Source: Enterobacter cloacae subsp. cloacae ATCC 13047
GTDB lineage: Bacteria > Pseudomonadota > Gammaproteobacteria > Enterobacterales > Enterobacteriaceae
Assembly: GCF_000025565.1 (NCBI RefSeq)
Contig: NC_014121.1
Span: 124,001 to 188,000, forward strand
DNA length: 64,000 nt
Direction: 5' to 3'
In this document: piece by piece, positions 1-64,000 of the stretch
Layout of the letters: each line of letters opens with the position of its first letter
Position numbering within the stretch: the first letter of the stretch is position 1
Position numbers and translations under genes: made by a program
The notes under the pieces: generated by a model
Database searches by the model: none
What the model was told of the DNA's origin: nothing
The model's input: only the letters and a program-made list of their open reading frames with translations

Positions 1-140
<140 letters not shown>

Positions 141-159
141 TTTTAGCCTCCTTGTATTG

Positions 160-187
160 AAAAACCCCGCAACTGCGGGGTTTTTTG
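160..187 (+). terminator. Rho-independent terminator after rpmG
   Basis: A perfect 6-bp GC stem, CCCCGC-AACT-GCGGGG, is preceded by a run of A and followed by six T. It sits between the rpmG stop and the mutM ribosome binding site, so it should end rpmB-rpmG transcription. Read-through into mutM is possible, because no clear separate promoter fits in the short gap. Confidence 0.92.
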
Positions 188-214
188 CATTCTGCATCTT
201 ACTACGGAGGAATC

Positions 215-1024
215 ATGCCTGAATTACCTGAGGTGGAGACCAGCCGCCGCGGTATTGAGCCGCATCTGGTCGGCGCGACTATTCTTCATGCTACCGTGCG
301 TAATGGTCGCCTCCGTTGGCCGGTTTCTGATGAGATCCATGCGTTAAGCGATAAACCGATCCTCAGCGTCCAGCGCCGCGCGAAATATCTGCTCCTGGAG
401 CTGCCCGATGGCTGGATCATCATTCATCTTGGCATGTCCGGCAGCCTGCGGATCCTCACTGAAGAGCTGCCTGCGGAAAAGCATGACCATGTCGATCTGG
501 TGATGAGTAACGGCAAAGTGTTGCGTTATACCGATCCCCGCCGCTTTGGCGCATGGCTGTGGACCAAAGAACTGGAAGGACATAGCGTACTGGCACATCT
601 GGGGCCAGAGCCGCTTTCAGAAGCGTTTAACGCGGAATACCTGAAAGCGAAGTGTGCGAAAAAGAAAACCCCGATTAAACCCTGGCTGATGGATAACAAG
701 CTGGTGGTCGGCGTGGGGAATATCTATGCCAGCGAATCGCTGTTTGCGGCCGGGATCCATCCCGATCGGCTGGCCTCTTCGCTGTCGGCGCAGGAGTGTG
801 AGCTGCTGGTGCGGGTGATTAAAGCGGTGCTGCTTCGCTCAATTGAGCAGGGGGGAACGACGCTGAAGGACTTCCTGCAAAGCGATGGTAAGCCAGGCTA
901 TTTTGCTCAGGAGCTGCAGGTGTATGGCCGCAAAGGCGAGCCGTGCAGAGTGTGTGGAACGCCGATCATCGCAACAAAGCATGCCCAGCGCGCCACATTC
1001 TATTGCCGTCAATGCCAGAAATAG
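215..1024 (+). CDS. mutM: Formamidopyrimidine-DNA glycosylase (Fpg/MutM)
   Basis: This is a bifunctional DNA glycosylase/AP lyase that removes 8-oxoguanine and formamidopyrimidines in base-excision repair. The ATG at 215 gives a 269-residue protein, the family length, beginning MPELPEVE; after Met removal Pro becomes the Schiff-base nucleophile and the next Glu is also catalytic. It is preceded by GGAGG at 206-210. The upstream in-frame start at 185 lies inside the terminator stem and would add 10 foreign residues, so it is rejected. Lys57 is present in RRAKYLL. The C-terminus carries the four-cysteine zinc finger (CRVC...CRQC) that contacts DNA. It is convergent with coaD, two bases between the stops. 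Confidence 0.97.
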
Positions 1025-1026
1025 CG

Positions 1027-1509
<483 letters not shown>

Positions 1510-2280
1510 TCACGTTTTCTCTGAGTAGCCGCGGCTGAGCGCCCACAGCTCGGTGTATTTGTTGAAAGTATACTGGGCATTTACCACGGCCAGTAACCAG
1601 CCCTGTTTACCGTCCAGCACGCCGCCACGCAGCAGCAGCGTTTTCAGAAACGCCCCCAGCGTATGAGTGAAGATACCCGTCAGCGTGGCTTTCTTGCCGC
1701 GCTGATGGCGCTCCTGTGCCCAGGCGGTGGCATAGTTGAGCTGTTTACGCTGGAAGCTGGCGAAATCCCGGCAGGTCAGGTGCAAAAGATCGCCCGTCAG
1801 AGGGACGACTGGCGCACTGTCGCAGGCCAGGGATTCATGGACCAGATTATCATTGTACTGATACCGCTCGCGCTCGTAGAGGCGCGTGACCCGGTCGGGG
1901 TACCAGCCGCTGTGACGCATAAAACGGCCAAGGAAATAGTTACGACGCGCAATGCTGTAGACCGTGCCCGGCGTTGGTGCGGCGAGCACCGCCTGAATGG
2001 CCTGACGCAGCTCCGGCGTGATGCGCTCGTCTGTGTCGAGCATCAGTACATAATCACCGGTGGCATATCCCTGCGCGCGCTGGCGCTGGATGCCATAACC
2101 TTGCCAGTCGGTGTTGGTATAGACTTTTGCACCCGCTGCGCGGGCAACGTCCGCCGTGTTGTCTTCACTGCCGGAGTCGAGCAGGATAATTTCGTCAGCC
2201 CAGGCAACGGAGGCCAGGCAATCCGGAGTCAGGTCGGCAGCGTTTTTGGCGATCAGAACGACCGACAGGCGCGTTGACAT
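1510..2280 (-). CDS. waaE: LPS core glucosyltransferase WaaE (GT2)
   Basis: A family 2 glycosyltransferase of 256 residues. Residues 1-12 form the first beta strand of a GT-A fold ([12 protein letters not shown]), followed by the donor-site segment [10 protein letters not shown] and a DxD-like MLDTDE. In Klebsiella and Serratia the protein at this place, between waaA and coaD, adds beta-glucose to L,D-heptose I of the inner core; the function here is inferred from identity and position. The ATG at 2280 overlaps the waaA stop as TAATG and implies translational coupling. An upstream in-frame extension of 34 codons inside waaA is rejected. Also known as kdtX. Confidence 0.88.
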
Positions 2281-3554
2281 TAGTGGCTCCGCTGCGGCAG
2301 ATAAGGTTGCAGAAGCTGCAGCAGACGGGTGAGGGCACCCTGGTTCTGATGCAGCACTTCGACGGCATGACGACCGTACCACAGGCGGTAATCTTCGTCG
2401 GTCAGCAGAGTCGAGACCTCTTTGACCACCGAATCCGCATCGGTCACGGTAATTAGCCCTTCCGCTTGCTGCAATTTCGCACAGATATCTTTGAAGTTGA
2501 AGGTATGTGGACCCATCAGCACGGGAATGGCATGGGCCGCTGGCTCCAGCGGGTTATGGCCACCACGCTCCACCAGGCTGCCGCCAACAAAGGCCAGATC
2601 AGCGATGCCATACAGCAGCATCAGCTCACCCATGGTATCGCCAATAACTACCTGCGTGCTGGTGGAGGGGATCTCACCGCTGCTGCGCAGGGTGAAGCTG
2701 AAGCCGCCTTTTTGCACCATTTCACGGGCGTCTTTAAAACGCTCGGGATGGCGAGGTACCAGAATCAGCAGCAAATCGGGGAATTTCTCCAGCAGCTTAC
2801 GATGCGCCTGCAGGATAATCGCCTCTTCGCCATCATGGGTGCTGGTCGCAATCCAGACCTGGCGACGCGGTGCCCACTGGCGGCGCAGCGTGATAGCACG
2901 GGCCGCAAGTTCAGGCGTGACGGAGATATCGAATTTCAGGCTGCCTGTCACCGCCAGCTGGTTGCGTTTCAGGCCAAGCGAGATAAAGCGCGCTGCGTCT
3001 TCTTCGTTTTGCGCAGCAATCAGTGTGATCTTGCTGAGCAGGCGGCGCATAAATTTCCCCAGCTTGCCGTAGCCTTTCGCCGACCGCTCAGACAGACGCG
3101 CGTTCGCGATCACCAGGGGAATCTTACGTGCATGCAGAGCGGAAATCATATTCGGCCACAGCTCGGTTTCCATCACGATCACCAGTTTAGGGCGAACGGT
3201 TTCCAGAAAACGGTTCATGGCGCAGGGAAGGTCGTAAGGCAGATAGACGTGATGCACGTCTTTACCGAAGGCGGACATCACGCGCTCAGAGCCGGTCGGC
3301 GTCATGGTCGTGACGGTGATCGGCAGCGACGGATAACGGTGACGCAGGGCGCGAACCAGCGGGATCGCTGCCAGCGTTTCGCCAACAGAAACGGAATGCA
3401 GCAAAATACCGTCCGGGGCAACTTTATTGCGACAGAAGCCATAGCGTTCAGCCCAGCGTTTTCGGTACGCAGGCGCTTTACGGCTACGAAGCAGCAGTCT
3501 CAGCCACACCAGTGGCTGAATGATATAGAGCAGGGCGGTATACAACAATTCCAA
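2280..3554 (-). CDS. waaA: 3-deoxy-D-manno-octulosonic acid (Kdo) transferase
   Basis: WaaA (GT30) attaches two Kdo residues from CMP-Kdo to lipid IVA at the cytoplasmic face of the inner membrane, an essential step of LPS assembly. The N-terminus [17 protein letters not shown] is the usual membrane anchor. The C-terminal motif [19 protein letters not shown] is the conserved CMP-Kdo-binding region. No ATG fits the family start; a TTG at 3554 reproduces the E. coli N-terminus and gives 424 residues (E. coli 425). Another TTG at 3587 would add 11 residues. The start is therefore uncertain although the identity is not. The stop overlaps the waaE start. Confidence 0.94.
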
Positions 3555-3620
3555 GCGATTATCCGTCTTTTTAGTTTCGGCGGGCAAATTCTAAGCATTT
3601 GGGCCAGGTAAAGCTATCTC

Positions 3621-4610
3621 TTATGCCACATAGCGCTTCAAACGGAAGTAACGACGGCCCAGTCGCCAGCGCAGTCGGGGACTTTTTGCATTTTTCCAGA
3701 TGAGTTTCCAGATCCCTTTATCGAAAAACTCTTTGATAATAAATGCCTTTTTCTGCTCATCTTTCATGTTGTCGAAAGTATGAATGATGCCCAGCCCTTC
3801 TTTGGCAATTTGCCAGTGGCAAGCAGGGATCCCTTTCACTTTATCGGGGTAGCGCTGATTAATGGCATCGAGCATCTGCAGGATTTTCATGTAGTGACGC
3901 GCCGAGCGAATGAGCGTGTCATCATTGTCCGGCATATGAGACACCGACGCAGAGTGAATGTAGTAGTCGTAGTAACGTTCACTGGTGTACTGCACCCGCT
4001 CCGCCGCCAGCAGTACTTCTGTGGTCCACGGAATATCCTGATGGCGCAGCCCCGGTTCAAAGTGAAAACCGTGCTCGCGAATAAAGTCATGACGATAGAT
4101 GTTCAGCCAGGTCACGTGCAGGAACTTACGGGAGTCGAGCGCCATTTTGAGCCATGCAGGGCCGGACATGACGCCCGTTGATGCCAGTTTGTCTTCAGGG
4201 AAAATAGGGCGTGAAGGCTTCTTATTATTTTCCCAGACGTAGTTGCCGTTACAGGTAGCGACATCAAGACGTTGCGTAACAGCCATATCAAGCAGGTGCT
4301 GATACATGCCGGGTTTAAAGACATCATCAATATCAGGGAAAGAAAGATATTGGCCCGTCGCGACGGCCAGACCGGTATTACGCGCGATGGATACGCCCTG
4401 ATTTTGCTGCTCAATAACCTGCATCTGCGGCAGCTTTTCGCGCCAGTTTTCGACGATCTGCATCGAACGGTCCGTGGAGCCGTCATTGACGATGATGACT
4501 TCCATGCTGTCGATGCGTTGATCCACAAGGCAGGTAAAGAACTGATCCAGGAACGCTTCACCGTTATAAACGGCTACCACCACGCTTAATAATGGCGCTG
4601 AATTTTGCAT
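3621..4610 (-). CDS. GT2 glycosyltransferase related to WaaH/YibD
   Basis: A 329-residue family 2 glycosyltransferase. The GT-A strand LSVVVAVYNG, the VIIVNDGSTD donor loop and a D-I-D-D metal site (FPDIDDVF) are all visible. The middle and C-terminal parts (STGVMSGPAWL, RHQDIPWTTE) closely resemble E. coli WaaH (YibD), which adds glucuronate to heptose III under phosphate limitation. E. coli waaH lies beside tdh, but here the homologue is inside the waa operon, so its acceptor may differ. The ATG at 4610 is chosen because the GT-A fold begins just after it; the longer in-frame start runs into the upstream gene. The sugar transferred is not proven by sequence. Confidence 0.8.
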   Translation of the reverse strand: MQNSAPLLSVVVAVYNGEAFLDQFFTCLVDQRIDSMEVIIVNDGSTDRSMQIVENWREKLPQMQVIEQQNQGVSIARNTGLAVATGQYLSFPDIDDVFKPGMYQHLLDMAVTQRLDVATCNGNYVWENNKKPSRPIFPEDKLASTGVMSGPAWLKMALDSRKFLHVTWLNIYRHDFIREHGFHFEPGLRHQDIPWTTEVLLAAERVQYTSERYYDYYIHSASVSHMPDNDDTLIRSARHYMKILQMLDAINQRYPDKVKGIPACHWQIAKEGLGIIHTFDNMKDEQKKAFIIKEFFDKGIWKLIWKNAKSPRLRWRLGRRYFRLKRYVA

Positions 4611-4621
4611 AAGAAACCTGA

Positions 4622-5722
4622 TTATTTTTGATTGTCGACCAAAGCAATATATTGCTGGCAAATGGCCTTGATACCGAACGATGCAATGGTTGCGCGATCA
4701 ACGACCGGTGGAGAGGTATAAATATCCGCCAGCGTTTTTGCCAGAGACTCGTCATTCATCTCTGCCAGACCGCGGGATAAGTCTCCCTTGAGGATTTCGG
4801 CGGGGCCACCTGGACAATGTGTACTGACGGGTGGCGTCTGGCAGATAATGGATTCAACCAGCACATTACCAAAACCTTCGCAGTCAGAACTTAACACTAA
4901 AAGGCGTGCCCCTTTAATCCAGGGATAAGGATTAGGTTCGAACGGACGGAAAACCGTTTTGTCTTCAATGCCCAGTTCGCGGGCAAGCAGCTTAAGCTTT
5001 TGAATTTTAGCCTCAGAGCCATTGCCCATCATGACCAGCGTGGTATTGAGCTGACTCAGCGCGAACGCCCGTAGCAGGCGATCGTGACGCTTGTGTTCAT
5101 GGAAGCGGCCGACGTGAATGATGTAATCCTTTCCCTGCATCTCAAAGGGGGCGTCCGCCAGACGCTGGATTTCAGGAATATCAAAAGGATTATGGATTAC
5201 CGCTGTGCGTCGGAGATTCAGGGCCAGCGTTTCTGAAAGATCTTTCAACACGGCGCCTGAGACGGCGACCACGTTGCGTTTTTCGTAGGTATGGCGAATT
5301 TTAGTGTGTTTAAACCAGCGTGAAAGCCCACGGCGATGACGAAGGTAGGAGAATGAGAACATGCCATGCACGCAGAACCACACTTTATCGCGCTCCAGGG
5401 CGCGGCAGTGCGCCACGATGCGGTCAGTTTTGTGCAGATGCGAGAACACCACATCAAATTTGCCGCTGCGCTCCGCCCGCTCGATAGCCTGATCCAGCAG
5501 CCTGGCGCGGCGTGGGATCTCCGTCAGCTTCCGCCACGGTTTTTTGCAGGTATCCTGAACGACCTGATAATCGATGCCTTCCGGAATGGCGTAGTCGCAC
5601 ACTTTCCGCAGCGAGAAGAGAGAGACCTGATGCCCCATCTCTGTTAATCCGCTGGAGAGTGTAAGAACCGTTTTTTCAGCTCCTCCACCGGGTAAACCAT
5701 CAATAATCATTAGGATGCGCAT
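4622..5722 (-). CDS. wabH: GT4 glycosyltransferase, WabH-like LPS core gene
   Basis: A 366-residue GT-B enzyme. The N-terminal domain begins MRILMIIDGLPGGGAEKT, the glycine-rich GT4 opening. The C-terminal domain has the nucleotide-sugar site IIHVGRFHEHKRHD and the retaining-enzyme motif SSDCEGFGNVLVESI (the E-x7-E type). In the Klebsiella core cluster the gene next to wabG is wabH, which adds glucosamine/GlcNAc to galacturonate; I assign wabH from family plus position, not from a verified alignment. It starts three bases from the wabG stop on the same transcript. An equivalent assignment as another outer-core GT4 cannot be excluded. Confidence 0.68.
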   Translation of the reverse strand: MRILMIIDGLPGGGAEKTVLTLSSGLTEMGHQVSLFSLRKVCDYAIPEGIDYQVVQDTCKKPWRKLTEIPRRARLLDQAIERAERSGKFDVVFSHLHKTDRIVAHCRALERDKVWFCVHGMFSFSYLRHRRGLSRWFKHTKIRHTYEKRNVVAVSGAVLKDLSETLALNLRRTAVIHNPFDIPEIQRLADAPFEMQGKDYIIHVGRFHEHKRHDRLLRAFALSQLNTTLVMMGNGSEAKIQKLKLLARELGIEDKTVFRPFEPNPYPWIKGARLLVLSSDCEGFGNVLVESIICQTPPVSTHCPGGPAEILKGDLSRGLAEMNDESLAKTLADIYTSPPVVDRATIASFGIKAICQQYIALVDNQK

Positions 5723-5724
5723 TT

Positions 5725-6852
5725 TTAATCCAGTAATTTTTGATAAAGCGAAATAAGCTGACTTGACAGTTTTTCGGGGGTGGCGTCTTTTACACGTTCA
5801 CGTGCCGCTCGTCCCATATCGTTATTTTTTTCCAGCGAAGGGGTGGCCGCTACCGCCTCCTTCAGGGTGCTGATATCAAGTGCGTCACAGTAAAATCCGT
5901 TCTGGCCTTGCTGAATAAATTCTGCCCCACCGCAACTCTCTGATGTAATGACCGGCAAACCGCAGGCCATCGCTTCAAGAATGACGTTAGGGAAAGGATC
6001 ATACAGCGTTGGTAGCAGTAAACCATCAGATAGCTGATAAAATGGCAGCGTCTCTTTTTGCATCCCCAGAAAACGGATTTGCCCCTCGCAGCCTAATGAA
6101 CGGGCGAGGTCGCGATAGCGACGTTCTGCTTTATCCTGCCCAACCACAATCAGCCATGCCGCAGTACCCGCAACGGCGCGTATAGCGCTGGCCAATCCTT
6201 TTCGTTCAAATCCTGACCCTACGAAGCAGAAAATGACGGCATCGGTCGGCAAACCAAACTGCTGACGCAATGCAATACGTTGTGCCTCTTCTGCCGGAAC
6301 GAAACGGGTGGAGTCAATTGAATTATAAATCACATGTATTTTTTTTGCGTCAATATCAAAGTCTTCGACGATTTCGCGCTTGATCATCTCCGCATTACAG
6401 ATAACCGCCTTTAACTCCGGCGCCTGGTACATTTCACGTTCGGCATTCATCACATAGCGGTGATAGCGATCATGCATCAGCAGTTTTGCACGCCAGGCAG
6501 GCAGAATGCGTGCGCGCTGCAGGAGCCAGCGTCGGTGTACGCCGTCGCCTGCACGATAAATGTCACAGCCCGGAATGCGCTCGTGGCTTTGCACAATATC
6601 AAACTGCTGCTGCTGCCAGAGCGCACGTGCGGCATGCGCAAACCCGCGCTCGCGGCTGATGCGGCCCCATTTGCGCGGATCGCAAATATGAATATGCCAG
6701 TCGTCCTGCTTCTCACCCTGCCACTCGCGCGTGATGACGTTGAGCTCGAGATTTTGGTTGCTCAGCGCGGTAAGGGCGCGAGATACGAAGCGTTCTGCCC
6801 CGCCATCCGGGCGATACTTTTGGCGAACAATCGCCAGGCGATGGTGTTTCAT
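5725..6852 (-). CDS. wabG: GT4 glycosyltransferase WabG (core galacturonosyltransferase type)
   Basis: A 375-residue GT-B fold protein beginning KHHRLAIVRQKYRPDGGAER, the N-terminal signature I recall for WabG-type proteins of Klebsiella and Serratia. The central RAGDGVHRRWL and the C-terminal LLLPTLYDPFPNVILEAMA (E-x7-E motif) are conserved features. Known WabG transfers galacturonic acid to L,D-heptose II of the core, giving negative charge that binds divalent cations and, in Klebsiella, helps capsule retention. The ATG overlaps the waaQ stop by four bases, indicating coupled translation. The acceptor and sugar are inferred from family. Confidence 0.78.
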   Translation of the reverse strand: MKHHRLAIVRQKYRPDGGAERFVSRALTALSNQNLELNVITREWQGEKQDDWHIHICDPRKWGRISRERGFAHAARALWQQQQFDIVQSHERIPGCDIYRAGDGVHRRWLLQRARILPAWRAKLLMHDRYHRYVMNAEREMYQAPELKAVICNAEMIKREIVEDFDIDAKKIHVIYNSIDSTRFVPAEEAQRIALRQQFGLPTDAVIFCFVGSGFERKGLASAIRAVAGTAAWLIVVGQDKAERRYRDLARSLGCEGQIRFLGMQKETLPFYQLSDGLLLPTLYDPFPNVILEAMACGLPVITSESCGGAEFIQQGQNGFYCDALDISTLKEAVAATPSLEKNNDMGRAARERVKDATPEKLSSQLISLYQKLLD

Positions 6853-7919
6853 GACAGATATCTCCTTGCGGCGGAGACGACAGCATCAACGGGAATGGCG
6901 TCGAGATAGCGTTCTTTTGTTTTGGTATCAATGGCGTCTGGATCGGGCAGTGGGCCGTAATCACCTGCCCAGATGACTTCCCCGTTAACCTGCCAGGGTG
7001 ACCAGAAGGTAAGTTTTGATGGGCCAAACAATGCCACACAGGGGGTCTGAAGCGCAGCGGCCATATGCATCGGAACGGAGTCAACGCCAATAAACAGAGA
7101 CGCATGATCGATAAGCGAAGCCAGTTGACGCAACGTGAGCTGACCTGCCAGCGAGACGACCCCCGTCTCTGGCGAGGCGGCGAGAATGCGATCGATCATC
7201 GCCAGCTCTTTTTTATCCGGCCCGGCGGTGAGGACGACAGTGTGGCCATCCTGCTGCAGCGCCGTGATGGTTTGCGCCATTTTGCCTTCGTCCCAGCATT
7301 TAAAGAACCAGCGCGACGTAGGCTGAATCACGATGTAGTTGTCTCCCACACCGTTTTGCATCAACTTTTGGTGAGCCTCGTGCCAGTCTTCGGCATGGTA
7401 GGCCATGGTCACGGCAGGTTGAGCGGTGACCGGTAATGGCGACAAAATAGAGAGGTTCTGTTCGACAGTGTGCAACGCGTTGTGCCCGGCCACAGAGACC
7501 AAATCGCTATGGCAAAACCGCCAGAATGCGTTGTTGCGCTTATTAAAAGCGAACCCGAGTCGTACCGGTGCGCCGGTGAAACGGGTAACGATAGCGCTGC
7601 GCCACTGATCGGCAAGATTAATCACCAGGTGATAATGCTGTTTTCTTAACGCACAGAGTAACTGCCACTCTTTTTGCAGATGTTTCAGCGTGCCCAGCTG
7701 CTTCCATTTACGGTCGATCCCGTAAACAGTACCGATCGCCGGGTGTGCGGCGAGCATATCGCGGGTTTCTTCATACAACAGCACATCAATCTGTGCCTGC
7801 GGCCATTTTTGACGTAACGAATCAATGACGGGAGTGGTCAGCAACATGTCGCCATGATGGCGGAGTTTGATAAGTAAAATGCGCAAATCAGGCGTGTCAG
7901 GTAAGTTATTCATCATCAT
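6849..7919 (-). CDS. waaQ: LPS core heptosyltransferase III
   Basis: A GT9 family heptosyltransferase (ADP-heptose donor) of about 356 residues. It opens with LRILLIKLRHHGDMLLTTPV, containing the HGD/GD catalytic loop. It also has VIQPTSRWFFKCWDEGKM (nucleotide-binding Lys region) and SLFIGVDSVPMHMAAALQ near the C-terminus, the usual VDSG-type ADP-heptose site. WaaQ adds the side-branch heptose to heptose II. Three consecutive ATG codons (7919, 7916, 7913) leave the exact start open. It heads the leftward block of seven genes ending with coaD. No ops/JUMPstart element for RfaH is visible in the 150 bases upstream. Confidence 0.86.
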   Translation of the reverse strand: MMMNNLPDTPDLRILLIKLRHHGDMLLTTPVIDSLRQKWPQAQIDVLLYEETRDMLAAHPAIGTVYGIDRKWKQLGTLKHLQKEWQLLCALRKQHYHLVINLADQWRSAIVTRFTGAPVRLGFAFNKRNNAFWRFCHSDLVSVAGHNALHTVEQNLSILSPLPVTAQPAVTMAYHAEDWHEAHQKLMQNGVGDNYIVIQPTSRWFFKCWDEGKMAQTITALQQDGHTVVLTAGPDKKELAMIDRILAASPETGVVSLAGQLTLRQLASLIDHASLFIGVDSVPMHMAAALQTPCVALFGPSKLTFWSPWQVNGEVIWAGDYGPLPDPDAIDTKTKERYLDAIPVDAVVSAARRYLS

Positions 7920-8069
7920 CTTATTGGCGTTGTACTGTTGGCAATTCTAATAGACCTGATAGCGACTTGCACTCTTTCTCCATAATCTCAGGAAATTCCC
8001 TGGAAGGGTTTACTCATGCTTCGGTGAGTGCGTAACATAGCGCTAACTTTCCTGTCTTGCGGACTCATT

Positions 8070-9026
8070 ATGAAAAAACCAGCGTTTATCATCACGATTG
8101 ATACTGAAGGCGATAATCTCTGGCAAAATCACCGCGTCATTAAAACGGAGAATGCGCGCTATCTGGCGCGATTCCAGACGCTTTGTGAGCGTTTCGGTTT
8201 CAAACCCGTATGGCTGACAAATTATGAGATGGCGATTGAGCCGGTTTTCATTGAGTTTGCCAAAGATGTGATCGCCCGCGGTCAGGGTGAAGTCGGGATG
8301 CACCTTCACGCATGGAATAGCCCTCCGGAACACGATCTCACGGGAGATGACTGGCGCTGGCAGCCGTATTTGATTGAATTTTCAGATGAGGTGATGCGCG
8401 AGAAAGTGTTGTTCATGACCCGTCTGCTGGAAGAGACCTTCCAGACCAAAATGTTAAGCCATCGCGCCGGGCGCTGGGCCTTTGATAGCCGTTACGCCAG
8501 ACTGCTGATCGAACTGGGCTACCAGGTTGATTGCTCTGTTACGCCGCGCGTGAACTGGCGTAACGCGAAAGGCGCCCCGCAGGGGAATGGCGGAACCAAT
8601 TATCAGCACTTTCCAGACCACGCCTACTTTATTGATACAGACGATATCTCACGAGCGGGCAATAGCCCCTTACTCGAAGTGCCGATGAGCATCCAGTATA
8701 AGCATCCGGCCTGGTTGAACACCGTCAAACAGGGCTACGATCGCCTGCGCGGTAAATATCGATCACCGTCCGTAAACTGGTTGAGACCGTCCGGTGGTAA
8801 TGCGTCGCAGATGATTCAGGTCGCACAGCAATGCCTGTCTCAGGGACATGACTACGTGGAGTTTATGCTGCATTCCTCTGAATTTATGCCGGGCGGAAGT
8901 CCTACGTTTAAAGATGAGGCGGCGATTGAAGGGTTGTATCAGGATCTGGAAGTGCTCTTTAGCTGGTTATCCGACAAGACGGTAGGGATGACGTTGGCGG
9001 AGTTTTATCAATACAAGAAAAATTAA
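8070..9026 (+). CDS. wabN: LPS core N-deacetylase WabN-like (polysaccharide deacetylase family)
   Basis: A 318-residue protein starting MKKPAFIITIDTEGDNLW. The TIDTEGD segment and the later MHLHAW are the metal-binding motifs of NodB-type carbohydrate esterases, and SHRAGRW is the third motif. In Klebsiella, WabN removes the acetyl group from core N-acetylglucosamine so that later sugars can be added. It is the only + strand gene of the core locus here and stands divergent from waaQ, with about 150 bases between them. The ATG at 8070 is the family-like start; the longer in-frame start at 8028 adds 14 unrelated residues. A bidirectional terminator follows the stop. Confidence 0.75.
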   Translation: MKKPAFIITIDTEGDNLWQNHRVIKTENARYLARFQTLCERFGFKPVWLTNYEMAIEPVFIEFAKDVIARGQGEVGMHLHAWNSPPEHDLTGDDWRWQPYLIEFSDEVMREKVLFMTRLLEETFQTKMLSHRAGRWAFDSRYARLLIELGYQVDCSVTPRVNWRNAKGAPQGNGGTNYQHFPDHAYFIDTDDISRAGNSPLLEVPMSIQYKHPAWLNTVKQGYDRLRGKYRSPSVNWLRPSGGNASQMIQVAQQCLSQGHDYVEFMLHSSEFMPGGSPTFKDEAAIEGLYQDLEVLFSWLSDKTVGMTLAEFYQYKKN

Positions 9027-9046
9027 TGCCCGCATCGCGGGCATTA
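9024..9046. terminator. Bidirectional terminator between wabN and waaL
   Basis: A perfect 10-bp inverted repeat, TAATGCCCGC-ATC-GCGGGCATTA, overlaps the wabN stop and ends four bases before the waaL stop. Convergent genes on both sides and A/T-rich flanks fit a terminator working in both directions. Confidence 0.85.
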
Positions 9047-9049
9047 TGA

Positions 9050-10261
9050 TTATTGTCGCTTTGTTTGCGAAAACGAGGTGCTTAACGCAAAAAGTGTCAT
9101 GAAGAAAATTAAGGCTTCTGAACTCAATAGCATCACATCTGTCAGTCCGTAGAGCAGTAAGAGAAGCATAGCCGTTAACAGCAGACCATTTCTGTTAGTC
9201 ATGGCGTATACAATCATCGAAACGTAGAAAAAGAGTAAAACTGCCAGACCTGGGATCCCTTGCAGAGAGTATTTTTCAATAAATTCATTATGCAAATGAA
9301 TTCGCATGTATCCAAGTGCAGCGGCAACATGCGCATGGCCCTCTTTTACATACTGTTTTGCCCAGATTTCCCTGCTTTCAATAGACTGTCCCAGAGGATG
9401 GGCAAGGCCAGTCATTATTCCCACATTCCACATAGAAAAACGCGCACCGAGGGATGTGGCATCGTGGCCTTTTTGATATTTGGTTATCTCATTTTGAGTT
9501 TGTTGAATTTTTGGTGAAATCAACGGCTTGTAACTGACGATAATGATACCCGCAACAATACATAAGAAAATCATCAGCGATTTTAGATGAATTTTTCTAA
9601 ATTGATAAAGCGTGAGAACAATAGCCAGTATGAGGTAGAGTCCCATAGCAGCACGCGTGGCGGTCAATAAAATTACGAAGTAAGACAGCAACACAACGAA
9701 ACCAGCCAGTAAGTACAGTTTCACATTTTGCTGAAGATATAAGCTATAAACGAACGCTAACGAAAGAACAGAGTAGATGTAAGCCGCAATTGTTGGCCGA
9801 TTGATAGCCATCTCGACGCGATCAATACCTTGTATGGCCTGGAAAAGCCCATATCCTGTAGCCAGTACAAAGCCAACTGACGTAGCGATTAAGAAATATT
9901 TTTGGAAGTTCTGTTTCGTTACATGAGATTTAAAGCGATCCAGATAGAAGATCAAAAAACTTGCCAGTATTAATTTCTTACTTGCTCCAAGATAATCACT
10001 ATATGCGTTTAATCCCTCATTATGGAATTCATAAGAGAAATACCAGATCAGGTTAAGGATCCCCACCAGAAGTACAGGATATGCGATGCTAAAAGGCCTC
10101 CAGGTGATTTTTTTATACTCAACGGCTAAGCCTAAAATACTGGCATAGATAGCAATATAGAAAAATTCTCTTTGTTTACCTGAACTAACCAGCACCAATG
10201 CTAAAGACACAAGGCTTAGCGTGAGCGTTAACTGATAAAGTCTTAACTTTACTTTTTCCAT
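9050..10261 (-). CDS. waaL: O-antigen ligase WaaL
   Basis: A 403-residue, very hydrophobic protein with roughly ten to twelve predicted membrane segments. WaaL joins undecaprenyl-linked O-antigen to the lipid A-core on the periplasmic side of the inner membrane. The conserved region of the Wzy/WaaL superfamily is seen as GYMRIHLHNEFIEKYSLQG near residues 313-331, with the invariant His in HLHNEFIE. The gene is visibly more AT-rich than waaC/waaF, usual for WaaL, which varies with core and O-antigen type. Its ATG lies inside the 3' end of the upstream GT2 gene, a 13-base overlap. Assignment rests on fold, motif and place in the cluster. Confidence 0.85.
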   Translation of the reverse strand: MEKVKLRLYQLTLTLSLVSLALVLVSSGKQREFFYIAIYASILGLAVEYKKITWRPFSIAYPVLLVGILNLIWYFSYEFHNEGLNAYSDYLGASKKLILASFLIFYLDRFKSHVTKQNFQKYFLIATSVGFVLATGYGLFQAIQGIDRVEMAINRPTIAAYIYSVLSLAFVYSLYLQQNVKLYLLAGFVVLLSYFVILLTATRAAMGLYLILAIVLTLYQFRKIHLKSLMIFLCIVAGIIIVSYKPLISPKIQQTQNEITKYQKGHDATSLGARFSMWNVGIMTGLAHPLGQSIESREIWAKQYVKEGHAHVAAALGYMRIHLHNEFIEKYSLQGIPGLAVLLFFYVSMIVYAMTNRNGLLLTAMLLLLLYGLTDVMLLSSEALIFFMTLFALSTSFSQTKRQ

Positions 10262-11157
10262 AATGCCTCAATAACCCTTTTTTTATAGCTGAAGCGAACA
10301 TCGCTGGATAAGAAAAATGAGAGAGAATAAAGTGCTTTTACCCGTTGTTTAACAAGCTGGAAATGCTGGTCGGTCAGATGTTGCCGATGATTACTGTAAA
10401 TATCAAACCAATGACAATTTATGAGATGTTGAAACGGCTGCTGGAATGTTTTTTCCATCAGCAATGTGCATTCCACAAGCGTCTTGATTTTGCTCGCGTC
10501 GAGTTTGCTCGACAAACTGTCGCTACGCTTGATGTAGTAATAGTGCCCGCGACGTTGATAGGCTATTTTACTCGATTGCATCAACATGCCAGGGAATACC
10601 GCAAAATCCTCATAACACACCATCGAAGGAATCGGGTTACTTTCGTATAACTTGCGATGAATGAATTGACCAATGAGATGTGCCTGGAAATCTTTATGCA
10701 GCAGGAAACGTTTTATAGCCTCCCGTTGCGACAACGCAACGGGAGAAAATCCTTGCCAGTTGGGGGTGATTTTTTTGATATCACGAATTTCTAGCAGACG
10801 CGTCAGCAGCATATCAGGACGCTCTGTCTTGAGGAATGCTACAGCGTCCCTGATGCTACCCGGTTTCAGTCGGTCATCACTATCCAGCATCGTAATGTAG
10901 TCACCTGATGCCAGAGAGAATGCGCTGTTGCGAACAAGGCCTACATTACGAAACTGAACGTGACGGGAGTGCACATTCGGAAACGCTGGCAACCACGTCT
11001 CAATAATATCTTGCGTGGAATCATCGGAGCTGTCGTTAAAGATAATTACCTCAACATCGTCGCCCGCATTATCGATGGCATTGTGCAGGCTTTCTAACGT
11101 TGTGTGAAGGGTATCTTCGGCGTTATGTGCAGCAATAATGATGCTTAGAAAAGCCAT
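10249..11157 (-). CDS. GT2 glycosyltransferase in the core locus
   Basis: A 302-residue GT-A enzyme. The first strand is LSIIIAAHNAEDTL, the donor loop is VIIFNDSSDDST, and the metal-binding motif is MLDSDDR near residue 91. The second half has the QFIHRKLYES...CYEDFAVFPG pattern of capsule/LPS transferases. It overlaps waaL by 13 bases and sits five bases from the GT9 gene, so all are co-transcribed. AT-rich codon usage like waaL suggests this part of the core locus was exchanged as a unit. I do not recognise a named orthologue; it presumably adds an outer-core hexose. Confidence 0.72.
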   Translation of the reverse strand: MAFLSIIIAAHNAEDTLHTTLESLHNAIDNAGDDVEVIIFNDSSDDSTQDIIETWLPAFPNVHSRHVQFRNVGLVRNSAFSLASGDYITMLDSDDRLKPGSIRDAVAFLKTERPDMLLTRLLEIRDIKKITPNWQGFSPVALSQREAIKRFLLHKDFQAHLIGQFIHRKLYESNPIPSMVCYEDFAVFPGMLMQSSKIAYQRRGHYYYIKRSDSLSSKLDASKIKTLVECTLLMEKTFQQPFQHLINCHWFDIYSNHRQHLTDQHFQLVKQRVKALYSLSFFLSSDVRFSYKKRVIEALWKK

Positions 11158-11162
11158 AAAAA

Positions 11163-12272
11163 TTAGTTTCCCAGGGCATCAAAGGTATATGGGGTTGCGG
11201 TAGCTTTTGGTAACGCGCAAATGAAACGTTCGAGTTCGTTTAAGGATTCGTCTGTTACAGCAAAGAGTTCTTCCCTGTCTTGCGAGAAATAGTATTTAGT
11301 CTCAAAAACATAAGAACAAATATTGTCGTCGTTACCTATCAGCATCACATTTCCAAGTGGGCGTTGTTCATAGTGGCAGCATGGGCCAAACAGCAGCACT
11401 ACGGGTACATCTACTGCATCGGCAATATAGACATTGCCTGAATCAGACGCGATATAACAATCCATCCTGGAAATCGCCCACGGAAGATCTTCGAGAGGGA
11501 TTTTGCCGATGAGGTTAACGACATTAGGAATATCACCGTAAGCGCGGGTGATATCGTCCAGCCACGACTGTTCATCAGGGGCGCCAAACACATAAAACTC
11601 GCAGGGCAGGTCGGCGAGACGATCAATAATTCGCTTCCAGATGACCGGCGGCACTGTTTTGGCTTTATTACCTGCGGCAATGCTGATGCCGATGCGGATC
11701 ACATCAGGTTTGTCGAGAATTGCCGGGTAGGTCGCTGGTTTGAACAGCGGCTTTGTGGCGTGCTTGGGCGAGTCCTGCCACGTCAACGAACGGTCGGCCA
11801 GCTTCAGGTAATTGGTCACTGATAGCGTTTTTTTGCCGTGCTCAACGGTACCGTCGGCGGTGAGATAGAAAATCCCGTGATACCATCTGCGGGTGTAAAT
11901 GCTTAAAAATTGTTTGTTTTTGGCATTACAGACGGCGGCAAAAAACAGATTTACACTGTTGGGTTGCAGAAGATAGACGTTGTCGTAGCGGTTCATGATG
12001 CGGCAGGCAAAGCTGAGCTTACGCCACAGACTACGCTTATGCTGCTCGATAAAAAAAATCTCTTCGATCGTTTCGTCATGCTTCGCCAGCGCACCTACGC
12101 TGCGACTGATAAGCACATCACTTTTTTGCAGGTATGCCAGCAGGGGCGTCGCATTAACAAAATCACCGATTTTGGCTGTCTGAATGACCAGGTTTTTACC
12201 TGTATCTTTGCGGAACAGCTTCCGGATTAGCTTCACCGGAAGGAGTAAAATCAGCAGAAATACGTAACTCAT
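11163..12272 (-). CDS. GT9 heptosyltransferase-family protein, outer core
   Basis: A 369-residue glycosyltransferase family 9 protein. It begins with a hydrophobic stretch (MSYVFLLILLLPVKLI) that may anchor it to the membrane. This is followed by LVIQTAKIGDFVNATPLL, matching the GD loop of ADP-heptose transferases, and later CYIASDSGNVYIADAV, the D-S-G donor site. It lies between waaC and the GT2 gene in one leftward operon. Klebsiella cores contain an additional heptosyltransferase at about this point, but I cannot assign the exact gene name. Probable job: adding a heptose to the outer core. Confidence 0.68.
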   Translation of the reverse strand: MSYVFLLILLLPVKLIRKLFRKDTGKNLVIQTAKIGDFVNATPLLAYLQKSDVLISRSVGALAKHDETIEEIFFIEQHKRSLWRKLSFACRIMNRYDNVYLLQPNSVNLFFAAVCNAKNKQFLSIYTRRWYHGIFYLTADGTVEHGKKTLSVTNYLKLADRSLTWQDSPKHATKPLFKPATYPAILDKPDVIRIGISIAAGNKAKTVPPVIWKRIIDRLADLPCEFYVFGAPDEQSWLDDITRAYGDIPNVVNLIGKIPLEDLPWAISRMDCYIASDSGNVYIADAVDVPVVLLFGPCCHYEQRPLGNVMLIGNDDNICSYVFETKYYFSQDREELFAVTDESLNELERFICALPKATATPYTFDALGN

Positions 12273-12275
12273 TCG

Positions 12276-13259
12276 TTAGATATCCCTGTCGGAAAGCCAG
12301 TGGCTGTCCTGTAAAAATGAAAAAATGGCATCTGCGCTAATGTCCCTCGTTTGTTGAGTCGGGCTGACCATTTGATGCTGGTTTTTACCGTAACCCCCAA
12401 TCAAACCGGGATCGGTCGGGCCAAAAATCGTGATGTTTGGACGATCCAGCGCCGCGGTTAAATGGCTTAAACCCGTATCAACGGAAACGACAGCTTTAGC
12501 TCCGGCCAGCTCTGCAGCAACTTGCGCCAGCGTGAGTTTAGGTAAAACCTCGACGTGCGAAAAACCGGCTGCCAGACGTTCAGCACGCTGGCGCTCATGT
12601 TCAGCACCCCACGGCAGTTTAATATGGATGCCGGCAGGTTGCATTAGTTCAATGAGTCTTCGCCAGTGCGTTTCCGGCCAGTGCTTATCATCGCGCGTTG
12701 TGGCATGCAGGAAGACCAGCCAGGGCTGCGCAGGCTTCTCTGCATCACGCAGAAAATGCTGCGAAATCGCGTAATCACCCTGCGTTTCCGGCTTTGTGTA
12801 ACCGAGGCTTTTTGCAAACAGCTCGCGGGTGCGTTCCACTGCGTGCTGCTGCTTTGCAATATGGTGACGACGGTTATAGAACAGGCTGGCGAGTGGTTCG
12901 CGGGCGGTTTGCCAGTCCATGCCGTGCTTTACACCGTGTGCCAGGCGCGTGACTAGCGCGGCGCTTTTGACCAGCCCCTGCGCGTCGATAATGGAGTCGT
13001 AACGCTGCGCCTGCACCGCATCGCGGAAGGCTTTGCGCTCGGCTTTAATCGGTGTGGAAAACCACGCTTTACGCCAGCGGCGGATGGCCACCGGGATCAC
13101 GCGATCGACCGCTTCGTGCCAGGTAGGGATCTGCGCGAAGCCTTCTTCCACCACCCAGTCAAAACGAATGCCAGGAATGGCCCGCATGGCGTCCGTCAGC
13201 GACGGAAGCGTATGCAGCACATCACCCATCGAAGAGGTTTTAACGATCAATACCCGCAT
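12276..13259 (-). CDS. waaC: ADP-heptose:LPS heptosyltransferase I
   Basis: WaaC transfers the first L-glycero-D-manno-heptose to Kdo in the inner core. The 327-residue protein begins MRVLIVKTSSMGDVLHTLP, with the catalytic Asp in MGD at position 13. DDKHWPETHW near residue 191 supplies the donor-binding Lys, and VSVDTGLSHLTAAL near 258-271 is the C-terminal ADP-heptose site. Length and motifs match E. coli WaaC. It starts three bases after the waaF stop and belongs to the hldD-waaF-waaC operon. Confidence 0.95.
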   Translation of the reverse strand: MRVLIVKTSSMGDVLHTLPSLTDAMRAIPGIRFDWVVEEGFAQIPTWHEAVDRVIPVAIRRWRKAWFSTPIKAERKAFRDAVQAQRYDSIIDAQGLVKSAALVTRLAHGVKHGMDWQTAREPLASLFYNRRHHIAKQQHAVERTRELFAKSLGYTKPETQGDYAISQHFLRDAEKPAQPWLVFLHATTRDDKHWPETHWRRLIELMQPAGIHIKLPWGAEHERQRAERLAAGFSHVEVLPKLTLAQVAAELAGAKAVVSVDTGLSHLTAALDRPNITIFGPTDPGLIGGYGKNQHQMVSPTQQTRDISADAIFSFLQDSHWLSDRDI

Positions 13260-13262
13260 TCG

Positions 13263-14309
13263 TTATCCTTCTTCGCTCAGCAGCAGTTCGTTGAGTTCTT
13301 CGAGAACGCGCTGCGGCGTGATGTCGATCAGGCTCTGGTGATAACCTTGCGCGGCATCGCCTTTACGCACCTTATGGTAACCCGTGATCAGACGAATAAC
13401 GCGCGCCTTATTTGAGAGCGGCGGCGTGAAGTCCGGGCTACTTGGACCGTACAACGCAACCAGCGGGCGGTTGAGCGCGGCGGCGACGTGCATCAGCCCG
13501 GAGTCGTTGGTGACTACGGCTTTACAGGCAGCAAGTAAAATCACCGCCTGCTCAAGCTGGGTTTCCCCGGCCAGGTTGCGGCACCAGGCCTGCTGTTCTG
13601 TGCTGAGGGCTGCCAGGATTTCGTTCCCCGCCTCGTGGTCTTTGGCCGAGCCGAACAGAACGATCTGATAACCTTCGTCAATCAACTGCTTTGCCAGCTC
13701 TGCGTAGTGATAGTGCGGCCAGCGTTTTGCCGGGCCGAATTCTGCGCCCGGGCAGAAGCCAATCATTGGCCGTTCAGAGGAAAGACCAAACGCGTTACAG
13801 GTCTGGGATTTTTCACCCTCGCTGACCTGTAGCTGTGGCCATAGCAGCGGCTGCGGCAGGTCTTTTGCGCTGCGCATCACGCCTTTGTCGTAGGCCAGCG
13901 CCACATAGCGCTCCACCATTAATGGCCAGGCCTCTTTATCCAGCACGCGTGCGTCATTAAGCAGACCGTAGCGCATCTCACCGCGCCAGCCGGTACGGTG
14001 CGGCACACCGGCGAAGAAGGGCACAAGCGCGGATTTAAACGAATTGGGTAACACGTAAGCGCGGTCATAACGCTTCTCGCGCAGACTGTGACCGAGTTTA
14101 CGACGTTCGCCAATTTCCAGCGCCCCATGGCCGAGCGGCATTGGGATGGCTTCATTCACTTCCGGCATACGCGATAACAATGGACGGCACCATGCGGGTG
14201 CCATCACGTCGATTATCGCTTGGGGATAACGCGCCTTGAGCGTGCGATAGAGACTTTGCGACATCATCATGTCGCCCACCCATGACGGGCCGATCACCAG
14301 AATTCTCAT
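13263..14309 (-). CDS. waaF: ADP-heptose:LPS heptosyltransferase II
   Basis: WaaF adds the second heptose of the LPS inner core to heptose I. The 348-residue length equals E. coli WaaF. The N-terminus MRILVIGPSWVGDMMMSQSL contains the VGD catalytic loop; the middle has IGFCPGAEFGPAKRWP and the C-terminal domain has VVTNDSGLMHVAAALNRP, the conserved donor site. It lies two bases from hldD and three from waaC, so the three inner-core heptose genes are transcribed together. Confidence 0.96.
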   Translation of the reverse strand: MRILVIGPSWVGDMMMSQSLYRTLKARYPQAIIDVMAPAWCRPLLSRMPEVNEAIPMPLGHGALEIGERRKLGHSLREKRYDRAYVLPNSFKSALVPFFAGVPHRTGWRGEMRYGLLNDARVLDKEAWPLMVERYVALAYDKGVMRSAKDLPQPLLWPQLQVSEGEKSQTCNAFGLSSERPMIGFCPGAEFGPAKRWPHYHYAELAKQLIDEGYQIVLFGSAKDHEAGNEILAALSTEQQAWCRNLAGETQLEQAVILLAACKAVVTNDSGLMHVAAALNRPLVALYGPSSPDFTPPLSNKARVIRLITGYHKVRKGDAAQGYHQSLIDITPQRVLEELNELLLSEEG

Positions 14310-14311
14310 AC

Positions 14312-15244
14312 TTACGCGTCGCGGTTCAGCCAGGCCATATATTCCGTTACGCCTTCGGCAACGGTCTTGAACGGCTTGTCATAACCCGCTGCGCGCAGGT
14401 TAGTCAGATCGGCCTGGGTGAATGCCTGGTAGCGGCCTTTCAGTTTGTCCGGGAAAGGAATGTACTCAATGCTGCCTTTCTTGTGATACGCCAGCGTTGC
14501 GTCAGCCACGGCCTGGAAAGACTCCGCGCGGCCGGTGCCAAGGTTGAAAATACCGGATACCCCATTTTCCCAGAACCACAGGTTCACGGCGGCAACGTCG
14601 CCTACGTAGACGAAGTCACGCTTAAAGCCGTCGCTGCCTTCGAACAGTTTTGGACTTTCGCCGTTATTCAGCTGAGTGTTCAGATGGAACGCCACGCTCG
14701 CCATGCTGCCTTTGTGGCCTTCGCGCGGCCCGTAGACGTTGAAGTAGCGGAAACCAACGATCTGGGAGTTCGCTTCTGGCAACACCTGACGCACATATTC
14801 GTCGAAAAGGAACTTGGAGTAACCGTAGACGTTCAACGGCTGTTCATATTCGCGGGATTCAATGAAATCAGAGGTACGTCCGCCGTAGGTGGCCGCCGAA
14901 GAGGCATACAGGAACGGAATTTCACGCTCCAGACAGTAGTGAAGCAGCTCTTTAGAGTACTGATAGTTGTTGTCCATCATGTACTTGCCGTCCCACTCTG
15001 TGGTGGAGGAGCATGCCCCTTCGTGGAAGATGGCTTCGATCTCGCCGAACTCTTCACCTGCCATAATCTGGATAAGGAAGTCTTCTTTATCCATGTAGTC
15101 AGCGATGTTCAGATCCACCAGGTTGACGAACTTGGTGCCGTCTTTCAGGTTGTCAACCACCAGGATGTCGGTGATGCCTTTGTCATTGAGAGCTTTAACA
15201 ATATTGCTGCCGATAAAGCCCGCGCCGCCGGTAACGATGATCAT
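14312..15244 (-). CDS. hldD: ADP-L-glycero-D-manno-heptose 6-epimerase
   Basis: HldD epimerises ADP-D-glycero-D-manno-heptose at C6, the last step in making the heptosyl donor used by WaaC, WaaF and WaaQ. It is an extended short-chain dehydrogenase. [16 protein letters not shown] gives the GxxGxxG NADP site, and [12 protein letters not shown] near residues 140-151 contains the catalytic Tyr-x3-Lys. The start at 15244 gives 310 residues, the E. coli length; an in-frame extension of 72 residues to 15460 overlaps the kbl start and is rejected. It is divergent from kbl across a 215-base promoter region. Also called rfaD or gmhD. Confidence 0.96.
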
Positions 15245-15459
15245 AACTGTAACCTTTGAAGTGTGGAGTCCGGGGACAATCCCGGACGCTAATGGTTCTA
15301 TCATATCATTAGTATGGCTGCCCTTCAGCCATTCACCGACATAGCGCAAGGGTACACGTGATTTATGCTGCAAAAACGAGAAGAGATAATGTGTCATCTC
15401 GTCATGAACTATAGGTTTGGGTAATATGTGCCGAAATTTGCCGAGTCTGGAGAATTGCA

Positions 15460-16656
15460 ATGCGTGGTGATTTTTACAAACAGTTAAACAGCGACCTTGA
15501 GACCGCGCGTGCGGAAGGGTTGTTTAAAGAAGAGCGTATTATCACGTCTGCTCAGCAGGCGGACATCACCGTTGCCGATGGCAGCCATGTGATCAACTTT
15601 TGTGCGAACAACTACCTGGGTCTTGCGAATCACCCTGAGCTGATTGCTGCGGCGAAAAGCGGTATGGATACCCACGGTTTTGGTATGGCCTCCGTACGTT
15701 TTATCTGCGGCACGCAGGACAGTCACAAGCAGCTTGAGAAAAAGCTGGCGAACTTCTTAGGCATGGAAGACGCAATTCTGTACTCCTCCTGCTTCGATGC
15801 CAACGGCGGTCTGTTTGAGACGCTGCTGGGTGCAGAAGATGCCATTATCTCCGACGCCCTTAACCACGCTTCCATCATTGATGGTGTGCGCCTGTGTAAA
15901 GCGAAGCGTTTCCGCTATGCCAACAACGATATGGTTGAACTGGAAGCACGCCTGAAAGAGGCGCGTGAAGCGGGTGCTCGCCATGTGCTCATCGCCACCG
16001 ACGGCGTGTTCTCTATGGACGGCGTGATCGCCAACCTGAAGGGCGTGTGCGACCTGGCGGATAAATACGATGCGCTGGTGATGGTCGATGACTCGCACGC
16101 GGTCGGTTTTGTGGGTGAAAACGGCCGTGGCTCGCATGAATACTGTGACGTGATGGGCCGCGTGGACATCATCACCGGTACGCTGGGCAAAGCGCTTGGT
16201 GGCGCGTCTGGCGGTTATACCGCTGCGCGTAAAGAGGTGGTGGAGTGGCTGCGCCAGCGCTCCCGTCCGTACCTGTTCTCCAACTCCCTCGCGCCGGCCA
16301 TTGTTGCCGCCTCCATCAAAGTGCTGGAGATGGTGGAATCCGGGGCTGAACTGCGTGACCGTCTGTGGTCCAACGCGCGCCTGTTCCGCGAAAAAATGAG
16401 TGCGGCAGGGTTTACCCTGGCCGGTGCTGACCACGCCATTATCCCGGTTATGCTGGGTGATGCCGTCGTGGCGCAGAACTTTGCCCGTGAGCTGCAAAAA
16501 GAAGGCATTTATGTGACTGGGTTCTTCTTCCCGGTCGTACCAAAAGGCCAGGCGCGTATCCGCACCCAGATGTCCGCGGCGCATTCGCCTGAACAAATTG
16601 AACGTGCGGTGGAAGCCTTTACCCGCATCGGTAAACAGCTGGGCGTAATTGCCTGA
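15460..16656 (+). CDS. kbl: 2-amino-3-ketobutyrate coenzyme A ligase (glycine C-acetyltransferase)
   Basis: Kbl cleaves 2-amino-3-ketobutyrate with CoA to glycine and acetyl-CoA, the second step of threonine catabolism after Tdh. It is a PLP enzyme of the alpha-oxoamine synthase family. The PLP-binding Lys is in [15 protein letters not shown] (about residue 244), and DDSHAVGF contains the Asp/His that hold the cofactor. Length is 398, as in E. coli. RBS CTGGAG precedes the ATG. tdh follows after six bases, so both are one operon. Confidence 0.97.
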
Positions 16657-16665
16657 GGACGTGTG

Positions 16666-17694
16666 ATGAAAGCGTTATCCAAACTGAAAGCGGAAGAAGG
16701 GATTTGGATGACCGACGTGCCGGAGCCGGAAGTCGGTCATAACGATCTGCTGATCAAAATTCGTAAAACCGCCATTTGCGGCACTGACGTTCATATCTAC
16801 AACTGGGATCAGTGGTCGCAAAAAACCATTCCAGTACCCATGGTTGTCGGCCACGAATACGTTGGTGAAGTGGTTGGGATTGGTCAGGAAGTGAAAGGTT
16901 TTAACATTGGCGACCGCGTCTCGGGTGAAGGACACATCACCTGCGGCCACTGCCGTAACTGCCGCGGTGGGCGTACGCACCTGTGCCGTAATACCATTGG
17001 CGTGGGCGTGAATCGTCCGGGTTGCTTCGCGGAATATCTGGTGATCCCGGCTTTCAACGCGTTCAAAATTCCGGACAACATTTCTGACGATCTGGCCTCC
17101 ATCTTTGACCCGTTCGGCAACGCGGTACATACGGCGCTCTCTTTCGACCTGGTCGGCGAGGATGTGCTGGTCTCCGGCGCGGGCCCTATCGGGATTATGG
17201 CCGCAGCGGTGGCGAAGCACGTGGGTGCGCGTAATGTAGTGATTACCGACGTGAACGAATACCGTCTGTCGCTGGCCCGCAAGATGGGCGTCACCCGTGC
17301 GGTGGATGTCTCTAAAGAGAGCCTGGCCGATGTGATGGAAGAGCTGGGCATGACCGAAGGGTTTGACGTGGGTCTGGAGATGTCCGGCGCACCACCGGCG
17401 TTCCGTACCATGCTGGATACCATGAACCACGGCGGTCGTATTGCGATGCTGGGTATTCCGCCGTCGGATATGTCTATCGACTGGAATAAAGTTATCTTCA
17501 AAGGGCTGTTCATTAAAGGCATCTATGGCCGTGAAATGTTCGAAACCTGGTATAAGATGGCGGCATTAATTCAGTCTGGTCTGGATCTGTCCCCGATTAT
17601 TACACATCGTTTCTCCGTTGATGATTTCCAGAAAGGCTTTGACGCGATGCGTTCGGGTCAGTCCGGGAAAGTTATTTTGAGCTGGGATAAATAA
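16666..17694 (+). CDS. tdh: L-threonine 3-dehydrogenase
   Basis: Tdh oxidises L-threonine to 2-amino-3-ketobutyrate with NAD+. It is a zinc medium-chain dehydrogenase. The catalytic zinc ligands are in [10 protein letters not shown] (Cys38) and [10 protein letters not shown]. The structural zinc lobe is the cluster [15 protein letters not shown] at about residues 93-107, and [12 protein letters not shown] is the Rossmann glycine motif. I take the ATG at 16666 (342 residues), which restores the E. coli N-terminus [12 protein letters not shown]; a GTG at 16663 precedes it directly. Co-transcribed with kbl and ended by a terminator. Confidence 0.97.
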
Positions 17695-17698
17695 TCAT

Positions 17699-17724
17699 AA
17701 AGGGGCCTGAGGCCCCTTTTATTT
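17699..17724 (+). terminator. Terminator after tdh
   Basis: AAAGGGGCC-TGA-GGCCCCTTTT followed by ATTT is a strong GC stem with a T tract. It lies just behind tdh and abuts the stop of the leftward gene on the other strand, so with its A-rich 5' side it may work in both directions. Confidence 0.9.
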
Positions 17725-18463
17725 ACTGGTTCTTTTTCTCTTCGTCAGTCAAATACCGCACTTTGCGGGTATAATCTTGACCTTTGAACAGTAATTTATT
17801 ATCTGCTGACTTTATATATTTCTGCCATTCGGAGAGAGGGAAACCGCCATGAGCGCCAATCACCTCTTTTGGAATTACGGCTTCCTGTCCGCCAATTTTT
17901 TTGGAAACAGGCCAGTTTACCCAGTCCCCCAGGTTGACGGTTTTTAAATCCAGCATGTCCAGTAGGGCAGTGAGCGGCAACTGGTCAGTTGGGGGCTGAC
18001 TGTCGTCCATGAGTTCCCAGGTATCCTGAAATAGCGCCAGCCACAATGGGCAAATACGACGCCAGGTCTTTTTGGTAGCCGCAAGGAAGGCACTGTTAAC
18101 ATGGTCAACCAGATACGGCCGTACCATATCTTTATAATACGCAGGCACTTTTTCAACCGGTGCACCGTCCAGTTTGGCAATCATTTTCCCCTGGCGGAAG
18201 CTTGAGTAAAGGTGCATATCCGCGATTTTAATCTCTGGCATTTTTAGCAGATTGAGGTCGGAATCGATCATCAATACACCTTCACCGCGCGCCTGTAGCG
18301 GGGCGTTAAGTTTCATCAGGCGGCTGAGGTAGATCTGCTTATAACGATAATTTTCCTCACGGACCGGAAGGCTAAGCGTCACTACGCGGGTTTTAGGCGG
18401 CAATGTACCAAAGGCTGACTCTGGCTGATCGCTGACGATGACTATTTCGCTAATCCCGGTGGC
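17723..18463 (-). pseudogene. Glycosyltransferase-like gene, C-terminal part (split by IS)
   Basis: This is the 3' part of a gene whose 5' part lies at 19801-19989 on the other side of the IS2-group element. Joining the two and counting the 15-bp repeat once gives a continuous frame of about 304 residues reading ...ERYATGIS|EIVIVSDQPE.... The piece carries GVLMIDSDLNLL, a DxD-type donor site, which together with EIVIVSD suggests a GT-A glycosyltransferase. I do not recognise the exact family. Its neighbours are glycosyltransferases, and it lies where E. coli has waaH. It could still be translated from internal starts but lacks the nucleotide-binding N-terminus, so it is almost certainly inactive. 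Confidence 0.78.
18449..18463. repeat. Left copy of 15-bp direct repeat flanking the IS
   Basis: GCTAATCCCGGTGGC directly abuts the left end of the IS2-group element and is identical to 19801-19815. Only one copy is needed to restore the interrupted reading frame, so it behaves as a target duplication, although 15 bp is longer than the roughly 5 bp usual for IS2. Confidence 0.85.
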
Positions 18464-18500
18464 TGATCTTGACCCGCCATTTCCGGACAGCTTTTGTATC

Positions 18501-19383
18501 TTAAGTTAACGATGCCCGCTGCCGCCGGTATTCTCTCGGAGAGTGATATCCCAGCGCACTATGCGGGTGATTTTCATTGTAATGCGTGAACGCCGCTGCA
18601 AGGTTTCGCAGGGCTGTTCTCACATCCGGTTTCGGCATGAACGCGATATAGTCTTCCTTCATCGTCTTCACGAACCGTTCGGCCATGCCATTGCTCTGCG
18701 GGCTGCTCACCGCTGTTGTACATGGCTCCAGATTCAGCTCTTTGGCGAACCTCCGCGTTTCATGCGCGGTATATGCTGAACCGTTGTCCGTCAGCCACTG
18801 CACCGCTGTGTCGGGCAGCCTGTCGCCGAAGCGCTTTTCCACCGACCTCAGCATCACATCCTGCACGGTCGAACTGTCATAGCCTCCCGTGCTTGCTGCC
18901 CAGTCTATGGCCTCACGGTCGCAGCAGTCCAGCGCGAACGTTACCCGCAGTTTTTCGCCGTTGTCGCAGCCGAACTCGAAGCCATCTGAACACCAGCGCA
19001 TATCGCTTTCTGCCACCGCTATCTTGCCCTTATGTTCACGCTTCGGTCGCTCTGGTTTGTGATGCAACAACAACAGGTTATGCTCGCTCATTATCCTGTA
19101 AAGCCGTTTGGCATTCACAGGTGGCTGTCCCTCTGTGCGACGTTGCTTGCGCAGGATGCCCCACACGCGTCGATAACCATAACTCGGCATATCGCTGATA
19201 ATGTTGAGGATAGCCGACAGTATTTCTGCGTCTGCTTCTTCATTACGCCGGTTACAGCGCCTGTCCTGCCAGTCGGCAGAACGGTTAATCCGCAGTGACA
19301 GTTGCGCACGCGACACGCCCCATGGTCCGGCTGACCATGGCTATTCCCCGTCCTTTGGCAACAAGGGCGCGTGCGCTATCCAT
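18501..19383 (-). pseudogene. IS2-group transposase OrfB, frameshifted
   Basis: The main frame (18501-19316, 271 residues) encodes the rve-type catalytic domain. It has [12 protein letters not shown] and [12 protein letters not shown] with the first two acidic residues, and [16 protein letters not shown] with the Glu of the DDE triad. The N-terminal start [13 protein letters not shown]... at 19383 lies in another frame, and after 22 codons it must shift by one base to join GVSRAQL. That is one extra base near 19317 compared with IS2 InsD. The upstream stop TAG in the main frame prevents normal initiation. This is a disabling insertion or a sequence error; raw reads would show which. Confidence 0.8.
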
Positions 19384-19736
19384 TTTCGCGACTGACCGTA
19401 CTCCACGGCTTCTTTCAGGATCTCAACTTCCATCGTCTTCTTGCCCAGAAGGCGCTGAAGCTCCCGGACCTGCTTCAGAGCAGCAGTAAGCTCAGAAGCA
19501 GGAACGACTTCCTCTCCAGCCGCAACGGCGGTGAGGCTGCCTTCCTGATATTGCTTCTTCCACTTAAACAGCAGGCTGGGCTGGATACCATGCAGGCGGG
19601 CGACATGGGAGACATTCATACCCGGCTCCATCGTCTGCTGGATAATGGCGATCTTCTCCTGAGGAGTTTTACGTTTACGGACTTCTTGCCCTAACAGGAT
19701 CCCGGTCATCTCAAAATTGGTGTTAGTGTTAGACAT
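19341..19736 (-). CDS. IS2-group transposase OrfA (helix-turn-helix)
   Basis: 131 residues with the IS2 InsC-like core [20 protein letters not shown] and [20 protein letters not shown], a leucine-zipper region [17 protein letters not shown], and the end [14 protein letters not shown]. OrfA binds the terminal repeats and, as an OrfAB fusion made by -1 frameshifting, forms the transposase. The frame is intact and overlaps the orfB start as in IS2. Confidence 0.88.
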
Positions 19737-19800
19737 ATATTCAAGCCTATCTCTTATCTGGAGATACAGCTACTGTCTGGTGTTTCAGGGGGCTACATCA

Positions 19801-19815
19801 GCTAATCCCGGTGGC
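19801..19815. repeat. Right copy of 15-bp direct repeat flanking the IS
   Basis: Identical to 18449-18463 and directly adjacent to the right IS end. It encodes ATGIS in the interrupted gene. Confidence 0.85.
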
Positions 19816-19989
19816 ATAGCGCTCCGCGAAAGTGGCAGAGAGTAATGCTTCTTCGACGAAATCTGCACCGGTACAGGGAATGACAATTGAATCAACCGTA
19901 GCCAGTTCGCCCGTCAGGTGAAGAGAGCTGTAAGGAATATTGTGCCGCCCGGTGATATGACGATAGCGAGTGTTAAGAAATTTAAACAT
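19801..19989 (-). pseudogene. Glycosyltransferase-like gene, N-terminal part (split by IS)
   Basis: 63 codons from an ATG at 19989 to the IS boundary, reading TVDSIVIPCTGADFVEEAL, a plausible first strand of a GT-A fold, and ending ATGIS inside the 15-bp repeat. Continues at 18448 on the far side of the IS2-group element. Lies 15 bases from the stop of the neighbouring GT4 gene on the same strand, so it was probably the second gene of a two-gene operon. Confidence 0.75.
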
Positions 19990-20004
19990 ATTTATCTCGT
20001 TAGT

Positions 20005-21222
20005 TTATTGCGCGCCAAGCACGGCTTCGACACCGCTGACATACTTTTCAATGGCATAGTTACGACAAACATTTTGCCTGGCTGCTGTAGCCAGTCGAGC
20101 CCGCAGGTCAGCATCCGTCCAGATACTATCCAGATGTTGCGCTAGTTGTGAAACATCGCTCCAGGGGAAAAGCAACCCGGTAGAGGCATGGTCAATGAGT
20201 TCAGCTGTGCCGGTCACCTGGGATCCAATAACGGGGATATTGAGCAGCATCGCTTCCAGCACTACGCGAGGAAGGCCTTCACTTTTAGAGGCGAGGATAA
20301 ATGCGTCAAACGTGGCGAGGTAATCAAAAGGGGTATTCTGAAAACCAGTGAAGATCACGTGACTTGCAATACCCAGGTTTTGGGCCTGTGCTGCTAACGC
20401 ATCACGCTCAGGGCCTTCACCGACCAGCACCATTTTCCACTTCGCTTCAGGATGCTTCAGACTGAACTGCGCCAGTGCTTCAAGCGTATGGTGGTTAGCT
20501 TTACGTGGGATCAATGAGCCAATGCTGCCAAACACAAAGGTCTCGTCATCTATGCCCAGTCGCTGACGCATTGCGCGGCGATCCGGTAAAGGCTGGTAGA
20601 TGTCGATGGCATTGTTAACGGTCGTACAGAGATCGGGTCGGATACCATGCTGCAGCAGCACCTGTTCAACGCCATGCGAGACCGCGATGATCTTTGTGGC
20701 ATGCGCATTGACCAGTTTCACCAGTGGTGGGGACAGAACAGGTTCAATACGGCAGTGCTGAATTAATCGCGCCTGTAGTTTCGCCGCCGCGAGATAACCT
20801 TCCTCGTTCGAGCCAGGTTGGTTATTCATATAGAGCGTATCGAAACCACCATGCGAGAAAAGCGTTTCGATTTTGCTGACATTGGGCCTGATACGCCACA
20901 GAGTATCGACGTGTCGTGTAAACGCTTTACGGGCATTGCGCGAGAAAAACAGCAGACCACGTCCTGCTTCTTTCAACAATTTTGCCCATGCCGGTTGCTT
21001 ATGTTGAGGAATGACGATCAGCGGGATCCCAATGCTGTTTAGCACCTGGCCTATGGTTTGACCTCCAGCACGACTATAATCGTTGTAAAAACAACAAGTA
21101 ATGTCGAATTTGTCGCGATCAATTCGCTTCAGAAGCTCAAGCATACTGTTGGTGCCTCCCCCCCATTCTTTGCCTGTGTCCAGGAGGAGGATTTTACGTT
21201 TTTGCGGCATGTCTGAATCCAT
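20005..21222 (-). CDS. GT4 glycosyltransferase of the tdh-yibQ island
   Basis: A 405-residue GT-B enzyme. The N-terminus KILLLDTGKEWGGGTNSML has the glycine-rich GT4 loop. The C-terminal half has the hinge FVFGSIGSLIPRKANHHTL and the E-x7-E donor motif ILASKSEGLPRVVLEAML near residue 315. It is probably a retaining transferase working on LPS core or another surface glycan. I do not recognise a named orthologue. It is transcribed toward the gene broken by the IS. An alternative ATG lies four codons downstream. The location matches the waaH place in E. coli but the protein is unrelated to WaaH. Confidence 0.74.
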   Translation of the reverse strand: MDSDMPQKRKILLLDTGKEWGGGTNSMLELLKRIDRDKFDITCCFYNDYSRAGGQTIGQVLNSIGIPLIVIPQHKQPAWAKLLKEAGRGLLFFSRNARKAFTRHVDTLWRIRPNVSKIETLFSHGGFDTLYMNNQPGSNEEGYLAAAKLQARLIQHCRIEPVLSPPLVKLVNAHATKIIAVSHGVEQVLLQHGIRPDLCTTVNNAIDIYQPLPDRRAMRQRLGIDDETFVFGSIGSLIPRKANHHTLEALAQFSLKHPEAKWKMVLVGEGPERDALAAQAQNLGIASHVIFTGFQNTPFDYLATFDAFILASKSEGLPRVVLEAMLLNIPVIGSQVTGTAELIDHASTGLLFPWSDVSQLAQHLDSIWTDADLRARLATAARQNVCRNYAIEKYVSGVEAVLGAQ

Positions 21223-21416
21223 GTGCTACCCTTGATCTGACCGCATTATAAAGAATCTGCTGAAATAAAATAGATTTTTCTATTGTGATAGTTTTTTCTG
21301 TAAGATAAATTTTCAAACACGATTATTTTAAAAGTGTGATTTAAGACTTTAATCGTCTCTTCTCATTTAGATAGTATTAATGAAAAAAATTATGCTGTTA
21401 TTGAGTGAGTGGAAAA

Positions 21417-22217
21417 ATGTTTAAAATAACGGTCTGCTTATTAACTTTCAACTCAGAAAGGTTGTTACGTGACGTAATTCCGCCTCTTTTAAAAATAGCG
21501 GATGAAATCGTCATTGTTGATTCCGGAAGTACAGATAATACACTACATATTTGCCAGAGTTATGGTTTGTCGCCAGTATACAAAAAATATGGCTGGCATG
21601 GCGAGCAGATGAACCATGCCGTGTCATTAGCGAGTCATGACTGGGTCCTGTGCATCGACAGTGATGAAATTCTCGATTCAGACACTGTTGATGCTATTTT
21701 AAAATTAAAAAGGAGTGACGAACCCGATCCTGGAATGGCATGGCGGATATGTCGTCACTGGTATGTTTTGGGCGAAAAAGTCCGAACATTATATCCTGTC
21801 TCTTCTCCTGATTTCCCGGTACGACTTTTTAACCGTAAGCAGGCACGATTTAATAATAGACCCGTAGACGATAAGGTAGAAGGTTTTCGCCACTCTGAAC
21901 GTATTCCCGGTTACGTCAGACATGATACATTTCATACATTGCATGAACTTTTTAGCAAATTGAATGGTTATACAACCCGCCTGGTGCAATATCAAACGAT
22001 ACGCCCCTCTATCTGTCGAGGTGTGATCAGCGCCATCGGCGCTTTTTTCAAATGGTATCTGTTCAGTGGTGCCTGGCGTCAGGGCAGAGTGGGGGCAGCA
22101 ACAGGCTTGTATGCCACGGCCTACAGTTTTTTGAAGTATTTCAAAGCCTGGTATCAATATCAGGAAAGAAAAGAGCCCGTTACAAAAGAGCATACGGACT
22201 CTCACATTACAGAATAA
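21417..22217 (+). CDS. GT2 glycosyltransferase, WaaE-like family
   Basis: A 266-residue GT-A protein resembling the WaaE family. It has MFKITVCLLTFNSERLL, EIVIVDSGSTDNTLHI and the DxD-like WVLCIDSDEIL near residue 84. The C-terminal region has conserved VRHDTFHTLHELFSK and GAFFKWYLFSGAWRQGRVG, typical of KdtX-like enzymes that act on LPS. The ATG at 21417 is preferred because a GTG at 21405 adds only four residues and lacks a better ribosome site. It is divergent from the GT4 gene across an AT-rich 194-base gap and convergent with yibQ. AT-rich codon usage suggests horizontal gain. The substrate is unknown. Confidence 0.72.
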   Translation: MFKITVCLLTFNSERLLRDVIPPLLKIADEIVIVDSGSTDNTLHICQSYGLSPVYKKYGWHGEQMNHAVSLASHDWVLCIDSDEILDSDTVDAILKLKRSDEPDPGMAWRICRHWYVLGEKVRTLYPVSSPDFPVRLFNRKQARFNNRPVDDKVEGFRHSERIPGYVRHDTFHTLHELFSKLNGYTTRLVQYQTIRPSICRGVISAIGAFFKWYLFSGAWRQGRVGAATGLYATAYSFLKYFKAWYQYQERKEPVTKEHTDSHITE

Positions 22218-22228
22218 GCGTTAGCCGA

Positions 22229-23161
22229 TCAGGCTTTCTTACCCCAGCCCTGCCACTGATGTTGAAAATATTGCACCAGCGTACTCTGGCTCATGCTTTC
22301 ACCAATCACAGAGAAGAACCGGGTCGCATAAACCGGTTCAGGGGCATGTTTCGGCACACAGCGTTTTACGCCGCGGAACGGGTTACGCGGCGTTGATGAT
22401 CCTGGTTTCCCCTGGTTCGGCGTCGACGTATCAACCTGTGGTTCGTTCAGGAGATCGCTCGGGCGGACCAGCGTGATATCCGAAGGCAATGTCGGCAGCA
22501 TTTGCTGCAGGACGCGAACGGTCGACGGATGCGGGTGGCCGATGGCAATCGCGGAGCCATTGCGGCGGGCCAGCTGCACAGCGCGATTAAACTGCACGCG
22601 AATGTCTGCTTCGTTCTGCGTATCGTCAAGGAATACCTTGCGCTTAATCACCTTCACCCCCGTTCCCTGCGCGGCACGCATCGCCTGACTGTTGCCGATG
22701 GTCATGCTGTCGAGGAAGTAGAGGTTGTAACGCTCCAGCGCCTGCATCACTTTGAGCATCCCGTACAGGCTGGATGTCATCGCGCTGCCCATATGGTTGT
22801 TTAACCCCACGGCATACGGCACTTTGTTGTAAGCGTCGCGGATAATGCGATCGATCTCATCGCTGCTCATCTCAGGGCGCAGAGTATCTTTTTCCAGCGG
22901 TTGTTTGCTGATGGGAGCCATCGGCAGATGGATCAATACCTGGTGGCCGCTGTTGTGGGCCTTGGTCGCCATCTCACGTGCGTGTGGCGCATTCGGGAGG
23001 ACGGCGACAGAAATGGCTGCCGGCATCGCCAGCACCTGATTTTCATAGTGCGGACGATAACCGAAGTCATCAATCACAATGGCGAGTTTACCGGCGTATA
23101 CCGGTGCGACCAGCGCCAGTGCGCTGGCGACGGAGAGAACAATTCGACGAAATTGAAGCAA
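22229..23161 (-). CDS. yibQ: Divergent polysaccharide deacetylase family protein YibQ
   Basis: A 310-residue exported protein. The signal peptide is MLQFRRIVLSVASALALVAPVYAG, followed by LAIVIDDFGYRPHYENQVL, the N-terminal Asp-Asp of the divergent polysaccharide deacetylase domain (DUF610). VLIHLPMAP, VGLNNHMGSAMT and IAIGHPHPST supply other metal-site positions. The enzyme activity and substrate are not established. It is the 3' gene of gpmM-envC-yibQ, beginning three bases after envC. The conserved link to EnvC, which controls septal amidases, suggests an envelope role. The proline/threonine-rich C-terminal tail appears poorly conserved. Confidence 0.88.
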   Translation of the reverse strand: MLQFRRIVLSVASALALVAPVYAGKLAIVIDDFGYRPHYENQVLAMPAAISVAVLPNAPHAREMATKAHNSGHQVLIHLPMAPISKQPLEKDTLRPEMSSDEIDRIIRDAYNKVPYAVGLNNHMGSAMTSSLYGMLKVMQALERYNLYFLDSMTIGNSQAMRAAQGTGVKVIKRKVFLDDTQNEADIRVQFNRAVQLARRNGSAIAIGHPHPSTVRVLQQMLPTLPSDITLVRPSDLLNEPQVDTSTPNQGKPGSSTPRNPFRGVKRCVPKHAPEPVYATRFFSVIGESMSQSTLVQYFQHQWQGWGKKA

Positions 23162-23164
23162 AAC

Positions 23165-24448
23165 TTATCTTCCCAACCACGGCTGTGGATTGACCGCCTG
23201 ACCCTGGCGACGAATTTCGAAATAGAGTGACGGGCGGCCCTGACCGCCACTGCTGCCCACAAGGGCGATGGGTTGACCCGCGCGCACCTGAGTGCCAACG
23301 CTGACCAGTGCGCTCTGGTTGTAACCGTAGAGGCTCATGTCGCCTTTACCGTGCTCAACTACTACCACAAGCCCGTAACCCTGCAGCCAGTCGGCCAGGA
23401 TCACGCGGCCATCGGCGATGGCTTTCACTTCGCTACCTTCAGACGCACCGATAACTATCCCTTTCCAACGTAGTTCACCCTGCAGCTGTTCGCCATAACG
23501 ATGCAGAATTGTACCGCGAACGGGCCAGTAAGCCTGACCGCGAGGGGAGCCCAGGCCACCGGTTCGTGACATCAACGAGCGTTCGCTTTCGCTTGGTTTA
23601 TAGGTCGTGCCTTTACGGGAGGCTTCCTGCTGCTTATCGCGAACGGCCTGCGCCTCGCGAGCCTCTTTTTCAGCGCGGGCTTTTGCCGCGGCCTCCGCTC
23701 GGGCGATGCTGTTACGCAGCTTCGATTCGTTGGCGCGCATTTCGCTCAACTGGCTCTGACCAGCCTGAATGGAGGATTCAAGCCCGGAAAGGGTTTTCTT
23801 ACGTTCGTTGCGAGCCTGTTCGAGCTTTGCCTGCTGGGCCTGCTGTTCGTAGAGCAGCGTCTGCTGCTGGCTCTGCTTCTCTTCCAGCTCGGCTTTTTGC
23901 GTGGTGACCTCTTCGCGCGTCTGTTTTAGCTGCGCGATAGTCTCCTGACGCGCCTGGTTCAGATAGCCGAAATAGGCCTGCAGGCGCTGACCGCGCTGGC
24001 TCTCTTCACCGCTGAGGATCAGCTGAAGGCCGGTGTGTTCACCCTGGCGGAATGCGGCATCAAGCTGTGCCGCAAGATTACGTTCCTGCGCATCGCGCTG
24101 ACGTTCCAGCTTGGCAATCGACGCGTTCATCTCGTCGATCTGTTTATTCAACTGGGAGAGGGTGTTTTGTGTTTCGCGGAGCTCACGTGCGGCGGCGGAG
24201 ATCGCCTCTTCCTGCTGCTTAAGCTGAGCAAGCAGCGACGCGCGTTGCTGTTGCTGCTGACGTACCGCACGCTCTTTGGCGGCGATATCGGCCTGAATGG
24301 ATTTCAGCTGGTCGCGATCGTCCGCGTGGGCGGATGCGGCGCACAGCAATACGCCAGCGCTGAGTGCGCTGGCGTAAAACAGAGGTCTGACTGATAACCT
24401 AAGCGGTTTCACGACCCATGTGATTGAAAAAATCGCCTTTCCCCTCAT
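23165..24448 (-). CDS. envC: Murein hydrolase activator EnvC
   Basis: EnvC is a periplasmic septal factor recruited by FtsEX that activates amidases AmiA and AmiB to split daughter-cell peptidoglycan. The protein has an N-terminal signal region (LFYASALSAGVLLCAASAHA), then two long coiled-coil segments rich in Gln/Glu/Leu covering about residues 45-280, then a LytM-like domain (LHRYGEQLQGELRWKG... to PSLYFEIRRQGQAVNPQPW). The LytM domain lacks the full zinc ligand set of true endopeptidases, as expected for an activator. The start is uncertain: ATG 24448 gives 427 residues, while a GTG at WVVKPLR would give nearer the E. coli 419. Lies ten bases behind gpmM. Confidence 0.94.
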   Translation of the reverse strand: MRGKAIFSITWVVKPLRLSVRPLFYASALSAGVLLCAASAHADDRDQLKSIQADIAAKERAVRQQQQQRASLLAQLKQQEEAISAAARELRETQNTLSQLNKQIDEMNASIAKLERQRDAQERNLAAQLDAAFRQGEHTGLQLILSGEESQRGQRLQAYFGYLNQARQETIAQLKQTREEVTTQKAELEEKQSQQQTLLYEQQAQQAKLEQARNERKKTLSGLESSIQAGQSQLSEMRANESKLRNSIARAEAAAKARAEKEAREAQAVRDKQQEASRKGTTYKPSESERSLMSRTGGLGSPRGQAYWPVRGTILHRYGEQLQGELRWKGIVIGASEGSEVKAIADGRVILADWLQGYGLVVVVEHGKGDMSLYGYNQSALVSVGTQVRAGQPIALVGSSGGQGRPSLYFEIRRQGQAVNPQPWLGR

Positions 24449-24457
24449 GGGGAGCGA

Positions 24458-26002
24458 TTATTCCACGATGAACAGCGGCTTACCAGTCATCTCTTCAGGG
24501 ATCGGCATACCCATCAGCGACAACATGGTTGGCGCGACGTCAGAAAGCTTGCCGCCTTCCACTGCTTTCAGTGCTTTATCACCTACATAAATCAGCGGAA
24601 CCGGCAGGTTGGTGTGGGCCGTATGCGCCTGTCCGGTTGCCGGGTCGCGCATCTGCTCTGCGTTACCGTGGTCAGCGGTAATCAGCAGCTGGCCGCCAAC
24701 GGATTCAACCGCTTTGGCAACCTGCTCAACGCAGTGATCCAGCGCTTCAACCGCTTTAATAGCCGCTTCCATCACCCCGGTATGACCCACCATGTCACCG
24801 TTCGGATAGTTACAGATGATGGTGTCGTATTTGCCGCTAACGATCGCCGCAACCAGTTTTTCGGTCAATTCCGCAGAGCTCATCTCTGGCTGCAGGTCAT
24901 AGGTAGCAACTTTTGGTGAATTAATCAGAATGCGATCTTCGCCTTTGAACGGCTCTTCTACACCGCCGTTAAAGAAGAAGGTGACGTGGGCATATTTCTC
25001 GGTTTCGGAGATACGCAACTGCGTCTTATCGTTTTTCGCCATCCACTCACCGAAGGTATTGGCCAGTGAAGCTGGTGGGTAAGCGCATGGGGCGTCGATG
25101 TCAGCGGCGTATTCGGTCAACTGGATGAAGTTGATGTTCACCGCTTTCTTACGGGCGAAACCGTCGAAATCGCTGTTAACGAATGCGCGGGTGATTTCAC
25201 GCGCACGGTCAGCACGGAAGTTCATGAAGATCAGCGCGTCGCCATCTTCCATGGCGGCATCAGCCTGGCCTTCTGCGCGAATGACGGTCGCTTTCACGAA
25301 TTCGTCGTTTTCATCGCGCGCGTACGCGGCTTCAAGGCCCTCAACGGCAGTCGCAAACTGGAACTCGCCTTTTGCCAGCGTCATCAGGTCATAGGCCTGT
25401 TCCACACGATCCCAGCGATTATCGCGATCCATGGCGTAGTAGCGGCCAATAATAGATGCCACGCGGCCTTTGCCCAGTGCGGCAAATTTCTCTTCGAAGG
25501 CTTCCAGCGAACCTTTAGCGCTACGCGGTGGCGTATCGCGGCCATCCAGGAACGCGTGCAGGTAGATTTTTTCCGCACCGCGCTCAGCGGCCAGTTCAAC
25601 CATCGCCATAATATGATCTTCATGGCTATGAACGCCGCCGGCAGACAGCAGACCCATGATATGCACGGCTTTGCCTGCGGCAACGGCTTTATCCACCGCA
25701 CCACACAGCACAGGGTTGGCGAAGAAGGTGCGTTCTTTGATTTCAACATCCAGACGCGTCAGATCCTGATAGACAATGCGCCCGGCGCCCAGGTTGACGT
25801 GACCGACTTCAGAGTTACCCATCTGACGGTCCGGCAGGCCCACTTCCAGGCCGGATGCGTCAATCAGAGTGTGGGGACGTTTTGCCCACAGTGCATCCAT
25901 GACCGGGGTTTTAGCGTTGAAAATGGCGTTATCCTGTTGATCTTCACGGTAGCCATAGCCATCCAGAATCACCAGTACCATAGGTTTTTTAGAAACCGAC
26001 AT
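24458..26002 (-). CDS. gpmM: 2,3-bisphosphoglycerate-independent phosphoglycerate mutase
   Basis: GpmM interconverts 3- and 2-phosphoglycerate in glycolysis using two manganese ions. It is a 514-residue member of the alkaline phosphatase superfamily. [15 protein letters not shown] supplies the first metal Asp; [16 protein letters not shown] contains the phosphorylated Ser; [12 protein letters not shown] and [10 protein letters not shown] supply metal ligands near the C-terminus. The ATG at 26002 gives the E. coli length; the in-frame extension to 26083 has no support. First gene of the gpmM-envC-yibQ group, divergent from yibN across 248 bases. Confidence 0.97.
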
Positions 26003-26250
26003 TGCGACAACCTCATGCTCAAGAGTCAAAAATTTGCGTAATTTTACTACAGCTGAATCGTTCAAATAGCCGCAGAAGATCAAAGAAAGGGCAGGGGCAA
26101 GATGCTTCTCCGACCATTTTGAGGCATTTTTTTAGGTGGCATGCCGCAGAAAATGGATTAGCTTAGGGTCGCTGGCTGTATTTGCCACAACGCACAGGTA
26201 TACTCCTGTCCTGGTTTTTTTAATCACTAAGTCGGGAGTAGTTACCCTCC

Positions 26251-26682
26251 ATGCAAGAAATTATGCAATTCGTTAGCCGCCATCCGGTTCTGAGCATCGC
26301 GTGGATTGGCCTGCTGGCCGCTGTGCTGTTCACCACATTTAAGGGCCTGACGTCTAAGATTAAGGTTATCACCCGTGGTGAAGCGACGCGTCTGATTAAC
26401 AAAGAAGATGCCGTCGTGGTCGATCTGCGTCAGCGTGACGATTTCCGCAAAGGGCACATTGCAGGCGCTATCAACCTGCTGCCAGCTGAAATCAAAGCCA
26501 ACAACGTGGGCGAGCTTGAGAAGCATAAAGCCCAGCCGATTATCGTTGTTGACGGTACCGGCATGCAGGCGCAGGAATCTGCTAGCCTGCTTCATAAAGC
26601 AGGCTTCGAAAACGTCTCTGTACTGAAAGAAGGCATTTCCGGCTGGAGCGGAGAAAACCTTCCTTTGGTGCGCGGTAAATAA
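26251..26682 (+). CDS. yibN: Rhodanese-like membrane protein YibN
   Basis: 143 residues: an N-terminal membrane segment (about 12-30) followed by one rhodanese domain with [22 protein letters not shown], the CH2A-type motif. In the active-site loop the sequence is [14 protein letters not shown]; as I remember it, E. coli YibN has Cys at the position of Ala107 (codon GCG at 26569-26571). Without that Cys, sulfurtransferase activity is unlikely and the domain may only bind partners. First gene of the yibN-grxC-secB-gpsA run, as in E. coli. Confidence 0.93.
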
Positions 26683-26693
26683 GGAGTTCAGTG

Positions 26694-26945
26694 ATGGCCA
26701 ATATCGAGATCTACACCAAAGCGACCTGCCCGTTCTGTCACCGTGCGAAAGCGCTGCTGAACAGCAAAGGCGTAACGTTCCAGGAACTGCCGATCGATGG
26801 TGACGCGATAAAACGCGAAGAGATGATTCAACGTAGTGGTCGCACGACGGTTCCGCAGATTTTTATTGATGCGCAGCACATTGGCGGCTGTGATGACTTG
26901 TATGCGCTCGACGCCCGTGGTGGACTCGATCCCCTGCTGAGCTAA
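26694..26945 (+). CDS. grxC: Glutaredoxin 3
   Basis: An 83-residue dithiol glutaredoxin with active site CPFCH at residues 11-15. It also has the cis-Pro loop RTTVPQIFID and the glutathione-binding GGCDDLYALDARGGLDPLL. It reduces disulfides using glutathione and can supply electrons to ribonucleotide reductase. The ATG at 26694, with GGAG upstream, is preferred over the GTG at 26691. Lies 11 bases after yibN and before secB, the E. coli order. Confidence 0.97.
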   Translation: MANIEIYTKATCPFCHRAKALLNSKGVTFQELPIDGDAIKREEMIQRSGRTTVPQIFIDAQHIGGCDDLYALDARGGLDPLLS

Positions 26946-26978
26946 GAGACTTTAGGACAATTTAAAAAGGGTTTTTCC

Positions 26979-27446
26979 ATGTCAGAACAAAACAACACCG
27001 AAATGACTTTCCAGATCCAGCGTATCTACACCAAGGATGTCTCTTTCGAAGCGCCAAATGCGCCACATGTTTTCCAGAAAGATTGGCAGCCAGAGGTTAA
27101 ACTTGATCTGGATACCGCATCAACCCAGCTGGCTGATGACGTGTATGAAGTCGTACTGCGTGTGACCGTGACCGCCTCTCTGGGCGAAGAAACTGCATTC
27201 CTGTGTGAAGTACAGCAGGGCGGTATCTTCTCCATCGGTGGTATTGAAGGCAACCAGATGGCGCATTGCCTGGGTGCATACTGCCCGAACATCCTGTTCC
27301 CGTATGCGCGTGAATGCATCACCAGCCTGGTTTCTCGCGGTACATTCCCGCAACTGAACCTTGCGCCAGTTAACTTTGATGCGCTGTTCATGAACTATCT
27401 GCAGCAGCAGGCTGGCGAAGGTGCTGAACAACATCAGGATGCCTGA
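26979..27446 (+). CDS. secB: Protein-export chaperone SecB
   Basis: 155 residues, the standard length. SecB is a homotetrameric cytosolic chaperone that keeps preproteins unfolded and hands them to SecA. Recognisable regions are [21 protein letters not shown] near the N-terminus, and [24 protein letters not shown] with [31 protein letters not shown] in the core and C-terminal half. The SecA-binding acidic tail is present. The stop overlaps the gpsA start (TGATG), implying coupled translation. Confidence 0.97.
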
Positions 27447-28465
27447 TGAGCACTGTTAATGCGTCAATGACTGTGATCGGTGCCGGCTCTTACGGCACCG
27501 CTCTTGCCATCACGCTGGCAAGAAATGGTCACGAGGTGGTCCTGTGGGGCCACGACCCAAAACATATCGCAACGCTGCAGCACGACCGCTGCAACGTGGC
27601 GTTCCTTCCTGACGTTCCGTTCCCTGACTCCCTGCACCTGGAAAGCGACCTTGCGACCGCGCTGGCAGCCAGCCGCAATATTTTGATTGTGGTGCCGAGC
27701 CATGTGTTTGGCGACGTGCTACAGCAGATTAAGCCGCTGATGCGCCCGGATGCACGCATTGTGTGGGCAACGAAGGGGCTGGAAGCCGAAACCGGTCGTC
27801 TGTTGCAGGACGTTGCCCGCGAAGTGCTGGGTACCGAGATCCCGCTGGCGGTTATCTCCGGCCCAACGTTTGCCAAAGAGCTGGCCGCTGGCCTGCCGAC
27901 AGCGATTTCGCTGGCATCCACCGACCAGGCTTTCTCCGACGATCTCCAGCAACTGCTGCACTGCGGCAAGAGCTTCCGCGTGTACAGCAATCCCGATTTT
28001 ATCGGCGTGCAGCTGGGCGGTGCGGTGAAGAACGTCATCGCCATTGGCGCCGGGATGTCCGACGGCATTGGCTTTGGTGCCAATGCACGTACTGCACTGA
28101 TTACCCGTGGGTTAACCGAGATGTCCCGTCTCGGGGCGGCACTGGGTGCCGATCCGGCCACCTTTATGGGGATGGCGGGTTTAGGCGATCTGGTGCTGAC
28201 CTGTACCGACAACCAGTCGCGTAACCGCCGCTTTGGCATGATGCTCGGTCAGGGCATGGATGTAAAAGGCGCGCAGGAGAAGATCGGACAGGTGGTTGAA
28301 GGCTACCGCAATACCAAAGAAGTCCGCGAATTGGCGCACCGTTTTGGTGTCGAAATGCCAATAACCGAGGAAATTTATCAGGTATTGTATTGCGGAAAAA
28401 ATGCGCGCGAGGCAGCATTGACCTTATTAGGTCGTGCGCGCAAGGACGAGCGCAGCAGTAACTAG
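27446..28465 (+). CDS. gpsA: Glycerol-3-phosphate dehydrogenase [NAD(P)+]
   Basis: GpsA reduces dihydroxyacetone phosphate to sn-glycerol 3-phosphate for phospholipid synthesis. The 339-residue protein has the N-terminal NAD(P) motif [13 protein letters not shown], the strand [13 protein letters not shown], and the catalytic Lys in [15 protein letters not shown]. The C-terminal domain begins [15 protein letters not shown]. The start overlaps the secB stop by one base. Transcription probably runs from yibN through gpsA, with cysE 75 bases further. Confidence 0.97.
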
Positions 28466-28484
28466 TCGGAACCATTGTCACCTG

Positions 28485-28518
28485 AATGACCCAGCCAGCG
28501 CAGAACTGGCTGGTCATT
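28485..28518. other. Hairpin between gpsA and cysE
   Basis: AATGACCCAGCCAG-CGCAGAA-CTGGCTGGTCATT, a 13-bp stem with one bulged C. It lacks a clear T tract, so it may be an attenuator, a processing site or a weak terminator. It separates secB-gpsA from cysE by 75 bases. Confidence 0.55.
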
Positions 28519-28540
28519 ATACTATCGTCTGGAGTAAGCA

Positions 28541-29362
28541 ATGCCGTGTGAAGAACTGGATATCGTCTGGAATAATATTAAAGCCGAAGCCCGGGCGTTG
28601 GCCGACTGTGAGCCGATGCTGGCCAGTTTTTACCATGCAACGTTACTCAAGCACGAAAACCTCGGTAGTGCCCTGAGCTATATGCTCGCCAACAAGCTGG
28701 CGTCTTCAATCATGCCCGCCATCGCCATTCGTGAAGTGGTGGAAGAGGCCTACGCCGCAGACCCGGAAATGATCGCCTCTGCCGCCTGTGATATTCAGGC
28801 CGTGCGCACGCGTGATCCAGCGGTCGATAAATATTCTACGCCGCTGCTGTACCTTAAGGGTTTCCATGCCTTACAGGCGTACCGCATCGGCCACTGGTTA
28901 TGGAAGGAAGGCCGCCGCGCGCTGGCAATTTTCCTGCAAAACCAGGTTTCTGTGACCTTCCAGGTTGATATTCACCCGGCGGCCAAAATTGGCCGGGGGA
29001 TCATGCTCGACCATGCCACCGGGATTGTTGTCGGTGAGACGGCGGTCATTGAAGATGACGTGTCGATCCTGCAGTCGGTTACCCTGGGCGGTACCGGCAA
29101 AACCAGCGGCGATCGCCATCCGAAAATTCGTGAAGGGGTGATGATTGGCGCGGGTGCCAAAATCCTCGGCAATATCGAAGTGGGCCGCGGTGCTAAAATC
29201 GGCGCGGGCTCTGTGGTGCTGCAGCCCGTGCCGCCGCACACCACCGCCGCTGGCGTACCGGCGCGCATCGTCGGTAAGCCAGACAGTGATAAACCATCGA
29301 TGGACATGGATCAGCACTTCAACGGCATTCACCATACGTTCGAGTATGGTGACGGCATTTAA
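28541..29362 (+). CDS. cysE: Serine O-acetyltransferase
   Basis: CysE makes O-acetylserine from serine and acetyl-CoA, the first step of cysteine synthesis, feedback-inhibited by cysteine. The 273-residue protein has an alpha-helical N-terminal domain (to about residue 140) and a C-terminal left-handed beta helix with hexapeptide repeats from [20 protein letters not shown] through [23 protein letters not shown]. The catalytic His is in [15 protein letters not shown]. The C-terminal tail that binds O-acetylserine sulfhydrylase ends [10 protein letters not shown], with the key terminal Ile. Convergent with trmL, overlapping by four bases. Confidence 0.97.
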
Positions 29363-29832
29363 CTTCTGAGAATGGCGCCCGGATACCCCAGCTGGCGCCA
29401 GGCTTCATACACCACCACGGACACCGCGTTCGACAGGTTCATGCTGCGGCTGTCCGGCATCATCGGAATACGGATTTTCTGCTCAGCGGGCAGGGCGTCC
29501 AGAATCGTGGCCGGCAGGCCGCGGGTTTCCGGGCCAAACATCAGATAGTCACCTGCCTGGTAGCTCACGGCGCTGTGCGCGGGCGTGCCTTTAGTCGTCA
29601 GGGCAAACATGCGCTCTGGCTTTTCGCTTTCCAGAAACGCGGCGTAATCATGATGGCGAACCACCGCGGTAAATTCATGATAATCCAGCCCCGCACGACG
29701 CAGGCGTTTGTCATCCCACGTAAAACCCATCGGCTCGATAATATGCAGGCGAAACCCGGTGTTGGCGCACAGGCGGATAATGTTGCCGGTATTAGGCGGA
29801 ATTTCTGGTTCGAATAAAACGATGTTAAGCAT
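29359..29832 (-). CDS. trmL: tRNA (cytidine(34)-2'-O)-methyltransferase TrmL
   Basis: TrmL methylates the ribose of the wobble base in two tRNA(Leu) isoacceptors using S-adenosylmethionine. It is a 157-residue SPOUT-class protein with the knotted fold: [20 protein letters not shown] at the N-terminus, [13 protein letters not shown] in the middle and [26 protein letters not shown] at the C-terminus, the SAM-binding knot. The ribosome binding site AAGGGGG is part of a 9-bp hairpin that ends immediately before the ATG. Overlaps the cysE 3' end on the opposite strand. Formerly yibK. Confidence 0.96.
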
Positions 29833-29858
29833 GCTGCCCCCTTAATTGCGGGGGCAGC
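29833..29858 (-). promoter_or_regulatory. Hairpin sequestering the trmL ribosome binding site
   Basis: On the minus strand a perfect 9-bp stem, GCTGCCCCC-GCAATTAA-GGGGGCAGC, ends directly at the trmL ATG. The 3' arm contains the only Shine-Dalgarno candidate (AAGGGGG). It is also the only hairpin behind the upstream MFS gene, so it could double as a weak terminator. Control of translation is inferred, not shown. Confidence 0.65.
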
Positions 29859-29877
29859 ATAGCAGAAATGACGGGCA

Positions 29878-31218
29878 CTACGCGACGCCGGGTTCCTGTG
29901 GGCGGCAGCGCAGCATTTTGTAGACGGTGGCACCCGCGGCCACCAGCGCGGGCAGGCTGAGGATCATCAAAATACTGTCTGCCTGCCACTGCATGGAGAG
30001 AAGCTGCGCGCTGGTCATGGTACCCGCCACGCCACCAAAACGGCCAATACCCTGCATCCACGCGATACCCGTCGCGCGGCATTCGGTTGGGTAGAAGGTG
30101 GCGGCCAGGGTTTGCATCCCTGATTGCGCGCCGTTCATGGCGATCCCCATCAGGAAAATCAATCCGCCAAACAGGGCGATGTGATTATGCTCCATGCCGA
30201 GCAGCAGGATGAGCGCCATGGTCAGCATAAACCCACCTGCCACCACCCTGTGCGCCTCCCAGCGGTCCATCATCCACCCGGCGAGAAGAATGCCTGCGGT
30301 ACCGCCGAAGGTGAACAGCGAGGTGAGCCAGGCAGATTCCGCCAGCGGATAACCCATCCCCAGCATCAACGTCGGCATCCAGCTCAGCAGGACGTAATAA
30401 ATCACCAGCCCCATAAAGTAGGTCACCCACAGCATCAGGGTGCCGGGCAGCCAGGGCATAGAAAACAGCTGTGCCACGCTCCCTTTCTTAGACGCGACCC
30501 GCTCCTCCGCCAGGAAAAAGCCGGTCACGCCATCCAGCGTGTCGCGGGCGAAGCGGCTGGCGATACGGCGGATCTGCATCATGTCTCTTCCACGCTGTAC
30601 CAGAAACTTCACCGACTCCGGCAAAAACAGCGCCAGCAGCAGCGTCAGGATCAGCGGGGCAATTGCGCCGGTCAGCAGTACGCTTCGCCAGCCGTGGTGA
30701 GGAATCAGCCAGGAGGAGATTGCCCCACCACCCGCCGCGCCCAGAGGAAAACCGCAGTACATGGTATTGATCGCCATGGCGCGACAGCGCTTAGGGGCAA
30801 ACTCTGAGATCAGCGTGATGGCGTTAGGCATTGCCGCACCCAAACCCAGGCCGGTGAGAAATCGCCACAGCGTCAGGGTGTTCAGGGTTTGCGCCCAGGC
30901 GGCGCCCAGGCTTGCAAGACCAAAGAATAAACACGAAAAGACCAGTACGCGCTTGCGGCCCATCCGGTCCGATACCGGACCTGCGATCAGCGCACCCAGC
31001 GACAGTCCCAACAGCGCGGCACTCAGTACCGGCCCCAGATCCTGTTTGTGGATCCCCCATTCTGCCGAGAGCGTCGGGGCAATGTAGCCCATTGCCGCTG
31101 TATCGAAACCATCGATTGCCAGCACCAGAAAGCCCAGCACAATGAGTAGCCAGTGAAACCATGAAAAGGAACTGTCGTCGATTACCTGCTGAATATCCAC
31201 CTTACCTGAATAGGCCAT
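29878..31218 (-). CDS. MFS transporter, aromatic acid:H+ symporter (AAHS) type
   Basis: A 446-residue protein with about 12 membrane segments. The N-terminal part FLVLAIDGFDTAAMGYIAPTL contains the DGFDTA-like aspartates typical of AAHS carriers such as PcaK and MhpT. AGPVSDRMGRKRVL is the major facilitator loop 2-3 motif, and LPESVKFLVQRGR is the loop 6-7 PESxRYL-like motif. The family imports aromatic or small organic acids with protons; the substrate cannot be read from sequence. The ATG at 31218 has AGGAGCGT upstream; the longer in-frame start at 31275 adds unrelated residues. It stands alone between trmL and lldD, where E. coli has nothing, so it looks like an accessory gene. Confidence 0.82.
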   Translation of the reverse strand: MAYSGKVDIQQVIDDSSFSWFHWLLIVLGFLVLAIDGFDTAAMGYIAPTLSAEWGIHKQDLGPVLSAALLGLSLGALIAGPVSDRMGRKRVLVFSCLFFGLASLGAAWAQTLNTLTLWRFLTGLGLGAAMPNAITLISEFAPKRCRAMAINTMYCGFPLGAAGGGAISSWLIPHHGWRSVLLTGAIAPLILTLLLALFLPESVKFLVQRGRDMMQIRRIASRFARDTLDGVTGFFLAEERVASKKGSVAQLFSMPWLPGTLMLWVTYFMGLVIYYVLLSWMPTLMLGMGYPLAESAWLTSLFTFGGTAGILLAGWMMDRWEAHRVVAGGFMLTMALILLLGMEHNHIALFGGLIFLMGIAMNGAQSGMQTLAATFYPTECRATGIAWMQGIGRFGGVAGTMTSAQLLSMQWQADSILMILSLPALVAAGATVYKMLRCRPQEPGVA

Positions 31219-31399
31219 ACGCTCCTCTCTGATGTGATGTTGTTTTTGTGTTCTTGTATTTACTTGTCTATACAATTGCGTGTGGCAGGGGATGTCAAAT
31301 ATTCTTATCTAATATGTTATCTAGATGTTATTTACGACACAAAAACGCGCCCTATGGAGGAGATCGGACGCGTGAGTAAGGTTGGTTAAGGGGAGGGGA

Positions 31400-32587
31400 T
31401 CAGGCCGCGTCTCCGTGGGTAAGCGGTGCCAGTGCCGCAGGGATTTTGCTCAGCTCCTGCACCAGAGAATCCTTGCTGATCTCGCCGATTGTTTTTGCCC
31501 CGGTGAGAGTCATTGCAACCTTCATCTCTTTCTCAATCAGGTTAAGCAGGTTTGCTACCCCTGCCTGGCCGCTGGTGGCCAGCGCGTAAAGATAAGCGCG
31601 TCCCAGAAGTACGCTGTCGGCGCCGAGCGCAATCATACGCACCACGTCCAGCCCGTTACGAATACCGCTATCGGCGAGGATAGCGATGTCGCCTTTAACC
31701 GCATCGGCAATCGCCGGAAGGGCGCGTGCGGATGAGAGCACGCCATCAAGCTGACGTCCGCCGTGGTTCGAGACCACTATCCCGTCTGCGCCAAAACGCA
31801 CCGCGTCGCGGGCGTCGTCCGGGTCGAGGATCCCTTTGATCACCATTGGGCCGTCCCAGAATTCGCGGATCCACTCCAGGTCTTTCCAGGAGATGGACGG
31901 ATCGAAATTGTTCGCCAGCCAGCCGATGTAATCTTCCAGCCCGGTAGGTTTACCGAGATAAGCCGAGATGTTCCCCAGATCGTGTGGACGGCCATTCAGG
32001 CCCACATCCCACGCCCACTGCGGATGTGTTACCGCCTGCCAGTAACGACGCATAGCAGCATTCGGGCCGCTCATGCCGGAGTGGGCATCACGGTAGCGCG
32101 CGCCGGGGGTGGGCATATCAACGGTAAAGACCAGCGTGGAACAGCCCGCCGCTTTGGCGCGCTCCAGCGCGTTACGCATAAAGCCGCGATCGCGCAGGAC
32201 GTACAGCTGGAACCACATCGGGCGCTTGATGGTCGGGGCCACCTCTTCAATCGGGCAGACAGACACGGTGGAAAGGGTAAACGGAATGCCTTTGGCATCC
32301 GCCGCCGCAGCGGCCTGCACTTCACCGCGACGGGCGTACATGCCGCACAGCCCGACCGGGGCAAGCGCTACCGGCATGGAGAGCGTTTCGTTAAACAGTT
32401 TCGTCTCAAGGCTCAGATCCGACATATTCTTCAGCACGCGCTGACGCAGAGCCACCTCCGACAGATCTTCCACGTTACGGCGCAGGGTATATTCGGCATA
32501 GGCCCCGCCGTCGATATAGTGGAACAGGAACGGCGGCAAAATACGCTGCGCCGCGGCGCGGTAGTCACTGGCTGCTGAAATAATCAT
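31400..32587 (-). CDS. lldD: L-lactate dehydrogenase (FMN, quinone-linked)
   Basis: LldD oxidises L-lactate to pyruvate at the inner membrane and passes electrons to quinone. A 395-residue member of the FMN-dependent alpha-hydroxyacid dehydrogenase family. It has [15 protein letters not shown] near the N-terminus, [14 protein letters not shown] FMN contacts, the [14 protein letters not shown] strand, and the catalytic His in [12 protein letters not shown]. It ends with [28 protein letters not shown], the phosphate site of FMN. Last gene of the lldP-lldR-lldD operon; its start overlaps the lldR stop by four bases. Confidence 0.96.
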
Positions 32588-33357
32588 GCTTTGTTCTCCC
32601 TGGATATATCACTGTCGCCAGGCAGACGGGTAATACGCGCCTGTCGGGCCTGATCTTCATCAAATCGTTTAATGGTGGTGTGGACGAAGCCCAGATGCGC
32701 CATCATCGCCTTGCGTGCGGCCTCGGCATCACCGGCCAGAATGGCGTTGAGCACCGCCTCGTGCTGTTCGGTCAGTTGAGCAAAGACCGGCGGGACCAGA
32801 TACATGCGCTGGCGGCTCTGCTTCACGGAGGATTGCAGCAGGTCGAAAAAACCGCGCATGGTCTGGAGCAGCACCACGTTGTGCGACGCCTCGGCAATCG
32901 CCAGGTGAAAGCGGACATCCGCCTGCGAAGCGATATCCGGGTCGCTGCTTTGCGTGGCGTCGAAGCAGGCCCTGAGCTTCTCTTTGTCGGCCTCGGTTGC
33001 TCGCATGGCAGCATGCCAGGCGGTACTGGTTTCGATAGCGTGACGGGCTTCGAGGATGTCGAAGCTGTAGTCCGGGTCATTCTCCATCAGGGTTTTGAGC
33101 GGCTGGACGATGTTTTGCTCGGACCAGTCGTCATGTTGCCAGCGCACAAAGGTGCCGCCGCCGCGACGGCTTACCAGTACTCCTTCGCTGACCAGCGTCG
33201 CCAGCGCTTCACGCAGGGAATTGCGCGACACGCCAAGCTGAGCGGCGAGTTGACGTTCAGCGGGCAATTTCATGCCCGCTTCCAGCTGTTGTTCTTCAAT
33301 CAGCGCCCGCACGCGAGAGGCAATCTCGTCGGACAGGCGTCTGGGCATGACTATCAT
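32584..33357 (-). CDS. lldR: L-lactate-responsive regulator LldR (GntR/FadR family)
   Basis: 257 residues. An N-terminal winged helix, [26 protein letters not shown] at about residues 30-55, is followed by an all-helical FCD effector domain with metal-site histidines in [18 protein letters not shown] and AHLGFVHTT. In E. coli, LldR represses or activates lldPRD depending on L-lactate, binding two operators upstream of lldP. Two matching palindromes are present here at 35084-35100 and 35209-35224. The start overlaps the lldP stop by four bases. Confidence 0.94.
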
Positions 33358-35009
33358 GGGATCATCCAGGTTAAGACATAGGCCTGCAGGGTGGTGATCA
33401 CCCCGACCATGCAGGTGAATATCAGGCTGTGTTTCACGGTAAAACGGAACAGGTCGGACTCTTTACCCACCAGCCCTACTGCCGCACAGGCAATGGCGAT
33501 GGACTGCGGAGAGATCATCTTCCCGGTCACGCCGCCGGTGGTATTCGCGGCCACCAGCAGCACGTCAGAGACGCCAATCTGCTGAGCTGCCGTCGCCTGC
33601 AGGGCGGCGAACAGGGCGTTAGACGAGGTATCTGAACCGGTCAGGAATACCCCCAGCCAGCCGAGGAACGGCGAGAAGAAGGTGAAGGCGTGGCCGGTAT
33701 GGGCCAGCGCCAGTGCCAGCGTTGATGACAGGCCGGAGTAGTTCGAGATAAACGCGAACGCCAGCACCATGCCGATGGAGTAGATCGGCAGCATCAATTC
33801 TTTAATGGTCGCCGCAAAGGTCTGTACCGCGGCGGCCGACTTCATGCGCAGCCACACCACAGAAAGGAGTGCGGCAAACAGGATGGCCGTGCCGGTGGCG
33901 GAGAACCAGTCAAACTTAAATACCGCCGCGTACGGCGTGGCGTCGTGCACCACTGGCGGCATACGGGCGACCATCTTGTCGAGGAACGGCACGGAGATGT
34001 TAATCACCATGTCGTACAGCGCACCGCCCGGGGCAAACAGGGCCTTAAACGGCGGGATGCTCCACAGCGTTACCGTGGCGGTCAGGAACAGGAACGGTGA
34101 CCAGGCGCGAACGATCTGCCCGGCGGTATAGCCCGTGCGGGCGAGCGTCTGATCCACGTGCGACGCGCCCATATCGGCAAAGCGGAAGATGCGCACAGGC
34201 TGCCAGCGTTTCAGGAACAGCGTCAGACAGACCAGCGACACCAGGGAAGAGATAATGTCCGGCAGCTCCGGGCCAAGGAAGTTCGAGCTGAGATACTGGG
34301 CAATCGCGAACGAACCGCCCGCCACCATCACCGCAGGCCAGGTCTCCTTCACGCCGCGCCAGCCGTCCATAATCGCCATGATCCAGAACAGCACGATAAT
34401 GGTCAGGAACGGCAGCTGGCGGCCAACCATCTGACCAATTTCGAAGCTGTCCAGGCCAGTCACCTGGCCTGCGACCAGAATCGGAATACCCATCGCGCCA
34501 AACGCCACCGGCGCGGTGTTGACGATCAGGCAAAGACCGGCGGCATAGAGCGGGTTAAAGCCCAGCCCGACCAGCAGCGCGGCGGTGATTGCCACCGGCG
34601 CACCAAACCCTGCCGCCCCTTCCAGAAACGCCCCGAAGGAGAAGCCGACAATCAGCATCTGCAGGCGCTGGTCCGGCGTGATGGAGAGAATCGACGAGCG
34701 AATGATGTCGAACTGCCCGGTTTTGACTGAGATTTTATAGACAAACACTGCGGCGATGATGATCCACGCAATCGGCCACAGGCCGTAGAAGAAACCGTAG
34801 ACAACGGATGCCAGCGCGCGATCGATCGGCATTTTGTAGAAGAACAGCGCCACCAGCAGCGCGATGGCGACGGTGTACGTCGCGGCGAGGTAGCCCTTCA
34901 GCTTGAGCTTAATCAACGCAAAGAAGAAGAACAGGATCGGCAGCGATGCGATCAGGCTGGACAGCCAGATATTCCCGGCCGGGTCGTAGTTTTGTTGCCA
35001 GAGGCTCAT
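33354..35009 (-). CDS. lldP: L-lactate permease
   Basis: A 551-residue integral membrane protein of the lactate permease family (LctP), which imports L-lactate, D-lactate and glycolate with protons. It starts [21 protein letters not shown] and has about 12-14 membrane segments. Hallmark loops are [24 protein letters not shown] and [17 protein letters not shown], followed by [20 protein letters not shown]. The ribosome site CCAGGAGA precedes the ATG. First gene of lldPRD, with LldR-type operators in the 220 bases upstream. Confidence 0.96.
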
Positions 35010-35083
35010 GCAGGTCTCCTGGGGACCAGACAGCCTATGCTGCGGGTGAGTCTCCGCTCATCTCTGCGTCACAGTCTGTGTAA

Positions 35084-35100
35084 AAGTGGTCCTGCCAATA
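35084..35100. promoter_or_regulatory. LldR-like operator, promoter-proximal to lldP
   Basis: TGGTCCTGCCA flanked by AAG and AT is a GntR/FadR-type half-palindrome related to the E. coli LldR site AATTGGCCCTACCAATT. It lies about 80 bases upstream of the lldP ATG, the place expected for the downstream operator. Confidence 0.55.
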
Positions 35101-35208
35101 TTGTGTGTAGGGGTAATGACAACAAATGGTTAACCAGATGTTATGGGCTGGCAATGGTTTTGTGAGCGGAAATAATGGATTTGTGAACCAGGGAAGAAAG
35201 AAAGGGGG

Positions 35209-35224
35209 ATTGGTTGGGCCAATT
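35209..35224. promoter_or_regulatory. LldR-like operator, distal to lldP
   Basis: ATTGGTTGGGCCAATT, read on the other strand AATTGGCCCAACCAAT, differs from the E. coli LldR operator at one central base. It is about 200 bases upstream of lldP. In E. coli two such sites act together by looping; the pair here has about 120 bases between centres. Confidence 0.75.
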
Positions 35225-35230
35225 TTGAAG

Positions 35231-35262
35231 CGGGGCCCTATCGGGTGATAGTGGGCCCCGTA
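35231..35262. terminator. Strong hairpin behind the helicase fragment
   Basis: GCGGGGCCC-TATCGGGTGATAG-T-GGGCCCCGT forms an uninterrupted GC stem extended by CTATC/GATAG with one bulge. It lies 25 bases behind the stop of the leftward helicase remnant. There is no long T run, so termination strength is uncertain. Confidence 0.6.
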
Positions 35263-35286
35263 AATGCGTTTCTAGAATATCAGTAA

Positions 35287-36724
35287 TTAAATAGCCTTCT
35301 GAGCAGAAGAGGCGTCTCCGATAACAATCAAACCATCTTGTTGCTTAAGGCGGTTATCTTTAATTTCCTGCTCAATGACTTCGGATATTACCTTTCTAAG
35401 GAGGCTACTGGTTGATTTAAAACCAAGCATCCTTGAGACGGATGTAATGATTTCATCTTCAGTTGCTCCCAAGCTTGCGCTAACGATGTCAAAGACACCT
35501 GAAGCGATTTCTATAGGTGCGATCAGTTCTGGTTTACGTACGCCTGCAGACAAGACGTGCTGTCTGTTGCGGATTCGAATTGCTACTTCTTTATGTATGA
35601 AAAATTCTTGCTCCTTATAAATCTTACCTCTCTTGCAGGCAATTTGAGCAGCCTGGCTAACAACACTTTCTATCCGTGCACCAGCTCGCTGCAACCCCCA
35701 TGCTGAGCGCAGACGAGTGATTACTTCATTCAAATGGATAGGCGATTCTGTGAAGACTATTTTTTCAACCATGTCAGCAAGTATGCCGGTTGGTGTTTCA
35801 TGTAAAGCATAGGAAAGATTGGCTTCGGGTTGTGCTTCTTCATAAATGATAGACTGGTCATTAGCGGAATCAGTTCTATCAAGACCAATCTCAACAACGT
35901 CTTCTCGTTCAACAGTGACGATATCAACTGGAACGGCTCGGGAACGCCCGTATGTGTGTTCTGCTCTGTTATTCAGTTCTCTTTTTGCATTCTCAATAGC
36001 GTAAATAACTTTTTGCAATTGTTCCTCAGGTCTTTGGAACCAATCAGTACTCCAGATTCTGTGGATGATCCATCCATGATCTTCCAGAACGGCTTGACGT
36101 AAGCGATCACGCTCTCTGGCAGAACGAGAGGAATGATAAGCGCTGCCATCACATTCAATCCCGAGAAGATAACGGCCAGGTAGATCAGGATCGGCAATTG
36201 CCAGATCGATGAAGAAGCCAGCAATTCCGACTTGTGGGTGCACCTGATAGCCCCGCTTCTGAAGTGCTGAGGCGACTTGTTCTTCAAATACGCTATCCAT
36301 CGGACGCCCTGAAACAGTGGACATTGATAAACGTCCTGTACGTGCATATTGAAGGAAGAGTTTGAACGCCAATACGCCAACACCTTTCGCGCGCTCAAGA
36401 TCAATATCTTCATCGGTGATCGATGCAAAAACCTCACATCGGCGTTTTGCACGGCTAATCAGCACATTAAGCCGTCGCTCACCGCCTTGCGAACCCAGAG
36501 GGCCGAATCGCATTGCCAGATAACCTTGTTTATTACGCGCATAGCCTACAGAGATCATGATGACATCACGTTCGTCACCTTGAATGTTTTCCAGGTTTTT
36601 AATGAAGAATGGCTCGGCAGGATGAGAATTAAAGAAATCTTCATATTGAGGATTTAAACGGCGGAGAATCTCTAATTCATCCTGGATAGCTTTACGTTGT
36701 GAGACAGAGAATGTTGCGACTCCC
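35287..36724 (-). pseudogene. C-terminal remnant of large SF1 helicase with Vsr-like nuclease and DUF3320
   Basis: About 478 native residues remain; the first 10 residues of the open frame come from the IS. In order: helicase motif IV-like TFSVSQRKAI; motif V LENIQGDERDVIMISVG; and motif VI GGERRLNVLISRAKRR, as in the AAA_12 half of SF1 helicases. Then comes an MTES_1575/Vsr-type nuclease domain with FEEQVASAL, FFIDLAIAD and GIECDGSAYHSS (D...ExD), ending RIWSTDWF. The last third matches DUF3320 (PIHLNEVITRLRSAWGLQRAG). Such proteins are usually 1,500-2,000 residues with DUF4011 and Walker motifs at the N-terminus; those are missing here. The architecture is typical of defence-island helicase-nucleases. 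Lower GC than neighbours indicates transfer. It cannot be a working helicase. Confidence 0.83.
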
Positions 36725-36753
36725 TGACCTGCCCCCACGATTAGATACAACAC

Positions 36754-37587
36754 TCAGTTAGTAACGTCGGAATCTTCATTCTCAGAATGACCCTTTCTCC
36801 AGCCCGCTGCAAATTCAGACGGTGTCTGATAATTCAGCGTGGAGTGCGGGCGGCATTCGTTATAATCCTGCCGCCAGTCATTAATAATTTTCCTGGCATG
36901 AACGATATCGCTGAACCAGTGCTCATTCAAACATTCATCGCGAAATCGTCCGTTAAAGCTCTCAATAAATCCGTTCTGCGTTGGCTTGCCCGGCTGGATT
37001 AAGCGCAACTCAACACCATGCTCAAAGGCCCATTGATCCAGTGCACGGCAAGTGAACTCCGGCCCCTGGTCAGTTCTTATCGTCGCCGGATAGCCTCGAA
37101 ACAGTGCAATGCTGTCCAGAATACGCGTGACCTGAACGCCTGAAATCCCAAAGGCAACAGTGACCGTCAGGCATTCCTTTGTGAAATCATCGACGCAGGT
37201 AAGACACTTGATCCTGCGACCGGTGGAAAGTGCGTCCATGACGAAATCCATCGACCAGGTCAGATTGGGCGCCGCCGGACGGAGCAGCGGCAGACGTTCT
37301 GTTGCCAGCCCTTTACGACGTCTTCTGCGTTTTACGCCCAGGCCACTGAGGTGATAAAGCCGGTACACGCGCTTATGATTAACATGAAGCCCTTCACGGC
37401 GCAGCAACTGCCAAATACGACGGTAGCCAAAACGCCTGCGCTCCAGTGCCAGCTCAGTGATGCGCCCTGATAAATGCGCATCAGCAGCCGGACGGTGAGC
37501 CTCATAGCGGCAGGTCGACAGGGATAAACCTGTAAGCCTGCAGGCACGACGTTGCGACAGACCGGTCGCATCACACATCAACATCAC
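36754..37587 (-). CDS. IS407-group transposase OrfB (DDE integrase domain)
   Basis: 277 residues with an HTH_21 region ([20 protein letters not shown]) and an rve catalytic core: first Asp in [12 protein letters not shown], second in [14 protein letters not shown], and Glu in [18 protein letters not shown]. It ends close to the left terminal repeat. As in other IS3 elements it is probably made as an OrfAB fusion by programmed frameshifting; the frame continues upstream toward orfA. It appears intact. Confidence 0.9.
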
Positions 37588-37610
37588 GGCTTCCCGCTTC
37601 TGGTCTGTCG

Positions 37611-37874
37611 TCAGTACTTTCGCCCAAGAGCCACCTGAAGCGCCTCTTTATCCAGCATGGCTTCGGCAAGCAGCTTCTTGAGTCTGGCGTTCTCTTCCTC
37701 AAGCGACTTCAGGCGCTTAACTTCAGGCACCTCCATACTGCCATACTTCTTACGCCAGGTGTAAAACGTGGCATCGGAAATGGCATGCTTGCGGCAGAGT
37801 TCACGGGCGGGTACCCCAGCTTCGGCTTCGCGGAGAATACTGATGATCTGTTCGTCGGAAAAACGCTTCTTCAT
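37611..37874 (-). CDS. IS407-group transposase OrfA
   Basis: 87 residues, HTH_Tnp_1 family: [20 protein letters not shown], then the helix-turn-helix [21 protein letters not shown] and a coiled coil [20 protein letters not shown]. Binds the terminal repeats. Frame intact. Confidence 0.9.
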
Positions 37875-37956
37875 GGGGATGTCCTCATGTGGCTTATGAA
37901 GACATTACTAACATCGGGGTGTACTAATCAACGGGGAGCAGGTCACCCAGTATTTT

Positions 37957-38002
37957 TTGGATAATAAAAAACCCAATATATTCTGTTGGTGAATATATTG
38001 GG
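37957..38002 (-). terminator. Rho-independent terminator of yibL
   Basis: On the minus strand, a 12-bp perfect stem CCCAATATATTC-ACCAACA-GAATATATTGGG is followed by TTTTTTATTATCC. It lies 32 bases behind the yibL stop and therefore ends transcription of the yibL gene. The IS right end is 12 bases further on. Confidence 0.9.
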
Positions 38003-38034
38003 CAGGATTTTATTAACTTAACTAAAATTAACTA

Positions 38035-38397
38035 TCAGAACGCCGTCTTACAAAAACCCGTCATCTCTTTCAGGCCCATTTCGCGACCAAGCTCGGTCAT
38101 CGGGTGGACCACCACCAGACCCCGTACGCTTTTCTTCAGCTTGCCCATATCGGCCTGCTCTTTTTTGGTAATGGCGCGGCGGTGCGGCATATTCATCAGC
38201 TTCTGCGCTTCTTTACTCAGCTTCTGGCTTTTCACTTCGCGCAGGCGCTCGATCTCCGCTTACAGCTTCGCGGTCTCTTTCTCCAGCTCGGCGTACTTCT
38301 CGGCGGAGTCTACCAGCGAGAGACCGGCCATCTGATGGCGGATCAGATCCAGGCGGTCGCTCAGGCGTTTAATTTCGTTCTTTTCGACTTCTTTCAT
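38035..38397 (-). pseudogene. yibL: yibL (DUF2810), interrupted by an in-frame stop
   Basis: Reading from the ATG at 38397 gives [20 protein letters not shown] and continues colinear with E. coli YibL over 120 codons to the natural stop. Codon 46 (38260-38262) is TAA, in the stretch [16 protein letters not shown], where E. coli has a sense codon (Glu). One base change explains it. A GTG at 38235 could restart translation of the last 66 residues, including [21 protein letters not shown]. YibL is a small ribosome-associated protein of unclear role. The gene order lldP-yibL-mtlR is retained. It is a real nonsense mutation or a sequence error. Confidence 0.85.
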
Positions 38398-38455
38398 GAC
38401 AAATAACTCTGAAAACGGGGAATTTAGAGGGAAGGATACACCAATGTGAGCAGGC

Positions 38456-39046
38456 TTACTTCTGAAACGCTTTTTTTAAGCTGATTCGGGAAATCAGCTC
38501 AGTCAGGGAAAGAACCATCGTGGAACGGACAACCTGTTGATAACGCAGCTTTTGCATGGCGTACAGTTCCGGGTCGCTGTTATCAAAATGGGGGGCAGGG
38601 GGGAGCGCGGTAACGCAATGCAGCTCGCCGAAGGGGCCAAGGATCTCGTCATCGGTAAAGGTGTACTCATTACCGTCATGATTGAGCTCTTCGCGCAGCG
38701 CCATCAATAGCTCCGCATCTTCATACTCTTGCCGGTTCAGCACGCCAAGACCATAAATCAACTTCAGACGCACGGATAAATCGCCCAGCGGTCCGTCGCC
38801 GTCCAGTAACGGTTCTACAGCATATTTTACCGCGTAGTCGTCTTTGCGAAACACCTGAAGTACCAGGATATTCACCGCCTCGGTTAATAACTCGACGGCG
38901 GTAATCAGGAAACTTCGTACGGTTTTGCCAGCATTCAGACGCTCAAGCACACGATTTTCAAAGGCCTGGGTTTGTTCCATTATTGCCTGCATATCTGACA
39001 ATCTGTAATCAGGGCGCAGGATCACCTGCGCCTCACTGTGCATCAT
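38456..39046 (-). CDS. mtlR: Mannitol operon repressor MtlR
   Basis: 196 residues, closely matching E. coli MtlR from [23 protein letters not shown] through [18 protein letters not shown]. MtlR represses mtlADR by a mechanism that does not involve a standard DNA-binding fold. The first ten residues differ from E. coli; two adjacent ATG codons (39046, 39043) are possible starts, and both overlap the mtlD stop (ATGATGA). Last gene of mtlA-mtlD-mtlR. Confidence 0.95.
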
Positions 39047-40191
39047 TTGGTTGCGTTATATGCGTTAACCGCCTCCGCAACCACGTCGCTGTTGGCGTCC
39101 AGACCGGAAATCTGCGCCAGCGCAGCCTGTGCGCCCTGGTCATCAATCAGCTGAGCCAGCTCCTGCGCCTGCGGATCCTGCTCGCTGCGGTAGTGCATCG
39201 CGGCGGCAATCCCTTTCACCAGGTTGGCGTGCGGTAGGCCGTATTCCAGCGTACCCAGCAGCGGCTTAATCAGGCGATCGCCCGCGCTCAGCTTACGCAA
39301 TGGCTGGCGGCCCACGCGCTCAACATCATCTTTCAGATACGGGTTTTCAAAACGACCGAGGATTTTCTGGATGTATGCTGCGTGTTTATCAGCATCAAAA
39401 CCGTAGCGTTTGATCAGCACCGCGCCGCTCTCTTCCATTGCCCCTTTTACCACCGCGCGGATCTTCTCATCGAGGATCGCATCACGAATAGTCTGATGAC
39501 CGGCCAATTTTCCGAGGTACGCGGTTATAGCATGACCCGTGTTCAGCGTGAAGAGTTTACGTTCCACAAATGCCATCAGGTTATCCGTTAATTCCATACC
39601 TGGAATGGTCGGCAGCGCGCCTTTAAATTGGGTTTTGTCCACGATCCACTCGCTGAAAGTTTCTACCGTCACTTCCAGCGGGTCGTTAGTTGCAGATTCT
39701 GACGGCGGAACGATACGGTCAACGGCGGAATCCACGAAGCCAACGTGCGCTTCAACCCAGGCTTTGTCTTCGTCCGCAACGGCGGCCAGAACGTGGCCTT
39801 TCAGCTGCGTGGTGCCACGCACCATATTTTCACAGGCAATGATGTTCAGCGGGGTATCGATGCCCTGCGCTTTACGTTTTGCCAGGCCTTTTGCGACCGC
39901 AGGCGCGATGCGCTCAAGTACCACCGGGCCCACCGCGGTGGTCACCAGGTCAACGCTGGCGATGAGGTCGATAACATCGTCGCCAATGCTGCTTACCGCG
40001 TTGACGCCAGAGACCGTTTCAACCTGCTCGTTTTCTCCCACCACGTGTACCTGGTAGCTATGACGGGCATTCAGGGCATCCAGAACGACCTGATTCACAT
40101 CGGCGAATGTCAGCGTAATGCCCGCGTCTGCCAGCAGTTTGCCGATAAAGCCACGACCGATATTACCTGCGCCAAAATGTAATGCTTTCAT
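39043..40191 (-). CDS. mtlD: Mannitol-1-phosphate 5-dehydrogenase
   Basis: MtlD oxidises mannitol 1-phosphate from the PTS to fructose 6-phosphate with NAD+. The 382-residue length matches E. coli. N-terminal Rossmann motif [20 protein letters not shown]; the conserved polyol dehydrogenase loop [20 protein letters not shown] near residue 200-220 includes the catalytic region. The start at 40191 is chosen because the ORF extension of six residues has no homology. A repeat element of 60 bases separates it from mtlA. Confidence 0.96.
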
Positions 40192-40220
40192 AGTGTTAAC
40201 CTTTATCAATGTTTTTACCC

Positions 40221-40280
40221 GAGAGGGCTGGGGTGAGGAACGTATACCTCACCCTAGCCCTCTCCCTTAAGGGGAGAGGG
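40221..40280. repeat. Intergenic double palindrome, CCCTCTCC family (mtlA-mtlD)
   Basis: GAGGGCTGGGGTGAGG pairs with CCTCACCCTAGCCCTC (one mismatch), and an overlapping second hairpin, CCCTCTCCC-TTAA-GGGGAGAGGG, follows. It shares the GGGCTGGGGTGAG and CCCTCTCCC modules with repeats at 52650-52692 and 60781-60913. In the mtlA-mtlD gap such a structure could stop 3' exonucleases or lower mtlD expression relative to mtlA. Confidence 0.8.
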
Positions 40281-40291
40281 AAGATACGCTG

Positions 40292-42199
40292 TTATTTGTT
40301 GAGGAGTGCCAGCACTTCTTCAACGCTTTCAGTCTGTGCCAGACGCTCGATGACGGACTCATCATCCAGCGCGTTGGTCAGGCTGGTAATCACCTGGATG
40401 TGCTCGTTATTGCGAGCGGCGATACCAATCACCAGACGGGCAATGTCGTCTTCTTCTTCACCGAAGCGCACGCCATCAGGATACTGGCAGAACACCACGC
40501 CGGTTTTGAGCACGCGGTCTTTCGCTTCCACCGTACCGTGCGGCACCGCGATGGATTCGCCCAGGTAGGTTGGCGTCAGTTTTTCGCGTTCCAGCATCGC
40601 GTCGACATATTCAGGCTGAACGTAGCCGCCTTTCACCAGCTGCTCACCGGCAAAACGAATTGCCTCTTCTTTGGTGCTCGCGGTACGGCCGAGGAAGATG
40701 TTCTCCGCGCCCAGCTTAAACAGGTGAGCATTGCTCTCGTCAAAGCTGTCCTGCAGGCTGGTCCGCACTTTCACTTCGTTGTCTTCGTGACGCTGTGCGG
40801 CCACCAGACGTTCAGTCAGGCTGGTGTACAGGCCGCTGTCGAGGAAGTTGGTCAGCGAAATATGCTGTGCCTGCGGTACCTGGCGCATGGCACGTTCGGT
40901 CAGGTCACGGTGCGTAATTACCAGGTCAACATCCGGTGGCAGGCTGTTAATGGCGCTGTTGGTCACTGAGATATTGGTCAGGCCTGCATCCTGCACTTTC
41001 TTACGCAGCACGCCGGCACCCATTGCGCTGGAACCCATACCAGCATCACAGGCAACGATGATTTTACGCACGTGGCTCAGGTCGTTAGAAACATCACCCG
41101 CTGACAGCGGCGTTGCGCCTTTGGACTCGGCTTTCATGTCGTGCATACGACGGGTGGCCGCTTCGATATCGTCATCTTCTTTCACTTTGCTGGTTTTCAG
41201 CAGGATAGAAGCGACCACGAAGGAGACTGCCATTGCCGCACAGATAGCCGCGATGTTAGCAAAATAGGCACCTTTCGGCGTCATTGCCAGTACCGCCAGG
41301 ATAGAGCCCGGAGACGCCGGAGAAACCAGACCACCGTTCAGCACGCTCAGAGTGAACACACCGGTCATACCGCCGAGGATAACGGCCAGGATCAGACGTG
41401 GGTTCATCAGCACGTACGGGAAGTAAATTTCGTGAATACCGCCCAGGAAGTGAATGATAGCTGCACCGCCAGCAGACTGCTTCGCGCTGCCGCGACCAAA
41501 GAACATGTACGCCAGCAGAACGCCCATACCCGGACCCGGGTTCGCTTCAATCAGGAAGAAAATGGACTTGCCGAGGTCATGAGACTGCTGAATACCCAGC
41601 GGTGAGAAGATACCGTGGTTGATGGCGTTGTTCAGGAACAGGATTTTCGCCGGTTCAACAAAGATAGACGCCAGCGGCAGCATGTCGTGCGCCACCATGA
41701 AGTTAACGCCCGCCGCCAGAATCTTGGACAGGACTTCAACTGCCGGGCCAATGCCGAGGAACGCCAGAATCGCGAGGATCATCCCGATGATGCCCGCAGA
41801 GAAGTTGTTCACCAGCATCTCGAAGCCGGATTTGATTTTGCCATCAACCCAAACGTCGAATTTCTTAATCGCCCAGCCACCCAGAGGACCGGCGATCATC
41901 GCACCGAGAAACATCGGCATATCCGCACCGACGATAACACCCATGGTTGTGATGGCACCCACTACGCCACCACGGTCACCGCCCACCAGACGACCACCGG
42001 TATAACCGATGAGCAGCGGCAGCAGGTAAGTAATCATTGGGCCAACAAGTTTCGCCAGCGTTTCGTTAGGCAACCACCCTGTCGGAATGAATAATGCAGT
42101 GATGATACCCCACGCGATAAACGCGCCGATATTTGGCATCACCATATTGCTGAGGAAACGACCAAAGCTTTGAACTTTGATCTTGAAATCGGATGACAT
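40292..42199 (-). CDS. mtlA: PTS mannitol transporter EIICBA
   Basis: MtlA imports mannitol and phosphorylates it to mannitol 1-phosphate. The 635-residue protein has the membrane IIC domain (about residues 1-340), the IIB domain with phosphocysteine in IIVACDAGMGSSAMGAG, and the IIA domain with phosphohistidine in GESIAVPHGTVEAKDRVL. The order and length match E. coli MtlA (637). First gene of mtlADR; four CRP-type sites lie 140-320 bases upstream. Confidence 0.97.
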   Translation of the reverse strand: MSSDFKIKVQSFGRFLSNMVMPNIGAFIAWGIITALFIPTGWLPNETLAKLVGPMITYLLPLLIGYTGGRLVGGDRGGVVGAITTMGVIVGADMPMFLGAMIAGPLGGWAIKKFDVWVDGKIKSGFEMLVNNFSAGIIGMILAILAFLGIGPAVEVLSKILAAGVNFMVAHDMLPLASIFVEPAKILFLNNAINHGIFSPLGIQQSHDLGKSIFFLIEANPGPGMGVLLAYMFFGRGSAKQSAGGAAIIHFLGGIHEIYFPYVLMNPRLILAVILGGMTGVFTLSVLNGGLVSPASPGSILAVLAMTPKGAYFANIAAICAAMAVSFVVASILLKTSKVKEDDDIEAATRRMHDMKAESKGATPLSAGDVSNDLSHVRKIIVACDAGMGSSAMGAGVLRKKVQDAGLTNISVTNSAINSLPPDVDLVITHRDLTERAMRQVPQAQHISLTNFLDSGLYTSLTERLVAAQRHEDNEVKVRTSLQDSFDESNAHLFKLGAENIFLGRTASTKEEAIRFAGEQLVKGGYVQPEYVDAMLEREKLTPTYLGESIAVPHGTVEAKDRVLKTGVVFCQYPDGVRFGEEEDDIARLVIGIAARNNEHIQVITSLTNALDDESVIERLAQTESVEEVLALLNK

Positions 42200-42339
42200 A
42201 AAACACCCCTTCTTCTGTTTACGCTTAGGCTTGCGGCCCGAGGTTTATTGTTAATGAGGCGGCAGAGGTAGCCGGGCCCTGTTCTGATGCTGTGAAATCT
42301 GGCACTGAATCGTTCAACTGTCCAGACGGCGAAAAATTG

Positions 42340-42516
42340 TGTGATCACAATCACGTAAATGCAGGGGGTGTGGCGGGAAATGAGGTGATCTGAATCACAA
42401 AACCACAGTCTAAAAAAAACACAATGGGGAGAAAATCGGCAAAACACCCCTGTTTTTGTGAGATGTATCACATTTAGTTGTCGCGAGTTTGTTTCTGAGT
42501 TGTGATTTAATTCACA
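42340..42516. promoter_or_regulatory. Four CRP-type sites upstream of mtlA
   Basis: Four near-consensus CRP half-site pairs TGTGA-N6-TCACA are seen: TGTGATCACAATCACG at 42340-42355, GGTGATCTGAATCACA at 42384-42399, TGTGAGATGTATCACA at 42457-42472 and TGTGATTTAATTCACA at 42501-42516. The E. coli mtlA promoter is known for several CRP sites and strong catabolite control, so these probably serve mtlA on the minus strand. The most distant may also affect yibI. I see no gene in the whole 42200-42858 interval. Confidence 0.85.
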
Positions 42517-42858
42517 AAAAAATTTTATGCGGATTTCTCCGGCTGTGATCGGCGGCAAATTCTGCCTGACGAATGAGCGTCACGATGGTTCTGGGCAACA
42601 CGCAAAGCTAAAAAACCACTTTTCATGTGTGGTATGGCGAAAAGCGAAAACGTGGATTACGCTCATAATGTAAGGTTAAGTATATTATTATTCAGGATAT
42701 ATTTTGACACGTTTATAAACTTGCATGGAGATATTATAAAAACCGATACTCCCCGGCTCTGAAATAACCAGTCTACCTTTTATGTTTAAAAATAAATTAA
42801 TTAGGTTGCGTACTGTTTTATTAATTTAATGAGTTGACGTTGTTTAAGTGAGGAGAAT

Positions 42859-43215
42859 ATGTTTCTCAACTATTTTGCGCTGGGCGTATTGATTTTTGTT
42901 TTTCTGGTTCTGTTTTACGGAATCATCGCCATTCATGACATCCCCTATAACATGGCCAAAAAGCGTAATCATCCCCATGCCGATGCAATCCACACGGCGG
43001 GCTGGATTAGCCTGTTTACGCTCCATGCCATCTGGCCGTTCCTGTGGATCTGGGCCACGCTGTACCGGGAAGATCGCGGTTGGGGCATGCAAAACCACAT
43101 CACCAAACCTGATGAGGTGCCGGGTATGGATGCGCTGGCCAAACGCGTGGCCGAATTAGAACAAAAGCTGGCAGCGGTACAGCCCACTGCTGATACGAAA
43201 ACGCTGGAGCGCTAA
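42859..43215 (+). CDS. yibI: Inner membrane protein YibI (DUF3302)
   Basis: 118 residues with two membrane segments, [20 protein letters not shown] near the N-terminus and [20 protein letters not shown] around residues 50-70. A short C-terminal cytoplasmic coiled coil ([19 protein letters not shown]) follows. The function is not known. Always found with yibH, two bases downstream here, so the pair is an operon and YibI may be the small partner of an efflux-type system. Confidence 0.88.
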
Positions 43216-43217
43216 TT

Positions 43218-44354
43218 ATGGATCTGTTGATTATTTTGACCTACGTGGCGTTTGCCTGGGCGATTTTTAAAATATTCCGTATTCCGGTCAACCAGTGGAC
43301 TCTCGCCACCGCCACATTAGGTGGGGTATTTATTGTGGCGGGCCTCATTTTATTAATGAACTATAACCACCCGTATACGTTTACGGCGCAAAAAGCGGTT
43401 ATTTCCATTCCGATTACGCCGCAGGTGACCGGCGTGGTCAGCGAAGTCACTGATAAAAATAACCAGCTTATTAAAAAAGGCGAAGTGTTATTTAAACTTG
43501 ATCCGGGCCGCTATCAGGCACGGGTCGACAGACTGCAGGCCGACCTGGTGACCGCGACGCACAATATCGACGTGCTCAAAGCGCAACTGTCGGAAGCAGT
43601 AGCCAACACCACGCGCGTGTCCGCCGAGCGGGACCGTCTGTATAAAGATTACCAGCGCTATCTCAAAGGCAGCCAGGCGAAGGTAAACCCGTTCTCTGAA
43701 AGCGATATCGACAACGCGCGGCAGAACTATCTGGCTCAGGACGCGCTGGTAAAAGGTTCAGTGGCGGAACAGACGCAGATCAAAAGCCAGTTAGACAGCA
43801 TGGTGAACGGCGAACAGTCGCAGATTGCCTCTTTACGCGCCCAACTGGCCGAAGCCAAATACAACCTGGATCAGACCGTGGTACGTGCGCCGAGCAATGG
43901 CTACATCACCCAGGTGCTGATTCGCCCGGGGACGTATGCCGCCGCGCTGCCGCTGCGCCCGGTCATGGTCTTTATTCCTGAACAGAAACGCCAGATTGTG
44001 GCTCAGTTCCGTCAGAACTCGCTGCTGCGTCTGAAGCCGGGCGATGAAGCGGAAGTGGTGTTTAACGCCCTGCCGGGGCAGGTCTTCTCCGGCAAGCTCA
44101 CCAGCATTCTGCCGGTGGTGCCAGGGGGCTCATATCAGGCGCAGGGGGCACTGCAATCGCTAACGGTAACACCGGGAACGGATGGCGTGCAGGCGCTGAT
44201 AGAACTGGAGCCTAACGCCGACGTTGATGCGTTGCCGGACGGTATTTACGCGCAGGTGGCGGTCTATTCCGACCATTTCGCGCACGTCTCGGTGATGCGT
44301 AAAGTCCTGCTGCGCATGACCAGCTGGATGCACTATCTCTATCTTGATCATTAA
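43218..44354 (+). CDS. yibH: HlyD/EmrA-family membrane fusion protein YibH
   Basis: 378 residues: an N-terminal membrane anchor (about 25-48), a biotinyl-lipoyl-like hybrid motif around [31 protein letters not shown], and a long coiled-coil hairpin (residues 95-200). A second lipoyl half, [22 protein letters not shown], and a beta-barrel domain follow. Similar adaptors link inner membrane exporters to outer membrane channels; no exporter gene is adjacent apart from YibI. The substrate is unknown. A terminator follows the stop. Confidence 0.88.
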
Positions 44355-44362
44355 TCCTCGCC

Positions 44363-44397
44363 GGGCAGGAATGCGACATGCATACCTGCCCTTTTTT
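44363..44397 (+). terminator. Terminator after yibH
   Basis: GGGCAGG-(15 nt)-CCTGCCC followed by TTTTTT, placed a few bases behind yibH; ends yibI-yibH. Confidence 0.88.
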
Positions 44398-44443
44398 CAG
44401 TGCTTGATCCATACTGACTTTTTCTGGCATCAAGGATCAGGCA

Positions 44444-45052
44444 ATGAAACTCATCGGCAGCTACACCAGTCCCTTCGTGCGAAAGATCTCGATTCTCCTG
44501 CTGGAGAAAGGGATTGAATTTGAATTCGTTAATGAACAGCCCTACAACGCCGAAAACGGCGTTGCGCAGTACAACCCGCTGGGGAAAGTCCCGGCGCTGG
44601 TAACGGACGAGGGCGAATACTGGTTTGATTCCCCGATTATCGCTGAGTACATCGAGCTGCTCGGCGTTGCACCAGCCATGTTACCGGCAGATCCGAAGGC
44701 GGCCCTGGCAGTGAAGCAAATTGAAGCGCTGGCCGATGGCATCATGGATGCGGCGTTAACTTCCGTGCGCGAGCAGGCAAGGCCCGTTGCTCAGCAGTCG
44801 GAAACGGAGCTGCTGCGCCAGCGTGAGAAAATCAGCCGCAGCCTGGACAGGTGCGAGCAGCTCATCCAGGAGGGCAAAATAGCAACGGATAGCCTGAATC
44901 TGGCGACGATCGCTATCGCCTGCGCCATTGGTTATCTCAACTTTCGTCGCGTCTCCCCTGGCTGGTGCGTCGACCGTCCGCTGCTGGTGAAGCTCGCCGA
45001 AACGCTCTTCCAGCGCGAGAGCTTCGCCCGTACCGAACCGCCAAAGGCTTGA
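44444..45052 (+). CDS. yibF: Glutathione S-transferase-like protein YibF
   Basis: 202 residues with a thioredoxin-like N-terminal domain ([23 protein letters not shown]...[27 protein letters not shown]). The Ser/Thr-Ser-Pro start and the cis-Pro KVPAL with D/E-S motif are glutathione site features. A helical C-terminal domain follows. E. coli YibF binds glutathione but its physiological substrate is unknown. Located between yibH and selA as in E. coli. Confidence 0.92.
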
Positions 45053-45107
45053 CGCGGGTTATAACACTTCGCGTCAGGAGGCGGTACAATCCCTTCACAT
45101 GTTAACT

Positions 45108-45129
45108 CCCTCTCCCGTCGGGAGGGGGG
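45108..45129. repeat. CCCTCTCCC hairpin in the selA leader
   Basis: CCCTCTCCC-GTCG-GGAGGGGGG, a stem of eight or nine pairs 27 bases before the selA ATG. It belongs to the same palindrome family as repeats at 40221, 52650 and 60781. E. coli selAB carries a SelB-binding SECIS-like hairpin in this leader; the loop here does not show the SECIS GGUCU, so I treat it as a repeat element. Confidence 0.6.
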
Positions 45130-45155
45130 ATGATATTTACTCGCCAGGCGCTTTC

Positions 45156-46541
45156 ATGACTACTCATCACTCCCTGTACAGCCAGATCCCCGCTACCGAC
45201 CGACTCCTTCGTGAACCCCTTATTCATTCCGCTGTCGAGCGGTTCGGTCATACCGCGACGGTTGAGATGTTACGTCTGCTTCAGGACGAGGCCCGGCGCC
45301 ATATTCAGGCAGAAAATGCCTTGCCCGGCTGGTGCGTGGCGTGGGAGCAGGAGCTGGAACAGAGGCTGGTTGATAAAGGGCAAAGCGCGTTGCGCCCGGT
45401 GATTAACCTGACGGGGACAGTCCTGCATACCAATCTCGGGCGTGCGCAGCAGGCGGAAGAGGCGGTAGATGCCGTAACGCAGGCCATGCGTTCGCCTGTC
45501 ACGCTGGAGTACGATCTCGACGGTGCAGGACGCGGTCATCGTGATCGGGCCCTGGCGGATCTGCTTTGCCAGCTCACCGGTGCTGAAGATGCCTGCATTG
45601 TGAATAACAACGCGGCGGCGGTCCTGTTGATGCTGGCAGCGACCGCCAGCGGCAAAGAGGTGGTCGTCTCGCGCGGCGAACTGGTGGAGATTGGCGGCGC
45701 GTTTCGCATCCCGGACGTGATGCGCCAGGCGGGCTGTACCCTGCATGAGGTGGGTACCACTAACCGGACCCATGCGAAAGATTACCGTGCGGCGGTTAAT
45801 GAAAACACCGCCCTGCTGATGAAGGTCCACACCAGTAATTATCATATCGAAGGGTTCACTAAAGCCGTTGAAGAGGCCGAGCTGGCGGCGATAGGCCAGG
45901 AGCTGAATGTGCCGGTCGTTGCCGATCTCGGCAGCGGCTCGCTGGTGGATCTGAGCCAGTATGGTCTGCCGAAAGAGCCGATGGTGCAGGAGATGATTGC
46001 GGCGGGCGTTAGCCTGGTCAGTTTTTCCGGTGATAAGCTGCTGGGCGGGCCGCAGGCCGGGATCATCGTCGGTAAGCGTGAATTGATTGCGAAACTGCAG
46101 CAGCATCCGCTGAAGCGCGCCCTGCGTGCCGATAAAATGACGCTTGCCGCGCTGGACGCGACGCTGCGGCTCTATCTCCACCCGGAGAAACTGGCGGAAC
46201 GCCTGCCAACGCTGCGTCTGTTAACGCGTGATGCCGCCTCGATTCGCGCGCAGGCCGAGTTACTGTTGCCGAATGTCGCGTCGCATTACGCCGATTTCGA
46301 CGTGCGCATTGAGTCCTGCCAGTCGCAAATTGGCAGTGGCTCGTTACCGGTGGATCGGCTGCCCAGCGCGGCCCTGACCTTCACCCCGCGCGATGGCCGC
46401 GGCAGCAGGCTTGATGCGCTCTCTACGCGCTGGCGTGCTCTGCCTACGCCGGTTATCGGGCGAATTTACGATGGCCGAATGTGGCTGGATCTACGCTGTC
46501 TTGAAGATGAAGAGCGATTTCTGGAGATGCTGTTGAAATGA
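45156..46541 (+). CDS. selA: L-seryl-tRNA(Sec) selenium transferase
   Basis: SelA converts seryl-tRNA(Sec) to selenocysteyl-tRNA(Sec) using selenophosphate; it is a decameric PLP enzyme. It has [18 protein letters not shown] near residue 80, the [20 protein letters not shown] region and the PLP Lys in [15 protein letters not shown]. The ATG at 45156 gives 461 residues and restores the E. coli-like MTTxxSLYSQ start; an upstream in-frame ATG lies before the hairpin and is rejected. The stop overlaps the selB start by four bases. Confidence 0.96.
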
Positions 46542-48385
46542 TTATTGCCACCGCCGGTCATGTTGACCACGGAAAAACCACTTTGTTGCAGGCCATCACG
46601 GGCGTGAATGCCGATCGCCTGCCGGAAGAGAAAAAGCGCGGTATGACCATCGATCTGGGTTATGCCTACTGGCCGCAGCCCGATGGCCGCGTGCTGGGCT
46701 TTATTGACGTCCCCGGACACGAAAAGTTTCTTTCCAACATGCTGGCGGGGGTCGGTGGTATTGACCATGCCCTGCTGGTGGTGGCCTGTGATGACGGCGT
46801 TATGGCGCAAACGCGTGAACACCTGGCGATCCTGCAGTTGACGGGCAACCCACAGCTAACCGTGGCGCTGACCAAAGCCGATCGTGTGGACGCGACGCGT
46901 ATTAACGAGGTGCGCGAGGCGGTGCAGGCCACGTTGCGCGAATATGGCTTTACCGATGCTGCGCTGTTTGAAACAGTCGCCACAGAAGGGCGCGGGATCG
47001 ACGCACTTCGCCACCATTTGCAGCAGCTTTCGTCGCGGGAACATGCCAGCCATCATCGCTTTCGTCTGGCCATCGACAGGGCGTTTACCGTTAAAGGTGC
47101 GGGTCTGGTGGTGACCGGTACTGCCCTGAGTGGGGAAGTGAAGGTGGGCGATACCGTATGGCTGACGGGTATTAACAAGCCGATGCGGGTGCGCGGGTTG
47201 CATGCACAAAACCAGCCCGTTGATCATGCCCATGCCGGGCAGCGTATCGCCCTCAATATTGCCGGCGATGCGGAGAAAGCGCAGCTAAACCGCGGCGACT
47301 GGCTGCTGTCTGAGGCGCCGCCAGAACCGTCTGAGCGGGTGATTGTCTCCCTGCAGACGCATATCCCGCTCAGCCAGTGGCAGCCGCTGCATATCCACCA
47401 TGCGGCCAGCCATATCACCGGGCGCGTGTCGCTGCTGGAAAACGATCTCGCTGAACTGGTTTTCGATACGCCACTCTGGCTGGCAGATAATGACCGTCTG
47501 GTGCTGCGTGATATCTCGGCGCGAGAAACGCTGGCCGGGGCGCGGGTGGTGACGCTCAACCCGCCGCGTCGCGGGAAGCGTAAACCGGAGTATTTGCAGT
47601 GGCTGTCGGCACTGGCGCAGGCCAGTAACGACAAGGCTGCGCTGGAGGTGCATCTTGAACGCGGTGCGGTGAACCTGACCGACTTCGCCTGGGCACGACA
47701 GCTCAGCAACGAAGGCCTCCTCCCGCTGACCCAGCAGCCGGGATTTATCCAGGCCGGTAATAACCTGCTGAACGCGCCGGTTGCGGCGTGCTGGCAGCGA
47801 AAAGTGTTAAACACGCTTGCCACCTACCATGAACAGCATCAGGATGAACCTGGCCCGGGGCGCGAGCGCCTGCGTCGTATGGCGCTGCCAATGGAAGACG
47901 ATGCGCTGGTGCTGTTGCTGATAGAAAACATGCGTGAAAGCGGCGTGATCAAAAGCCACCACGGCTGGCTGCATCTGCCGGATCACAAAGCCGGGTTCAC
48001 CGCAGAGCAAGAGGCAATCTGGCAAAAAGCGGCCCCTCTGTTTGGCGATGAGCCCTGGTGGGTTCGCGATCTCGCCCGTGAAACGAATACCGACGAGCAG
48101 GTGATGCGCCAGGTATTGCGCCATGCCGCGCAGCAGGGGCTCATCGTTGCGATCGTGAAAGATCGTTATTACCGCAACGATCGTATCGTCGCGTTTGCCA
48201 GCCTGATCCGCGAACTGGATCAGGCGCGAGGCTCCACCTGTGCGGCTGATTTCCGCGATCGTCTGAACGTGGGGCGAAAGCTTGCCATTCAGATCCTGGA
48301 ATATTTCAACCGCATCGGTTTTACCCGCCGTCGCGGTAACGACCATTTATTACGGGATTCGTTGCTCTTTCCAGAAACAGCGTGA
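46538..48385 (+). CDS. selB: Selenocysteine-specific elongation factor
   Basis: SelB carries selenocysteyl-tRNA to the ribosome at UGA codons followed by a SECIS hairpin. 615 residues: an EF-Tu-like GTPase with P-loop [12 protein letters not shown], switch region [12 protein letters not shown]3 DVPGHEKF and G4 TKAD, then domains II/III. The C-terminal winged-helix repeats (ending about [31 protein letters not shown]) bind the SECIS RNA. Translationally coupled to selA. Confidence 0.96.
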
Positions 48386-48406
48386 CCCCTGTCGTAAACA
48401 ACACTC

Positions 48407-48433
48407 CCGGCTGGCGATAAAATCACCAGCCGG
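48407..48433 (+). terminator. Hairpin between selB and aldB
   Basis: CCGGCTGG-CGATAAAATCA-CCAGCCGG is a perfect 8-bp inverted repeat 22 bases behind selB. No T tract follows, so it may be a weak terminator or a regulator site for aldB. Confidence 0.5.
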
Positions 48434-48471
48434 TACTACCCTTGTTGTACACCAACAGCAAGGAGACGGTC

Positions 48472-50010
48472 ATGACAAACAATCCTCCCTCTTCACGCAT
48501 TCAGCCAGGCGAGTACGGTTTCCCTCTCAAGCTAAAACCCCGTTATGACAACTTTATTGGCGGCGACTGGGTGGCACCCGTCGACGGCGAATACTATTCC
48601 AACCTGACTCCCGTCACCGGCCAGCCGCTGTGCGAGATAGCCAGCTCAGGCAAGCGCGATATCGATCTGGCGCTGGATGCGGCGCATAAAGCCAAAGATA
48701 AATGGGGACAGACTTCCGTGCAGGACAGGGCGGCGATCCTGTTCAAAATTGCCGACCGGATGGAGCAAAATCTTGAGCTGCTGGCGACGGCAGAAACCTG
48801 GGATAACGGCAAGCCGATCCGTGAAACGATGGCGGCCGATGTGCCGCTGGCGATTGACCACTTTCGCTATTTTGCCTCCTGTATTCGTGCTCAGGAGGGG
48901 GGAATCAGTGAAGTCGATAGCGACACCGTGGCGTATCACTTCCACGAACCGCTGGGCGTGGTGGGGCAGATTATCCCGTGGAACTTCCCGTTGCTGATGG
49001 CGAGCTGGAAAATGGCGCCCGCGCTGGCGGCCGGGAACTGCATTGTGCTGAAACCGGCCCGCTTAACGCCGCTTTCAGTACTGCTGCTGATGGACATTAT
49101 CGGTGACCTGCTGCCCCCGGGGGTGATTAACGTGGTCAACGGGGCCGGGGGGGAGATTGGGGAATATCTGGCGACCTCAAAACGCATCGCCAAAGTGGCG
49201 TTTACCGGCTCGACGGAAGTGGGTCAGCAGATCATGCAGTACGCCACCCAGAACATCATTCCGGTGACGCTGGAGCTGGGCGGAAAATCCCCAAACATCT
49301 TCTTCGAGGACGTAATGGCGGAAGAGGACGCCTTCTTCGATAAAGCGCTGGAAGGGTTTGCGCTGTTTGCCTTTAACCAGGGCGAAGTCTGCACCTGTCC
49401 AAGCCGCGCGCTGGTGCAGGAGTCCATCTATGAGCGCTTTATGGAACGGGCCATTCGCCGCGTGGAGTCGATCCGTAGCGGTAACCCGCTAGATAACGTG
49501 ACGCAGATGGGCGCGCAGGTGTCGCATGGACAGCTGGAAACCATCCTCAATTACATTGATATCGGCAAAAAAGAAGGGGCGGATGTCCTCACCGGTGGAC
49601 GCCGTAAAGTGCTCGGCGGCGATCTGCAGGAAGGGTATTACCTTGAGCCGACCATTCTGTCTGGCAAAAACAATATGCGCGTTTTCCAGGAGGAAATTTT
49701 TGGACCGGTGCTGGCCGTGACCACCTTCAAAACGCTGGAGGAGGCGCTGGAGATTGCCAACGATACGCCGTATGGCCTGGGGGCGGGCGTCTGGAGCCGC
49801 AACGGCAATCTGGCGTATAAAATGGGCCGGGGGATCCAGGCCGGACGCGTATGGACCAACTGTTATCACGCCTACCCGGCGCACGCGGCCTTTGGGGGCT
49901 ATAAGCAGTCAGGCATCGGGCGTGAAACGCACAAGATGATGCTGGAGCATTATCAGCAGACGAAATGCCTGCTGGTCAGCTACTCCGATAAACCGCTGGG
50001 GCTGTTCTAG
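48472..50010 (+). CDS. aldB: Aldehyde dehydrogenase B (NADP-dependent)
   Basis: AldB oxidises acetaldehyde and other aldehydes to acids with NADP+ and is linked to stationary phase in E. coli. The 512-residue protein equals the E. coli length and begins [20 protein letters not shown]. Catalytic features are [22 protein letters not shown], the Glu in [13 protein letters not shown] and the Cys in [19 protein letters not shown] 48472 with AAGGAGA upstream is clearly the start. E. coli has yiaY between selB and aldB; it is absent here. Its 3' end overlaps the yiaU stop by four bases on the opposite strand. Confidence 0.96.
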
Positions 50011-50972
50011 TCATCCAGCTCAGGCCGTCCGTGGGCGGCCTGAGCTATTTGCTGGCGAAGATTATTCAGGACGCCATCCAGAACATATTGCACGCGCCAT
50101 GGCTGGTATTCACGCTTGCGGAAGATGGCCGTCAGATCCAGCCACCACTCTTCCTGATGCGGGAAGCAGGGAACCAGTGAACCGTTTTTTAACTCTTTTC
50201 TCAGGCTCTCTTTCGGCGCAAAGACGATACCGAGATTATTCCTCGCCAGCTCCAGGGCAGTTTGCGTATTGTCGGAAATATAATTCCCGGTAACCCGGTA
50301 ATCCTGTACATCATCACTGCCATGAACGCGGAACCGCCAGATGTTAGCATCATCCACCAGCATGGAGTCGATTAAAATACAGGAATGATGAATTAAATCT
50401 TCCGGGCCGTTTAACGGGTGCTGATTTAAATACTCTTCGGTCGCGAAGGCGGTAACGGAATATTGGGTTAATACACTTGCGACCAGACTTTCATCTTTCG
50501 GCTGAGCATAGGTAATTAAAATATCGCAGTCATCCGGAAAGGTCACCCCCTCAGAAAATTCATTGCGATCCAGATTGTATGTTTTCAGCGAAATACGAAT
50601 ATCGCCAATATCTTTTATCTGGTGGATCACATGACGAGAGAGATAGGTCACGATGCCTGTCGGGGCGTAAATCGTCACCTTTCCACGCTTTTCATGCTTA
50701 TAATCGGCAATAAAATTAATAAGCTGACTATTTTTATCCAGCGTGGCGTTCACGTAAGGAAGCAAGGCCTCACCAAACTGCGTTAGCGCAAGCTGACGGG
50801 TGGTGCGCTCAAAGACCTTGAGACCGACTCGTGTTTCAAAATCAGAGAGATATTTACTGACGTTGGCCTGTGCCATGCCCAGCAGGGCAGCGGCGTCACC
50901 AATGCTGTGGGTAGCGGCGATGACGGAAATTATTTTTAATTCACGGGGTTTTAGTTGTAATTTATTCATCAT
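50007..50972 (-). CDS. yiaU: LysR-family regulator YiaU
   Basis: 321 residues with an N-terminal winged helix ([35 protein letters not shown]) and a C-terminal periplasmic-binding-like effector domain. It is the divergent partner of yiaT, and in E. coli the same pair is yiaT-yiaU, so it is probably the regulator of yiaT. Two neighbouring ATG codons (50972, 50969) compete for the start; a GTG two codons upstream is less likely. The inducer is unknown. Confidence 0.84.
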
Positions 50973-51089
50973 GCCCACCCATCTATATGATTTTATATAT
51001 AATATTATATAAACAGCGGCGTTGCATACGCAAATTTGTAACCATTATTATTCGCCTCGCTTGTTCGGCGTTTAAATGGATTACATGGA

Positions 51090-51830
51090 ATGACTATTAA
51101 AAACAATTTACTCATCGCTGCCACGTTATTTGCGACCTCATCCGCAATGGCCGGTGACTTTTCACTTGGCGCGGGGGCTGTATTTAATGAGTCACCTTAT
51201 AAAGGGTATAATGAAAATACCACCGCGGTTCCGTTAATTAGCTATGAAGGTGACCGATTCTATGTGCGCCAGACCACAGGTGGATGGATCCTGTGGAAAG
51301 ACGAAAAAAATGAATTTAGCCTGACCGCGTCGTGGATGCCGCTGCATTTTGATCCCGACGATAACGACGACCCTCAGATGAAACATCTGGATGAGCGTAA
51401 AGCGTCTGCTTTCCTGGGTGGCGCCTATTACCGCCATGAAAACTGGGGCTCGCTGAAAGTGGCCGTTTCCGGCGATGCGATGGATGAAAGCGGTGGCGTA
51501 GTCGGTGAGATTTCGTACTTCCGCCCCATCCGCATGGAACGCCTCACGCTGACGCCATCTGTGGGCATTTTCTACAGTGACGAGAGCTATAACGACTACT
51601 ACTACGGGGTTTCCGGCAGCGAGTCTCGCCGCTCAGGTCTCAATGAATACGCCGCAGGTGACAGCTGGACGCCATACGTGGGTCTGGCGGCAAAATATCA
51701 GTTAACCCAGAACCTGTTCCTTAACGCCAGCGCGGTTTATACCGTATTGCCTGACGACGTGAAGAACAGCCCGATGATCGACCGCGACGACAGCTTCGCG
51801 CTGATGACCGGGCTGAGCTGGCGCTTCTGA
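51090..51830 (+). CDS. yiaT: MipA/OmpV-family outer membrane protein YiaT
   Basis: 246 residues. Signal peptide MTIKNNLLIAATLFATSSAMA, then a beta-barrel of the MipA family: FSLGAGAVFNESPYKGYNENTTAVPLISYEGDRFYVRQT, with alternating hydrophobic strands, and a C-terminal LMTGLSWRF ending in Phe as outer membrane proteins do. It matches E. coli YiaT closely. The function is not established. A REP element follows the stop. Confidence 0.9.
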   Translation: MTIKNNLLIAATLFATSSAMAGDFSLGAGAVFNESPYKGYNENTTAVPLISYEGDRFYVRQTTGGWILWKDEKNEFSLTASWMPLHFDPDDNDDPQMKHLDERKASAFLGGAYYRHENWGSLKVAVSGDAMDESGGVVGEISYFRPIRMERLTLTPSVGIFYSDESYNDYYYGVSGSESRRSGLNEYAAGDSWTPYVGLAAKYQLTQNLFLNASAVYTVLPDDVKNSPMIDRDDSFALMTGLSWRF

Positions 51831-51839
51831 TGCTGTAAA

Positions 51840-51867
51840 GCCGGGTGGCGGCTTCGCCTTACCCGGC
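51840..51867. repeat. REP (palindromic unit) behind yiaT
   Basis: GCCGGGTGGCGGCTTCGCC followed by TTACCCGGC is the classic enterobacterial REP hairpin with its central bulge. It stands 10 bases after the yiaT stop and probably stabilises the 3' end or terminates transcription. Confidence 0.92.
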
Positions 51868-52040
51868 GTTGTGATAGCGCCTGTATTTTGATCTGCAATT
51901 TACCTGTTCCGCCTTTCTTTTTGCGTTGCTCCTTCCTGTTCAGACAAAACCCGGCTGCGTTTGTATTTCCTTTCGTCTATTGTCATCTGCACCAGTAGCG
52001 ATGGTGTGTATGATGTGTATAATCATGGAAGGATTGGAAT

Positions 52041-52226
52041 GTGAAAAGTGCGGATGTCATTACTGTTCTGGTTAGGCATGGCTGGAAATGTGTAAGAACG
52101 AAAGGAAGCCATCATCAGTTTCGCCACCCAGTACATGCGGGGTTGGTGACCGTTCCACATCCCAAAAAGGACATAAAACCCGGCACCCTCGCGCAAATCT
52201 GGCGGCAGGCGGGAATCAAACACTGA
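52041..52226 (+). CDS. hicA: HicA-family mRNA interferase toxin
   Basis: 61 residues of the YcfA/HicA fold, a small double-stranded-RNA-binding-like domain. It has VLVRHGWKCVRTKGSHHQFRH with the catalytic His in the G-S-H-H segment, then LVTVPHPKKDIKPGTLAQIWRQAG. HicA cleaves mRNA independently of ribosomes and is blocked by HicB. It uses a GTG start with GGAAGG upstream; an ATG at 52025 is in another frame. A TATAAT at 52018-52023 would leave a leader of about ten bases. hicB follows 14 bases downstream. Confidence 0.88.
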   Translation: MKSADVITVLVRHGWKCVRTKGSHHQFRHPVHAGLVTVPHPKKDIKPGTLAQIWRQAGIKH

Positions 52227-52240
52227 TATCAGGAGTAGTT

Positions 52241-52645
52241 ATGTTTTATCCGGCTTACATTCATTCTGATCCCGACGGTAGCGCCAGCGGTTTTTTTCCT
52301 GACGTTCCTGGTTGTTTTTTTGCCGGCAATTCTCTGGATGATGCTTTTCAGGATGCACGTGATGCACTGACAGCTCACTTCGAAGCGCTATTTGAAATGG
52401 ATGAAGAGTTACCTCTCCCTGGCAATGTTGAAGCACATCTTGAAGCCACACCGGGTGATTTTATCGGCGGACAATGGTTGCTTGTAGATATCAATATGAA
52501 GCAATTCGACGGTAAGGCCGAGCGTATCAATATCACCCTGCCTCGTCGATTGCTGGTGAAAATTGATTCTTTTGTGAATGAGCATCCGCAGTTTAGTAAC
52601 CGAAGCGCTTTTCTTGCTGAGGCAGCGCGTCGCGTGCTGCCTTAA
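52241..52645 (+). CDS. hicB: HicB-family antitoxin with ribbon-helix-helix tail
   Basis: 134 residues. The N-terminal domain (YPAYIHSDPDGSASGFFPDVPGCFFAG...) is the partly degenerate RNase H fold that masks HicA. The C-terminal part, ERINITLPRRLLVKIDSFVNEHPQFSNRSAFLAEAARR, is a ribbon-helix-helix DNA-binding domain that allows autorepression. The ATG at 52241 has AGGAG upstream; an alternative frame reading from 52088 is the shadow of hicA. The gene order toxin-antitoxin is the normal one for hicAB. A palindromic repeat follows. Confidence 0.88.
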   Translation: MFYPAYIHSDPDGSASGFFPDVPGCFFAGNSLDDAFQDARDALTAHFEALFEMDEELPLPGNVEAHLEATPGDFIGGQWLLVDINMKQFDGKAERINITLPRRLLVKIDSFVNEHPQFSNRSAFLAEAARRVLP

Positions 52646-52649
52646 CGAT

Positions 52650-52692
52650 CCCTCTCCCGTGGGAGAGGGTTGGGGTGAGGGCATCAGGCCGC
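52650..52692. repeat. CCCTCTCCC palindrome with GAGGGCATCAGGCCGC tail
   Basis: CCCTCTCCC-GT-GGGAGAGGG followed by TTGGGGTGAGGGCATCAGGC and CGC. The same 3' tail occurs at 60891-60913. It sits between hicB and the GH127 gene end. Confidence 0.85.
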
Positions 52693-52698
52693 AGATAT

Positions 52699-54654
52699 TC
52701 AGTCCTCATCCACCCAAATGCGCATTTCCCCTTCTCCCCGGTTAGCCCAGCTAAACCACGGAATAAAGGTCAACGTTTTGGGTTGACGTTGCACCGCAGG
52801 ACGGTCGTATTGCCATAACGCCTCCGATCCCGCTTCTGCGGCGTCATGCGTGACACCTTCCGCCTGAATCAGCATCTTATGAGCGAAAATTCCTTTACCC
52901 TCGAAAACCCGGAATTCACTGTCGGCAGGCAGGGCAAGATTATGCAGGTTGGCGCCATTGTCGGCTTCTTCCAGGCAGTAGACCAGCGGACCGCGCTGCA
53001 GCGCGACCTTTCCGGCCTGCTGACGAACCTGTGGGTGACCGTACACGCGGCGGACCGGCATCGGTAAGGTTAGCGTGAGCGTATCGCCCTCCTGCCAGCG
53101 ACGGGTGAGGTGAAGATAGCCCCGTGATACCTCGCCCGTCATGCCTTCTCCATTCAGCGACACGTGAGGATTTGCGCACCAGTCCGGCAGTCGCAGGGCC
53201 AGGGTGTGCGTCACCGGTACGGGCGAGGCGATCTCAATGTTGACCTCTTCCTGCCACGGATAATTACCGCTGATCCGCAGCTTAAGCGTCTCATCGCCCA
53301 CCGGGATGGTGACCTCATTCCCTACGTAGAGATTAATGAAAAGCGCATCCGGGCGAACGGTGTAAATGTAATGCCCCAGCGACGTCAGCACGCGGGCGAT
53401 ATTCGGCGGGCAACAGGCGCAGCCGAACCAGCGCTGACGAACCGGTTTGACATGGTCATAGATGTGGTTAAAGGCCAGCGTCCTGGGGTGCACTTCCAGC
53501 GGGTTAACATAGAAGAAATGTTTACCGTCCAGCGCCATGCCGCCCAGCACCGTGTTGTACAGGGCGCGCTCCATCACGTCGGCGTAGCGGCTATCCGCTT
53601 CCATCTCCAGCATCCGACGGGCAAACATCATCAGGCCAATCGAGGCGCAGCTTTCGGCATACACCGTATCGTTGGGCAGATCGTAATCGCTGCTGAAGGC
53701 TTCACCGCTACTTTGCGAACCAATCCCGCCGGTAATGTACAGCTGGCGCTGCGCCATGTTGCTCCACAGGCGTAAGCAGTCCTGACGTTTTGCGTCGTCT
53801 TTGCTCAGACGAGCCAGGTGTGCCATACCCGCCATCAGGTAGACAAAACGCACCGCATGGCCAATCGCTGTTTGTTGTTCAGCAAGCGGTTGATGCGCCT
53901 GGCTGTAAGCTTTGTCCTTGACCATCCATGCCGGGCCGTAGGTGTGCCAGTACGATGTTCTGCCGCGCTTCTCGTATTCGATATCATAGAAGTGAGGCTG
54001 CGTACCGCGCGCCTCGATGAAGTATTTCACCAGGTTCAGGTAGCGTGGCTCCTCAGTAACGTCGTACAGCCGCATCAGGGCCAGCTCGATTTCCGGGTGT
54101 CCCGGATAGCCGTGAAGCTGGCCTTCCCGGGGGCCGAAAACGGTGTCGATATGATCTGCCAGTTTACACACCACCTCCAGCAGTCGGCGTTTTCCGGTGC
54201 CCTGAAAATACGCCACGCCAGCTTCGATCATATGCCCGGCGCAGTAAAGCTCGTGGCACTCGGCCAGATTTGTCCAGCGTTCGTCGGGCGCTTTGACGGT
54301 GAAGTACGTATTGAGATAACCATCTTCACACTGCGCCGCGGCGATCAGTTCAATCACCTCATCGGCGGTTTTTTCCAGTTCAGCATCGGGTTTCTGACAC
54401 AGCGACCACGCCACGGCTTCCAGCCATTTCGCCACGTCACTGTCCTGAAATACCATGCCGTAGAACTCACCTTCTTCAAGACCTGCCGCAATGCGGAAGT
54501 TGGTGATGGCATGACTGGGCTCGGCTTCTGCCACGCGATCGTTGAGCGCATCCCACTGATAGGGGATGACCACATCACGCACCAGCCGCTGATACTGGCC
54601 AAGAAACGGATCGTTGATTTTCAGGTTATGCAGGTCGGCTTCCATTATGGACAT
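52699..54654 (-). CDS. Glycoside hydrolase family 127 (beta-L-arabinofuranosidase type)
   Basis: 651 residues. GH127 enzymes, such as bifidobacterial HypBA1 (about 658 residues), remove beta-L-arabinofuranose from plant hydroxyproline-rich glycans using a zinc-bound cysteine nucleophile. Expected residues are present: YAESCASIG (Glu334, Cys336) and FGCACCPPNIAR (Cys412, Cys414, Cys415). GEAFSSDYDLP supplies the putative acid/base Glu318. There is no signal peptide, so it works in the cytoplasm on imported oligosaccharides. The ATG at 54654 has GAGGAG upstream. It is co-transcribed with the GPH transporter ten bases upstream. The substrate is inferred from family. Confidence 0.85.
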   Translation of the reverse strand: MSIMEADLHNLKINDPFLGQYQRLVRDVVIPYQWDALNDRVAEAEPSHAITNFRIAAGLEEGEFYGMVFQDSDVAKWLEAVAWSLCQKPDAELEKTADEVIELIAAAQCEDGYLNTYFTVKAPDERWTNLAECHELYCAGHMIEAGVAYFQGTGKRRLLEVVCKLADHIDTVFGPREGQLHGYPGHPEIELALMRLYDVTEEPRYLNLVKYFIEARGTQPHFYDIEYEKRGRTSYWHTYGPAWMVKDKAYSQAHQPLAEQQTAIGHAVRFVYLMAGMAHLARLSKDDAKRQDCLRLWSNMAQRQLYITGGIGSQSSGEAFSSDYDLPNDTVYAESCASIGLMMFARRMLEMEADSRYADVMERALYNTVLGGMALDGKHFFYVNPLEVHPRTLAFNHIYDHVKPVRQRWFGCACCPPNIARVLTSLGHYIYTVRPDALFINLYVGNEVTIPVGDETLKLRISGNYPWQEEVNIEIASPVPVTHTLALRLPDWCANPHVSLNGEGMTGEVSRGYLHLTRRWQEGDTLTLTLPMPVRRVYGHPQVRQQAGKVALQRGPLVYCLEEADNGANLHNLALPADSEFRVFEGKGIFAHKMLIQAEGVTHDAAEAGSEALWQYDRPAVQRQPKTLTFIPWFSWANRGEGEMRIWVDED

Positions 54655-54664
54655 CACGTTCTCC

Positions 54665-56017
54665 TCAGGACGGTACATGACGCTGGCGCAAATCGGTGGC
54701 AATGCGCGACATCATCGGATTGTTGAGTCTGCACCAGCGGATTGAGACCGCCAGCAGCAGGTGGAAAAGGGCAGGGAGCAGCGTCTCCATGGCGGTAATG
54801 CCCTGCAGCGAGGCGGGCGTCTGGTTACCCGCTCCCGGCTGATAGGCGACGGCGATAAACACCAGGCTGATGATCCCGGCGCTGGAGGCCCACGCCAGCT
54901 TGATGAAAAACAGGTTGAAGGCGAAGTTCATGCCCGACGATCGCACGCCGGTCTTCCACTCGCCGTAGTCGTCGGCAAAAGCCATCAGCGAGAAGTGCAG
55001 CGGCAGGGTAAAGCCCAGGATGACGCCGTTACTCAGAATTACGATCAGCCAGAGCGTCTGATGCGCCGGGCCGCCGGGCAGGAACCACATGCCAGCCGCG
55101 ATCGCGGCGAGCACCAGGTTGGTGTAGTAGTAGAGTTTGACCGTATCAACACGGCGAGAGAGGGGGCTGACGATCACCGCCCCGAGGATCGCTGCGAAGG
55201 TCACCATGGTGAAAAACAGCGAGGTGTAGGCGGTACTGCCCTGAAGCACATAGGTGATGAAGTACATGTATCCGCCGCCACGGATATTGAAGACGTTGAT
55301 CAGCAAAAACGACATCACCAGCATCAGCAGCAGCTGGTCATTTTTACGCAGCCCTGCCAGGTGTTCGCGCAGGGTGAATTTACCCATCAGCGCCAGTGGG
55401 ACGCGTTCACGGACCCAGAAGAAGCAGCAGAGAAACATCACCACGGCGAGGGTGCACAGGACGCCAACGCCCAGCTGATAACCCCGGGCGGCGTTGCCTT
55501 GCCCCAGCGCTGCCACCAGCCACGGCAGGCCGACGGAGACCAAAAATCCCGCAACGCCGCACAGCACAAAGCGCCATGACTGGCAGGAAATAACCTCGCT
55601 GTGGCGGGTGGTCATGGTGTTGATCAGCGCGCAGTAGGGCACGTTGATGGCGGTATAGCCGACGGACAGCAGCAGGTAGGTGCCGAATGCCCACGCAATT
55701 TTCACGCCCATGCTGGCTTCAGGTACGGTGAAGGTTAGCACCCCGATGATGCCAATAGGGAATGCCACCCACAGCTGCCAGGGACGAAAGCGCCCCCATC
55801 GGCTTTGGGTGCGGTCGGCAATAAACAGCGTGCCGACAAGCGCCGGGGTCAGGCCAAAAATATCGGTATAGAAAAAGGTCAGGAAATTCATTATCAGGCA
55901 GGTAATGACCGTGCCGCCCGCGTCGCCCAGGCCGTAGCCAATTTTCTCGCGAACGGACAAACGTTCTTCTCTCACCCGTTGTGCAACGTCAGACTCGGTA
56001 ATCGGTGTGGAAGTCAT
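54665..56017 (-). CDS. GPH-family sugar:cation symporter with internal deletion
   Basis: 450 residues, major facilitator relative of YicJ and Mel[35 protein letters not shown] at the N-terminus, RSRWGK-like [13 protein letters not shown], and the central [23 protein letters not shown]. Compared with YicJ about 16 residues are missing between LVGTLFI and ADRTQSRWG (junction at residue 66-67, bases 55817-55822). This removes the helix II segment of the type ARALDAISDPCMG, whose aspartates bind the coupling cation. The frame is kept. Transport is therefore doubtful. The gene belongs to the GH127/AraC island and would import the oligosaccharide. Confidence 0.85.
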
Positions 56018-56241
56018 GAGATAACTCCTCGGTAATCGATTTTTATCGTATTTGTGCAAGGTACCTCATTCATTCTGCACTGAACGCAAAGGGCAACAAG
56101 GGAAGGGAAAAGTATAAAAAGATGACGATTCCGACCTGATGAAGAAAGTGTGAGTTTGATCGGGCAGCTATAATGTTAATTGTTAATAATCAATGGATAA
56201 GTCAATTAAATGCGGCAATAAAAGCGGAATGGTGAATATCC

Positions 56242-57060
56242 ATGCTCGAATTATCCATAGTGCTTCCGATTAAAGTGCAAAACGGCGGATTGTTTATTTC
56301 GCGGGGCGTGGGTCGCCACCCGGCGCGTAAATTAACGTCGTGGGAAATCATTTTCGTCGAAAAGGGGACATTAACGATCCAGGAGGAGAACCGTCTTTTT
56401 GAGGTGAAGGCGGGGGAGAGTTTATTGCTCTGGCCGAAGCGGCGGCATGTGGGTACAGAAGATTTTCCGGCCGATCTGCGATTTTACTGGCTGCATTTTG
56501 AGGTGAAACCTGGGCCTTCCGCTTTGCCGGAGGCTTCTCCGCTGACCATTGAACAACATTGCTGCGTGAGGGATGTCCCGTCGGTGATTGCGCTTTTTCG
56601 CCAGTTCCTCAGCGAGCAGGAAAAATTACAGCGCAGCGTGGCGCTGGAAATGCTTTTACTACTGATTTTGCAGAAAATATCCCTCTCAGCAGGGTATGAG
56701 GACCGCCCCGATGAGGCCGGTGCAGCACTGGCCTGGAAGGCAAAACAGCTTATTCGCACGCAGTTTCATTTACCGCTCTCCACCTCGCTGCTGGCAAAAT
56801 CGCTGCACTGTAATGCCGATTACCTGGGGCGCGTGTTTCGTCGGACATTTCATTTAACCCTGACGGAGGCGATTCATCGCCAGCGCGTCAGGGCGGCAGA
56901 AAAAATGCTGCTGAATGACTCAGCGTCATTAACGGAAGTGGCCACCCGCTGCGGTTTTAACGACGTGGGGTATTTCCGGCAGATATTTTCGAAGCATACC
57001 GGGTTAACGCCCGCCGTCTGGAAACGGCGGTACTGTAAAGAACACATTAATTCCGGTTGA
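56242..57060 (+). CDS. AraC-family transcriptional regulator
   Basis: 272 residues. The N-terminal half is a cupin-like sugar-binding domain (SWEIIFVEKGTLTIQEENRLFEVKAGESLLLWP...). The C-terminal half has two helix-turn-helix motifs: LSTSLLAKSLHCNADYLGRVFRRTFHLTLTEAIHRQRV and SLTEVATRCGFNDVGYFRQIFSKHTGLTPAVWKRR. It is divergent from the GPH transporter and GH127 genes across 224 bases, so it is their likely activator. It ends immediately before the sgbE stop. Confidence 0.84.
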   Translation: MLELSIVLPIKVQNGGLFISRGVGRHPARKLTSWEIIFVEKGTLTIQEENRLFEVKAGESLLLWPKRRHVGTEDFPADLRFYWLHFEVKPGPSALPEASPLTIEQHCCVRDVPSVIALFRQFLSEQEKLQRSVALEMLLLLILQKISLSAGYEDRPDEAGAALAWKAKQLIRTQFHLPLSTSLLAKSLHCNADYLGRVFRRTFHLTLTEAIHRQRVRAAEKMLLNDSASLTEVATRCGFNDVGYFRQIFSKHTGLTPAVWKRRYCKEHINSG

Positions 57061-57756
57061 TCACTGCCCGTAATAGGCATGCGCACCGTGCTTACGCAGA
57101 TAATGTTTGTCGAGCAGTTCCTGCTGCATAACCGGAAGCTGCGGCGCAAGCTGGCGCGAAAACAGGCCCATGTACGCGCACTCTTCCAGCACCACGGCGT
57201 TGTGTACCGCATCGGCGGCATCTTTACCCCAGGCAAACGGTCCGTGGGAGTGCACCAGCACTGCCGGGATCTGCATGGGGCTGATGTCGCGCTCTTCAAA
57301 GGTTTTGATGATCACTTCACCGGTCTGATACTCGTAGTCTCCTGCGATCTCCGCCGTGGTCATCCGCCGCGTGCAGGGGATCGCGCCGTAGAAGTAGTCC
57401 GCGTGCGTCGTGCCCCATGCGGGCAGATCCTGACCTGCCTGAGACCAGATGGTGGCATGGCGGGAATGGGTATGGACGATGCCGCCAATTTCCGGGTAGC
57501 GACGGTACAGCGCAAGATGGGTAGGCGTGTCTGACGACGGTTTCATGCTGCCCTCGACCACCTCACCGGTGGCGATATTCACCACCACCATATCATCCGC
57601 CGTCATCACGTCATACTCCACGCCGGACGGTTTGATCACCATCAGACCGCTGTCGCGATCCACCGCGCTGACGTTACCCCAGGTGAAGGTCACCAGCTGG
57701 TGGGCGGGCAGTGCCAGGTTGGCTGCCAGCACCTCGGCTTTGAGTTGTTCTAACAT
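57061..57756 (-). CDS. sgbE: L-ribulose-5-phosphate 4-epimerase (YiaS/SgbE)
   Basis: SgbE interconverts L-ribulose 5-phosphate and D-xylulose 5-phosphate, the last step of L-ascorbate/2,3-diketogulonate breakdown before the pentose phosphate pathway. 231 residues, class II aldolase fold, very close to E. coli SgbE. It has [21 protein letters not shown], and zinc ligands in [16 protein letters not shown] and [12 protein letters not shown]. It overlaps sgbU by seven bases. Klebsiella name yiaS. Confidence 0.95.
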
Positions 57757-58610
57757 GTCATGCCTCCTTCCTGCATACGGGCTTCAATCCAGCGGCGCGC
57801 CTGGATAATCTCCAGCACCGGCTCTTTTGCTTTTTCGGTCCACATTTCAATCAGAAACGCGCCGCGGTAGTTCAGCTTATTGAGCGTATTAAACACGCCA
57901 ACGAAATCGACGCAGCCCTCGCCAAACGGCACGTCGCGGAACTGTCCTGGGCTTTGTGCCGTGACGGGCTGGGTATCTTTCAGGTGAATTGCCGCGATGC
58001 GGTCAATGCCCAGCGTCAGTTCGGCGGCCACATTGTTACCCCACGCGCTGAGGTTGCCGACATCCGGGTAAACGCTAAACCACGGCGAGGCCAGCATCTC
58101 GTCCCACTTTTTCCATTTGCTGATGGAGTTCATAAACGCGGTGTCCATGATCTCAACGGCCACCATCACCTGCGCGGCGGCGGCCTGCTCGACCGCCCAT
58201 GCCAGCCCTTCGGCGAAGCGTTGCCGGGTGCCTTCATCATGCTCTTCGTAATACACGTCATACCCGGCCAGCTGGATGGTGCGAATACCCAAATCACGCG
58301 CCAGTTTAATGGCGCTGGACATGATCTCGCGGGCGCGGGCGCGCACGGTTTCATCCCGACTGCCAAACGGGAAGCGGCGGTGGGCAGACAGGCACATGGA
58401 GGGGATCGACACACCGGTCTCCAGCATCGCTTCCACCAGCGATGCACGCTGTGTGGTGCTCCACGCCAGGCGCGACAGGCGTTCGTCCGTTTCATCTACC
58501 GACATTTCAACAAAATCAAAGCCACAGCTTTTTGCCAGCACCAGGCGCTCCGGCCAGGTGAGGGATTTCGGCAGCGCTTTTTCGTAAATACCTAACGGAT
58601 GCTGACGCAT
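57750..58610 (-). CDS. sgbU: L-xylulose-5-phosphate 3-epimerase (YiaR/SgbU)
   Basis: SgbU converts L-xylulose 5-phosphate to L-ribulose 5-phosphate. A 286-residue TIM-barrel enzyme of the xylose isomerase-like superfamily: [54 protein letters not shown] and metal residues in [12 protein letters not shown] and [10 protein letters not shown]. Strong similarity to the E. coli protein. It lies between sgbH and sgbE in one transcript. Confidence 0.95.
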
Positions 58611-58612
58611 GA

Positions 58613-59266
58613 TTACGCTCCCCAGATGTCACGGATTTGCGAATGGAAGGCCTCGGCCACCTGCGGTGGATTGGCAGCGTCTGCCAGTGCGCGACCGGCG
58701 ATAAAGGCTTTGACGTTGATCTGCTTAAACAGCGGCAGGTCGGCCGGGGTGATGCCGCCGGTGACGGAAAGCTGCAAACCGATGTCGGAGAGCGCTTTCA
58801 TTCGGGCGAGATCTGCCTCACCCCACTGCTGGCCGCTGGCCTGCGCGTCGCGTCCCCGATGGTAGATGGCCTGCTTCACGCCGATGCGGTGCCAGGCGCG
58901 GGCATCGTCCAGCGTCCAGTAGCCAAACAGCTCCATCTGAATTTCCCCACCGCAGCGCAGCGCCACTGCGTGACCTTTTTCAACCGTGGCCAGCGGCGCA
59001 GCGCAGATGATGGTCATCCAGTTCGCGCCTGCGCCAAACGCCTGCTCTGCCAGCGTTTCTCCGGCATCGGCCACCTTCCAGTCCGCCACGAGGGTTTTCC
59101 CTGGACACTGCTCGCGCAGCGCACGCACGGCGTTAAGCCCTTCGGTCAGACATAAAATGGTGCCCGCTTCGATAATATCGACGTGATCGGAAAGCCTGGC
59201 GACATCGCGCTGGGCAGCCTGAAGTGAGGTGTGGTCGAGCGCCAGCTGCAGTAATGGTCGGCTCAT
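58613..59266 (-). CDS. sgbH: 3-keto-L-gulonate-6-phosphate decarboxylase (YiaQ/SgbH)
   Basis: SgbH decarboxylates 3-keto-L-gulonate 6-phosphate to L-xylulose 5-phosphate. 217 residues of the OMP decarboxylase/KGPDC suprafamily: [19 protein letters not shown], the catalytic [19 protein letters not shown] (Asp-x-Lys-x-x-Asp), and [13 protein letters not shown] near the phosphate site. It overlaps the lyxK stop by four bases. Requires magnesium. Confidence 0.95.
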
Positions 59267-60768
59267 AGGTCGTGCTCCTTAACACGGGCGTGATAACCCT
59301 GTAGTGCTGAAATCAGTAACTGGTAGCGCTGATACTTGCGCTGATAGGCCGCATGGGCGTGCATGTCGGGTTCAATGACCCGAATGTCGTGTCTGAGCGC
59401 GTGCTGCGCTGCGTAAAAATCGGGATAAACGCCGGTGCCGACCAGGGCGGCCAGCGCCGCGCCGGAACAGCCAGTCTCTTCCACCTGCGGGAGCGCAATT
59501 GCCAGACCGCTGACATCCGCCAGCATCTGCATCCATACGTCAGAGTGGGTCGGGCCGCCGGTGACGCGCAGTGCCTGTACGTAGGTAAAGCGTTCGAGCA
59601 TGCGGTTTAGATGGGTCATATGGCTGAACACCACGCCTTCGTAAACTGCCTGTAAAAGATGCGCGCGAGTATGCAGCGCCTGCATGCCGTAGAAACCGCT
59701 CGTCATCTCCAGCCCGGCGTTGCTGCCATAGAGAAACGGCAGAAATAACAGATCGCTTTCGGCTTTCGGCAGGCTGGCCACGGCGCGGTTGATCTCACTG
59801 AAAGACATTTCTCCCCACTGGGCGGTCAACCACTCAAGGTTGCCGGAAGAGGTGGGGCTGGCTTCGTGGACGATGTACTGCTGCGGGTGGACGTAACGCC
59901 CATAGACATAGGGATGCGGTTCGTTGTCCCGAAGCGCATTGGCAATCCCGCTGGTGACGGCCCAGGTGCCCATGACGGCGTTCAGCGTATGTTCGTCGTG
60001 CAGTCCGGCACAGATCGCGGTGGAAACCACATCAAACAGCCCACCAACGACGGGGGTTCCCGTCGCGAGACCGGTAAGTGCGGCAGCCTGAGCGGTGATT
60101 TCCCCGCAGATTTCTGCTGAACCGACAACGGGTGGCAGAGCGTTGTCGATTTCACTGATACCCAGCCAGCGCGTGAGCTGCGGATCGTACTGGCCGGTGT
60201 TCATGTTGTAGAGATTGGATTCAGAGATGTTGCTCTCTTCGCAGCCTTTTACGCCGGTGAGGCACCAGCGCAGGTAGTCGTGTGCCATCATCACGCAGCC
60301 AATCTGCTGATAGCGTTGTGGCTCATTCTCTTTGACCCAGCGCAGAAGAGAGGCCGGATGCCCGGTCCAGAGTGTCTGTCGTGTATGCGGATAGAGTTTT
60401 TCGGGAATACCGTCCTGCTGCCAGCGCTGCACGATGTCCAGTGCCCGACGGTCTGAGGAGAGCATCGCATTGCCCAGAGGACGATCCTGTTTATCGAGAA
60501 GAAACAGCCCCTTGCCCTGCGCTGAAATACCCACGCCTTTGATCTGCTCGCCGCTAACCCGGGCGTTGTTGAGCAGAAGAGCGACGGTGGTGTGACACTG
60601 CTGCCACAGCTGGTTCATGTCCCGCTCCGCATAGCCTGCTCGCGGGCTGAGCGTGGCAACCGTGCGGCGTTCAATACAGACCTCTTTGCCCTCGCGGGTA
60701 TATAAACCGGCTTTCAGATAAGTACCGCCACAATCGATACCCAGCCAGAAGGGTTCTTTTTCACTCAT
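59263..60768 (-). CDS. lyxK: L-xylulose/3-keto-L-gulonate kinase (YiaP/LyxK)
   Basis: 501 residues, FGGY carbohydrate kinase family. It has FWLGIDCGGTYLKAGLYT (phosphate loop), GVGISAQGKGLFLL and TGGPTHSDVWMQMLADVSG near the C-terminus. It phosphorylates L-xylulose and, in this pathway, probably 3-keto-L-gulonate. The ATG at 60768 matches the E. coli start MSEKEPFWLG-like; the frame stays open for 49 more codons through the 3 x 40-bp repeat array into yiaX2, but this is not coding by homology. Confidence 0.94.
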   Translation of the reverse strand: MSEKEPFWLGIDCGGTYLKAGLYTREGKEVCIERRTVATLSPRAGYAERDMNQLWQQCHTTVALLLNNARVSGEQIKGVGISAQGKGLFLLDKQDRPLGNAMLSSDRRALDIVQRWQQDGIPEKLYPHTRQTLWTGHPASLLRWVKENEPQRYQQIGCVMMAHDYLRWCLTGVKGCEESNISESNLYNMNTGQYDPQLTRWLGISEIDNALPPVVGSAEICGEITAQAAALTGLATGTPVVGGLFDVVSTAICAGLHDEHTLNAVMGTWAVTSGIANALRDNEPHPYVYGRYVHPQQYIVHEASPTSSGNLEWLTAQWGEMSFSEINRAVASLPKAESDLLFLPFLYGSNAGLEMTSGFYGMQALHTRAHLLQAVYEGVVFSHMTHLNRMLERFTYVQALRVTGGPTHSDVWMQMLADVSGLAIALPQVEETGCSGAALAALVGTGVYPDFYAAQHALRHDIRVIEPDMHAHAAYQRKYQRYQLLISALQGYHARVKEHDL

Positions 60769-60780
60769 CTTTGACTCACT

Positions 60781-60900
60781 CGTCTTGCTCCCTCTCCCCG
60801 TGGGAGAGGGCGGTGGTTCTCGTCTTGCTCCCTCTCCCTGTGGGAGAGGACTGGGGTTCTCGTCTTGCTCCCTCTCCCTGTGGGAGAGGGCTGGGGTGAG
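60781..60900. repeat. Three tandem 40-bp repeats in the yiaX2-lyxK gap
   Basis: Units at 60781-60820, 60821-60860 and 60861-60900 all start CGTCTTGCTCCCTCTCCC and contain a hairpin CCCTCTCC(C)-N-GGGAGAGG. The second and third differ from each other at five positions; the last runs on into GAGGGCATCAGGCCGC up to 60913, which lies inside the yiaX2 stop region. The arrays may lower lyxK expression or protect the upstream mRNA. Confidence 0.95.
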
Positions 60901-60904
60901 GGCA

Positions 60905-62224
60905 TCAGGCCGCACGCTTATGCGAGTTCACCGTAGGGTTAGGCTCCGCACCAGCATCGCACTTCGCCGGTAGAAGCAGGGCCAGCAGAGAGGCCAGTGC
61001 CAGTGACACCGCCAGGCAGTAAACGCCCGCATCTTTGCTGTACAAGGTGATCAGCACGCCGACCGCATAAGGGCCACAGAACCCGCCGAGGTTACCCAGG
61101 GCGTTAATCACACCCCGCGCACCGCCTGCCATCTCCGCGCTGAACAGGCGTGCCGGAATGGTCCAGAACACGCCCGCCGCCGACTGCAGGAAGAACCCAC
61201 ACCCCACCAGTGCGGCGTAGGCCAGCCAGGTATGCTCTTTCAGCGCCACGGAGAGGAACATGCAGAGCGCAAAACCAATCAGCGGCAGGGAGACAAACAG
61301 TTTGCGCTTACCGGTACGGTCAGAGAGCGAAGAGAAGAGGAACATACCCGCAATGGCCCCGATATAAGGCAGGATCGCGAGCACGCCTACCTGGCCGATG
61401 CTGGTGTGCGTGAGCTCTTTGAGAATGGTGGGTAGCCAGAGGGTGTAACCGTAAATGCCGGTCTGGTAGAAGAAGTTCAGGGCAATCAGCTGCCACATGG
61501 TTTTGTCGGACAGCACCGCGCTCAGCGAGGCGTTTTTCACCTCTTTACCGGCAATGGCCTGCTGTTCTGCGGCCAGGGTTTTGACCAGATAATTTTTTTC
61601 CGCTTCAGAAATCCAGCGTGCTTCCTGCGGGCGGTCGTACACCGTGAAGGCCCACAGCACCAGCACAACGATGGACATCAGCCCTTCAATGATGAACAGC
61701 CAGCGCCAGTCGAGTGCGGTAATAATCCAGCCCGACAGGGGCGCGGTGATGATCCCGGCAATGGGGACGAACATAATTACAATCGCATTGGCACGACCGC
61801 GTTCAGCGTCAGGGAACCAGTTACTGATCATCGTCAGCACAACCGGCAGCATCCCGCCTTCTGCTACCCCGAGTAAAAAACGCAGCACCAGCAGTTGATA
61901 CTGGCTGGTGACGAGCCCGGTCAGGACCGAAATCACCGCCCAGGCGACCAGCGACCAGCCGATAAATTTCTTCCCGCTGCCATGAACGGCAATCTTGCCG
62001 CCAGGCACCTGCAAAAACAGATAACCAATAAAGAAGATCCCACCCGCCAGGCCTGCCATGGTGGCAGAAATACCTAACTCTTCATCCATACCGCCGGGCA
62101 TGGCAAAAGCAATATTCACACGGTCCATATAAGAAATAATGCAGGCGATAAGAATCGGGGGAATAATTCTTAGCCAGCGCTGGCGCGGAATGTCCGCATG
62201 TAGAGCTTGAGTAGACGTATTCAT
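60905..62224 (-). CDS. yiaX2: MFS transporter YiaX2 (anion:cation symporter type)
   Basis: 439 residues with 12 predicted membrane segments. IISYMDRVNIAFAMPGGMDEELGISATMAGLAGGIFFIGYLFLQVPGG is the ACS-family first two helices. RFLLGVAEGGMLPVVLTMISNWFP is helix 4, and a later loop repeats the SSLSDRTGKRK motif. In Klebsiella the yia operon has yiaX2 in this place and it is needed for aerobic L-ascorbate use; it stands instead of the TRAP transporter yiaMNO of E. coli. The last residues fall inside the repeat tail GAGGGCATCAGGCCGC, giving an unusual Arg-Ala-Ala end. Confidence 0.85.
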   Translation of the reverse strand: MNTSTQALHADIPRQRWLRIIPPILIACIISYMDRVNIAFAMPGGMDEELGISATMAGLAGGIFFIGYLFLQVPGGKIAVHGSGKKFIGWSLVAWAVISVLTGLVTSQYQLLVLRFLLGVAEGGMLPVVLTMISNWFPDAERGRANAIVIMFVPIAGIITAPLSGWIITALDWRWLFIIEGLMSIVVLVLWAFTVYDRPQEARWISEAEKNYLVKTLAAEQQAIAGKEVKNASLSAVLSDKTMWQLIALNFFYQTGIYGYTLWLPTILKELTHTSIGQVGVLAILPYIGAIAGMFLFSSLSDRTGKRKLFVSLPLIGFALCMFLSVALKEHTWLAYAALVGCGFFLQSAAGVFWTIPARLFSAEMAGGARGVINALGNLGGFCGPYAVGVLITLYSKDAGVYCLAVSLALASLLALLLPAKCDAGAEPNPTVNSHKRAA

Positions 62225-62269
62225 ATTTAATATCTCAGTGTAGGTAACCGGAATAAGATTTTTTTATTG

Positions 62270-63196
62270 TTATTGCGTTGCTTTTTTCATTTGGCTAATG
62301 CCGTCGCGCAAAATAGCGATGCGATGGCTGATATCAGCATTAGCATTTATTTCCAGTAATTTAATACCGGAAAATTTCAATGTTGCGGCGCTCGCCGCAG
62401 TAAAGAGTGCTTTTGCATGTTCAGTGGTCATCAAACTGTCGGCACAGTACGATGAAAACGGTGCGTGCAGATCCTGCCATTCACCGTACTCTCCGCGGAT
62501 GGTGGTGCCGGAGAACATCAGCGCGGCCAGTTTTCCGGCCTGAAGGGCGGTCTGAACGTGCTCAACCGGAAGCGTGGTGTTGCGCCCTTCAATGGCTGAG
62601 CGCGCCCAGTTAATACAGATGCTGATATCCGTCTCTTTTATCACCTCCAGCACCTGCTCTAAGGGTAAAAATCCCTTACGCGGTGCGGGACCGGTCATGG
62701 CATCGCAGTGTTCAAGCACCAGATCGCAGGACCAGTCCCAGCCCGCGATTTCACGAATGGAACGGGCGAACGCCTCGATAGCCTGCTCGACTGAAGCATT
62801 GCCCGCCTGCGGTGCGGCCTGCATTTCCAGAGCGATCACCTTTCCAGGAAAACGGGCGTTAACGGCAGCAATTTTCTGGCACAGATGGCGGTAAAATTCG
62901 ACGCTGGCTTTACGCTGATCTTCATCAGCGGAGGCCAGGCCAAACGCACCGTTTGTGCCGCGGCGGCGCATGGTTTCCATCACGGCGGTCACCACGATTT
63001 GCCATTCACCCGGCGTATGGCGGAACAGCCATTCATCCCCATATGGATGGAGATGTTCAAGGCAGGGTTGTTCCAGCCCGCGAATGTGTGGCGTGTCAGA
63101 AAGTTCCCGCCAGAAGGTTTGTTCTTCTTGTTCCCCTTTCTGGTGAAACGAGGGTGCGCAGGGGTACGCACCAATAATAAAACCGGTATTGGTCAT
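62270..63196 (-). CDS. yiaX1: YiaX1-like TIM-barrel protein (DUF4862 type)
   Basis: 308 residues, probably a xylose isomerase-like TIM barrel: [75 protein letters not shown] and [22 protein letters not shown], in the order expected for metal-binding strands. In Klebsiella the gene at this position is yiaX1, needed with yiaX2 for aerobic ascorbate use; its reaction is not known to me. DUF4862 membership is from memory. It is separated from yiaL by an ERIC element. Confidence 0.75.
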
Positions 63197-63212
63197 TTCG
63201 CGTTCCTGTATT

Positions 63213-63339
63213 TATACCCGTCATACTTCAAGTTGCATGTGCGTTGGCTGCGCTCGTTCACCCCAGTCACTTACTTATGTAAGCTCCTGGAGATTCACTC
63301 TCTTGCCGCCTTCCTGCAACTCGAATTATTTAGGGTATA
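63213..63339. repeat. ERIC (IRU) element, 127 bp
   Basis: It starts TATACCCGTCATACTTCAAG and ends TTATTTAGGGTATA, with the diagnostic core GTCACTTACTTATGTAAGCT and CCTGGAGATTCAC. 127 bp is the full-length size. It lies between yiaL and yiaX1, inside the transcription unit, and its inverted ends would fold into a large RNA hairpin. Confidence 0.96.
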
Positions 63340-63347
63340 TCAGAAAA

Positions 63348-64000
<653 letters not shown>

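Follow-up and report, generated by a model that had tools for sequence, protein, structure and literature searches.

A degraded ProA-type anti-phage gene beside ISSen4 in the lldP-yibL interval of Enterobacter cloacae

The MTES_1575 protein of Microbacterium testaceum has been described as a combination of HEPN, transglutaminase, SF1 helicase and Vsr REase domains with two winged helices (PMC3710099), and a defence hotspot of Pseudomonas aeruginosa as having a large DUF4011 gene in its right-hand core flank (PMC10250203). Related profiles include ProA (NF058533, "anti-phage protein ProA"), for which the NCBIfam annotation name suggests a role in phage resistance, PDC-S37, a candidate defence family by its PADLOC name, and Hhe (NF042953), named by NCBI as a DUF4011 anti-phage protein and found on Klebsiella plasmids. 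Hhe presumably carries helicase and Vsr-like nuclease parts. Among the matches listed from the open-licence literature no description of ProA under that name was found, the term PDC-S37 was absent from the literature searched, and no paper on the lldP-yibL slot stood among the best 15 of 191 matches.

The window analysed here is a stretch of 64,000 nucleotides from Enterobacter cloacae subsp. cloacae ATCC 13047 (NC_014121.1, positions 124,001 to 188,000 of the forward strand). It contains a degraded member of this already catalogued anti-phage gene family (Table 1). Very probably the gene was inactivated by an ISSen4-linked loss that removed most of a single-gene insert.

Table 1. Coordinates of the features discussed, in the window unless a locus is named.
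Feature	Position	Strand	Remarks
lldP, left flanking core gene	33354..35009	-	61/61 genus genomes
Palindrome ATTGGTTGGGCCAAT	35209..35223		~200 bp upstream of lldP
Left junction of the insert	35224..35286		palindrome to remnant stop codon; kept, aligns with gene-bearing relatives
3' remnant of ProA/PDC-S37-type gene	35287..36724	-	SF1 helicase end, MTES_1575 Vsr-like nuclease, DUF3320, further winged-helix region, own stop codon
Frame of 488 codons without stop	35287..36753	-	first ~10 codons IS-derived
ISSen4 (IS3 type), 1221 bp	36725..37945	-	ends TGACCTGC...GCAGGTCA
ISSen4 orfB	36754..37587	-	
ISSen4 orfA	37611..37874	-	
Rest of DNA between yibL and intact-gene start	37946..38034		aligns with gene-bearing relatives
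yibL, right flanking gene	38035..38397	-	in-frame TAA at codon 46
mtlR, second marker of the interval	38456..39046	-	61/61 genus genomes
Phosphoesterase-ATPase pair	L046 9721-14517; L049 9512-14241		six further distinct loci

The remnant and its intact relatives

The 478 residues that follow the IS-derived codons of the frame, up to base 36724, correspond to the C-terminal 478 residues of an 1854-aa protein of Enterobacter oligotrophicus (G036). An earlier sequence-only reading had recognized here the tail of a very large helicase-nuclease with Vsr-like and DUF3320 parts, and both domains and direction were right. It had also put the loss at the N-terminal two thirds; the loss stands, but about 1375 of the 1854 residues, i.e., three quarters of the protein, are missing. 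Pfam finds a partial AAA_12 at residues 11-110 (profile 113-192 of 195, the front of the domain being absent), MTES_1575 at 156-253 (E 1.7e-39) and DUF3320 at 317-363 (E 9e-18), the last being the single DUF3320 match in the whole 5.6-Mb genome. The best PADLOC family is PDC-S37 (E 2e-175, 584 bits, model 1096-1544 of 1550) and the best NCBIfam model is ProA (508 bits, model 1459-1902 of 1903; below its cut-off of 1500 bits), followed by Hhe (349 bits; cut-off 2000). The assignment to a defence-type family thus agrees with the best matches, whose family is annotated as anti-phage.

Across 52 sequences there is no variation in QGDERDV and LNVLISR, the stretches which we take to be helicase motifs V and VI of SF1, nor in D173, E190 and D192 of the remnant (the D...ExD set). 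The remnant has no internal stop, and none of the 112 positions invariant across 51 relatives is altered in it. This test has little power, because 39 of the 52 rows of the same alignment likewise score 0; the count says only that no decay is visible in the remnant. Nearly all of the divergence between the window and G036 copies must predate the break.

A sequence search for solved relatives of the remnant returned two RAP-domain chains (E 0.039). Its AlphaFold model has a mean pLDDT of 72.9 and a pTM of 0.42; the winged-helix tail reaches pLDDT ~87-96, and the helicase half is poor (~34-65 over residues 31-110). Foldseek with this model gave no match at E 0.001. The best E-values belong to a COP9 signalosome chain (0.0015) and then a cullin complex, neither nuclease nor helicase, which are probably winged-helix or helical look-alikes. 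For the tail the similarity is to winged helices of SelB (E 0.008-0.08). The nuclease part resembles the catalytic domain of I-Bth0305I (3r3p; E 0.07, target-normalized TM 0.80) and NGO0050, an endonuclease-like protein (E 0.11, TM 0.75); the matches that bear on a Vsr-like fold, to 3r3p and 3hrl, have E-values of only 0.07-0.11.

In a genus sample of 61 genomes, the window's own (G000) included, nine match the remnant, again counting its own. Intact frames of 1854-1858 aa occur in four: G036 (95% identical to the window copy), G053 (85%), G015 (Huaxiibacter chinensis, 80%) and G045 (Enterobacter sp. RIT418, 78%). In each the gene adjoins lldP and has yibL and mtlR on its other side, so that the intact genes predicted for this interval do exist there. 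All four carry DUF4011 (~26-204), AAA_11 (~318-382 and ~1215-1256), AAA_12, MTES_1575 and DUF3320 by Pfam, exceed the ProA cut-off with 1632-1647 bits, and have PDC-S37 as best PADLOC match (1871-1893 bits; PADLOC was used here without a cut-off). The expected ProA order, DUF4011 - AAA_11/AAA_12 - MTES_1575 - DUF3320, was taken from relatives above the cut-off, and all four show it at full length. Partner genes, which had been suspected beside intact copies, did not appear: no partner gene of at least 100 aa accompanies any of the four, and other frames of that size overlap ProA or yibL.

Two further genomes, G038 and G026, hold ProA remnants in the lldP-yibL interval, each beside an IS3-type transposase gene. 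In G026 (L016) a fimbrial operon lies beside ProA, and another IS3-type element splits the N- and C-terminal pieces of ProA. ProA is thereby broken in three of the seven carriers at the site, window included, each with an IS in or adjoining the remnant. Elsewhere in their genomes, G009 has a 42% identical protein and G056 a weak match (E 1.4e-4).

The break at ISSen4

The IS noted earlier at the break is ISSen4, which adjoins the remnant directly and which we take to be a member of the IS407 group. Its ends match each other, and it is annotated as ISSen4 in the best 8 of 2976 plasmid records (99.4-99.8% identity). The window genome holds 13 copies of 99-100% identity. Four of these have an exact 4-bp duplication at their ends and eight have 0 or 1 matching base; the window copy has three, CCC being common to both sides, and no 4-bp duplication. 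Three matching bases fit a deletion, and the missing 4-bp duplication is weak evidence, because nine of the 13 copies (L141-L153, G000) have none. The same nine copies suggest repeated IS-driven rearrangement in this genome. End tetranucleotides common to ISSen4 copies were considered as a pointer to a recombining pair and dropped, chance matches being expected among 13 copies.

The short stretch between ISSen4 and yibL aligns with the yibL-to-gene-start stretch of G036 and G026, and gives no alignment with the three empty sites compared. The left junction of the insert and the DNA to the right of the IS both align with gene-bearing relatives, so that ~4.3 kb was lost in place; in G036 this stretch starts ~180 bp ahead of the gene and reaches to about codon 1376. 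The lost part (G036 protein, residues 1 to 1376) has no match anywhere in the window genome; the whole G036 protein as query does retrieve relatives in other genomes. The simplest account of the in-place loss, as judged from these alignments, is that ISSen4 drove it. A single-gene insert of ~5.6 kb would once have lain between the yibL 3' end and the lldP control region; ISSen4 would have inserted in or beside the ProA-type gene, and ~1375 codons and ~180 bp upstream would then have been lost, either through a deletion that started at the IS or when two IS copies recombined. It is also conceivable that ISSen4 entered a gene already deleted, by a plain insertion with a 3-bp duplication.

Judged by its domains, the intact protein would be a single-chain helicase-nuclease, presumably serving in defence in this genus. 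Its SF1 motor would translocate on or unwind invading DNA, the C-terminal winged helices would bind DNA, and the Vsr-like D...ExD nuclease would cut it. The remnant cannot be a working helicase, because DUF4011 and both AAA_11 stretches are gone, and most likely it has no function in defence.

Contents of the lldP-yibL slot

lldP and yibL flank the remnant as the sequence-only reading had named them, yibL with the in-frame stop given in Table 1. In the 25 other loci read yibL is open, one of them (L023) having a run of N inside. The palindrome in front of lldP, ATTGGTnGGnCCAAT, has the look of an operator for LldR, an identification that we assume. The pattern ATTGG(4-8 bases)CCAAT is matched in 18 of 26 intervals, window included, and a near form ending in CCAAA or CCACA stands in the other eight. 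Among the aligned ProA carriers the insert starts, or the sequences diverge, just past this palindrome (the edge was read for ProA inserts only).

Slot size was taken as the lldP-mtlR distance in the 61 genomes, two of which have the genes on separate contigs, leaving 59. The distance is 688-909 bp in 40 of these and 1.9-12.4 kb, more than 1 kb extra, in 19. As a control, the interval on the opposite side of lldP, up to the next transporter gene, measures 2077-2129 bp in all 26 genomes in which that gene was found (of 61). A second control runs from mtlR to a gene that we label EmrA-like, found in 48 of the 61 genomes; it measures 4097-4285 bp in 43 of 45, G023 (contig start in between) and G040 and G054 (separate contigs) being left out; the exceptions are G031 (4953 bp) and G048 (5312 bp, match incomplete there). 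Both control intervals run mostly through operons and are stricter places.

The content of the inserts was read from Pfam on 18 insert proteins, the remaining usher and chaperone relations coming from blastp. ProA or its remnants occupy seven of the 19 inserts (G000, G015, G026, G036, G038, G045, G053), and chaperone-usher fimbrial operons of two types occupy 11 (G014, G017, G026, G027, G028, G029, G037, G039, G043, G050, G056); G026, with both a ProA remnant and a fimbrial operon, is counted twice. The insert of G006 is a single fimbrial-type gene and that of G060 a YadA-like trimeric autotransporter. The ushers of the two operon types (L018-L029) are ~27-29% identical to each other, and an HD-domain protein and a winged-helix regulator accompany one of the types.

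The lldP-yibL interval is thus a variable slot, in which fimbrial operons are a more frequent cargo than ProA. Of the integration hotspot proposed earlier, the insertions in relatives were found (19 of 59 genomes), but the cargo is not mainly defence: with seven inserts holding ProA against 11 with fimbrial operons, a defence hotspot, understood as mainly defence genes between core genes, does not describe it. Pfam found no site-specific integrase among the 18 insert proteins, two IS elements with their transposases aside, which would make flanking homologous exchange more likely than site-specific integration. A catalogued anti-phage gene comes and goes at a fixed chromosomal slot also used by adhesin operons, and the slot, lying just upstream of the lactate operon, is with either kind of cargo a useful map point for annotation. 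The intact natural ProA copies in relatives can be tested in a laboratory strain.

Rival readings and relation to known systems

Whether the slot was filled by exchange or by descent was judged from pairwise synonymous divergence among five carriers over the last 478 codons of ProA, the first 202 of lldP and 196 of mtlR, codon-usage differences between genes being uncorrected. In nine of the ten pairs the ProA value is at least 1.4 or saturated, with lldP at 0.36-1.18 and mtlR at 0.42-0.76. The pair of window and G036 shows the reverse, ProA (0.27) being below both lldP (0.48) and mtlR (0.35). ProA tracks neither its flanks nor a single rate, which suggests horizontal exchange into the slot and its horizontal refilling. 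Old inheritance in the genus, with loss by most species instead of repeated import, would explain why junctions on both sides are common to the aligned ProA carriers. It is an unlikely reading, as it accords neither with a ProA divergence that lies above the flanks in nine pairs and below both in the tenth, nor with the empty site of G023, whose flanks are the nearest to the window among the 13 loci compared (lldP 97.1% over 921 bases, mtlR 98.6%).

The remnant might still work, if transcription driven by ISSen4 and a GTG start yielded a new short protein, a free Vsr-like nuclease with winged helices. The TGA of orfB ends at 36754, and an in-frame GTG lies directly next to it (36751-36753) and opens the remnant frame, in which the invariant residues are all kept, the D...ExD set included. 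Moreover, the top match in a protein search with the remnant (7990 candidates of 0.55-1.75 times its length scored; best 120 of 2967 matches) is the exact 488-aa product (P0122), IS-derived start included, which heads a cluster at 90% identity of 23 sequences on seven contigs. The longest of these contigs (5464191 bases) is other than the window's, so that the same truncated frame, or one very near it, occurs in other assemblies. Further C-terminal forms were found in Enterobacter-type bacteria and Leclercia: Enterobacter roggenkampii has one of 560 aa (92%) and Leclercia adecarboxylata one of 473 aa (86%), another is 481 aa long (92%, 24 sequences), and that of E. asburiae is partial; the forms P0122-P0126 range from 425 to 560 aa and differ in their start points. 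A working fragment is nevertheless improbable. A break of modest age would look alike, half a helicase domain is still attached, and promoter-like sites are no more frequent than in shuffles, with none on the minus strand; terminator signals likewise do not exceed those in shuffles. The differing starts are those expected from repeated truncation, P0125 begins after an unrelated stretch of ~14 residues, and some of the short forms carry the label partial or come from short contigs; some may be contig ends or internal-start calls. Short C-terminal forms appear to persist or recur, which fits repeated truncation, a useful short form being less likely. An ordinary chromosomal helicase as the source of the remnant is scarcely credible: in its favor is a weak similarity to IGHMBP2-type helicases (15 bits), against 584 and 508 bits for the defence families at the top. 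The whole protein is also matched in only 18 of 392 Enterobacteriaceae-level genomes (E <=1e-60, own genome included), several of them more distant, at 34-51% identity.

The inactivated ProA-type gene belongs to a family that is large beyond the genus. A search with the intact protein, whose reach excludes proteins much shorter than 1020 aa, gave 7907 proteins at E <=0.001 among 7998 scored candidates. No close copy of the remnant was found by megablast in 5426 E. coli genomes, and a distant-mode search with the last 4000 bases of the intact gene hit two E. coli genomes with a 127-base Hhe match. On plasmids there is no near copy of the remnant, none of the 215 records at 60-80% covering more than 80% of its length. 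The intact protein matches 337 plasmid records, 241 of them from Klebsiella, with one record at 90-95% identity and one at 60-80%. Among the best 20 of the 337, five of the seven from K. pneumoniae or K. oxytoca are annotated as Hhe and two as RecD-like helicase, at ~32% identity.

Public genomes gave 91 stretches with ProA, of which 80 loci were kept. lldP, yibL and mtlR stand beside ProA in two of them, which are the contigs of G015 and G045. In 13 loci an Mre11/SbcD-like phosphoesterase and an AAA_27 ATPase (1155-1173 aa) lie downstream of ProA on the same strand; six of the 13 show no difference in the 1400 ProA bases compared, which leaves eight distinct cases among rhizobia and their relatives, in Microvirga, Mesorhizobium, and Aquibium. 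The phosphoesterase stays below the SbcD model cut-off (60 vs. 77.65 bits) and has no match among defence models, and the ATPase (Rad50/SbcC-like) gives weak PADLOC matches to LmuB, PtuA, GajA, and mad3. Three other frames of at least 150 aa lie in between in L044 (Microvirga). The pair proteins of L046 (Microvirga) are ~33-36% and ~27-29% identical to those of non-Microvirga loci, and given this low identity the linkage of ProA with the pair looks old. A search of the 25 loci L011-L035 did not find the pair. Tentatively, ProA could have an optional partner and supply the helicase-nuclease activity in a defence unit of three proteins that processes DNA ends, with the Enterobacter gene as a stand-alone form of ProA. 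Five of the 80 loci have a C5-cytosine methylase-like gene no more than 6 kb from ProA (L062, L066, L067, L077, L102; by Pfam in L062 only).

Compared with the systems named at the outset, Enterobacter ProA has the helicase, the Vsr-type nuclease and a winged helix overlapping DUF3320 in common with the MTES_1575 protein; the latter also has HEPN and transglutaminase domains (PMC3710099), whereas Enterobacter ProA has an N-terminal DUF4011 and no HEPN match. The Hhe model aligns almost end to end with the intact relatives, all four of which miss its cut-off of 2000 bits (1089-1118 bits); identity to plasmid Hhe is ~32%. PDC-S37 is the best PADLOC match of remnant and intact relatives alike. 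The intact relatives at the site are like ProA in passing its cut-off with the same domain order, and the window copy is unlike it in keeping the last quarter only, at 508 bits.
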